Assembly: GCF_000442515.1 (NCBI RefSeq)
Contig: NZ_AQPH01000033.1
Location: 1 to 35,816 of the forward strand
Origin: Magnetospirillum fulvum MGU-K5
GTDB lineage: Bacteria; Pseudomonadota; Alphaproteobacteria; Rhodospirillales; Magnetospirillaceae
Direction of reading: 5' to 3'
DNA length: 35,816 nt
Shown here: positions 1 to 35,816 of the stretch, in pieces
Position numbering within the stretch: position 1 is the stretch's first letter
Layout: each line of letters starts with the position of its first letter
Notes under the pieces: model-generated
Databases searched by the model: none
Told to the model about the DNA's origin: nothing
Seen by the model: the letters and a program-made list of their open reading frames with translations, nothing else
Made by a program: the position numbers and the translations under genes

Positions 1-222
1 AGTCCGCAACGTCTCGGTCGCCGTCTGCGGCCCAACCGAAACCGCGACGATCTCGGTGGCGATGCCCGCTTCCTTCAGCCGAACCGCCTCCTCGACCGCG
101 ATCTCGTCAAACGGATTCATGCTGAATTTGATGTTGGCGGTCTCGACCCCGCTCTTGTCCGATTTGACCCGGACCTTGACGTTGTAATCAACCACCCGTT
201 TGACCGCGACCAGGATTCTCAT
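1..222 (-). CDS. etfB: Electron transfer flavoprotein beta subunit, N-terminal part (cut by window edge)
   Basis: EtfB pairs with EtfA to carry electrons from acyl-CoA dehydrogenases to the ubiquinone pool through ETF-ubiquinone oxidoreductase. The reverse complement reads 74 codons without a stop, beginning [18 protein letters not shown] and continuing through [19 protein letters not shown], which is the hallmark N-terminus of EtfB. The gene runs off the left edge, so about two thirds of the protein (the family is about 250 residues) is not visible. Its ATG overlaps the stop of the upstream dehydrogenase as ATGA (219-222), so translation is probably coupled. Its place at the end of a beta-oxidation gene string suits its role as electron acceptor for the acyl-CoA dehydrogenase at 1625-3409. 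Confidence 0.95.
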
Positions 223-1049
223 CGAACGGCTTCCTCTACGAACAGATCGGTCAGCAGCAGACCGTTGGGATCGACCGCATAGGCGGCAAGATCGGTGATG
301 CCCTCTTCGGCCAAGACCTCTTCGTCGATGAAGAAGCGCCCGGTGCAATCCCGCGCCGGACGGGTCAGGATCGCGTGGGCGGCATCGGCGACGATGTCGG
401 GGCGGCGGCAATGCGCGGGCTTGATCGCGCCAACCATGCTCATCGCGGCGGTGTCGATCAGGGTGCGCGGCCACAGCCCGTTGGCGGCAATCCCGGAATC
501 GCGGAATTCCTCGGCCCAGCCCATCGCCAAGAGGCTCATCCCCATCTTGCTGATGGTGTAGGCCACATGCGGGCCGTACCAGCGGGGCAACAGCGACGGC
601 GGCGGCCCCATCACCAGAATATGCGGGTTGGCCGCCTGCTTCAGATGGGGCAGACAGGCGCGGGTGACGGCAAACGTGCCGCGCACATTGACCGACATCA
701 TCAGGTCATAGCGCTTGATCTCGGTGTCGGCGGTTCCGGTCAGGCTGATCGCGCTGGCATTGTTGACGACGATGTCGATCCCGCTGAAACGATCGACCGC
801 CTGGGCCACCGCCGCATTGATCTCGGCCTCGTCGCGAACGTCGAGCTTGACCGCGAGCGCGGCCCCACCCGCCGCCTCGATCTCGGCGGCGGTATCGTGA
901 ATGGTGCCGGGCAGCCGCGCATGGGGCGTCTCGGTCTTGGCGGCGACGATGATGTTGGCCCCGTCGCGGGCGGCCCGGAGCGCGATCGCCTTGCCGATAC
1001 CCCGGCTGGCCCCGGTAATGAAGAGAGTTTTTCCCGACAGCGATCTCAT
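219..1049 (-). CDS. HSDL2-like short-chain dehydrogenase/reductase
   Basis: This 276-residue NAD(P)-dependent oxidoreductase has the classical SDR layout. The cofactor loop TGASRGIG is at residues 12-19, the NNAS motif is near 95 and the catalytic YTISK is near 164-168. The segments [15 protein letters not shown] and [12 protein letters not shown] are characteristic of the hydroxysteroid-dehydrogenase-like 2 (HSDL2) group. The usual catalytic serine region reads MGPPPS, a proline-rich variant typical of that group. In eukaryotic HSDL2 this SDR domain is fused to an SCP2 lipid-binding domain. Here a free SCP2 protein is encoded at 10684-10989 in the same gene block. The gene overlaps the thioesterase (ATGA at 1046-1049) and etfB (ATGA at 219-222), so it belongs to the beta-oxidation operon. 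The true substrate is unknown; a 3-hydroxy- or enoyl-acyl intermediate is an inference. Confidence 0.88.
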
Positions 1050-1603
1050 GCCGCTTCCCCCTGTTCGACCGGCGGTTCCGCCGGTGTCTGTTCAAATGCG
1101 ATATCCATTTCCCGCCACGATCCGACCCAGGCCGGGATGGCGGGCGATGGGCCAGAGAACCCCGCCGCCGCGATCACCGCCGACGGCGACACCACACCGC
1201 CCTTGGCCACGAACGCACCCCGCATCAGCGCCTGACAGGACAATCCTTCCGCCGTCTCGACCCGGTGTTCCATGTAGAGCCAGCGTTCGTCCCAGGCGAT
1301 CAGCCGACTGGTCAGGCTGAACCGCTGGAAGGGGCGCAACGGACGGCGATAGCGCACCACGCTCCCGGCCAGCACCGGTTGCCAGCGTTCGCGCAGCACC
1401 GTCCGCCACAAGGTTCCGCGCAGGATCATGTCCAATCGCCCAAGGTCCATCAGCGCGAGATAGCGGGCGTTGTTCATGTGGATGTTGATGTCCAGATCGT
1501 GCGGCCACACCCGGAAACGCAGGACCGACGAATCGGTCAAGGCCAGCCGGGGGCGGAACAGGGAGGCGACCAGCACCGCCAGCAATCGAAACCACAGGTT
1601 CAC
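1046..1603 (-). CDS. Acyl-CoA thioesterase-like hotdog protein (THEM6/4HBT type)
   Basis: This protein of 185 residues has a hydrophobic N-terminus (residues 1-20), then a hotdog fold of the 4-hydroxybenzoyl-CoA thioesterase/FadM kind. The segment WPHDLDINIHMNNARYL matches the family motif in which the Asp/Asn-rich loop shapes the active site. LDMILRG and YMEHRV follow as expected. It probably hydrolyses acyl-CoA and so relieves CoA trapping during fatty-acid breakdown. The start is GTG at 1603, with a strong GGGAGG-type site a few bases upstream; an ATG two bases further upstream is out of frame and stops at once. The stop overlaps the SDR start by four bases, and 21 bp separate the gene from the acyl-CoA dehydrogenase upstream. 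Substrate chain length cannot be read from the sequence. Confidence 0.85.
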   Translation of the reverse strand: MNLWFRLLAVLVASLFRPRLALTDSSVLRFRVWPHDLDINIHMNNARYLALMDLGRLDMILRGTLWRTVLRERWQPVLAGSVVRYRRPLRPFQRFSLTSRLIAWDERWLYMEHRVETAEGLSCQALMRGAFVAKGGVVSPSAVIAAAGFSGPSPAIPAWVGSWREMDIAFEQTPAEPPVEQGEAA

Positions 1604-1624
1604 ATTCGCCTCCCCTCTCCCGGA

Positions 1625-3409
1625 CTAAAAAGCAGCTTCGTCGAACGCCATCATCGACTTGCCGCCCGCCATCACCATCGCGAACAAGGCGTTGGTCTGG
1701 GGCAGCACCCGCTCGACATAGAAACGGGCGGTGGCGATCTTGGCGCGGTGGAAGCCATCGGGATCGTTGTCCAACTTGCTCAGGCTGACCTCGGCCATCC
1801 GCGCCCACAGATAGCCGAGCGCGGTCAGCCCAAGCAGGCGGAGATAGTCGGTCGCCGCCGCTCCGGCTTCATCGGGATTGGCCATGCCGACGCGGGCAAC
1901 CTGGGCGGTCGCCTGCTGGAGACGGACGAACGCCTTGGCCAGCGGCTGAACGAACTCGCCCAATTGCTCGTCCTCGACCTTGGCCTCGATGAAGGCCGAG
2001 ACCGGATGGAAGAACCGGCGCAGGTTGCGTCCGGCATTGGCGGGCAGCTTGCGCCCGACCAGATCGAGCGCCTGAATGCCGTTGGTGCCTTCGTAAATCT
2101 GGGCGATCCGGCAATCGCGGACGTACTGCTCCATCCCATGTTCGCGGATGAAGCCATGGCCGCCGAACACCTGCATCCCCAGATTGGTCGCCTCGAAGCC
2201 GAGATCGGTCAGCAGCGCCTTGACCACCGGAGTCATCAGGGCGACAAATTCCTCGGCCTCGGCCCGGGTCGCCGGGTCGGGATGATGTTCCTCGTCATCG
2301 ATGGCGCGACCGACCCAGGCGGCCAGGGCCCGACTGCCCTCGACATAGGCGCGGTGGGTCAACAGCATCCGCCGCACGTCGGGATGAACGATGATCGGAT
2401 CGGCGGGCTTGTCGGGATGCTTGGTCCCGGTCAGCGAGCGGCCCTGGAGCCGTTCGCGGGCATAGGCCACCGCGCCCTGATAGGACGCCTCGGCCAGACC
2501 CAGCCCCTGCACGCCCACAGACAGGCGTTCGGTGTTCATCATCGCGAACATCGCCCGCATGCCCTTATTGGCCTCGCCGACCAGCCAACCGACCGAATCG
2601 TCGAAATTCATCACGCAGGTCGACGAGGCCTTGATCCCCATCTTGTGCTCGATCGAGCCACACGAGACGCCGTTGGACGCTCCCGGCGTGCCATCGGGAT
2701 TGACCCGGTATTTCGGCACCAGGAACAGGCTGATCCCCTTCACCCCCTTGGGCGCGTCGGGCAGACGGGCCAGGACAAGGTGAATGATGTTTTCGGTCAG
2801 GTCGTGATCGCCCGCCGAAATGAAGATCTTGGTTCCGGTCAGTTTAAAGCTGCCGTCGCCCTGGGGGACCGCCTTGGTGCGGAGCAGGCCGAGATCGGTG
2901 CCGCAATGCGGCTCGGTCAGGCACATCGTCCCCGACCACGTCCCATCGACCAGCTTGGGCAGATAGGTTTCCTTCAGCTCATCCGAGCCGTGGGCGTGCA
3001 GGGCGACATAGGCGCCATGGCTGAGGCCGGGATACATCCCGAACGACAGATTGGCCGAGCAGATCATTTCCTCGATCAGGATACCGACCGATTTCGGCCA
3101 GCCCTGGCCGCCATGGGCGGGATCGCACGAGATCGAGGTCCAGCCGCCCTCGCGGAACAGGGTATAGGCTTCGCGGAAGCCTTTGGGCGTCCGCACCACG
3201 CCGTTCTCGAAGGTGCAACCTTCCTCGTCGCCCGAGCGATTGATCGGGTGCAGCACCTGTTCGCAGACCTTCGCGGCTTCGTCGAGCACCGGGTCGATCA
3301 GGTCGCGGGTGAAATCCTCGAAGCCGGGCAGAGTGGCGAGGCCATCGCCTTCCATCAGGTCGAAGAGGACATAGCGCATGTCGCGCAGGGGAGCCGTGTA
3401 ACTGGCCAT
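1625..3409 (-). CDS. Acyl-CoA dehydrogenase, long form (FadE/DmdC-like)
   Basis: This FAD-dependent enzyme makes the first oxidation of beta-oxidation (acyl-CoA to trans-2-enoyl-CoA). It has 594 residues, longer than the roughly 380 of the short-chain class, and fits the group with an extra N-terminal segment and a C-terminal extension (DmdC and B. subtilis FadE belong here). Visible signatures are MCLTEPHCGTDLG (FAD/substrate loop, near residue 160), the C-terminal FGGHGFIREHGMEQYVRD and IAQIYEGTNGIQALDLVGRKL, in which the Glu of YEGTNG is the expected catalytic base. A good ribosome site (AGGAAG) precedes the ATG. It lies 30 bp downstream of the FadN-like gene and 21 bp upstream of the thioesterase, so it is in the same operon, with EtfB as the likely electron acceptor. 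Whether it acts on fatty acyl-CoA or on a specialised acyl-CoA is not settled by sequence. Confidence 0.93.
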   Translation of the reverse strand: MASYTAPLRDMRYVLFDLMEGDGLATLPGFEDFTRDLIDPVLDEAAKVCEQVLHPINRSGDEEGCTFENGVVRTPKGFREAYTLFREGGWTSISCDPAHGGQGWPKSVGILIEEMICSANLSFGMYPGLSHGAYVALHAHGSDELKETYLPKLVDGTWSGTMCLTEPHCGTDLGLLRTKAVPQGDGSFKLTGTKIFISAGDHDLTENIIHLVLARLPDAPKGVKGISLFLVPKYRVNPDGTPGASNGVSCGSIEHKMGIKASSTCVMNFDDSVGWLVGEANKGMRAMFAMMNTERLSVGVQGLGLAEASYQGAVAYARERLQGRSLTGTKHPDKPADPIIVHPDVRRMLLTHRAYVEGSRALAAWVGRAIDDEEHHPDPATRAEAEEFVALMTPVVKALLTDLGFEATNLGMQVFGGHGFIREHGMEQYVRDCRIAQIYEGTNGIQALDLVGRKLPANAGRNLRRFFHPVSAFIEAKVEDEQLGEFVQPLAKAFVRLQQATAQVARVGMANPDEAGAAATDYLRLLGLTALGYLWARMAEVSLSKLDNDPDGFHRAKIATARFYVERVLPQTNALFAMVMAGGKSMMAFDEAAF

Positions 3410-3439
3410 GATGGTTCTTCCTATCCGTCAGAAAGGCGA

Positions 3440-5761
3440 TCAGTTGCGCAGAGGCTTGCCGGTCATCAGCATCGTCTCGATCCGGGCAAGGGTGCCGGGA
3501 TGGCGCGCCAGCCGCATGAAGCGGCTGCGTTCCAGGTCCAGCACCTGTTCCTCGTCAAGCGGTGTGGTGACATCGGTATCGCCGCCGGTCAGCACTTCGG
3601 CCAGCGCGCCGCTGACCACCTCGTCATGCGGCGTCGCCTTGCCCTGACGGCGCAGCGTGCCGATGGCGAGTTCAAGCGCGACCTTGCCACTGGGTCCGGG
3701 CAGGGTCAGCACCGGCGGCGCGGGCGGCACATAGCCTTCGACCAGCGACAAGGCGCGGGCCTTGGCATCGGCGAGCAGACGGGCGCGGTTCATCGTGATC
3801 CCGTCACTGGGGCGCAGGAACAGCAGTTCCTTGGCCTCGGCTGCCGATTTGGCGACGGTCGCAACCGCCACCGTTTCGAACACCTTGGCCACCGCGGGCA
3901 TCGGTCCCTTGGGCAACGTCCCCGCATTCGACCAGCGCGACAGCATTTCCTTGCAGCCGCCCCAGCCCGGCACCAGACCGACGCCGACCTCGACCAGACC
4001 GACATAGGTCTCGGCATGGGCCTGAACCGCGTCGCAATGGAGCAGGATTTCGCAGCCGCCGCCCAAGGCCATCCCCGACGGCGCGCCGACCACCGGGAAC
4101 GGCGCGTATTTGAGAGCGCGATAGGTCTGCTGCCCGGCGCTGACCATCTGGTCGATCTCGGTCCAGGCAGCGATGTTGGCGGCGAACAGGGCCAGCCCGA
4201 GATTGGCTCCGGCCGAGAAATTGCTGCCCTCGTTGTAGATCACCAGGGCCTTGAAGTCCTTCTTGACCCGGCGGATCGCCTTGCCCAGCAAATCCATGAT
4301 CTCGCCGTCGATCGAGTTCATTTTGCTGGTGAATTCAAAGCAGGCAACGCCGTCGCCGATATCCCACAGCGCGGCCGAGCCGTTCTTCATCACCGGCTGA
4401 CGGTCGAGCTTGAGGTCTTCGAGCAGAACGACGCCTTCGGGGCGGACCAGATCGCGATAGGCCCCGTCGAGGCCCAGCACCTGACGCTTGCCCGCCTCGA
4501 TCCGGTGGAAGGTCCGACCGGCGGCGAGACTGAGCGCAGGCGGCACCGCCCAACCTTCGCTCTCCAGCTTCGCGATCAGCCAATCGACGCCCAGCTTGTC
4601 GATCAACTGGAACGGCCCCTGCTTCCAATTGTAGCCCAGCCGCATCGCCTCATCGATCGCCTCGACTTCGTCGGCGGCATCACCCAGCAGGAAAGCGGCA
4701 TAGGCCAGGGTGCGGCCCAGCACCCGCCAGGCATAACGCCCGTGCGGGCTGTCGTGATCGAGCAACGCATTCAGCGAGCGACCGGCAGCGGCAATCGCCT
4801 CGACATCGGCTTTGCGAGCGGGCCGGAAGGTGCCGGTGACGAGATCGATTGCTTCCTTGCGCTTCCCCGCCTCGCGATTGACGCGGTAAAAGCCGCCCTT
4901 ACCCTTGCGCCCGGTATAGCCGTCGGCGATCAGCCGCTCGACCAGCGGCACTGGCCGGTTCAGGCTGTGGAACGGATCGTCGGCGGGCAACGCCGCCGCC
5001 AGACTGGCATTGACATGCGGCATCAGATCGAGCCCGACCAGATCAAGCAGGCCGAACACCCCGGTCTTGGGGATGCCCATCGGGCGGCCGACGATCGCAT
5101 CGACGTCTTCGATATCCAGCCCCATCTCGACCGCTTCGATCACCGCCGCCTGGAGCCAGTAGACCCCCAGCCGGTTGGCGATGAAGCCGGGACGGTCCTT
5201 GGCATCAACGACGCTCTTGCCCAGACGGTGATCGGCGAAGCTGCGCACCGCCGCCAGCGCCTCGGGCCGGGTGGCGGGGCCACCGACCAGTTCAAGCAGC
5301 CGCATGTAACGCGGCGGGTTGAAGAAGTGGGTGATGCAGAAATCACGGGCAAAGCTGTCGGGCAGACCGCCGACCAGCGCCGCCAGCGGGATCGTCGAGG
5401 TGTTCGACGACACCACGCTGCCGGGTTTGCGCGCCGACTCAATCTTGGCGTAAAGCGATTGCTTGATGTCGAGCCGTTCGATCACCGCTTCAACGATCCA
5501 ATCGCAATCCGCCAGACCGGCCAGATGGTCCTCGATATTGCCGGGCGTCACCAGCCGGGCGGCATCCCGGCTCATGAACGCCGCCGGGTCGGCTTTCTTC
5601 AGCCGCTCCAGCGCGCCTTCGGCAATGACGTTGCGGTTGGTCGCATCGGTGGGAACGATATCGAGCAACAGCACCGGGATACCGGCGTTGGCGACCTGGG
5701 CGGCGATCCCCGCCCCCATCGTCCCCGCCCCGATCACGGCAACTTTTTTGATGTTGTCCAT
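3440..5761 (-). CDS. fadN: FadN-like 3-hydroxyacyl-CoA dehydrogenase / enoyl-CoA hydratase
   Basis: This bifunctional beta-oxidation enzyme has 773 residues. The domain order is dehydrogenase first, hydratase last, as in B. subtilis FadN and opposite to E. coli FadB. The NAD loop GAGTMGAGIA is at residues 11-20. The dehydrogenase catalytic His lies in CITHFFNPPRYM, followed by the helical 3HCDH C-terminal domains. The crotonase domain (roughly 500-720) has FSAGANLGL, then GGGCEILLHCD and LVEVGVGLVPGWGG, whose glutamates correspond to the hydratase catalytic pair. Translation could be read from 16 codons further upstream inside the thiolase gene, but ATG 5761 (MDNIKKVAVIG) gives the normal N-terminus and a TGATG overlap with the thiolase stop. 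Together with its neighbours it reproduces the fadN-fadA-fadE set of Bacillus in the order A-N-E. Confidence 0.93.
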   Translation of the reverse strand: MDNIKKVAVIGAGTMGAGIAAQVANAGIPVLLLDIVPTDATNRNVIAEGALERLKKADPAAFMSRDAARLVTPGNIEDHLAGLADCDWIVEAVIERLDIKQSLYAKIESARKPGSVVSSNTSTIPLAALVGGLPDSFARDFCITHFFNPPRYMRLLELVGGPATRPEALAAVRSFADHRLGKSVVDAKDRPGFIANRLGVYWLQAAVIEAVEMGLDIEDVDAIVGRPMGIPKTGVFGLLDLVGLDLMPHVNASLAAALPADDPFHSLNRPVPLVERLIADGYTGRKGKGGFYRVNREAGKRKEAIDLVTGTFRPARKADVEAIAAAGRSLNALLDHDSPHGRYAWRVLGRTLAYAAFLLGDAADEVEAIDEAMRLGYNWKQGPFQLIDKLGVDWLIAKLESEGWAVPPALSLAAGRTFHRIEAGKRQVLGLDGAYRDLVRPEGVVLLEDLKLDRQPVMKNGSAALWDIGDGVACFEFTSKMNSIDGEIMDLLGKAIRRVKKDFKALVIYNEGSNFSAGANLGLALFAANIAAWTEIDQMVSAGQQTYRALKYAPFPVVGAPSGMALGGGCEILLHCDAVQAHAETYVGLVEVGVGLVPGWGGCKEMLSRWSNAGTLPKGPMPAVAKVFETVAVATVAKSAAEAKELLFLRPSDGITMNRARLLADAKARALSLVEGYVPPAPPVLTLPGPSGKVALELAIGTLRRQGKATPHDEVVSGALAEVLTGGDTDVTTPLDEEQVLDLERSRFMRLARHPGTLARIETMLMTGKPLRN

Positions 5762-6897
5762 CACACCGCCTCCAGGATGGTGGCGATGCCCTGACCGCCG
5801 CCGATGCATTGGGTAGCTAGGGCGAACCGGCCCTTTTCCCGCTTCAGCAGCGCGGCCGCCTTGCCGACGATGCGGGCACCGGTCGCGCCCAACGGATGGC
5901 CAAGCGCGATCGCGCCGCCGTCGAGATTGATCTTGTCGGCAGCAAGGCCGAGATCACGGATGCAAGCGATCGACTGGCTGGCGAAGGCTTCGTTCAGTTC
6001 GATCACGTCCAGTTGCTCGACCCCGATCCCGGCACGCGACAACGCCTTGCGGGTCGCACCCACCGGGCCGATGCCCATCACCGCCGGATCGCAACCGCAC
6101 ACCGCAAAGCTCTTGATCGCCGCCAGGATTTCCAGCCCATGGGCACGGGCATACTCTTCGGAGCAGACCAGCACCGCAGACGCGCCGTCGGTCAACGGCG
6201 AGGAGGTTCCGGCGGTGACGACACCTTGGGCGTTAAAGGCGGGCTTCAGTTCGGCCAGGCTTTCCAGCGTGGTGTCGGGACGGATGCAGCCGTCGGCGGC
6301 AACCGTGCCCTTGCGGCCGGTAATCGGAACGATCTCGGCATCGAACAGACCGGCCTCGCGGGCAGCGGTGGCGCGGCGATGCGAGGCCACGGCAAATTCT
6401 TCCTGCTCGCGGCGGCTGATGCCATAGCGGGCCGCGACGTTCTCGGCGGTGTCGCCCATCCCGATATAAGCGGCGGGCAGACGAGCGGCCAGCGCTGGGT
6501 TGGGCAGCGGGTTAAAGCCCATCATCGGCACCCGGGTCATGCTTTCGACACCGGCGCAGACGAAGACGTCACCGGCCCCGGCCAGGATCGAGCCGACCGC
6601 GACATGAACCGAGGTCATCGACGAGCCGCAGAAGCGGTTCAGCGTCGCAGCCCCGACCGATTGGGGCAGATCGGCGATCATGCCGACCAGACGGGCGAGG
6701 TTGAAGCCCTGCTCGCCCTCGGGGAAGGCGCAGCCGAGCAGAAGATCCTCGATATCGCCCGCCGGAATCCCGGAGCGGGCGACCAGGGCTTGGACCACTT
6801 GTCCAGCCAGATCGTCGGGACGAACCGACGCCAGGTCCCCCTTCTTGGCCGGAGTGAAGGGCGAGCGCACATAACCGGCGACAACCACCTTTTTCAT
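5761..6897 (-). CDS. fadA: Acetyl-CoA acyltransferase (3-ketoacyl-CoA thiolase)
   Basis: This enzyme carries out the last beta-oxidation step, thiolytic cleavage of 3-ketoacyl-CoA to acetyl-CoA and a shortened acyl-CoA. The 378-residue length is typical. The nucleophilic Cys is in NRFCGSSMTSVH (about residue 90), the His motif is GHPLGATGAR and the second Cys motif is CIGGGQG near the C-terminus. NEAFASQ is also present. The gene overlaps the fadN-like gene by one base (TGATG), as expected for enzymes that work as a complex. A GGAG ribosome site sits before the ATG. A hairpin at 6940-6977 separates it from merR, so it may depend partly on read-through or on a promoter of its own that is not obvious in the 42 bp in front of it. 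A biosynthetic thiolase (acetoacetyl-CoA forming) is less likely given the context. Confidence 0.94.
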   Translation of the reverse strand: MKKVVVAGYVRSPFTPAKKGDLASVRPDDLAGQVVQALVARSGIPAGDIEDLLLGCAFPEGEQGFNLARLVGMIADLPQSVGAATLNRFCGSSMTSVHVAVGSILAGAGDVFVCAGVESMTRVPMMGFNPLPNPALAARLPAAYIGMGDTAENVAARYGISRREQEEFAVASHRRATAAREAGLFDAEIVPITGRKGTVAADGCIRPDTTLESLAELKPAFNAQGVVTAGTSSPLTDGASAVLVCSEEYARAHGLEILAAIKSFAVCGCDPAVMGIGPVGATRKALSRAGIGVEQLDVIELNEAFASQSIACIRDLGLAADKINLDGGAIALGHPLGATGARIVGKAAALLKREKGRFALATQCIGGGQGIATILEAV

Positions 6898-6939
6898 CGA
6901 CGAGTCTCCAGGACTTGATTGGTTTGGAGGAACGCCGTC

Positions 6940-6977
6940 GAAAAGAGGGGCTGTACGGCCTGAGGCCCTCTCTTTTC
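6940..6977 (-). terminator. Hairpin after merR, possible attenuating terminator
   Basis: Arms GAAAAGAG-GGGC and GGCCCTCTCTTTTC pair with a small bulge around a short loop. The hairpin begins at the merR stop codon. On the minus strand the descending arm ends in CTCTTTTC, a short T-rich stretch. It lies between merR and the thiolase gene, so it could reduce rather than block transcription into fadA-fadN-fadE. Confidence 0.5.
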
Positions 6978-7372
6978 TAGGCGGAACCGATATCCACGCC
7001 CTTGGTGCGCAAGGTCTCGAGACTGATCCGCTCGATATCGCGCAATTCGCTCAAGGAGGTCTGCACCGCCTGAAGCTGGTCCTCGAGCTGGGCGATGCGC
7101 TCGTGAACCTTGGTAACGAGAAGCCGCAACTGCCCGACCTGGGTGGTATCGACCACGTACAGATCGAGAAATTCCTTGATGTCCCGCAACGTGAAGCCCA
7201 GCCGCTTGCCGCGCAGGATCAGAATCATCCGGGCGCGGTCGCGATGGGTGTAGACCCGGGCATTGCCGGCGCGTTGTGGCCGGATCAGCCCCTGATCCTC
7301 GTAAAAGCGGATGGTGCGGGGCGTGACTCCCAGCTCGCGCGCCAGCTCGGTGACCGAGTAGAGTTTTTCCAT
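6977..7372 (-). CDS. MerR-family transcriptional regulator of acyl-CoA metabolism
   Basis: This 131-residue regulator carries the MerR winged HTH at its N-terminus: YSVTELARELGVTPRTIRFYE, then the wing residues GNARVYTHRDRARM. A helical effector/dimerisation segment (about residues 75-120) follows and lacks the cysteines of metal-sensing MerR proteins. In proteobacteria, MerR members in this context (LiuR type) repress fatty-acid or branched-chain acyl-CoA catabolism and respond to acyl-CoA; that role is inferred here. ATG 7372 (MEKLYSV) is chosen over a start 25 codons upstream, because the HTH begins there and the upstream stretch overlaps a probable operator (7398-7413). It lies between fadD and fadA, and palindromes with the same core are found before fadL and SCP2. 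Confidence 0.88.
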   Translation of the reverse strand: MEKLYSVTELARELGVTPRTIRFYEDQGLIRPQRAGNARVYTHRDRARMILILRGKRLGFTLRDIKEFLDLYVVDTTQVGQLRLLVTKVHERIAQLEDQLQAVQTSLSELRDIERISLETLRTKGVDIGSA

Positions 7373-7397
7373 GACGGTTTTGCATCCATAGGTGCAC

Positions 7398-7413
7398 ATG
7401 TTGACGTAAAGGG
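7398..7413. promoter_or_regulatory. Degenerate copy of the ACGTTTACGTAAACGT operator before merR
   Basis: The minus strand reads CCCTTTACGTCAACAT, which matches 12 of 16 positions of the perfect palindrome found at 10551-10566 and 11030-11045. It lies 25 bp upstream of the merR start, a normal place for autoregulation. It is less symmetrical than the other two, so it may be a weak site. Confidence 0.45.
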
Positions 7414-7494
7414 GCGGAGGCTTCCCTATACGTCGCTCTGATAGCATGGTTTACCGACATGGTCATAGCCATCTTCCAGACTTTCTCTATCGGA

Positions 7495-9171
7495 TCAGAC
7501 GGCGTCCTGCCGCGAGGCGGCCCGGTCGGCGCGCGCTTTTTCTTCGGCCACCAGCTCTCGTTTCGACAGCTTGCCGATCATCGTCTTGGGCAGTTCGTCA
7601 CGGAATTCGATGCTTTTCGGCATCTCGATCCGGGAAATCTGCCCGCTCAGGAAGGTTCTCAAATCTTCAGGCGTCGCGTCGGCCCCTTCGCGCAGGCGGA
7701 CAAACGCCTTGGGAGCCTGACCGCGATACGGATCGGGAATGCCGATCACCACCACTTCGGCCACCGCCGGATGCTGGTAGAGGACTTCCTCGATCACGCG
7801 GGGATAGACATTGAAGCCGCCGCAGATGATGACGTCCTTGATCCGGTCGACGAGGTAGTAAAAGCCGTCCTCGTCGACATAGCCGATATCGCCGGTGCGG
7901 AGCGCCCCATCGACGAAGACCAGGGAACTGTCTTCGGGCCGGTTCCAGTAGCCCGACATCACCTGCGGCCCACGCACGCAGATTTCGCCGCGTTCGCCCG
8001 GTGCCAGGATCGTTTCGGGATCGGCGGGCGAGCGCACCTCGATCACCGTGCCGGGCAGGGTCTTGCCAATCGAGCCGGTCCGTGCCTCGCCGGTCAGCGG
8101 ATTGCAGGTCACCACCGGTGAGGTCTCGGACAGGCCATAGCCCTCGACCACCCGGCAGCCGGTCAATTGTTCGAACCGGGTCGCCACCTCGACCGGCAAC
8201 GGCGCGCCGCCCGAGATACAGATCCGGATCGACGACAGGTCATAGCCGCCCTTGGCCGCCGCGCCGTTGATCGCGGTATAGATCGTCGGGACACCGGGGA
8301 AGAAGGTCGGCTTTTTCTTGCCGATCAGCTTCAGCACCTGCTCAAGATCGAAGCGCGGCAGCAAGATCAACTCGCAGCCAAAGCTGATCCCGAGATTCAT
8401 CACCACCGTCATCGCAAAGACGTGGAACAGCGGCAACACCCCCAACATCCGTTCCTGGCCGGGCTGGATGATCGGCACCCATTGCCGGATCTGCTCGGCA
8501 TTGGCGGTCAGGTTGGCATGGGTCAGCATCGCCCCCTTGGGGACCCCGGTGGTGCCGCCGGTATATTGCAGCACCGCGACATCGGTCTCGGGGGTGATCG
8601 TCACCGGCTTGGGCTTGCCGTCATTGGCAATCAGCCGGGCATAGGGGACGTGGCGGAGATCCTCGGGAACGACGGCCATTTCCGACCGCCGCAACACCGA
8701 GAACAACACGCTTTTGACCGAGGGCAGGATGCCGCTCATCGGACAGACCACCACCCGTTCCAGGCAGGTCTCGTCCAACATCGCGGCAACCTTGGGGTAA
8801 ATCTGTTTCAGATCGAGGGTCACCATGATGGTGGTGCCCGAATCCTCGATCTGATGCTTCAGCTCCCGCTCGACATAGAGCGGGTTGTAATTGACCACGA
8901 TGCCGCCGATTTTCAGCACCGCGAAGTAACAGATGACGAAATAGGGGGTGTTGGGCAGGCACAGGCCGACCCGCACCCCCTTCTTCACGCCAAGATGTTG
9001 GAAGCCTCGGGCGGCCCGGTCGACCAGATCGCCCAGTTCGGCATAGGTCGTCCGCCGCCCCAGGAAATCGATCGCCGGATTGCCGGCAAACTGCGCCACC
9101 GCCCGATCCAGCAAGGATGCGACCGGAGAGGTCGGGATGGTGGTCGGAGAATGTGTCATGATGGTATTCAC
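7495..9171 (-). CDS. fadD: Long-chain fatty acid-CoA ligase (AMP-forming)
   Basis: This enzyme activates fatty acids to acyl-CoA with ATP, giving AMP and pyrophosphate, at the inner face of the membrane. The protein has 558 residues. The P-loop-like AMP-binding motif LQYTGGTTGVPKGAMLTH is near residue 205. GYGLSETSPVV, then GDIGYVDEDGFYYLVDRIKDVI (the FadD signature region) and the C-terminal acyl-adenylate lysine in LPKTMIGKLSKREL all follow in order. The start is GTG at 9171 with AAGGGG about nine bases upstream; an ATG four codons later (9159) is an alternative. It follows fadL by 26 bp, so fatty acid import and activation are co-transcribed. The next gene is the MerR regulator, 122 bp further on. 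Confidence 0.94.
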   Translation of the reverse strand: MNTIMTHSPTTIPTSPVASLLDRAVAQFAGNPAIDFLGRRTTYAELGDLVDRAARGFQHLGVKKGVRVGLCLPNTPYFVICYFAVLKIGGIVVNYNPLYVERELKHQIEDSGTTIMVTLDLKQIYPKVAAMLDETCLERVVVCPMSGILPSVKSVLFSVLRRSEMAVVPEDLRHVPYARLIANDGKPKPVTITPETDVAVLQYTGGTTGVPKGAMLTHANLTANAEQIRQWVPIIQPGQERMLGVLPLFHVFAMTVVMNLGISFGCELILLPRFDLEQVLKLIGKKKPTFFPGVPTIYTAINGAAAKGGYDLSSIRICISGGAPLPVEVATRFEQLTGCRVVEGYGLSETSPVVTCNPLTGEARTGSIGKTLPGTVIEVRSPADPETILAPGERGEICVRGPQVMSGYWNRPEDSSLVFVDGALRTGDIGYVDEDGFYYLVDRIKDVIICGGFNVYPRVIEEVLYQHPAVAEVVVIGIPDPYRGQAPKAFVRLREGADATPEDLRTFLSGQISRIEMPKSIEFRDELPKTMIGKLSKRELVAEEKARADRAASRQDAV

Positions 9172-9197
9172 GATCCCTTACCCCTTCCGGCCAAAGC

Positions 9198-10469
9198 CTA
9201 GAATTTCATCGACAAGCTTGTGCTGACGATGTCGACGCTGCTGGCATACTCGCCGGTCAGGGTGCCGGTATTGGCCGTCCCTAACTCGTTGAGCGGTGCC
9301 TTATCGGCGAACAAATGGGCATAGCCGATGTTGAACTGATTGTTGTTGGTGAGGTCGTAGGTATATCCGGTCGACACCCAATACCGGTTCGAGTCGGGAA
9401 CCCGGGCGGTACGGTGGGCATCGTCGGTCGCCGACTGGTCGTAGGCGATACCGAAATGGAACTTGCCCGCCTGCTCGGTCGTGTAGGTCGCCCCCAGCGA
9501 CAGGAACCAGGTATCGTGCCAGCTTTCGTCAACGACGGTATCGTTGCGGCCGTTGCCGTACTTGATCCGCAATTCCTTGAAGCTGGACCAGCGGGTCCAT
9601 TGCACGTCGCTCATCACCGCCCATTGCGGCGACAGCTCGTGATAAACACCGATCGACACCGTATCCGGGGTGGTCAGATTGGCCGAAGCGCTATCGTTGG
9701 CGAAACGGGCCGGGCCGGGCACCCCGTTCGGCACCCCTTCGAACCGGGCCTTGCCCGAAATGTTGTGCTCAATCTGCGAGCGGTAATTGAGCCCGACCCG
9801 GGATGTCGGACTGAATTCCCACAACAGACCGGCATTGCCGCCATAGCCGATCGCATCGCCCTGCACCGTCGATTTACCATCGCTGGCGCCGAAATTAATC
9901 GCCTGCGACAGCGTCACCTTGGTGTAGTCCAACTGAACGCCTGCCCCGATCGACAGGTTCGGCGTGATCCGATAGGCAATCGACGGATTGGCGTTGATGT
10001 TGGTGATGTTGCTTTGCAGGGCGTGATAGCGCCCGACCCAGTTCGGCTCGTAATGCGAGCGCAGGCCATACGGCGCGGTGACCGCCATGCCGATCTTCAG
10101 ATCGGGCGCGGCATCCCACATCCCATAGACCGACCCCATCGCCGCATCCATGATCGCATCGTCGCCGGTGCTACCACGAACCGCGCTCCCCCCCACCTTG
10201 GCCTGACCGTTGAACACGGCGGTCGGCATGATGTAGGTGGACGAACCGGCCACCTGGGACCCTTCCAGCCGGGTCATCCCCGCCGGATTATAAAAAATCG
10301 TGCTGAGATCATACGCCTTGGCGGTTGAGCCGGCATACGCATTTCCCAACCCTTCAGCGCTCTGCTCACGCAAAGCGAACCCCGCGGCCTGAGCGTCGAC
10401 GGAAACCGCCAGCGCTGAAATCAGGCCAAGCATACCCACATACGCCTCGCGGCGAATCATCTGTGACAT
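9198..10469 (-). CDS. fadL: FadL/OmpP1-family outer membrane fatty acid transporter
   Basis: This 423-residue outer-membrane beta-barrel imports long-chain fatty acids or other hydrophobic molecules. A Sec signal peptide ends at about residue 28 (AQA before AGFALREQ). The mature N-terminus AGFALREQSAEGLGNAYAG matches the conserved FadL hatch sequence, and STIFYNPAGMTRL is the NPA motif of the family. The rest shows alternating aromatic/polar beta-strand pattern and ends in a C-terminal Phe (SLSMKF), the usual signal for BAM assembly. The gene leads the fadL-fadD pair. A perfect 16-bp palindrome and a sigma-70-like promoter are found upstream. GGAGGAAAACACACC before the ATG gives a good ribosome site. 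TodX/XylN-type aromatic uptake is possible in this family, but fadD next door favours fatty acids. Confidence 0.93.
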   Translation of the reverse strand: MSQMIRREAYVGMLGLISALAVSVDAQAAGFALREQSAEGLGNAYAGSTAKAYDLSTIFYNPAGMTRLEGSQVAGSSTYIMPTAVFNGQAKVGGSAVRGSTGDDAIMDAAMGSVYGMWDAAPDLKIGMAVTAPYGLRSHYEPNWVGRYHALQSNITNINANPSIAYRITPNLSIGAGVQLDYTKVTLSQAINFGASDGKSTVQGDAIGYGGNAGLLWEFSPTSRVGLNYRSQIEHNISGKARFEGVPNGVPGPARFANDSASANLTTPDTVSIGVYHELSPQWAVMSDVQWTRWSSFKELRIKYGNGRNDTVVDESWHDTWFLSLGATYTTEQAGKFHFGIAYDQSATDDAHRTARVPDSNRYWVSTGYTYDLTNNNQFNIGYAHLFADKAPLNELGTANTGTLTGEYASSVDIVSTSLSMKF

Positions 10470-10514
10470 GGTGTGTTTTCCTCCCGGAGCGATCTTACCG
10501 TCGCCCTTGCCGTA

Positions 10515-10543
10515 AAGCTAACCGTCTCCCCTCACCACGTCAA
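10515..10543 (-). promoter_or_regulatory. Candidate sigma-70 promoter of fadL
   Basis: On the minus strand TTGACG (10538-10543) and TAGCTT (10515-10520) are separated by 17 bases. The -35 is close to consensus and the -10 is weak. It lies about 45 bp upstream of fadL, with the palindromic operator 7 bp further upstream, a position that would suit either an activator or upstream repression. Confidence 0.45.
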
Positions 10544-10550
10544 GAGCCTA

Positions 10551-10566
10551 ACGTTTACGTAAACGT
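10551..10566. promoter_or_regulatory. Perfect 16-bp palindromic operator before fadL
   Basis: ACGTTTACGTAAACGT is its own reverse complement. The same 16 bases recur at 11030-11045 before the SCP2 gene. A shared operator for a MerR-type regulator of fatty-acid genes is the likely reading; the MerR protein at 6977-7372 is the obvious candidate. Confidence 0.75.
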
Positions 10567-10630
10567 CAGTCTAATCTACGCCCCTGCCCTCCGGTATGTT
10601 CCCGTTTTATTACCGTTTTCGCAGGAGCTC

Positions 10631-10662
10631 GGGATGGGGGCGATCGCGTCGCCCCACATCCC
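10631..10662 (-). terminator. Strong hairpin downstream of the SCP2 gene
   Basis: A 13-bp stem (GGGATG plus GGGGCGA against TCGCCCC and CATCCC, with one bulged A) closes a five-base loop. It starts about 20 bp after the SCP2 stop. No T-run follows on the minus strand, so it may act as a weak terminator or as a 3'-end stabilising structure separating SCP2 from fadL. Confidence 0.45.
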
Positions 10663-10683
10663 TTGCGATTAAATCAATCGCTC

Positions 10684-10989
10684 TCAGCCGATCGCGCCGA
10701 CCAGTTTCATCGCAACGCCCATCGACCCGGTCACCTTCAGCTTGCCCAGGGTATAGCCGAGCATCGGGTCCATCTTTCCGTCCATCAGCTTGATCAAATT
10801 GTCGGCGGACAGGCGAATTGTACAGGCGGCGTCGACCTCATCGTCGCTTTCCCCCTCGGTCAGCGTGGGATGCGGCGAACGCGCATCGACCACCCAGCAC
10901 CCGTCACCGCCCAGATCGAAACGCACCACCGCGCCCAACCGATTGAGACGGGGCAGCACATCCCGCAGACGATCTTCGACGTCGGACAT
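10684..10989 (-). CDS. SCP2 sterol-binding domain protein (lipid/acyl-CoA carrier)
   Basis: This small cytosolic protein of 101 residues consists only of an SCP2 domain. Visible signatures are the beta strands VVRFDLGGDGCWVVD, then DAACTIRLSADNLIKLMDGKMDPMLGYTLGKLKVTGSMGVAMKL, where GKMDP and the GKLKVTGS motif are typical. SCP2 domains bind fatty acyl-CoA or other lipids in a hydrophobic tunnel. ATG 10989 is chosen because longer in-frame reading would run through the palindromic operator at 11028-11047. The gene stands first in the fatty-acid block and shares its operator with fadL, so it probably shuttles acyl chains for the pathway. It is the detached counterpart of the SCP2 domain found fused to SDR in eukaryotic HSDL2. 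Confidence 0.88.
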   Translation of the reverse strand: MSDVEDRLRDVLPRLNRLGAVVRFDLGGDGCWVVDARSPHPTLTEGESDDEVDAACTIRLSADNLIKLMDGKMDPMLGYTLGKLKVTGSMGVAMKLVGAIG

Positions 10990-11027
10990 TTGAGAACCTC
11001 TCCCTGCGTTTCGTTGTTTTGTCCAAT

Positions 11028-11047
11028 TTACGTTTACGTAAACGTAA
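11028..11047. promoter_or_regulatory. Perfect 20-bp palindromic operator before the SCP2 gene
   Basis: TTACGTTTACGTAAACGTAA is a complete 20-bp palindrome containing the 16-bp core found before fadL. It lies 38 bp upstream of the SCP2 start codon, inside the expected promoter zone, so binding there would probably block or bend the promoter. Confidence 0.78.
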
Positions 11048-11280
11048 GTCCGAAGTAAAGCCAGATCGACGAAACCGGGAAAGACTTTTGTCCCATACCG
11101 CGTCTGCACACCGACCGAACGGTCTGCGCGTATTTTTCTTATATTTTCAATTATTTAATCGAAATCGAATGGCTGGACAGGCTCGGCCGCCTTGGAATCC
11201 GTACCTATTGACCAATACGTCAACCAGATTCCTAATCCGGGATATGGCTAAGGACAGGTGCCTCTTTGCCGCCGCCCGGA
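11048..11280. other. Intergenic stretch between SCP2 and modE
   Basis: This stretch of about 230 bases is AT-richer than its surroundings. No plausible gene, repeat or clear hairpin is seen. It must hold the upstream part of the SCP2 promoter and the 3' end of modE transcription. Confidence 0.5.
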
Positions 11281-12081
11281 TCAGTCGATAGCGAGAATCA
11301 CATGCGACGCCTTGAACAAAGCCCAGGCGGAATCGCCGGGATTCAGGCGCAAAGACTGGGCTGAATCGCGTGTCACGGTGGCGGCGATGGTCTTGCCCCC
11401 GCCGATATCGAGACAGAGTTCGCTGCTGACCGGGCCATCGGTCCGGCGTGACACAATCCCGGCCAGACGATTGCGGGCGGTGGCTTGCGGCTCGGCGCCC
11501 CCTTCAGCCAGCACCACGAAGCTCGAGGTCACCAGGGCGGTGACATCCTGGCCCAACCCGATACCAAGATCACGCAGGCTTTCGACGGTAATCAGCGCGG
11601 TCAGAGTCGCTTGATCGGTCAGGCGCAATCCGATTTCGGCATTGACGCCACCCAGGCGGATTTCCTCGACCCGACAGCGGAAGGCATTGCGGGCGGTGGT
11701 CCGCATCCCCAGGCGGCGCAGCAATTCCGGGGCGTCCAGGGTGGTGCCGCCCGCCGAGAACAATGCGGCGACACGCTCCAGTTGGGCTTCCATCTGGTGA
11801 AAGGCGGCGATCAGCGCCAGACCGTCTTCGGTCACGACGGCCCCGCCGCCGCGACGCCCCCCGGCCTGGGCGGCAACAGCCGGACGCGGCAACAGATTGT
11901 TGACCGCGTTTAAGGCCTCCCACGCGCCTTTATAACTGATGCCGACTTCCTGGGCCGCCTTGGTGATGCTGCCCAGCCGGATCACCTGCTCAAGCAGACG
12001 GATGCGTTCGCGTCCCACCGCGCTGCGACCCGCGCCGCGCAAGGCCACGATCGCTTCGACCCGGTCGCCATTGCCGTCCAT
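11281..12081 (-). CDS. modE: ModE-type molybdate-responsive regulator with two TOBE domains
   Basis: This protein has 266 residues. The N-terminal winged HTH of ModE/LysR type is visible as RIRLLEQVIRLGSITKAAQEVGISYKGAWEALNAVNNLL, the diagnostic ModE sequence. Two molybdate-binding TOBE (MOP) repeats follow, at roughly 125-190 and 200-266. Each opens with a conserved RN segment (ARNAFRCRVEEI, ARNRLAGIVSRR) and ends with ALVTSSFVVLAEG or ALFKASHVILAID. In E. coli, molybdate-bound ModE represses modABC. ATG 12081 is preferred over the adjoining GTG 12084, since AGGGG lies six bases before it. A clear ModE box lies 12 bp upstream, so autoregulation is likely. No molybdate transporter or Mo enzyme gene is in the window, so its other targets must lie elsewhere. 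Confidence 0.93.
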   Translation of the reverse strand: MDGNGDRVEAIVALRGAGRSAVGRERIRLLEQVIRLGSITKAAQEVGISYKGAWEALNAVNNLLPRPAVAAQAGGRRGGGAVVTEDGLALIAAFHQMEAQLERVAALFSAGGTTLDAPELLRRLGMRTTARNAFRCRVEEIRLGGVNAEIGLRLTDQATLTALITVESLRDLGIGLGQDVTALVTSSFVVLAEGGAEPQATARNRLAGIVSRRTDGPVSSELCLDIGGGKTIAATVTRDSAQSLRLNPGDSAWALFKASHVILAID

Positions 12082-12092
12082 CACCTGCCCCT

Positions 12093-12121
12093 ATCGCCAT
12101 ATAAAGAAACTATATGACGAC
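12093..12121. promoter_or_regulatory. ModE box
   Basis: ATCGCCATATA and TATATGACGAC are separated by seven bases and form an imperfect inverted repeat. They match the E. coli ModE operator pattern (ATCGNTATATA, 6-7 bases, TATATAACGAT) at most positions. The site lies immediately before the modE start codon, in position to overlap its promoter. Confidence 0.8.
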
Positions 12122-12145
12122 AGAGGCGGTGCGGAAAGTCCAAGA

Positions 12146-12802
12146 CTACAAAATCGACTGGCCTGTCTTCTGCCAGTCGGCCATGAAGGTAGCCAGTCCC
12201 TTGTCGGTCAGCGGATGCTGAACCATCTGCCGCAACACCGCGGGCGGCATCGTGACGACATGCGCGCCCAACCGCGCCGCTTCGGTCACATGCATCGGAT
12301 GACGGATCGAGGCGGCCAGAACCTCGGTGCGGAACAGCGGGTAATTGTCAAAGATCGAGACGATATCGCCGATCAACTCCATCCCGTCCTGCCCGACATC
12401 ATCAAGACGCCCGACGAAGGGCGACACGAACGACGCCCCGGCCTTTGCCGCCAGGATCGCCTGATTGGCCGAGAAGCACAGGGTGACGTTGACCTTGATC
12501 CCGTCATCGGCCAGCGCCTTGCAGGTGCGCAAACCCGCCATCGTCAGTGGCACCTTGACCGCGACGTTGGGGCGCAGCGCCGCCAGTTTGCGGCCTTCGG
12601 CCAGCATCGTCTCGTAATCGGTGGCGGCGACTTCGGCCGAAATCGGGCCGGGAACGATGTCGCAGATCTCGGCGATCACGTCGAGAATCCGCCGCCCGCT
12701 TTTGGCGATCAGGGTCGGGTTGGTGGTAACGCCGTCAACCAGACCGGTCGCGGCAAGATCGCGGATTTCCTGGACATCGGCGGTATCGACGAAGAACTTC
12801 AC
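12146..12802 (-). CDS. tal: Transaldolase, small TalC/FSA-like subfamily
   Basis: This class I aldolase-fold enzyme has 218 residues, the length of the short (type 3B) transaldolase/fructose-6-phosphate aldolase group. The N-terminus [16 protein letters not shown] and [13 protein letters not shown] are family signatures. The Schiff-base lysine is K83 in [10 protein letters not shown], and [32 protein letters not shown] follows. It works in the non-oxidative pentose phosphate pathway, moving a dihydroxyacetone unit between sugar phosphates. Transaldolase and FSA cannot be told apart safely from these motifs, though transaldolase is usual in alphaproteobacteria. The gene is transcribed toward modE with a 64-bp gap that contains the ModE box, and diverges from the methyltransferase gene. 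Confidence 0.93.
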
Positions 12803-12946
12803 GGCGAACTCCCTTTCGTGACGGCAAAACGGCGGTCAGACTACCGCGCTTTGCCGGTGGTGTCCCCCCTCAAAGCCCTTGCCAGCCCCGGTCGGGAGGA
12901 GTCACCCTTCCGGCCCTCTCCAGGATCGCGACGAAGGACGATAGCG

Positions 12947-13645
12947 ATGGCTCCGACAGAACCGAATTCCGGTATCCGCGCCGTGTTCGACCGCGCCGCG
13001 GCGTCCTACGATGCCGGACGGCGGCGGCTGATCCCCTGCTTCGACGAGTTCTATGCCACCGCGATCGAACTGGTGACCGAGGCGGCTCCGCCCGGTGGCC
13101 GTGTTCTCGATCTCGGCGCGGGAACCGGGCTGTTGACCGCTCTGGTCGCCGAGACTCGCCCCGATCTCGATTTCACCCTGACCGATCTGTCAGAGGAAAT
13201 GCTGGGCCGCGCCCGCGCCCGCTTTGCCGACCGGGCCGATCGGGTCCGCTTCCGGGTGATGGATCACCTCGCCCTCGACGAGATCGCCGCCTATGACGTC
13301 GTGATGTCGGGGTTGTCGATCCATCATCTGGAAGACGAAGGCAAGCGCCGCCTCTACGCCGCCTGCGCCCGTGCCCTGAAACCGGGCGGGCGCTTCGTCA
13401 ATGCCGATCAGATTGCGGGCGACGATGCGGCGATGGAAGCGCGCTATTGGGAACATTGGCATGCCCGGGTCGTCGCCAGCGGCCTCGATCAGGGCGAAAT
13501 CGATGCCGCGATCGAACGGCAAAGCTTTGACCGCCGCACCCCGCTCGCGCCGCAACTCGACTGGCTGCGGGCGGCAGGCCTCAGCGCTGTCGAATGCCGT
13601 TACAAGAATGTCAGCTTCGTTGTGATCTGCGGGGATCGGGGATAG
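12947..13645 (+). CDS. SAM-dependent class I methyltransferase
   Basis: This soluble methyltransferase has 232 residues. The SAM-binding motif I is VLDLGAGTGLLTAL (about residues 50-63), with the acidic end of strand 2 in DFTLTDLSEEML. Motif II/III regions are YDVVMSGLSIHHLEDEGKRRLY and LKPGGRFVNAD, as in UbiE/ubiquinone-type and tRNA-cmo5U-type methyltransferases. A WEHWHARV segment then leads into a C-terminal substrate region. ATG 12947 is chosen because GAAGGA lies eight bases upstream and MAPTEPNSGIRAVFDRAAASYD gives a normal N-terminus. It is a lone plus-strand gene between transaldolase and the acetate transporter, so context gives no substrate. A small-molecule methyltransferase is all that can be said. 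Confidence 0.85.
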   Translation: MAPTEPNSGIRAVFDRAAASYDAGRRRLIPCFDEFYATAIELVTEAAPPGGRVLDLGAGTGLLTALVAETRPDLDFTLTDLSEEMLGRARARFADRADRVRFRVMDHLALDEIAAYDVVMSGLSIHHLEDEGKRRLYAACARALKPGGRFVNADQIAGDDAAMEARYWEHWHARVVASGLDQGEIDAAIERQSFDRRTPLAPQLDWLRAAGLSAVECRYKNVSFVVICGDRG

Positions 13646-13681
13646 CAAACCCGCCATCCCCTTCATCAGCCATAGATAACC

Positions 13682-14287
13682 TTACAGAACCGGCTTGCCG
13701 ACCGGCAGAACGGTACGGCCGAACAGATCGCCCAACACAATGCTGGCCATCATGTACCAAGCCAGACCGGCACAGACCAACAGGTCCCAACCCGCCACGA
13801 CGGTCATCTGCGGATAGCCGAAATGGGCGAGGTCGAGCAGGATGAAGCCCGCCAGCAGGGTGGTGAAACAGGCGGCCATCGCCTTGCTGATCTTCAGCGA
13901 ACCCACCCACAAAATCGCGGTGAACAGGGTCCAGCCGACCAGGAACCAGCCGATATCGGTGGTCGAGGACGGGAACAGATCGAACTTATTGCCGATCAGC
14001 ATCGCCGCCAGCGAAATCCAGAAACAGCCAAACGACGTGAACGCGACATAGCCGAAATTGTTGCCGGTCTTCTGTTCCTGCAACCCGGCGATGACCTGGG
14101 CCATGCCACCGAACACCAGACCCAGCCAGATCACCGGACCGATCCCGGCCCAGCCGATATTGTGGAACTGAAGCATCATCGTCGTCAGCCCGAACCCAGC
14201 CAGACCGATCACGGCCGGATTGCCAAGCTTCGGCGCCACGGCGCCCCCCGTTTTCTGATCGGTCAGTACGGCCGAAATGTGAGACAT
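13682..14287 (-). CDS. GPR1/FUN34/YaaH (SatP) family acetate/succinate transporter
   Basis: This inner-membrane protein has 201 residues and six predicted membrane helices. The family signature NPAVIGLAGFGLTTMMLQFHNIG is at about residues 24-46 (NPAPLGL in E. coli SatP). GGMAQVIAGLQEQKTGNNFGYVAFTSFGCFW in the second and third helices is also diagnostic. It probably exchanges acetate or succinate with protons. ATG 14287 (MSHISAVLTD) is chosen, with AAGGCG seven bases upstream; a start seven codons earlier (14308) is possible. The gene is convergent with the methyltransferase and has a 258-bp upstream region of its own. Uptake of acetate would complement the acetyl-CoA economy of the nearby beta-oxidation genes, but no common control is visible. 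Confidence 0.92.
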   Translation of the reverse strand: MSHISAVLTDQKTGGAVAPKLGNPAVIGLAGFGLTTMMLQFHNIGWAGIGPVIWLGLVFGGMAQVIAGLQEQKTGNNFGYVAFTSFGCFWISLAAMLIGNKFDLFPSSTTDIGWFLVGWTLFTAILWVGSLKISKAMAACFTTLLAGFILLDLAHFGYPQMTVVAGWDLLVCAGLAWYMMASIVLGDLFGRTVLPVGKPVL

Positions 14288-14482
14288 TGTTCGCCTTTCG
14301 TTATTCATGGCCCATTGGATTGGGCATGTTGCATTCCGCATGACGCGAAATGACGGCGAACGGATTGGTTCCAGGCCATGCTGGTTCGATCCCCCCTGTT
14401 TCCCCGCCATTTTTATCATTTTATTGCGGCGACACAGAGATACAGGCGCATCTCGTTACCGAGAAACGCTCATTCCACGCGA

Positions 14483-14508
14483 CCAGCCATACATTTTTGC
14501 ATAGCTGG
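14483..14508. other. 11-bp hairpin between satP and yqgE
   Basis: Read on the minus strand, CCAGCTATGCA and TGTATGGCTGG pair over 11 bp (two G-U) around a four-A loop. It is 38 bp after the yqgE stop and about 200 bp before satP. No T-run follows, so it may be a terminator of the yqgE operon or a leader element of satP. The rest of 14288-14545 shows nothing recognisable. Confidence 0.4.
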
Positions 14509-14545
14509 GGTGCGAAGAAAAAGGGATGGGACGATGCAGACGCCC

Positions 14546-15118
14546 TTAGGCGTGGCCGGCCTCGCCCGACAGCAGGCCGACATCGATCCCCAATTTGTTG
14601 ATCGCCTGTTCGTATTTGCGCTCGAGATCGGGCGCGAACAGCAAATCGGGATCGGACGGCGCGATCAGCCAGGCATTGTCGCGGATTTCGCTATCAAGCT
14701 GACCCGAACTCCACCCGGCATAGCCGAGCGCCAGCAACAGCCGACTGGGGCCGCTGCCCTCGGCGATCGCGCGCAAAACGTCAACGGTGGCGGTCAACGC
14801 GACGCCTTCGGCCACCCGCATCGTGTTGTCGTGCAGGTAATCGTCGGAATGCAGCACGAAGCCGCGCCCGACCTCGACCGGCCCGCCGAACAGAATCCGA
14901 ATCTGCTCGCACTCGCTGGTCGAGGGGATTTCAAGCTGCTCGAGCAATTGCGGAAAGGTCAGCCCGCCCAAGGCCCGGTTGACGACAAGGCCCATCGCCC
15001 CTTCGGCATTGTGGGCGCACAGATACACCACCGTCCGCGCAAAGCGGGGATCGGACATCTGGGGCATCGCGATCAGCAATTGTCCGGCCAGATAGCCGGT
15101 GGTCATCGTTTGGCTCAT
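14546..15118 (-). CDS. yqgE: YqgE/AlgH family protein
   Basis: This is a conserved 190-residue cytosolic protein of the YqgE/AlgH (DUF179) family. The family has a known fold but no settled function. Visible signatures are LAGQLLIAMPQMSDPRFARTVVYLCAHNAEGAMGLVVNR at the N-terminus, GGPVEVGRGFVLHS in the middle and LGYAGWSSGQLDSEIRDNAWL near residue 140. ATG 15118 is chosen because the family N-terminus begins there and the gene then starts five bases after the MaoC-like stop. It appears to be the last gene of a minus-strand string that includes the MaoC-like protein. The name AlgH comes from alginate regulation in Pseudomonas, which should not be assumed here. Confidence 0.95.
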   Translation of the reverse strand: MSQTMTTGYLAGQLLIAMPQMSDPRFARTVVYLCAHNAEGAMGLVVNRALGGLTFPQLLEQLEIPSTSECEQIRILFGGPVEVGRGFVLHSDDYLHDNTMRVAEGVALTATVDVLRAIAEGSGPSRLLLALGYAGWSSGQLDSEIRDNAWLIAPSDPDLLFAPDLERKYEQAINKLGIDVGLLSGEAGHA

Positions 15119-15123
15119 TCGAC

Positions 15124-15630
15124 TCACATATTCTGCTCGGGGGTGGAAAGCAAGCCCCCCCGATCGGAAGGCCGACGCGCGATCATGTTGACGGCAATCA
15201 TCGTCATCACCGCTTCGCCCTTTTGATTGGTCACCTCGACCGACGAGGTGACCACGCCGCGATCGGGCTTCGAGCGCGAGGCCACCGCGTTTTGGACTGT
15301 CACCGTCACCGACAATTCGTCCCCCGGCCGCACCGGACGCAGCCAGCGCAACTGCTCGATCCCGGGCGAGGCGAGGCTGCTGACATCGCTCAGGTAATGG
15401 TCGGCCAACAGCCGCATCATCAACCCGGCGGTATGCCACCCGCTGGCGATCAGACCGCCAAACGGCCCCTTGGCCGCCGCTTCGGGATCGATATGGAAGG
15501 TCTGAGGATCGAAGCGCCGGGCAAAGGAAACGACTTCCTCTGCCTCGACCGCAATCGATCCGCAGGAATGCACCGAGCCGGGAAGGTAATCTTCGAAATA
15601 GCGATTATCGCGCGAGGTGACGAAGCTCAT
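15124..15630 (-). CDS. MaoC-like (R)-hydratase/dehydratase
   Basis: This hotdog-fold protein has 168 residues and the hydratase-2 motif FDPQTFHIDPEAA (about residues 40-52), in which Asp and His are the catalytic pair. GGLIASGWHTAGLMMRL follows as in MaoC/NodN proteins. It most likely hydrates a trans-2-enoyl-CoA to the (R)-3-hydroxyacyl-CoA, linking beta-oxidation to polyhydroxyalkanoate or other pathways; the substrate is inferred. AGGAG lies upstream of the ATG. It precedes yqgE by five bases, so the two are co-transcribed, and it follows the proline-rich unknown gene by 41 bp. It is not adjacent to the beta-oxidation block and has no copy of its operator. Confidence 0.9.
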   Translation of the reverse strand: MSFVTSRDNRYFEDYLPGSVHSCGSIAVEAEEVVSFARRFDPQTFHIDPEAAAKGPFGGLIASGWHTAGLMMRLLADHYLSDVSSLASPGIEQLRWLRPVRPGDELSVTVTVQNAVASRSKPDRGVVTSSVEVTNQKGEAVMTMIAVNMIARRPSDRGGLLSTPEQNM

Positions 15631-15671
15631 CTCTGGGCGTGCTCCTGACGAAGGATCGTAATCGCTTGAGG

Positions 15672-16742
15672 TTACACTCTTACCGCCCCCTCGGTAAGCC
15701 GGGCCAAGGTCTTAAGGTCGCTACGCGACCCTGCCCCCCGCTCGCGCAGCCTTTTGGCGATGACGGCAATCTTATCGGGCTTGCCGGGCAGGCCGAACAG
15801 ATTGGCAAAGCTGTTGCGCCCCAGCACCCGATAGGCGGTGGCAAGACATATGGCCGCCTGGAACGTCGTCAAGGACAGACCGGCGAATAATTCCGACCGG
15901 ACCGCATCATTGACACCGGCCAAGGCGGCGACCAACTCGCGCATTTCACTGGGCGAACGATTGCCCAGAATCTGGGCCACAGTGCGGTCGGTCAACGCAT
16001 CCCACCAGAATTCCTCTTGCGGCGAGGAGGGTCGGCCCAGAGCATTCGCCGCCGGAACCAGTCGGGGCAACGGGGCTGGCGTGGGCGGCGGAGCGGGCGG
16101 CGGCGGCGGAGCGGGCGGCGGCGGCGGCGGAAGCGCGGCGGCAAGAGCGGGGGGGGAAACAACCGGCGGTGCCGACGGGGTCAGAGTCCGCACGGCTTCG
16201 GCATCGCGCAGGTCCAGCAACCCCGGCCCCAGCCGCAGCACCGTTTCGACCGGCAGCGGGGCGTAATGCGGCACCAGCGGCACCTGCCAGTCGTGCAGCA
16301 GATAATCACGCAGCGCCAGATACAACCGCCCGGCGCGGGACGCCGGATCGTTGGGATCGCTGCCCAGCGCCACCCGGAAATGACGCTTGGCATGGGTCCG
16401 AACGATCATCGCGACAATGTCCTGAACCGAACGGCCGCAGCGGAGCCGGACACGATCGTCATGAACCTCGCGGCCGCGCTCATCGACCAGCAGGGCGCGG
16501 AAATGGCGGCGCTGAAGCTGAAAAATCTGAAGACAACCGCTCAACAGCTCGGTGCTGTCCATCACGGTGTCATAAAAACGATCGCGGTGAATTGACCCAA
16601 AGGCGGGGATAAGGCCACGAAAAATCGCCGCCGCCGGACCCTTCAAGGCTTCGTTAATGAAATGAACCGCTTCAAGGCGCCCCGGAGGAAGTGTGGATGG
16701 GGGGCTTGAAGGTCGAGTCACCCCCCTACCTTCTTTGGGCAT
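15672..16742 (-). CDS. Hypothetical protein with polyproline linker
   Basis: I do not recognise this family. The 356-residue protein has three parts. Residues 20-175 form a mixed alpha/beta domain containing HRDRFYDTVMDSTELLSGCLQIFQLQRRHFRALLVDE. A linker of about 45 residues (roughly 187-232) consists almost wholly of Pro and Ala, including PPPPPPAPPPPPAPPP. A helical C-terminal domain follows, with SPQEEFWWDALTDRTVAQILGNRSPSEMRELVAAL. No signal peptide or membrane segment is visible. ATG 16742 is taken, since the longer alternative uses TTG 16766. The gene lies 71 bp after a degenerate sensor kinase and 41 bp before the MaoC gene on the same strand. Such a linker suggests two domains joined flexibly, possibly a scaffold or regulator. 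Confidence 0.7.
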   Translation of the reverse strand: MPKEGRGVTRPSSPPSTLPPGRLEAVHFINEALKGPAAAIFRGLIPAFGSIHRDRFYDTVMDSTELLSGCLQIFQLQRRHFRALLVDERGREVHDDRVRLRCGRSVQDIVAMIVRTHAKRHFRVALGSDPNDPASRAGRLYLALRDYLLHDWQVPLVPHYAPLPVETVLRLGPGLLDLRDAEAVRTLTPSAPPVVSPPALAAALPPPPPPAPPPPPAPPPTPAPLPRLVPAANALGRPSSPQEEFWWDALTDRTVAQILGNRSPSEMRELVAALAGVNDAVRSELFAGLSLTTFQAAICLATAYRVLGRNSFANLFGLPGKPDKIAVIAKRLRERGAGSRSDLKTLARLTEGAVRV

Positions 16743-16813
16743 GGCACCTAGACCTATTTCCACCAAAATCTAAGGTACCCACCCGATCGGCAGAGGTCAA
16801 ACATCGAGTTTTG

Positions 16814-19231
16814 TCAACTTGTCGCGTCTCGTCGCACCGCAGCATCGGCGGCAGACAAGACCTGATCGCGGGTCAACGGACGCCCGATCACCATCGGACA
16901 GACCGGACCGCGCGACAGGGCCAGACGGCGGCGCGGATCACCATCGTCGATCAGCACCAGCGGCACCGCCCCCAGCGAATCGCGTTGATCGGGATCAAGC
17001 GCCAGAGTTGCAGCCACGACCAGATCGAACGGAGCCCGGCTGGCATTGGCCCGCGCCGAAGCGGCCAGAGCCTCGCGCCCTCCGGGCACCCGCACTACCG
17101 CGGCTCCGGCTTGCTCGGTAACCAGGGCGATCAAGCCGCGTTCGTCGGGGTCGGGCGCGACGACGAGAACCCGCTTCCCGATCAAACAATCGGCCTCGGC
17201 ACGGATCGGTGTTGCCCCCTCGGCCGGGTCCAGCGGCACAACGCACCAGACCGCGCCGCCCAGTTCGGCCAACGCATCGCCGCCGACGCTTCCCCCCAAC
17301 CGGGCCACCAGCAGGCGGGCCAGCGCCAGCCCCAGTTCGTTGACATCGCTGTCCGGTCTGGGACGCAGCAGGGTTTCGACCCACGATGAATCCCCTGCCC
17401 CGTCATCGACCACCCACAGCCGCAGCCGGGGAGCGGCTTCCGGCCGATCCGGTCCCAACCGATCAGCAAAAACGCGGACCCGCCCGGTCGCGGCCGCTAC
17501 GGCGTGGTCGAGCAACAAACCAATCAGGCGGGCCAACCAAACCGGATCGAGACGAACCAGCGGCGGCAAACCAGGATCGATCCGGGACTCAATCCGAACG
17601 TGCCCAGCCCCGGCCTGGGCAAACGCGATTGCCGCGGCCATCACCTTGCCCAACTCAACCGTACACGGCGTGGGCGGCGACTCGCCCTGCTCCAGCCGGG
17701 CATAATCCAGCGCCGCATCGAGCCGGTCGAGCACTGGCCAGGCCGCCGCACCCAAATTGACCAGCGACGACCGCAGGCGAGCGGCCAGGGCGACGAAAAA
17801 ATCGGCCCGTGCCTGGGCAACGGCCCGCGCCTCGTCACACGCGGCCGTCAGGGCACAAATCCGGGAATCGCGTTCGCCGGTGGCGGCGTGAAATCTGGCG
17901 AGGATTCGGGTGAAGACGGCGGCGACCTCCCCCACCTCGCTGGCCGAATCGGCACTCAGCGACGAAACGAACGAGCTCGACGAATCGTGCGCCTCCAACT
18001 GGGCGAGCAGATCGTGCAGGGTCCGGCGGTTTGCCGCCTCGGCCCGGCTCTCGTTTTCGGCCTGCTCGCTCTCCAACCGCCTTTTCTCGGTGGCATGGCA
18101 GCGGAACACTTCGATCGTCCGCGCCATCGCCGCCAGTTCGTCGTTGAGATCGCTGTCCTCGACCGCGCGGCTCCAATCCCCTCCGGCTCCGGCCTCCATC
18201 ACCGCATGCAAATCGAGCAGCGGGCGGCGGATCGACAGGCCGATCATCGCGCTGATCCACCCGCCCAGCACCAGAAGCCCCACAGCGCCGACCGCACCGA
18301 CCACCGCCATCCGGGTCAATTGATCGTGCGAGCGTTGGCGCAAATTTTCTTCGCGTTCACGACTGTCCGCGATCAGACGCTCGATCGCCGCCGACATCGT
18401 TGCCTGACTGGGGTCGAGTTCCTGCGACAGAATCCGGCCGCGCTCTTCGTAATTGCGGGCCAGTTCGTCAATCGCGACGGTCAGAACCCGCGCCCGCACC
18501 GCCAGCATCCCCAGCGCATCGCGTTGCAGATCGCTGTCGGCGATCCGGGTCAGAACCGGGATCGATTCCGCCATCCGGGCCAGCCCATCGCGGGCTTCCT
18601 CGGCGCGGGCGGCATTGCCGTCAAAGGAAAAGGCGTTGACCGCGATCAGGGTGCCGACAAAATTCTCGTGCGATTTGACCAGAGCCGGGGCCAGTTCGCC
18701 GCCGCCCCGGGTCCGCGCCGTCGAGTTCAGAATCGCATAGAGACCGGAAATTTCGCCGATCGTCTGGTGAACCTGACTTTCATAAAGACGGGCGATCTCG
18801 GCATTGACCACCTTCAGGCTTTGGAACCCGACGACGAACCGCCGCGCTGCTTCGTGCATCGCGACCGCATCATCGCTCCGCGGCACCGGTTCAGCCGTGG
18901 TGGCATCGCCCATCAGCACGAACAGTTCCTCGGACGCCCGCATCGCCTCCTTCAACAGGTCGTCGCTGGGGTTGGCCAGATATTGCCGCACCAGACCCTG
19001 CACCCGGCTGGCGCGGGTATCGAGATCGTACAAGGCGACCGTGCCGCGCTGGACCAACCGCAATGCGTCAATATCGCCGCTGGTCACCATCGCCGCGTGC
19101 CAGCCCAGCCCCCCCACCGCCAACGCGACGAACAGGTTGAGCGCCACCACCAGCGGAATGCGCCAAGCGATGGGAAGAGCCCTGATCCAGCGAAGCAAAC
19201 GGCGAGGCACCATGACCCAATGGTACGTCAT
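16814..19231 (-). CDS. Membrane hybrid histidine-kinase-like protein with degenerate catalytic sites
   Basis: The protein has 805 residues. A membrane helix (about 24-48) is followed by a mostly helical periplasmic sensor region (50-305), a second helix (308-332), a HAMP-like stretch (333-385), a coiled-coil, a dimerisation-like region (475-515), an ATPase-like domain (528-668) and a receiver-like domain (685-800). The H-box reads DFFVALAARLRSSL with no His. The N-box reads LLLDHAVAAA with no Asn at the usual place. G1 keeps VVDDGAG, and G2 reads NELGLALARLLVARLGG. The receiver has APDPDE instead of the acidic pair and FDLVVAATLAL without the phospho-Asp. It is therefore probably a pseudokinase that transmits signals by conformation or binding. 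The ATG at 19231 abuts GGGAAGGG, so ATG 19213 is an alternative start. Codon use looks normal, arguing against a decaying gene. Confidence 0.82.
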   Translation of the reverse strand: MTYHWVMVPRRLLRWIRALPIAWRIPLVVALNLFVALAVGGLGWHAAMVTSGDIDALRLVQRGTVALYDLDTRASRVQGLVRQYLANPSDDLLKEAMRASEELFVLMGDATTAEPVPRSDDAVAMHEAARRFVVGFQSLKVVNAEIARLYESQVHQTIGEISGLYAILNSTARTRGGGELAPALVKSHENFVGTLIAVNAFSFDGNAARAEEARDGLARMAESIPVLTRIADSDLQRDALGMLAVRARVLTVAIDELARNYEERGRILSQELDPSQATMSAAIERLIADSREREENLRQRSHDQLTRMAVVGAVGAVGLLVLGGWISAMIGLSIRRPLLDLHAVMEAGAGGDWSRAVEDSDLNDELAAMARTIEVFRCHATEKRRLESEQAENESRAEAANRRTLHDLLAQLEAHDSSSSFVSSLSADSASEVGEVAAVFTRILARFHAATGERDSRICALTAACDEARAVAQARADFFVALAARLRSSLVNLGAAAWPVLDRLDAALDYARLEQGESPPTPCTVELGKVMAAAIAFAQAGAGHVRIESRIDPGLPPLVRLDPVWLARLIGLLLDHAVAAATGRVRVFADRLGPDRPEAAPRLRLWVVDDGAGDSSWVETLLRPRPDSDVNELGLALARLLVARLGGSVGGDALAELGGAVWCVVPLDPAEGATPIRAEADCLIGKRVLVVAPDPDERGLIALVTEQAGAAVVRVPGGREALAASARANASRAPFDLVVAATLALDPDQRDSLGAVPLVLIDDGDPRRRLALSRGPVCPMVIGRPLTRDQVLSAADAAVRRDATS

Positions 19232-19272
19232 CCCTTCCCGGCTTTAAACCCAGCCGGAAAGGTCAGTGCCTC

Positions 19273-19584
19273 TCAGCCGAAGGCCGGGACGTCGCGCCTG
19301 ATATCGGGGCCGTCTTGAACAAAGGTGATCGAGAGTTGGACGGCAATCTCGGTCGCTTCCGTGCCCCGGTCGGGCACCGGCTGATGCAACGTCACGCCAA
19401 GATCGCCAAGCGCGGCGGCGAACGCGGCAAGCTCGCGGGCGGGAAGTTCAAACGCAATCGAAGCCAGCCGGTTCGAGAAGAACTGATGGGTCACGACCCA
19501 ACCGCCCGCCGCATTGATAGCCTCGGCGATATCATGCACCGCTTCGTGGAAGCCACGCCGTGTCGACGCTTCCAATAACACCAT
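19273..19584 (-). CDS. Small hypothetical protein (103 aa)
   Basis: I do not recognise this protein with confidence. It starts MVLLEASTRRGFHEAVHDIAEAINAAGGWVVTHQFFSN and continues with RLASIAFELPARELAAFAAALGDLGVTLHQP. The beta-alpha-beta-beta-alpha-like pattern and the phrase 'AINAAGGWVV...FFSNRLASIAFELP' resemble a ferredoxin-like or ACT-type fold, but this is inference. There is no signal peptide. ATG 19584 is preceded by AGAAGG at a suitable distance. The gene lies 41 bp before the degenerate sensor kinase and after the terminator-like hairpin that ends the GNAT-RHH pair, so it probably belongs with the kinase. Confidence 0.65.
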   Translation of the reverse strand: MVLLEASTRRGFHEAVHDIAEAINAAGGWVVTHQFFSNRLASIAFELPARELAAFAAALGDLGVTLHQPVPDRGTEATEIAVQLSITFVQDGPDIRRDVPAFG

Positions 19585-19674
19585 CGCGAAAAAACCTTCT
19601 GCCGAGCCTCGATTTCGCGCGGACCACAATGGCAGACCAGTGCCGCGCGGGGCAATCCGAACAGACCTGGACGA

Positions 19675-19707
19675 GGACGCGACCGGGCATGAATGCCGGT
19701 CGCGTCC
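19675..19707 (-). terminator. 15-bp hairpin after the RHH gene
   Basis: GGACGCGACCGG-GCAT pairs with ATGC-CGGTCGCGTCC around two loop bases, with one bulged G. It lies nine bases beyond the RHH stop codon on the minus strand. The T-run is missing, but stability and position suggest it ends the GNAT-RHH transcript. Confidence 0.6.
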
Positions 19708-19715
19708 CCGCCCCA

Positions 19716-20174
19716 TTATGATTCGTAGGATTCGGTCTGCCGCCGGGTCCGGGGCTTGACCGCCCTGGCGCCACCGTCGCGGCTGGCCAGGACGAACACC
19801 CGGATCGCCGAGGTCAGCCCGCCATCGGGATGGCGCAGCCGGGCGGTCTGGCAGAGTTCGTCGATGCTGCATCCAAGCTCGGACGACAGCGTTTCAAGGA
19901 CCCGCCAGAACTCCGCCTCCAGTTTAACGCTGGTCCGCCGCCCGTCGATTCTGACGTTGCGGCAGATCAGCGCCCCCGAGCGGCGCTGCGGGGGATGCTC
20001 CCGCTTGACGTAACTCGACGGATCGGAAATGCGTTCGTCGAGGCTGCTGATGGCGACTTCGAGAATCGCCATCAGCGGGCCGTTGTCCATCTCCAGCGCA
20101 CGATCGGCCAAACGGCGCAATTCGATGCGAAGGTTGATGTCGGCAACCAATCCCGTGGGATCATCCCAGCCCAT
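19716..20174 (-). CDS. Ribbon-helix-helix (RHH_4) domain protein
   Basis: This is a 152-residue protein. The C-terminal half matches the RHH_4 DNA-binding type: RNVRIDGRRTSVKLEAEFWRVLETLSSELGCSIDELCQ, then GGLTSAIRVFVLASR. The N-terminal half (residues 1-65) contains a helical segment, ADINLRIELRRLADRALEMDNGPLMAILEVAISSLDERI, that I cannot assign. The domain probably binds DNA as a dimer. It begins seven bases after the GNAT gene stop, so the two are one operon, and it ends at a strong hairpin. A role as a regulator tied to the acyltransferase product is plausible but not shown. The long N-terminal extension is unusual, since many RHH_4 proteins are under 100 residues. Confidence 0.8.
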   Translation of the reverse strand: MGWDDPTGLVADINLRIELRRLADRALEMDNGPLMAILEVAISSLDERISDPSSYVKREHPPQRRSGALICRNVRIDGRRTSVKLEAEFWRVLETLSSELGCSIDELCQTARLRHPDGGLTSAIRVFVLASRDGGARAVKPRTRRQTESYES

Positions 20175-20181
20175 CGCCGAC

Positions 20182-20799
20182 CTATTCCGCCGCGGTCAGT
20201 CGGTGGGATTCGGGACGAGACCGGATCCGGCTGAAATCCCACGACCCTTCGGGCTGGACGATCAGGCTTTCGAATTCGGGATCGCCGAACGGACCGGCTT
20301 CGATCGCCCCCAGATCGGGACGGCGGGGCAGATCGTGGATGATCGGCACCAACGTTCCGCGATACATCTGGATCGCCTCGCCCGACTGACGCCCGCCGAA
20401 CCGCTTCCAGAAATTGACCGTTTCCTGCCGGGCACGACCGGCGACGGTGCGATAGCCCTTCTGCCGGGCCAGATCGAGCGCGGCGCGGGCCAGACCGGCC
20501 AGCACCTGATACGAGCGATAACGCCGCCGGATGCCGACCCGCTCCAGCAAGGCAAAATCGGCGAACCAGCGCAGGCGGATCACCCCGGCCGGATCGCCAT
20601 CGACATAGGCGATCAGGTGGGTTGAAACATAGTCGTTTCCGTTGAACTCGTCGAAATAGGTGATGTTGTCCTCTTCGGCGAGAAACACCGCCGCGCGAAC
20701 CGCCATCGCCATCGCGTGTTCGTCAGGGGTACGCACTAACCGAATCTCGATCGTTGGCGAACGTTTCTCCGCGGCATCTTTTGAGAGCAGGGCGCTCAT
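20182..20799 (-). CDS. GNAT-family acyltransferase
   Basis: This 205-residue acyltransferase has a GNAT core from about residues 18 to 130. The strands IEIRLVRTPDEHAMAMAVRAAVFLAEED, AYVDGDPAGVIRLRWFADFALLERVGIRRRYRSYQVLAGL (CoA-binding helix) and GYRTVAGRARQETVNFWKRFG are visible. Phrases such as FDEFNGNDYVSTHLIAY resemble acyl-homoserine-lactone-synthase-like and exosortase-associated GNATs, but identity with either is unproven. ATG 20799 is chosen because GGAGA stands eight bases upstream. It heads an operon with the RHH gene and diverges from the lysR gene, so the LysR protein may control it. The C-terminal 60 residues are rich in Pro and charged residues and are unassigned. Confidence 0.82.
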   Translation of the reverse strand: MSALLSKDAAEKRSPTIEIRLVRTPDEHAMAMAVRAAVFLAEEDNITYFDEFNGNDYVSTHLIAYVDGDPAGVIRLRWFADFALLERVGIRRRYRSYQVLAGLARAALDLARQKGYRTVAGRARQETVNFWKRFGGRQSGEAIQMYRGTLVPIIHDLPRRPDLGAIEAGPFGDPEFESLIVQPEGSWDFSRIRSRPESHRLTAAE

Positions 20800-20855
20800 G
20801 ATTGCGTCTCCATGCAAGAATTCCGACAGGGGCTATCTTGCGACGGTCCGACGCA

Positions 20856-20889
20856 GTGTGGTATGCCGTGAAAACTTAATACCGCACAC
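20856..20889. promoter_or_regulatory. Imperfect inverted repeat in the GNAT-lysR divergent region
   Basis: GTGTGGTAT (20856-20864) and ATACCGCACAC (20879-20889) are nearly reverse complements, separated by about 14 bases. The pair lies between two divergent starts, 18 bp before lysR, a usual spot for a LysR-type binding site. Confidence 0.4.
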
Positions 20890-20906
20890 CGACCCCCGAA
20901 GGGTGC

Positions 20907-21845
20907 ATGAGTTCATTTCGCCTCCACGATTGGAATGATGTCCGGCTGATCATTGCCTGCGCTTCGCGCGGCAGCTTTGCCGGAGCCGCGTCAGAGCTTG
21001 GGATAGACCAGACCACGGTCAGCCGCCGGATTTCCGCGATCGAGGAAGCAATCGGGCGCCCCTTGTTCAACCGTCGCCGCTCGGGCGCATCGCCCACCCC
21101 GGCGGGGGCCGCCTTGCTGGAACGGGCGTTGCGGATGCAGGCCGCCGCCGAGGAATTCGAAGGTGCGCTGCACGGCCTGTCGTCATTCCCCTCGCCCAAG
21201 GTAACGGTTTCGGCCAGCGAAGGGCTGTTGACCTACACCCTGATTCCGGCGCTTCTCGGCCATAAAAAGGCGGAATTGCCGCTGGATCGCTCGATGATCC
21301 GACTCGGTTTGCCCGATCTGGCCTTCACCACCGCCTCGGATAAGGCCGACATTTCGGTGATCGCCACCTCGCCCGGCGATATTCCCCGCCTCAAGGGGGC
21401 GCTGCGGGTCCGTCGTATCGGCACCATGCATTTCGTTCCGGTGGCGTCTCGGAAGTTCCTGAAGCGTCTGCCGCCGTTGAACCACTTTGACGATCTGGCT
21501 GAGCAACCATTGCTCGATATCGGGTTCTATCAGGCGATTCGCGGATTGAACGACTGGAACGCGTTGATTTCCGAGCGCAAACAGCAAGGTAAGGACGTTC
21601 TGGTCGCGTCGACCACGCCAAAGCTGCACCAGCCGCTGCTGGGCGGCGAAGGAGTTTCGCTGCTGCCAAATTATTCAACGCTTTATGAGCCGAAGCTGGT
21701 CCAGCTTGACCTTGCCGCGCCGCCGATGGGGGTCTCGCTATGGCTGGTCGCACACGAGGACACGCTACGTGAACCCGCAGTGCGAGAACTTTACGACCTG
21801 CTGGCGGCAATGTTCCTGGCGTCATCCTGGTACCGGGAATTTTAA
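20907..21845 (+). CDS. LysR-family transcriptional regulator
   Basis: This 312-residue regulator has the N-terminal LysR winged HTH: NDVRLIIACASRGSFAGAASELGIDQTTVSRRISAIEEAIGRPLFNRRRSG (residues 10-60), then a linker helix and a periplasmic-binding-type effector domain beginning KVTVSASEGLLTYTLIPALL. The shortened start SFRLHDWNDV is usual for the group. GAAGGG stands before the ATG. It is divergent from the GNAT-RHH operon and is followed, after a 111-bp gap, by the XRE gene in the same direction. The effector cannot be told from sequence. Control of the divergent GNAT gene is the standard expectation for this arrangement. Confidence 0.92.
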   Translation: MSSFRLHDWNDVRLIIACASRGSFAGAASELGIDQTTVSRRISAIEEAIGRPLFNRRRSGASPTPAGAALLERALRMQAAAEEFEGALHGLSSFPSPKVTVSASEGLLTYTLIPALLGHKKAELPLDRSMIRLGLPDLAFTTASDKADISVIATSPGDIPRLKGALRVRRIGTMHFVPVASRKFLKRLPPLNHFDDLAEQPLLDIGFYQAIRGLNDWNALISERKQQGKDVLVASTTPKLHQPLLGGEGVSLLPNYSTLYEPKLVQLDLAAPPMGVSLWLVAHEDTLREPAVRELYDLLAAMFLASSWYREF

Positions 21846-21854
21846 CCATTGGTC

Positions 21855-21881
21855 TGCATACGCCGGTATGCAATTGCATAC
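21855..21881. promoter_or_regulatory. Three TGCATAC half-sites before the XRE gene
   Basis: TGCATAC (21855-21861) and GTATGCA (21866-21872) form a perfect 7-bp inverted repeat with a GCCG spacer, and a third copy, TGCATAC, follows at 21875-21881. The cluster lies about 75 bp before the XRE start. It looks like an operator, most simply for the XRE regulator itself; it could also fold as a hairpin after lysR. Confidence 0.55.
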
Positions 21882-21956
21882 AAAAAACAGTTGCGTCGGA
21901 GCGAGCGGTGTTTAGAATAACTGAGGGTTCCTCACATACGATTAGGGGTATTTGTT

Positions 21957-22427
21957 TTGCTTAAGAAGAACGTTTCGACGCGGGGTCGCCTGGAGAGCGG
22001 AGCCCCTAACCCAGTTGACGTTCACGTCGGCGCTCGGATGCGACTTCGCCGCACGTTGCTGGGGATGAGCCAGGAGAAGCTTGGCGAGGCGATTGGCCTG
22101 ACCTTCCAGCAGGTTCAGAAGTACGAACGTGGTGCCAACCGTATCGGGGCCTCGCGGCTGTTCGATCTGGCCCGCGTCCTTGACGTTCCCGTGTCCTATT
22201 TCTTTGATGACATGTCCGATGCGGTTCAGAACCTGAGCCCGGTCAACGTGATCAAAGGCTCGGTCGGTCTGTCCGAAGAACCGGCGACGTTCGAAGCCGA
22301 TCCGATGACCAAGCGCGAGACCCTGGAACTGGTCCGGGCCTACTACAACATCACCGATCCTCAGGTGCGCAAGCGGGTGTACGAGCTGGCCAAGGCCCTC
22401 GCCGCCGCGAACATCGACGAAGACTAA
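21957..22427 (+). CDS. XRE/Cro-C1 family transcriptional regulator
   Basis: This 156-residue regulator has an HTH_3 domain at residues 24-80: VGARMRLRRTLLGMSQEKLGEAIGLTFQQVQKYERGANRIGASRLFDLARVLDVPVSYFFDD. The sequence GLTFQQVQKYERGANRIGASRL is very typical of a conserved alphaproteobacterial XRE group found once or several times per genome. The C-terminal region (MTKRETLELVRAYYNITDPQVRKRVYELAKALA) is the usual helical tail. TTG 21957 is the start, with AGGGG nine bases upstream. Two hairpins at 22428-22545 end the gene, and three TGCATAC half-sites lie upstream. Members are linked to cell-cycle, stress or surface-polysaccharide control in relatives; the role here is unknown. Confidence 0.93.
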   Translation: MLKKNVSTRGRLESGAPNPVDVHVGARMRLRRTLLGMSQEKLGEAIGLTFQQVQKYERGANRIGASRLFDLARVLDVPVSYFFDDMSDAVQNLSPVNVIKGSVGLSEEPATFEADPMTKRETLELVRAYYNITDPQVRKRVYELAKALAAANIDED

Positions 22428-22490
22428 GGTCTTTTTCCCCTCGCAACCGATGGCAGGCTCCAGCCTAGGCCATTGGTTGCGAGTAAGACC
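22428..22490 (+). terminator. Long hairpin directly after the XRE stop
   Basis: GGTCTT (22428-22433) pairs with AAGACC (22485-22490), and inside that CTCGCAACC (22440-22448) pairs with GGTTGCGAG (22475-22483), with ATGG/CCAT next. The structure begins at the base after the stop codon. It has no clear T-run but is followed shortly by a standard terminator. Confidence 0.6.
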
Positions 22491-22513
22491 CTTTCCCTCA
22501 GGCCGACCCCGAT

Positions 22514-22545
22514 AAACCGCCCGCTTCGCGCCCGGCGGTTTTTTT
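22514..22545 (+). terminator. Intrinsic terminator of the XRE gene
   Basis: AAACCGCC and GGCGGTTT form an 8-bp stem around a GC-rich loop, followed directly by a run of T (seven in a row from 22539). This is a textbook rho-independent terminator. Confidence 0.85.
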
Positions 22546-22728
22546 CATGCCCATTCAGTAATTTTAAGTATTATCCGACGCTATTGAAACAAGTCTCATA
22601 CGAATATTATCTCATCCGTAGCGAAATCAATAAAACAAAACCGCCATACTGACACAGTAACGCGCATGTCGGCTCCAGCCATAGTGCGGCCGGTATCGGG
22701 CGGGTTTGCCATCAGAAAAGGCATCACC

Positions 22729-22902
22729 ATGAACAGGGATCGCATCATCGGCTCGGCCAAGCAGGTCAAAGGCAACATCGAGCAAGTGACCGGACGGATC
22801 TTCGGCGACGCCAAGCTAACCGCCGAAGGCAAGATCGACGAGAGCGAAGGAAAGCTTCAGAACAGCATCGGCAGCCTGAAGGATTCCGTGAAAAGTGAGT
22901 AG
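22729..22902 (+). CDS. CsbD-like stress protein
   Basis: This short, charged protein has 57 residues. It begins MNRDRIIGSAKQVKGNIEQVTGRIFGD and continues AKLTAEGKIDESEGKLQNSIGSLKDSVK, the standard CsbD-family pattern of helices with the repeated GK/GR spacing. CsbD proteins are general-stress induced; the molecular function is not known. ATG 22729 is preceded by AAAAGG. A region of about 170 bp rich in A and T lies upstream; I looked for the alphaproteobacterial general-stress promoter (GGAAC, about 17 bases, CGTT) and did not see a good match. Downstream lie two hairpins. Confidence 0.92.
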   Translation: MNRDRIIGSAKQVKGNIEQVTGRIFGDAKLTAEGKIDESEGKLQNSIGSLKDSVKSE

Positions 22903-22937
22903 ACGGAACGCCTTGCTGGCATGACGCAATCAAATTT

Positions 22938-23009
22938 CACGTGGGAAATGCCCCCTCGATTTCCCCGTGATTTACCCCATGCCAACGGCCGTCCGTTCGT
23001 TGGCATGGG
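22938..23009 (+). terminator. Two hairpins downstream of csbD-like gene
   Basis: The first pairs CACGTGGGAAAT (22938-22949) with ATTTCCCCGTG (22959-22969), with one base bulged. The second pairs CCCATGCCAAC (22976-22986) with GTTGGCATGGG (22999-23009), 11 bp perfect, with a 12-base loop. Neither has a strong T-run. The second is probably the transcript end. The rest of 22903-23129 holds no gene I can support. Confidence 0.5.
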
Positions 23010-23129
23010 TGCTTGCCCTTTCCGCTCAACGCGTCCGGATTCAATCCGGGTTCCACTGGGCAGGAGGGAAAGCAAGAGCGGCCCACACCAGATGGGCCAG
23101 CCGGACCTTCGACAGACAAGGATCACGCC

Positions 23130-23612
23130 ATGACCGCTTTGCCTCTGCGCGCTTTGCCGCTGGCTCCGCTTGCCCTCGTCCTGGCAAGCGGCCTGCTGGT
23201 CGCGTCGTGTGCCCCGGTTGCCTCGACGCCGCAATTGGTCCAATCCAACACGCCCACCGTGACCTACCGCTACACCGCCGATCAGGAACTGGTCCAGGCC
23301 AATCAGAGCGCGGCCTCCTACTGCAACCAATATCAAGCGACGCCGCGGACGAAGACGTTTTCGACCGAAACGGATGGCAGCAAGATCGTTGTATTCGAAT
23401 GTGTCCGGGTCGCGGCTGCCCCGCCGCCCCCAGTTCCGGCCCCCTACAACCCCAATCTGGTCTACAGCGTTCGTTCGGACCAGGAGTTGCTCGACGCCTC
23501 GCGCAACGCCCAGAGCTATTGCCTGAGCAATGGGGCGCAGCAGGTCTCGTCCACGATCAGCACCAACCCCAACGGCATCCGGACCGTCACCTTCCAGTGC
23601 CTGCCGCGTTAG
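23130..23612 (+). CDS. Lipoprotein with two tandem cysteine-containing repeats
   Basis: I know no named family for this 160-residue protein. A lipoprotein signal peptide is clear: hydrophobic residues 11-24 and a lipobox VASC with Cys27 as the lipidated residue. The mature part holds two related units, about residues 46-92 and 110-160. Each begins Y.YTADQEL or YSVRSDQEL, has A.SYC near the middle and ends in VFEC or TFQC, so the Cys positions are conserved and could form a disulfide in each. A Pro-rich spacer (AAPPPPVPAP) separates them. AAGGA lies before ATG 23130. The protein is probably anchored in the outer membrane or periplasmic face. It is convergent with prsR, with a shared hairpin between. 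Confidence 0.8.
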   Translation: MTALPLRALPLAPLALVLASGLLVASCAPVASTPQLVQSNTPTVTYRYTADQELVQANQSAASYCNQYQATPRTKTFSTETDGSKIVVFECVRVAAAPPPPVPAPYNPNLVYSVRSDQELLDASRNAQSYCLSNGAQQVSSTISTNPNGIRTVTFQCLPR

Positions 23613-23627
23613 CACCTTTGGGGCCCC

Positions 23628-23657
23628 GAGCCGATTCCATTCCGATGGAATCGGCTC
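23628..23657. terminator. Hairpin between the lipoprotein gene and prsR
   Basis: GAGCCGATTCCAT and ATGGAATCGGCTC pair perfectly over 13 bp with a four-base loop. It sits between two convergent genes and touches the prsR stop. T-runs are absent on both sides; it probably serves both transcripts. Confidence 0.65.
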
Positions 23658-25051
23658 TACACGTCGAGTCGTGGCCCCCGTGTGATCCGCAGCGTCTTCA
23701 TCAGGGTGTAAAGGGTGGGACGGCTGATGCCGAGCACCCGCGACGCTTCCTGGATATTGTTATCGGTAATCGCCAGCGTGCGGTTAAGCGCCCGGCGCTC
23801 GGCCTCTTCCCGCACCTGACGCAGCGTCGGCAGACGCAGGGCGTCGGCCGATTCGCCCCCGTCGCACAGATCCATATCTTCTACCGTAATATAGAGCCGG
23901 TCGGCCAAGACGACCGCGCGCTTCAGCCGGTTTTGCAATTCCCGCACATTGCCGGGCCAGGAATAGGTCTCGATCCTGGCCAGCGTCTCGGGCGCAAAAC
24001 CCTTGATCGGCCGCCTCAGCCGTCGGCTCATCGTCGTCAGCAGGAACGAGGCGATCAGCGCCGCGTCGCCTGGGCGGTCGCGCAGAGGCGGAATCGCCAA
24101 CCCAACCTCGTTCAGACGATAAAACAGATCCTCGCGGAACGATCCGGCCTGCATCATCGTGCGCAGATTGCGGTTGGTGGCGGCAATGACGCGGACATCG
24201 ACCGGCACGGTCTTGCGTCCCCCCACCCGCTCGATCTGCTTTTCTTGAAGGAAACGCAAAATCTTGACCTGAAGCGCCAGCGGCATGTCGCCGATCTCGT
24301 CCAGAAACAAGGTGCCGCCGCTGGCCCGTTCGATCTGACCGACCGCCTGGGCAAAAGCGCCGGTGAACGCCCCGCGTTCATGACCGAACAATTCGCTTTC
24401 CAACAATGCTTCGGGAATCGCCGCGCAATTGATCGCGACAAAGGGGCGGTCGCGGCGGTCGCTCCAGGCATGGATGGCGCGGGCCAGCACGTCCTTGCCG
24501 GTGCCGCTCTCTCCGGTGATCAGCACCCCCACCTCGACATCGGCGACCCGGCGCGCCATGTGGCAGACCTTCAGCATCTGAGGCGAGGCGGCCAGCAATC
24601 CGTCAAATCCGCTGTCACCGGCCAGGCCTTCGCGCCGGTCGTCGCGCTCTGCCTCCAGCCGATAGCTGTTCCAGCCCCGCTCGACGATGACGCGAAGGAC
24701 GTCGCTATCAACCGGCTTGGCATAGAAATCATAGGCTCCCCCGCCGATCGCATCCTGGGCGTTGCGGCGGTCCTCGGTGCCGGAGGCGACGATCACCTTG
24801 GTCAGGGGCTGGATCGTCATGATCTCGCGCAGGGTCGCCACCCCTTCCCCGGCGCTGTCGCAGTCGGGGGGCAGGCCGAGATCAAGCACCACCAGCGGCG
24901 GTTCGCGCCTGCGGAACTGAGCAATCGCTTCGGAGCGGTCCCCGGCGAAATACAGTTCGTAATCGGACAAGGCCCAGCGAAGCTGTGCCCGCATCCCTTC
25001 GTCATCTTCGACGACCAGGATGGCGGGCGTTTCGGGCAGGATCGACGACAT
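23657..25051 (-). CDS. prsR: PEP-CTERM/exosortase-system response regulator PrsR (sigma-54 activator)
   Basis: This 464-residue response regulator is NtrC-type. The receiver domain has its acidic pocket at VVEDDEG and its phospho-acceptor Asp57 in LVVLDLGLPP. The AAA+ domain shows Walker A GESGTGKD, the sigma-54 contact loop GAFTGA, and Walker B GGTLFLDEIGDMP. The C-terminal Fis-type HTH is NNIQEASRVLGISRPTLYTLMKTL. The sequence, its pairing with a PrsK-like kinase and the exosortase genes nearby identify it as PrsR, which activates sigma-54 promoters of exopolysaccharide and PEP-CTERM genes in known cases. It follows prsK by 18 bp and is co-transcribed. Sigma-54-like promoters at 26663 and 35797 are its likely targets. 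Confidence 0.93.
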   Translation of the reverse strand: MSSILPETPAILVVEDDEGMRAQLRWALSDYELYFAGDRSEAIAQFRRREPPLVVLDLGLPPDCDSAGEGVATLREIMTIQPLTKVIVASGTEDRRNAQDAIGGGAYDFYAKPVDSDVLRVIVERGWNSYRLEAERDDRREGLAGDSGFDGLLAASPQMLKVCHMARRVADVEVGVLITGESGTGKDVLARAIHAWSDRRDRPFVAINCAAIPEALLESELFGHERGAFTGAFAQAVGQIERASGGTLFLDEIGDMPLALQVKILRFLQEKQIERVGGRKTVPVDVRVIAATNRNLRTMMQAGSFREDLFYRLNEVGLAIPPLRDRPGDAALIASFLLTTMSRRLRRPIKGFAPETLARIETYSWPGNVRELQNRLKRAVVLADRLYITVEDMDLCDGGESADALRLPTLRQVREEAERRALNRTLAITDNNIQEASRVLGISRPTLYTLMKTLRITRGPRLDV

Positions 25052-25069
25052 CGCGACGCGCTCCCTTTT

Positions 25070-26350
25070 TTACACCGAGAGACCGAAGCGTTCGGCCGAT
25101 CCGTCCCGCTGGATGCCGCGCCGGACCACGCCGGGACGTGTCGGCAGACGGATGCGGACAAGGGTGCCGCGGCCCAGTTCACTTTCGACATCAAGGCAGC
25201 CGTTCATTTCGCGCACCAGCCACGCCGCCTGAAATGCGCCGATGCCCGATCCGCCGGGCTTGCTGGTCTGAAGCGGCCGGAACAGGCGGTCGCGAATGAA
25301 ATCGGCCGACATCCCCGGCCCGCTATCGGCAATCTCGACCACGCCGTCAGCACCGACGGCAACCCGGACGGTTCCATCGGGACCAGCGGCATCCCAGGCA
25401 TTGCCGATCAGGTGCCCCAGCACCGAGACCATCCGGTCGGCCTGTCCCAACACCATCACGACGGGGCTTTCGGTGGAAAAGATCACCGCTCGCCCCGGCC
25501 GCCAGCCCGCGGCGGCGGTGGCGGCGGTCTCGACAAGATTAAAGCGGCGCGGACGCAGCACCCGCCCGCCCCGATCCAGGCGACTTTGCATGGCACGCAA
25601 CCGCGCCACCGCCGCGCCGACGGTCATCAGCATGTCGCGCTGGAAGAGGGGGTCGTCGCCGAAACGCTCGGCGTTTTGCAGCATCAACGACATCTGCCCC
25701 AGCACGTTCTTGACGTCGTGACGGATGAAGGCGGAGCGACGGCTGTAATCCGACAGGGACCGCACATCGCTTAATTCCTGCGACACCCGCGCTTCGGCAA
25801 GATAGCTGGCGGCCAGGGTCGCCAGCGCCATCATTCCCTCTACCGACTGCGACGGAGCCAGACACAGCATCGCGAATCCTTCGGTGCCGCCCTGGTGGAT
25901 CAGCGGCACCACCACCCACCCCTCGCCAAAGCCACCCATCCACGGCGGCAGGATCGGCGCGGCCGCGTCCTCGTGGTCCCATCCGCATTCGCCGACCTCG
26001 ACGATCCGTCCGGTCTCGGCCAGAAAACGCGACAGATCGGCCTGGGCCGACACATGCGACAACGGCCCGGCCATTCCCACCGATGCCATCGGCAGAAACG
26101 CCCCGGTCGAGGGATTGCGCACCCAGATCGCACCGAACTCGCTGGCGGCGGCATCGACCAGCGCCCGCAACAACCGTTGCCCCAGGCTGCCCTCCGCGCC
26201 GGGAGCGGCAATGGTGGCGACGAAAGCGGCCAGCAGCGATCGGGCGTCATCGCCCGGACCGAACCGCCGCCGGACGCCGTCGCGCAATGCGGCGACCGCT
26301 AGCCCGACCCGGGTACTGATCGAGTCCGGATGGTTTCTCATCCCTGTCAT
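25070..26350 (-). CDS. prsK: PrsK-like histidine kinase, short form without membrane domain
   Basis: This 426-residue kinase partners PrsR. It begins with a soluble region of about 45 residues, then a GAF-like domain (residues 55-185), then the dimerisation/phospho-acceptor segment SAFIRHDVKNVLGQMSLMLQNAERFGDDPLFQRDM with His211. That HDVKN...LMLQNAER pattern is characteristic of PrsK. The ATPase domain follows with LIGNAWDA (N-box), IADSGPGM and GSGIGAFQAAWLVREMNG. Canonical PrsK proteins are larger (more than 600 residues) with an N-terminal multi-helix membrane region, which is absent here; I see no hydrophobic segment long enough to span the membrane. ATG 26350 has GGAGG nine bases upstream. 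This kinase therefore probably senses a cytosolic signal. Confidence 0.88.
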   Translation of the reverse strand: MTGMRNHPDSISTRVGLAVAALRDGVRRRFGPGDDARSLLAAFVATIAAPGAEGSLGQRLLRALVDAAASEFGAIWVRNPSTGAFLPMASVGMAGPLSHVSAQADLSRFLAETGRIVEVGECGWDHEDAAAPILPPWMGGFGEGWVVVPLIHQGGTEGFAMLCLAPSQSVEGMMALATLAASYLAEARVSQELSDVRSLSDYSRRSAFIRHDVKNVLGQMSLMLQNAERFGDDPLFQRDMLMTVGAAVARLRAMQSRLDRGGRVLRPRRFNLVETAATAAAGWRPGRAVIFSTESPVVMVLGQADRMVSVLGHLIGNAWDAAGPDGTVRVAVGADGVVEIADSGPGMSADFIRDRLFRPLQTSKPGGSGIGAFQAAWLVREMNGCLDVESELGRGTLVRIRLPTRPGVVRRGIQRDGSAERFGLSV

Positions 26351-26477
26351 CCACCGAATCCTCCCGCCGAGGAAGCGACTGATCTGATCGCACCAACCGA
26401 AACATAGAATGGAAGGCTGGCGAGAGCAGACTCAGTCTGAAACCTTATCGACTCCGGCATAAAGATAGCTTTTTTCC

Positions 26478-26500
26478 ATAAATGCCCCTCTTTCATTTAT
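26478..26500. promoter_or_regulatory. Inverted repeat 1, candidate PrsR enhancer site
   Basis: ATAAATG, nine bases, CATTTAT. It is about 165-185 bp upstream of the sigma-54-like promoter at 26663, a normal distance for an NtrC-class enhancer. It shares the AAATG/CATTT arms with the repeat at 26528. Confidence 0.45.
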
Positions 26501-26527
26501 AGATTAATATCTACAAACCGAAACAAC

Positions 26528-26547
26528 ATCATTTCGTAACAAATGAT
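26528..26547. promoter_or_regulatory. Inverted repeat 2, candidate PrsR enhancer site
   Basis: ATCATTT, CGTAAC, AAATGAT: a perfect 7-bp inverted repeat with six-base spacer, 115-135 bp upstream of the sigma-54-like promoter. Paired with the repeat 30 bp further upstream, it may be one of two binding sites for PrsR dimers. Confidence 0.5.
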
Positions 26548-26662
26548 TTAATAAAATTACGCGAATAAAGGCTCAACTTACCTGTCTTTTTATTTTACAC
26601 TGCCCAAGCAGACCGGATGGGATAGGCCTGTTTTACGCACCCGGCGCCGTCATCCCCGGCCA

Positions 26663-26678
26663 TGGCACGATTCATGCT
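26663..26678 (+). promoter_or_regulatory. Sigma-54 (-24/-12) promoter before vanZ-exosortase operon
   Basis: TGGCACG-ATTC-ATGCT matches the sigma-54 consensus TGGCACG, four bases, TTGCW in all defined positions but one (A for the first T of TTGC). Transcription would begin near 26690, about 35 bp before the GTG start of vanZ. A sigma-54 activator, PrsR, is encoded divergently just beyond. Confidence 0.8.
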
Positions 26679-26724
26679 GATGGCTTCTCACGCCCCACGG
26701 GCTGAAACGCGGAGGAATTCTGGC

Positions 26725-27129
26725 GTGACGATGGCACAAGCTTCGATCCGGTCGATTGCGGTGCGCCTGCTGGCCTGGATCGGGCTGATCGGGCTGGCGC
26801 TGCTGTCATGGTTGCCGGGGGACGAGATGATCCGCAGCGGACTGGATGGCCGGATCGAACATGTCATGGCCTATGCCGGAATCAGCACTCTGGTCGCCCT
26901 GGCCTATGCCCGTCGGATCGGGCTCAAGGCGGTGGCCGCCCTTCTCATCCTGTATGCCGGAATGCTGGAGATCGGTCAGATTTTCGCCTTTGGCCGCCAT
27001 GCCGCGCTTTGGGACGCGTTCGCCAGCGGCACCGGAATTCTGATCGGAACCGCTCTCCACCCCCTTATCCGCAGCGGAGCGCGGCGCCGGCGCCCCTTGC
27101 ACCATTTCCTGTCCTCGCTCACCGACTGA
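26725..27129 (+). CDS. VanZ-family membrane protein
   Basis: This is an integral inner-membrane protein of 134 residues with about four hydrophobic helices. The sequence LLSWLPGDEMIRSGLDGRIEHVMAYAGISTLVALAY carries the VanZ-family pattern (P-x-x-x-x, then H-hydrophobic-x-Y/F), and LLILYAGMLEIGQIFAFGRHAALWDAFASGTGILIG completes it with the conserved E and D. VanZ homologues are common in exosortase/PEP-CTERM and polysaccharide loci; their function is unknown. GTG 26725 is chosen because GGAGGA lies eight bases upstream. Other in-frame starts are ATG 26731 and an ATG at 26662, but the latter lies in the sigma-54 promoter and would not be transcribed. It is the first gene of the exosortase operon. 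Confidence 0.85.
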   Translation: MTMAQASIRSIAVRLLAWIGLIGLALLSWLPGDEMIRSGLDGRIEHVMAYAGISTLVALAYARRIGLKAVAALLILYAGMLEIGQIFAFGRHAALWDAFASGTGILIGTALHPLIRSGARRRRPLHHFLSSLTD

Positions 27130-27186
27130 CCGGGCTCATGCGCCCTTCCCGTCCGACTGCGTCGATGAACCCGAAAGCGAAGCGCC

Positions 27187-28752
27187 ATGGATTTCCGTAC
27201 CAGATTGCCGCGTGTCATCGGCATCGTCGTCGTCTTAGCCGCCGCCGGATTCGTCTTCCATGACGCGCTGGGTCTGATCTTCACCAGTTGGGAGCAGCCG
27301 GAATACAGCTATGGCTATCTGGTCCTGCCGCTGGCGATCCTGCTGTTCGTCAACCGCCTGAACGGCCAAGACCTCGTCATCCGGGGATCGTGGGGAGGCG
27401 TCGCCCTGGTGGGCGCATCGCTTTTGCTTGAATTGGGCTGCGAACTGTCGAACGTCAGGGGCGTCCAGCCCTATTCGGTGCTGCTGTTTCTGTATGGCGG
27501 CTTCGTCACCTTGTTCGGCTGGCGCAAATGCGTCGTCTTCGCCGTTCCGCTGGCTTATCTGATTTTCGCGGTCCCGCTGCCGCGCTTCATCTTTGCCGAG
27601 ATTTCGGTTCAGCTTCAGTTGATCTCGACCGATTTGGGCGGGGCGATTCTTCAGGCGCTCGGCTATTCGGTCTATTCGGAAGGCAACGTGATCGATCTCG
27701 GCGGCTACCGCCTCCAGGTGGCCGAGGCATGCAGCGGGTTGCGCTATCTCTTTCCCCTGCTGAGTTTCAGCGTCCTGGTCGCCTTTCTGCTGAAGTCCCG
27801 GCGCTGGATCCAGATCTTCATCGTCTTGTCGTCACCGCCGATCACCGTCCTGATGAACAGTCTGCGGATCGCCATCGCCGGAATCGCCGTCAACGAAGCG
27901 GGACCGGCAATGGCCGAGGGCTTCATTCACGCCTTCGAAGGATGGGTGATTTTCATCGGCTGCCTTCTGGTTCTGCTGCTCGAACTCTGGCTGCTGCGCC
28001 TGCTCGGATGCCGGATCGAGATTGAGTCCTCGGCCCTGTCGCTGTCGCGTCGGCCGGTCTTTAGCGTAACCGTCCAATCGTGGCAGCGGACAATCGCCGC
28101 CACCGCGTTGCTGGCGCTTGCCGTAGGAACCGATATCGCCCTTGCCCTGTTTCCGCCCGACCGCCCCGGTCCGGTCCGGCTGCAAACCAAGCTGGAATAT
28201 TTTCCCACCGCGATCGGAACCTGGCGCGGGACCCGCCAAACCATCCCAGCCGAAACGATCGAGACGCTGCAACTCGACGATTATGTCCTGACCGATTATG
28301 TCGGCGACGACGGTGCCACGGTCAGTCTCCATGTCGCTTATTACGGCCACCAGGATAGCACCGCCGCCTATCACTCGCCGCGAATCTGCATTCCCGGCGG
28401 TGGCTGGAAGATTGTCTCGCTGACGCGCCGAATCATCACGGTCAATGGCGCGGCGTTCCCGGTCAATCTCGTCCTCATTCAAAACGGGACGGCCCGCCAC
28501 CTGCTCTATTACTGGTTCGACGAGCAGGGCGAGCGTCTGACCGAGGATTACGCGGTCAAGCTGCATATTCTGGGCAATGCCTTGCGCCTGCGTCCGACCA
28601 ACGGCGCGCTGATCCGGGTGCTGACCCCGCTTGACCCCGCCGAGACGGTCGACACCGCCGCGGCCCGGCTGGGACGGTTTTTAGACGATGCCGTCCCGAT
28701 TTTGCAGGGCGCGATGGCCGAAGCCGCTCCATCCCCGGCATGGGGACGGTGA
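27187..28752 (+). CDS. xrt: Exosortase fused to EpsI domain (XrtD-like)
   Basis: This 521-residue inner-membrane protein is a putative transpeptidase that processes C-terminal sorting signals. The N-terminal 290 residues form the exosortase, with about eight membrane helices. The catalytic Cys182 lies in VAEACSGLRYLFPLLSF, Arg227 in VLMNSLRIAIAG and His248 in GFIHAFEGWVIF. After a further helix (about 303-322), residues 335-510 form an EpsI-type domain, with IGTWRG, YVLTDYVGDDGATVSLHVAYYGHQDSTAAYHSPRICIPGGGW. In many systems exosortase and EpsI are separate. The fused form is typical of the XrtD (VPLPA-CTERM) group; that subtype is inferred. The downstream glycosyltransferase starts four bases after its stop. 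Confidence 0.92.
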   Translation: MDFRTRLPRVIGIVVVLAAAGFVFHDALGLIFTSWEQPEYSYGYLVLPLAILLFVNRLNGQDLVIRGSWGGVALVGASLLLELGCELSNVRGVQPYSVLLFLYGGFVTLFGWRKCVVFAVPLAYLIFAVPLPRFIFAEISVQLQLISTDLGGAILQALGYSVYSEGNVIDLGGYRLQVAEACSGLRYLFPLLSFSVLVAFLLKSRRWIQIFIVLSSPPITVLMNSLRIAIAGIAVNEAGPAMAEGFIHAFEGWVIFIGCLLVLLLELWLLRLLGCRIEIESSALSLSRRPVFSVTVQSWQRTIAATALLALAVGTDIALALFPPDRPGPVRLQTKLEYFPTAIGTWRGTRQTIPAETIETLQLDDYVLTDYVGDDGATVSLHVAYYGHQDSTAAYHSPRICIPGGGWKIVSLTRRIITVNGAAFPVNLVLIQNGTARHLLYYWFDEQGERLTEDYAVKLHILGNALRLRPTNGALIRVLTPLDPAETVDTAAARLGRFLDDAVPILQGAMAEAAPSPAWGR

Positions 28753-28756
28753 GATC

Positions 28757-29924
28757 ATGACTCAGCAAAGCCCACTCGCTCCCCGGCATCCCGACCCGAT
28801 CCGCACGATCTGCTGCATCCATCAGGGCTATGAATTGTACGGCTCGGATCGGCTGTTCATCCAGTGCGTCGCGATCCTGCGCCGCCTCCACCCCGAAGCG
28901 GCGATCGAAATCGTGTTGCCCAAACCCGGCCCGATCGTCGATCCGTTACGGATGGAGGGGGTCAGCATCGTTTTCGACGATATCTGGGTGCTGACGAAAA
29001 AAAGACATCGCGCAGAAATTGCTGTTCCGGTTACCGCATCTGATCGGCTGCATCCGCGCGGCAAGACGGCGGATCGCCGACAGCGATCTCACCTATATCA
29101 GCACCTCGGTCATCGCCGATTACCTCCTTGCCGCCCGGACCAGCCCGGCGGCGTGCCTGTGCCACGTCCATGAAAGCCCGGACGGTCTGGCCCTGCTGGC
29201 GGTGCGGGCGCTGCTGCACTGGGCCGCCATTCCGATGATCTTCAATTCCGCCGCCACCCAGACCCAATTTTCCCTGCCCGAAGCGATCCCCCAGGCGGTG
29301 GTACTCAATTCATGCAAGACGCCGGAGAAGACCCGCCCGGTCGAGTATGACGGCCTTGCCCCCCTGAAAGTGCTGATGCTCGGCCGGATCAACAGTTGGA
29401 AAGGGCAAGACCTGCTGGTCGAAGCGGTGGCGGCGATGCGGATCGAGGCGCGGGCCCGGATCGAGATTCGCATCGTCGGCGGCACGTTCGACAATGCCCG
29501 CCACGATCTCGCTCTGCTCGACCTGATCCGCCGGTTCGAGCTTGAGTCCTATATCGAGGTCCTGGGCTTCGATCCCGATCCCACCCCACATTATCAATGG
29601 TGTGACATCCTGGTGGTCCCGTCGCGCAAGCCCGAACCATTCGGGCTGGTCGCGATCGAAGCGTTCTCGCACGGCCGCGCCGTGATCGCCGCCGATCATG
29701 GCGGCCTGACCGAGATCGTAACGCCGGATCGCGACGGATGGCGCTTTGAGCCGAACTCGGCCGCCGATCTGGCGCGATATCTGGAAATGGCGGTTGCCTC
29801 GCCCTTTGCTGTCCGCACGATGGGGGAGACGGCGCGGATAACCCATGCCCAACGCTTCACCGAAACCATTTTCGAACGGAGCTTCGCCGAAGCGCTGCAT
29901 CCCGCCGATCCGACCGCGCCATGA
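28757..29924 (+). pseudogene. GT4-type glycosyltransferase, reading frame broken in an A7 run
   Basis: Two adjoining frames together encode one GT-B glycosyltransferase of about 389 residues. The first frame (from ATG 28757, MTQQSPLAPRHPDPIRTI) gives the N-terminal domain, including IHQGYELYGSDRLF, up to VLTKK. The second frame (+1) continues KKDIAQKLLFRLPHLIG through the C-terminal domain, with LKVLMLGRINSWKGQDLLVEAV and the E-x7-E motif EPFGLVAIEA to the stop at 29924. The junction is a run of seven A at 28997-29003; six would restore one frame. It may be a natural inactivation, phase variation or slippage, or a sequencing error. ATGA overlap couples it to the flippase. The sugar donor and acceptor are unknown. 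Confidence 0.85.
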
Positions 29925-31219
29925 AATCCGACAAGTTCGCGATGTCGGTCTCGACCTTTACCCGGATCGGAACCGGGTTGGTAATCTTTGTCCTGCTCGC
30001 CCGCTATCTCGGACCGGGACCGTTCGGCGTGTTCGCGGCGGCGATGGTCTATGCCACCCTGCTGGGGCTGGTCGCCGATTACGGTCTGGGGACCTATGCC
30101 CTGTGCGAGGCGGGAGCCCACCAGGGACGCGGCGCGACCATCGTGATGCAGGCCCTGATGGTGAAGCTGATCACCACCGGCCTTGTCACCCTGGGCGGTC
30201 TGGTCGCCCTGGCGGTCGTGGCTCCGGTGCACGATACCGTGATCGTCATCGTCGCGGTCTATATCGGATTGATGGCGACCTCGTTCGCCGATCTGTGTTT
30301 CGTCACCGTCCGCGCCGTCGGACGCTACGATGTCGAGGCGCGAACAGTGGTGGCGACCAGCATCGTTTCGGTCGCCGCGATCGCCTGGGTGACCGTCGCC
30401 AGCGACAGCATCGCCGCCGCCGCTTTGTGCTTCATGGTCACCCGTCTGTTTTATCTGGCGACCAGTTGGATCGTGCTGCGGCCGTTTCTGGCAATTGCGG
30501 CGGTCTGGCCGGTCCGGCGGGCGGACCTGCTGCGGATCATGCGGCAGGCTTCGCCTTATGCCATCGACGGCTTGCTGGTCAACCTGTCCAACCAGATTGA
30601 TGTCGTGATGGTCAGCCTGTTGCTTAGTCACGTCGAGATCGGGCTGTATCAGGCCGGAGCGAAGCTGTTGCAGGGGGTCGCCCCGGTCTCCGCCATTCTG
30701 GCGATGGTCTATCTGCCCAAGTTGGCCGAGGCCCATCAGAGCGGCGATCTGGGTCGGCGAAACCAGTTGGCCGCAAAGCTCAATCTTGAGTTCGTCGGCC
30801 TCGCCACCATCGGCTTTTTCGGTTTCATGGTGTTCGGGCCGCTGTGGACGATCCATGTCTACGGCCCGGAATTCAGCCCGCTGATCCCGCTGTGGCCCGG
30901 GCTGTCCTGCTTCATCCTGTTCCGCTTCACCGCCTCGGCCTATGGGATCGAGCTGACCGCGCTTGGCGAAATGCGCTACCGGATCGGCACCTACATCCTG
31001 GTCATCGGCGCGGTGGTGATCGGCTCGCTGATCGCGCTGCCCCGCTATGGGGTGGCGGCGGCACCGTGGATTCTGGCCGGATCGGGTCTGATCCTGCTGC
31101 TGGTCTATGGATTCATCTCGGCACGCTATATGGGCAGTCGCCGGATCGTCGCGTACAGCCTGGCCTGGTCGCTGCTATTGCTGGCGTCGGCTCTGCTGTT
31201 CGCGGCGGAACGTGGCTGA
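29921..31219 (+). CDS. Wzx-like polysaccharide flippase (MVF/MOP superfamily)
   Basis: This 432-residue inner-membrane protein has about 12 hydrophobic helices, typical of polysaccharide export flippases (Polysacc_synt). The N-terminus FTRIGTGLVIFVLLARYLGPGPFGVFAAAMVY is diagnostic: it has the RYLGPxxFG motif of the Wzx/RfbX group. QASPYAIDGLLVNLSNQIDVVMVSLLL begins the second half. It should flip lipid-linked oligosaccharide units to the periplasm. Its ATG overlaps the glycosyltransferase stop as ATGA (29921-29924), so expression depends on translation through the broken upstream gene. The FkbM gene follows after 50 bp. Confidence 0.92.
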   Translation: MKSDKFAMSVSTFTRIGTGLVIFVLLARYLGPGPFGVFAAAMVYATLLGLVADYGLGTYALCEAGAHQGRGATIVMQALMVKLITTGLVTLGGLVALAVVAPVHDTVIVIVAVYIGLMATSFADLCFVTVRAVGRYDVEARTVVATSIVSVAAIAWVTVASDSIAAAALCFMVTRLFYLATSWIVLRPFLAIAAVWPVRRADLLRIMRQASPYAIDGLLVNLSNQIDVVMVSLLLSHVEIGLYQAGAKLLQGVAPVSAILAMVYLPKLAEAHQSGDLGRRNQLAAKLNLEFVGLATIGFFGFMVFGPLWTIHVYGPEFSPLIPLWPGLSCFILFRFTASAYGIELTALGEMRYRIGTYILVIGAVVIGSLIALPRYGVAAAPWILAGSGLILLLVYGFISARYMGSRRIVAYSLAWSLLLLASALLFAAERG

Positions 31220-31269
31220 TTTCGGGTCCGTGCGCCCCGCTTCCGGGGCTTCGGCAGGAGGAGAGCACG

Positions 31270-32100
31270 ATGATCGAGCCTCAAACCCCAACCGTTGCCA
31301 CCACCCTGAAAATCCTGGCCCTCTGGGGGCGCCACCTGTTCCGCGCCGCGACCGCGCGCCCCAGGCGCTTTGTCGCGATCCTGCCGCCATTACCGGGGGT
31401 CCAGATCCTGCTGGATCTTCACACCGGGCGGCGGCTGGAACTCCGGCTGAAGACCGTCAACGATTGGTACACGGCCAAACAGGTCTTCCTCGACAACGAT
31501 TACGGCTTCGAAAAGCTGGCGCGGCGGGCCGATCTCAGCCGCCGATACCGCGAGATCGTCGAGTCCGGCCACGATCCGCTGATCCTCGATTGCGGCGGCA
31601 ATATCGGGCTGGCGGCGCGCTTTTTTGCCGAGACTTTTCCAGATGCGGAGATCGTCAGCCTCGAACCCGATCGCAGCAATCTCGACCTGGCAAAACGCAA
31701 TATCGCCGACAAAGCGGTGACCCTGATCGAGGCCGGTATCGCCAATCACGACGGGGCGGGCACGCTGATCGACCCCGGACTGGGCAACAACGCCTATCGC
31801 GTCCGCACGCAATCCGATGGTCCGGTGCGGCTGATCTCGGTCAACACGCTGCTAGCCGAGGCCGCCGCAAAATCTCAGGTGCCATTCCTGATCAAGATCG
31901 ATATCGAGGGATTCGAATCCGAGCTGTTCGCCCGGAACACCGAGTGGGTCCAGTCCTTTCCGATCATCATCATCGAACTGCATGATTGGATGTTCCCCAA
32001 GACGGCCAACGCCGCCAACTTCCTAAAAACCGTCTCAGAGCTGAACCGGGATTTTGTCTTTCACGGCGAGAACGTGTTCAGCATCGCCAACGACATCTAA
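31270..32100 (+). CDS. FkbM-family methyltransferase
   Basis: This 276-residue SAM-dependent methyltransferase is of the FkbM type. SAM motif I is LILDCGGNIGLAARFFAETFP (about residues 98-118), the post-I acidic loop is EIVSLEPDRSNLDL, and the C-terminal FkbM signature is PFLIKIDIEGFESELF. In polysaccharide loci FkbM proteins usually methylate a sugar hydroxyl; the acceptor is not known. ATG 31270 has AGGAGGAGAG in front. The last 66 bases (32035-32100) overlap the 3' end of the convergent O-antigen-ligase-like gene, so the two coding regions share DNA. This is the last gene of the plus-strand operon. Confidence 0.9.
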   Translation: MIEPQTPTVATTLKILALWGRHLFRAATARPRRFVAILPPLPGVQILLDLHTGRRLELRLKTVNDWYTAKQVFLDNDYGFEKLARRADLSRRYREIVESGHDPLILDCGGNIGLAARFFAETFPDAEIVSLEPDRSNLDLAKRNIADKAVTLIEAGIANHDGAGTLIDPGLGNNAYRVRTQSDGPVRLISVNTLLAEAAAKSQVPFLIKIDIEGFESELFARNTEWVQSFPIIIIELHDWMFPKTANAANFLKTVSELNRDFVFHGENVFSIANDI

Positions 32101-33342
32101 ACGACGGCGGCGGCGCGACAGGGACAGACCACAGCCGAACATCAACCCCATTGTCGCGCCGGTTTCGCCGTTATTGATCAACCCGGCGACGGTCGGGGTC
32201 GAGATCACCGCGATCAGAACCAGACCGCCCATGATCCTGGCATAAAGGCGGGTCTCCGGCGTCGGGTCGGGACAGGAATCCGACAGACGCCGCGAGTCGC
32301 GCACCAGCAACAGAATCTGAATCAGATACAGCCCGATTCCGAACAGGCCACCGCGGACCAGCAGGAAGGCGAATCCGTTGTGAAATACCACCGTCGGGAT
32401 CAGATAATACTGGCCCAGACGGTCGAGAACGAGCTTCGCCTGGGTGTGCAGCCCGGTCCCAAACAGCAGCGATCCGGGAAAATCGGCTTCAAGCAGGGCG
32501 TAGGCGTGGGTTGCCTCGTGCCCGCGCCAATATTGATTGATCTCTCTGGGGTCGCTGCGGCGGATCGGCAACACCTCGCGCACGGAATCCGGAGAGACGG
32601 AATCGATTTCCGACACCAGGGATTCGCCCAGCAAGGCGGGCAACGCCGGCGTCGTCACCAAAGCGGCGACGATCAACCCGGTCAAAGCCAGCAGTCGCAG
32701 ACGTCGCAGCGGGATCAGCCCGGCAATCACCATCCCGATCAAGGCGGTGTTGAGAAAGACCGAGCGAGACGAGGACAGAATCGCGGCAAACAGAATCATC
32801 GCGACGGCCCCCAGCGCGGCATGACGGCGCAGCGGCACTATCCGCTTGTCTAAATAGAAATAAATCCCGGCACAGGCCGCGATGCACCAGATGAAATATC
32901 CCCGGCCGATCACCGAGCGGACTTCCTCGCGCGCGTCCATATTGGCATCGGGGGAGTAAAAATAGATCGCGGCATATTTGACCGCCGCGACAACCCCGGC
33001 GATCAGGGCGGCCACCAGCACCGTCCGCGCGCCGTTCCCTCGGGGGCAAAAAGCCATCCCGAACACGATGTAAATCGGAATGCGCAGGAGAAAGGCGATC
33101 GACTTCACCGCGATCCAGCCGACCTCTCCGGCGGCGATTGTGATCGCCAGCGCCGGAATCACGATCAGGCACAGCGGCAGAGCGGACGAAATCCCCGAAT
33201 AATCGACCCCGCGCCGAAACAGCATCGCCGCCACCAGAACGACGGTTGTCAGCACGATGTGAATGTCCGCCGTCACGAAGCAGGCGCTGAGAAAAAAGGC
33301 GACCCACACCCACAACAGCGGTGCGGGAGCGGTGGGGGTCAC
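32035..33342 (-). CDS. O-antigen ligase/polymerase-like membrane protein
   Basis: This 435-residue integral membrane protein has about ten or more hydrophobic helices. A large periplasmic loop (about residues 240-320) contains RGHEATHAYALLEADFPGSLLFGTGLHTQ, followed by HNGFAFLLVRGGLFGIGLYLIQ, the pattern of the Wzy_C/O-antigen ligase superfamily, in which the loop His and Gly-rich motif HN.f...l...G recur. It probably polymerises or ligates polysaccharide repeat units. The start is GTG 33342 and forms GTGA with the prsT stop, so it is translationally coupled to prsT. Its 3' end overlaps the FkbM gene on the other strand by 66 bp. Polymerase and ligase roles cannot be told apart. Confidence 0.85.
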   Translation of the reverse strand: MTPTAPAPLLWVWVAFFLSACFVTADIHIVLTTVVLVAAMLFRRGVDYSGISSALPLCLIVIPALAITIAAGEVGWIAVKSIAFLLRIPIYIVFGMAFCPRGNGARTVLVAALIAGVVAAVKYAAIYFYSPDANMDAREEVRSVIGRGYFIWCIAACAGIYFYLDKRIVPLRRHAALGAVAMILFAAILSSSRSVFLNTALIGMVIAGLIPLRRLRLLALTGLIVAALVTTPALPALLGESLVSEIDSVSPDSVREVLPIRRSDPREINQYWRGHEATHAYALLEADFPGSLLFGTGLHTQAKLVLDRLGQYYLIPTVVFHNGFAFLLVRGGLFGIGLYLIQILLLVRDSRRLSDSCPDPTPETRLYARIMGGLVLIAVISTPTVAGLINNGETGATMGLMFGCGLSLSRRRRRLDVVGDAEHVLAVKDKIPVQL

Positions 33343-35726
33343 AACGAGGCCAACAACTGGCGGGCCTCCTCGATACCGGGAAAGGACTGGCCCGGCCCGG
33401 TCGCGGCCCGCAGTTCAAGCTTGGCCTGTTCCTTCATGTTGGCCCGGATCAAGGCTGCGCCGTAATGATAGCGCATCTGGGGCGAAACCGGACCCACCGC
33501 GACGGCCCGGCGCAACAGCGAGACCGCCTCGGGCACGTTGCCCAGGCGGTAATGAACCCATCCCAACGTGTCGATCCATGCGGGATCGCTCGCCCCCTGG
33601 AAACGTTCGGCGACGCGCAGGGCAAGGCGAAGCGCCTCGGGATCGGCATATTGGAAATCGGCGATCAAGGCGGCCAGATTGTTCGCCGCCGTATCCAGGC
33701 TGGGATTACGCTCCAGCACCTGGGTATAGACGGCAATCGCCTCGCCCGGCCGCCCCAACTGGCTCAGGCTATCGGCCAGAACCAGGGCAATGCGGTCATT
33801 GCCCGGCAACGCCGCCGCGCCCTGGCGCAGGACGTCGATGGCCTGATCGCCCCGGTGATCGTTGAGGCGGAGTTGCGCCAGGTTGAGATAGGGCTCGGGA
33901 CGTCCACCGCCCGCCCCCACCGCTTTCTCGAATTCCGCCTCGGCTGCCTGACGCTTACCCAGGGCCAGATCGGTTTCGCCCCGCAGATTGGCGACGAAGG
34001 AACTCTTGCTGTTCAGGCTGTCCAGATAGGTCGCCGCCGCCGCGAGACGGTCAAGTCCGGCATAGGCGCGCACCAGGGCAGCCAGGGCGCGCTCGCCTAA
34101 CGGCGTGGCGGGATCGGCCGTCGCCACCTGGGCAAAGCGGGCGATGGCAGATTCGGGTTTGCCGGTGGCCGCTTCGACCTCGCCGCGCAGGAACGCGGCG
34201 GGCAAGGTCTGCCCGGCCAGACCGTCAAGACGGGCAATCGCCATTTCGGCGGTCTTCCAATCCTGGGTGGTAATCGCGGTCCGGGCCAGACTTTCCCACC
34301 CGACCGGATAGTCAGGATTAGTCCGGGTCACCCGATCCAGCGTTGCCCGGGCGCGAGCGGTCTCTCCCTTGGCGCTGAGGATCTGGGCCAGCCGCACCTG
34401 GGCCGCGTTATCCTGAGGCACGATATCGACCAACTGCGCCTGGACCTCGGCGGCGCGGTCGAGTGAGCCCAGGCGCAACAGCGATTCGGCCAGCAATTGC
34501 TTTGCTTCGGGCGAGCGCGGACGGTCGCGCAGAACCTCGTTCAGATCGGATACCGCATTCTGATATCGCCCTTGGTCAAAGTTCAGCCCGGCCCGCATGA
34601 ACAGAGCGTCGGGATGAGTCGGATTTTTTTCCAGAATCATCGCGATCAGCTTTTCTGTGACAGCGCGATTTCCCTGGGCGAACTGAATCCGGGCCAGCGA
34701 GGCCCGCGCGTTCAGCCCCTGCGGCTCGAACTTCTCTGTCGTCGCCACCTTCTCCAACAGATGAACCGCCCGGTCGGGCGCGTCATGGGCGATGTAGAGA
34801 TCGGCCAACCAGAAATACAATTCGGACTGATCCGGACTCGCCGCGATATAGCGGGTGATCTCGGCCTCGGCGGCTTCGATCCCGCGATTGCGGTCCAGGA
34901 ACGCGATCAGATCCTGCTTCATCCCCCAGGATTCCGGCGCGGCAGCGATTCCTTCGCGCCACACCGCCTCGGCCGCATCGATCCGACCGGCCTTCAGATA
35001 GATGTCGGCCAGATCGGCGCGATAAACCCGCTCGGCGGGCAGCACCCGGAACAGGCTGTGAAAGGCGGCATCGACCTTTTGAAGGTCGTTGGCCTTGCGG
35101 GCCATGTCGATCTTCATCAGCAACAGGGCGATTTCATCGGGATTGCGGGCGATCCCGGAATCCAGGGTCGCCGCCGCCGAGGCCGCTTCGCCCCGCGCCA
35201 CCTGAAGAGCGGTCAGAACCGAGATCGCCCCAACATTGGCCGGATCGCGCGCCAGGGCAAAGCGGGCTTCACGTTCGCTTTCGACCGGATCGTTCCGTCT
35301 CATCTTCTGAGCGGCGCGCAGCGCGTGGGCATCGGCATTATCGGGCTGGACGGACAGAATGGTATCCACCTTGCGCTCCGACGCCTCGATCTGTTCGGCG
35401 GCGAGATGGTAGCGGGCGATTTTCAGCAAGGCGGGGACGAACGTCCTGTCCTGGACCTCGGCCCGCGAGAAATTGGCGATGGCATTGGTCACATCGCCCT
35501 GCGCCTCGTCGATCAGCCCGAGATGGTAATAGACGTCGGGATCGGTGGGATTGATCTTCGCCGCGTTCTTGAACTCGACCCGGGCCAGATCGAACTTCCG
35601 GTCAAGGATGTAACCGGCCCCGCGGGCTTTGTATTTCGCCTCCCGCTGTTGAGCGTTGTCGCAACCCCCCAGGACCAGGACGGCGATCGTCAGCGCAGAG
35701 GCTAAGGTGACGCTCTTCGAGACCAT
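33339..35726 (-). CDS. prsT: PEP-CTERM/exosortase-system TPR-repeat lipoprotein PrsT
   Basis: This 795-residue lipoprotein has a short signal peptide ending in the lipobox LGGC (Cys22 from Met 35726, within the sequence LTIAVLVLGGCDN). The rest is a long array of tetratricopeptide repeats covering nearly the whole mature protein, visible as recurrent [A/L]...L....G....A...[F/Y/L] phrases such as DLARVEFKNAAKINPTDPDVYYHLGLIDEAQGD and the C-terminal WIDTLGWVHYRLGNVPEAVSLLRRAV. Such proteins accompany exosortase loci and are named PrsT; they are thought to scaffold polysaccharide export. Other possible starts are ATG 35744 and TTG 35801; the latter overlaps the -12 element and is unlikely. A sigma-54 promoter lies 71 bp upstream. 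Confidence 0.9.
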   Translation of the reverse strand: MVSKSVTLASALTIAVLVLGGCDNAQQREAKYKARGAGYILDRKFDLARVEFKNAAKINPTDPDVYYHLGLIDEAQGDVTNAIANFSRAEVQDRTFVPALLKIARYHLAAEQIEASERKVDTILSVQPDNADAHALRAAQKMRRNDPVESEREARFALARDPANVGAISVLTALQVARGEAASAAATLDSGIARNPDEIALLLMKIDMARKANDLQKVDAAFHSLFRVLPAERVYRADLADIYLKAGRIDAAEAVWREGIAAAPESWGMKQDLIAFLDRNRGIEAAEAEITRYIAASPDQSELYFWLADLYIAHDAPDRAVHLLEKVATTEKFEPQGLNARASLARIQFAQGNRAVTEKLIAMILEKNPTHPDALFMRAGLNFDQGRYQNAVSDLNEVLRDRPRSPEAKQLLAESLLRLGSLDRAAEVQAQLVDIVPQDNAAQVRLAQILSAKGETARARATLDRVTRTNPDYPVGWESLARTAITTQDWKTAEMAIARLDGLAGQTLPAAFLRGEVEAATGKPESAIARFAQVATADPATPLGERALAALVRAYAGLDRLAAAATYLDSLNSKSSFVANLRGETDLALGKRQAAEAEFEKAVGAGGGRPEPYLNLAQLRLNDHRGDQAIDVLRQGAAALPGNDRIALVLADSLSQLGRPGEAIAVYTQVLERNPSLDTAANNLAALIADFQYADPEALRLALRVAERFQGASDPAWIDTLGWVHYRLGNVPEAVSLLRRAVAVGPVSPQMRYHYGAALIRANMKEQAKLELRAATGPGQSFPGIEEARQLLASL

Positions 35727-35796
35727 GGCGGTAATCCCACACATCAAAGGGAAGAAAACCGAACCATCGCGGCCCGGTCGCGGCTCTCCTTTGATA

Positions 35797-35812
35797 CGCA
35801 ATATGCGGGCCA
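35797..35812 (-). promoter_or_regulatory. Sigma-54 (-24/-12) promoter before prsT
   Basis: The minus strand reads TGGCCCG-CATA-TTGCG, which keeps the invariant GG and GC and has the right 7-base gap between TGGC and TTGC. Differences from TGGCACG/TTGCW are C for A and G for W. Transcription would start near 35786, giving a 60-base leader before ATG 35726. Enhancer sites would lie beyond the window edge. Confidence 0.72.
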
Positions 35813-35816
35813 GCCA

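Follow-up and report, generated by a model that had tools for sequence, protein, structure and literature searches.

A predicted PrsR/sigma-54 promoter ahead of the exosortase XrtD operon of Magnetospirillum fulvum MGU-K5

According to the accessible sections of Haft et al. (2006, PMC1569441), proteobacterial PEP-CTERM genes are preceded by a 17-nt motif with TTTACA at its end, followed by a spacer averaging 62.8 nt and a -24/-12 element, and the response regulator PrsR was proposed as the activator of these promoters. The same sections mention a few additional sites before other genes, unnamed in section 7, and call the stimulus of the kinase PrsK obscure. In Aquincola tertiaricarbonis, whose genome encodes PrsK and PrsR, the accessible part of a second paper reports that the PEP-CTERM gene pepA, located near prsT, is RpoN1-dependent and has a mapped -24/-12 start (PMC9850573). 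The locus described here shares with the Haft system, as far as the accessible text of PMC1569441 describes it, the 17-nt TTTACA-ending motif, a spacer of about 63 nt, the sigma-54 element and genes for PrsR, PrsK and PrsT. It differs in the position of the element, which here precedes the exosortase operon itself, in having an XrtD-type exosortase and a short kinase, and in the presence of two PrsRs in the genome. A -24/-12 element near prsT and a PrsK/PrsR pair are common to this genome and to Aquincola as described in the accessible part of PMC9850573, whereas the gene concerned is a cargo gene there and an exosortase operon here. We consider it likely (probability about 0.72) that this vanZ-xrtD operon is under the control of PrsR and sigma-54, in one regulon with the cargo genes that is probably served by both PrsRs. 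The PrsR regulon itself is known, and the predicted element before the exosortase operon is a variant of it. Motifs, spacing, distribution and gene families are reported below as read from the sequence.

The window analysed is the whole of contig NZ_AQPH01000033.1 (35,816 nt) from the 3.77-Mb genome of M. fulvum MGU-K5 (GCF_000442515.1). A plus-strand operon opens with a VanZ-like membrane protein (26725..27129; PF04892 21.8 bits, below the cut-off of 30.1), whose likely GTG start at 26725 was picked by eye from a ribosome-binding site (ggagga ahead). It is followed by the exosortase XrtD (27187..28752; TIGR04152 469.3 bits, cut-off 400), which retains the Cys, Arg and His residues conserved without exception in an alignment of six XrtDs. 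The glycosyltransferase that comes next (28752..29924) is a two-frame reading, with the N-terminal half in one frame and the C-terminal half (29019-29924, Glycos_transf_1) in another, the switch falling near 29.0 kb; the split may be real or an assembly error. A flippase-like protein (29921..31219; PF01943 70.5 bits) and an open frame for an FkbM-family methyltransferase (30844..32100; TIGR01444 66 bits at residues 247-380), whose actual start probably lies further inside the frame, are encoded beyond it on the same strand. The minus strand encodes a PrsT-like TPR lipoprotein (33339..35726; TIGR02917 258.6 bits, below the cut-off of 312.2), with a lipoprotein signal recognised by eye at its N-terminus, and a possible Wzy-type polymerase/ligase (32035..33342). 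The label of polymerase given to the latter in a preliminary description of this DNA was overstated, the PF04932 (Wzy_C) match being weak at 25.1 bits (cut-off 31.7). That description also placed prsR between the two promoters discussed below; in fact prsR (23657..25051, minus strand) and an adjoining prsK-like gene (25070..26350, minus strand) occupy 23657-26350, to the left of the vanZ promoter, and point away from it. A minus-strand frame adjoining prsR (22857-23615) matched no Pfam or NCBIfam profile, and an overlapping frame on the plus strand looks by eye like a small lipoprotein, so that the minus-strand frame may be no gene.

Both -24/-12 elements proposed earlier are present with the strict TGGC-N7-[TA]TGC spacing. 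The element of the vanZ-xrtD operon, TGGCACGATTCATGCT, lies at 26663..26678 on the plus strand, with 46 nt between it and the likely vanZ start, and the element before prsT, TGGCCCGCATATTGCG, lies at 35812-35797 on the minus strand, separated by 70 nt from the prsT ATG at 35726. Each has GG at -24 and GC at -12 at the fixed distance, and the genome encodes one rpoN together with the activator PrsR. Scored with a weight matrix built from 80 class-wide sites, own genome left out, they reached 19.6 bits (52nd percentile) and 18.4 bits (32nd percentile), respectively. The bare motif is a different matter. The window contains TGGC-N7-WTGC 6 times against 4.2 ± 2.0 expected, and the genome search suggested in the preliminary description, carried out with TGGCAC-N5-WTGCW, did find the motif but at chance level, with 7 matches in 3.77 Mb and 6 when the pattern was reversed. 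As neither count rises above chance, the motif alone is no evidence, and we ruled it out as such. One of the seven genome matches (locus L001) adjoins an open frame with a NifH-like start by eye.

What raises the vanZ-xrtD promoter above chance, as judged from sequence, is a candidate PrsR box and not the sigma-54 element alone. This 17-nt box, TGTCTTTTTATTTTACA, was missed in the preliminary description; it lies at 26583..26599 on the plus strand, has the motif 1 form TGTC-N7-TTTACA with weak inner positions, and stands 63 nt ahead of the T of TGGC, a spacer inside the range of 32-92 nt and in keeping with the mean of 62.8 nt given in the accessible sections of Haft et al. (PMC1569441). The composite of box and promoter came to light through inspection of genes from a VPLPA-CTERM profile search, which had no match on the window contig; all three such genes, on contigs C13 and C91, carry TGTC-N7-TTTAC and a sigma-54 element. 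The pattern TGTC-N7-TTTAC-N48-78-GGC-N8-TGC, written after all four places had been seen and loose enough to cover every cargo site, including one with CGGC in place of TGGC and another with TTTACT in place of TTTACA, gave 4 matches in the genome against 1 for its reversed control: the vanZ-xrtD operon and three genes with VPLPA-CTERM-like ends. With the span defined as the distance from TGTC to the last TGC, an equally good box at any of the 31 spans from 79 to 109 appeared in 0 of 20,000 sequences obtained by dinucleotide shuffling of the 311-nt intergenic region, and a crude scan of 26300-26800 found no sigma-70-like match. These three results argue against the reading in which the two sigma-54 elements arose by chance and the operon is transcribed from an ordinary promoter; the counts of the bare motif speak for that reading, which we nonetheless regard as very improbable.

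The assignment of the exosortase arm to PrsR now has direct sequence evidence and appears firmer than could be known when it was first proposed. The earlier claim that PrsR acts on both promoters is partly supported, by the sequence at vanZ-xrtD, where box and sigma-54 element form a composite with normal spacing, and by analogy at prsT; it does not extend to this particular PrsR, which the evidence fails to single out. The predicted vanZ-xrtD box has the correct form and position, yet it is weak: it scores 14.3 bits, at about the 1st percentile of the 80 class-wide boxes, and is without [AG]G after TGTC. That score is within the range of the seven other boxes from this genome and the same-genus genome G006 (13.7-22.6 bits).

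The C-terminal TIGR03370 scores of the three cargo genes are 16.4 and 13.7 bits on C13 and 22.5 bits on C91, all under the cut-off of 25.35; their sorting signals were recognised by eye, for which reason we call them VPLPA-CTERM-like. The composite pattern caught all three genes where the profile cut-off admitted 0/3. The first C13 cargo gene (L032:7958-9241) shows a VPLPA-CTERM-like segment twice, in the middle of the protein (23.2 bits) and again at its C-terminus (16.4 bits). No composite was found in the stretch scanned at a second xrtD on C13. The two-arm regulon originally drawn within the window is too narrow, in that the C13 and C91 genes share the composite found at vanZ-xrtD.

The distances between box and promoter fall into clusters. 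At the 70 sites from 15 other genomes of the class with at least two sites each, the span was 82-85, 93-97 or 105-108 in all but one case, the exception being 91. When single-site genomes were included, 81 of the 88 class sites fell in 82-86, 93-97 or 104-108 (outliers 80, 81, 87, 88, 88, 91 and 102), these intervals having been set after the class-wide spans were seen and having a chance share of 15/31 span values. In a sample of 21 sites from elsewhere in the phylum, outside the class (26 rows less five already known), five had spans of 83-86, eleven of 93-96 and two of 106, with 98, 98 and 100 outside, so that 18/21 fell in the intervals. A search for longer spans in 20 site-rich genomes gave 15 rows, comprising six known sites at 106-108, none at 109-112, six at 113-118 and the remaining three at 121, 123 and 135. 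A period fit on the spans had a broad maximum and fixes no period; the claim of helical turns is based on the scarcity of spans between the clusters and on the second sample. Such stepped spans are as predicted for PrsR binding on one face of the helix. The vanZ-xrtD span of 95 belongs to the main class-wide cluster of 93-97, and the cargo sites of the same genome, at 85, lie about one turn closer.

A second regular feature was found within the spacer. NifA- and NtrC-type sigma-54 promoters are bent by IHF and usually have their activator site 80-150 nt away. PrsR promoters resemble them in combining an NtrC-family activator with sigma-54 and, at many sites, in having an IHF-like element, YAANNNNYTGAW, which we take to be a portion of the IHF consensus in reverse. 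They differ in that the PrsR box is closer and its distance stepped by helical turns. The element YAANNNNYTGAW occurs in the spacer of 35 of the 80 class-wide sites, compared with a mean of 1.15 and a largest value of 5 when each spacer was shuffled 500 times; its opposite orientation occurs in 6 of 80 (shuffle mean 1.2). All 35 copies begin 30-33 nt before TGGC at any span, meaning that the element stays with the promoter while the box shifts by turns. A motif-free count by position gave an A-rich block at -31 to -29 and a TTGAAA-like block at -24 to -19, in the same place. Outside the class the element was found at 5 of 21 sites, three at 31-32 and two at 41-42, and in the M. fulvum genome the C91 cargo promoter (L034:7852, minus strand) carries it at 31. 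It is present neither in the vanZ-xrtD spacer, in which respect this promoter departs from the NifA and NtrC type, nor in the other sites listed from this genome and G006. We infer that IHF may bind at this element. The accessible text of PMC1569441, from the open-licence literature, describes neither IHF nor bending, phasing or periodicity, and IHF is not mentioned for the Aquincola system in the accessible part of PMC9850573. The weak box and the spacer without an IHF-like element count against a PrsR-driven vanZ-xrtD promoter.

The strict composite was found in 34 of 385 genomes of the class, at 90 sites, and the reversed control gave one match among the rows listed (G320). For all 88 sites outside the M. 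fulvum genome we took the downstream DNA, which reached at least 4.5 kb at 73 loci and at least 1.5 kb at 81. Sorting-signal ends were flagged automatically in 46 of 90 downstream rows (two sites seen twice); at least four more were recognised by eye (L221, L237, L247 and L275), and two flags are doubtful (L193 and L201). With a profile made from six XrtDs, an exosortase was found downstream on the same strand at 0/88 of these sites. Relatives of XrtD were approached from the other direction, with the best 80 of 515 confirmed loci and 19 regions of genomes of the order (identity at most 44% among the matches listed); as L059 and L083 are the same locus, the 99 loci are 98 distinct ones. The strict pattern had no match in the 80 loci and 19 regions, and the weight matrix detected no composite before xrtD in the 98 distinct loci. 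In 87 of the 99 loci the sequence extends 1 kb or more upstream of the xrtD frame, and operon starts further out would escape this search. Over the 99 loci (1.53 Mb) the matrix returned two composites, L081:15774 and L104:14432, neither of them before xrtD, and 0 for the reversed control. These two PrsR-type composites lie just 3' of prsT-like genes in gammaproteobacterial XrtD loci. A loose pattern matched in 9 of 40 relatives; matches such as those in G002, G016 and G006:C23 have no sorting-signal gene behind them, look like chance and were discarded. A tblastn search with XrtD matched 35 plasmid records, the best among the 20 listed at 37.4%. A predicted box before an exosortase operon is rare within these samples, and since none of these relatives showed a conserved box before an exosortase operon, conservation supplies no footprint.

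At the prsT arm the contig ends 4 nt past the -24 element, and the box region is absent from the sequence; no contig overlapping the last 127 bases of the window was found among the contigs of the genome, although a very short overlap could escape detection. The paralogous operon on C13, a receiver-domain gene followed by prsT, carries a box in which CGTC replaces TGTC, with the element TGGTCTGAATTTTGC at a span of 86, and the prsT operon of G006 has a TGTC box and TGGTCTGATTCTTGC, also at a span of 86. These composites support PrsR control of the window prsT by analogy, and it probably belongs to the PrsR regulon too. Counting against such control, the accessible part of PMC9850573 reports that in A. 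tertiaricarbonis, where pepA needed RpoN1, prsT was seemingly unaffected by loss of rpoN1. The receiver-domain genes between the PrsR-type promoter and prsT (L032:6637-7757 in M. fulvum and L036:14206-15336 in G006) matched no output domain, and both receiver-prsT operons are divergent from a VPLPA-CTERM-like gene with a PrsR box of its own.

The window has a single place matching the PrsR profile, in agreement with the original view of PrsR as its only activator of this kind. Across the genome the profile matches nine places at E<=1e-20, of which two exceed the cut-off and the other seven are weaker activator matches. The second PrsR (C13:27828-29156) scores 634 bits with TIGR02915 and the window copy 617.7 bits (cut-off 502.6). 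Next to the C13 copy are encoded PrsK in full length, PrsT and a cargo protein, with the second XrtD further along C13. The two PrsRs are 67% identical and their DNA-binding ends, NNIQEASRVLGISRPTLYTLMKTLRI and NNIQEASKILGVSRPTLYALMKALRI, nearly the same, from which both probably read the same box; the promoters therefore cannot be assigned to the window PrsR over that of C13. The kinase that had been paired with the window PrsR does adjoin prsR, but at 254.3 bits it is below the PrsK cut-off of 300 (TIGR02916), and its match covers profile positions 310-679 only, alignment with two full-length PrsKs revealing that the N-terminal membrane half is absent. A PrsK relative was present in 33 of 297 genomes of the order, and among the 36 PrsK matches listed all frames had at least 687 aa except that of the window (453 aa) and two of 530 and 264 aa, which begin within 400 bases of a contig start. 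Loss of the membrane sensor, the near-identity of the DNA-binding regions and the presence of a second over-cut-off PrsR beside seven lesser activators favour a reading in which the sigma-54 promoter is real and its activator is the C13 PrsR with its full-length PrsK, or another activator of the genome. On the other hand the window PrsR is complete and adjacent, and its 426-aa kinase retains the conserved HD-KN and ATPase residues; we hold a different activator to be the less probable explanation, although a substantial one.

The short kinase could also mark the locus as a decaying second copy, whose promoter would be a remnant of little activity. The first-percentile box, the glycosyltransferase in two frames and the lack of a VPLPA-CTERM match on the contig are of the kind expected from decay, but XrtD and PrsR are complete and over their cut-offs, XrtD keeps its Cys, Arg and His, the sigma-54 element is of median strength and the glycosyltransferase split may be an assembly error. 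We consider decay unlikely.

In the favoured reading, that PrsR and sigma-54 control the exosortase operon, sigma-54 RNA polymerase would transcribe vanZ-xrtD from 26663-26678. Phosphorylated PrsR would bind the box at 26583-26599 on the DNA face that it uses at its remaining promoters and one helical turn more distant than at the 85-nt cargo spans, and would open the promoter through ATP hydrolysis. The sorting enzyme, the three VPLPA-CTERM-like genes and the receiver-prsT operon would belong to a single regulon on which the two PrsR paralogues probably both act. Binding, phosphorylation, activation and co-regulation are all predictions from sequence. We propose more tentatively, at somewhat short of even odds, a fuller picture in which PrsR promoters have a rigid architecture, with the box on one face at about 83, 95 or 106 nt and in many cases an IHF-like element 30-33 nt before -24. 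The exosortase operon would have been brought under this architecture, and enzyme and cargo on three contigs would make up one regulon with two cross-acting PrsRs, one of which has a kinase lacking the membrane sensor. Such an architecture is not described in the accessible parts of PMC1569441 or PMC9850573. If correct, the stepped spans and the fixed IHF-like element would allow the geometry of PrsR promoters to be predicted exactly, and would sharpen the pattern used to find cargo genes that escape protein profiles.

For the biology of protein sorting, the exosortase and its cargo are probably switched on together by the same regulator. If this is true, enzyme and cargo would be on one switch and the regulon would allow one to ask whether exosortase supply limits sorting, while a natural PrsK without its membrane half would raise the question of which part of PrsK senses the stimulus.
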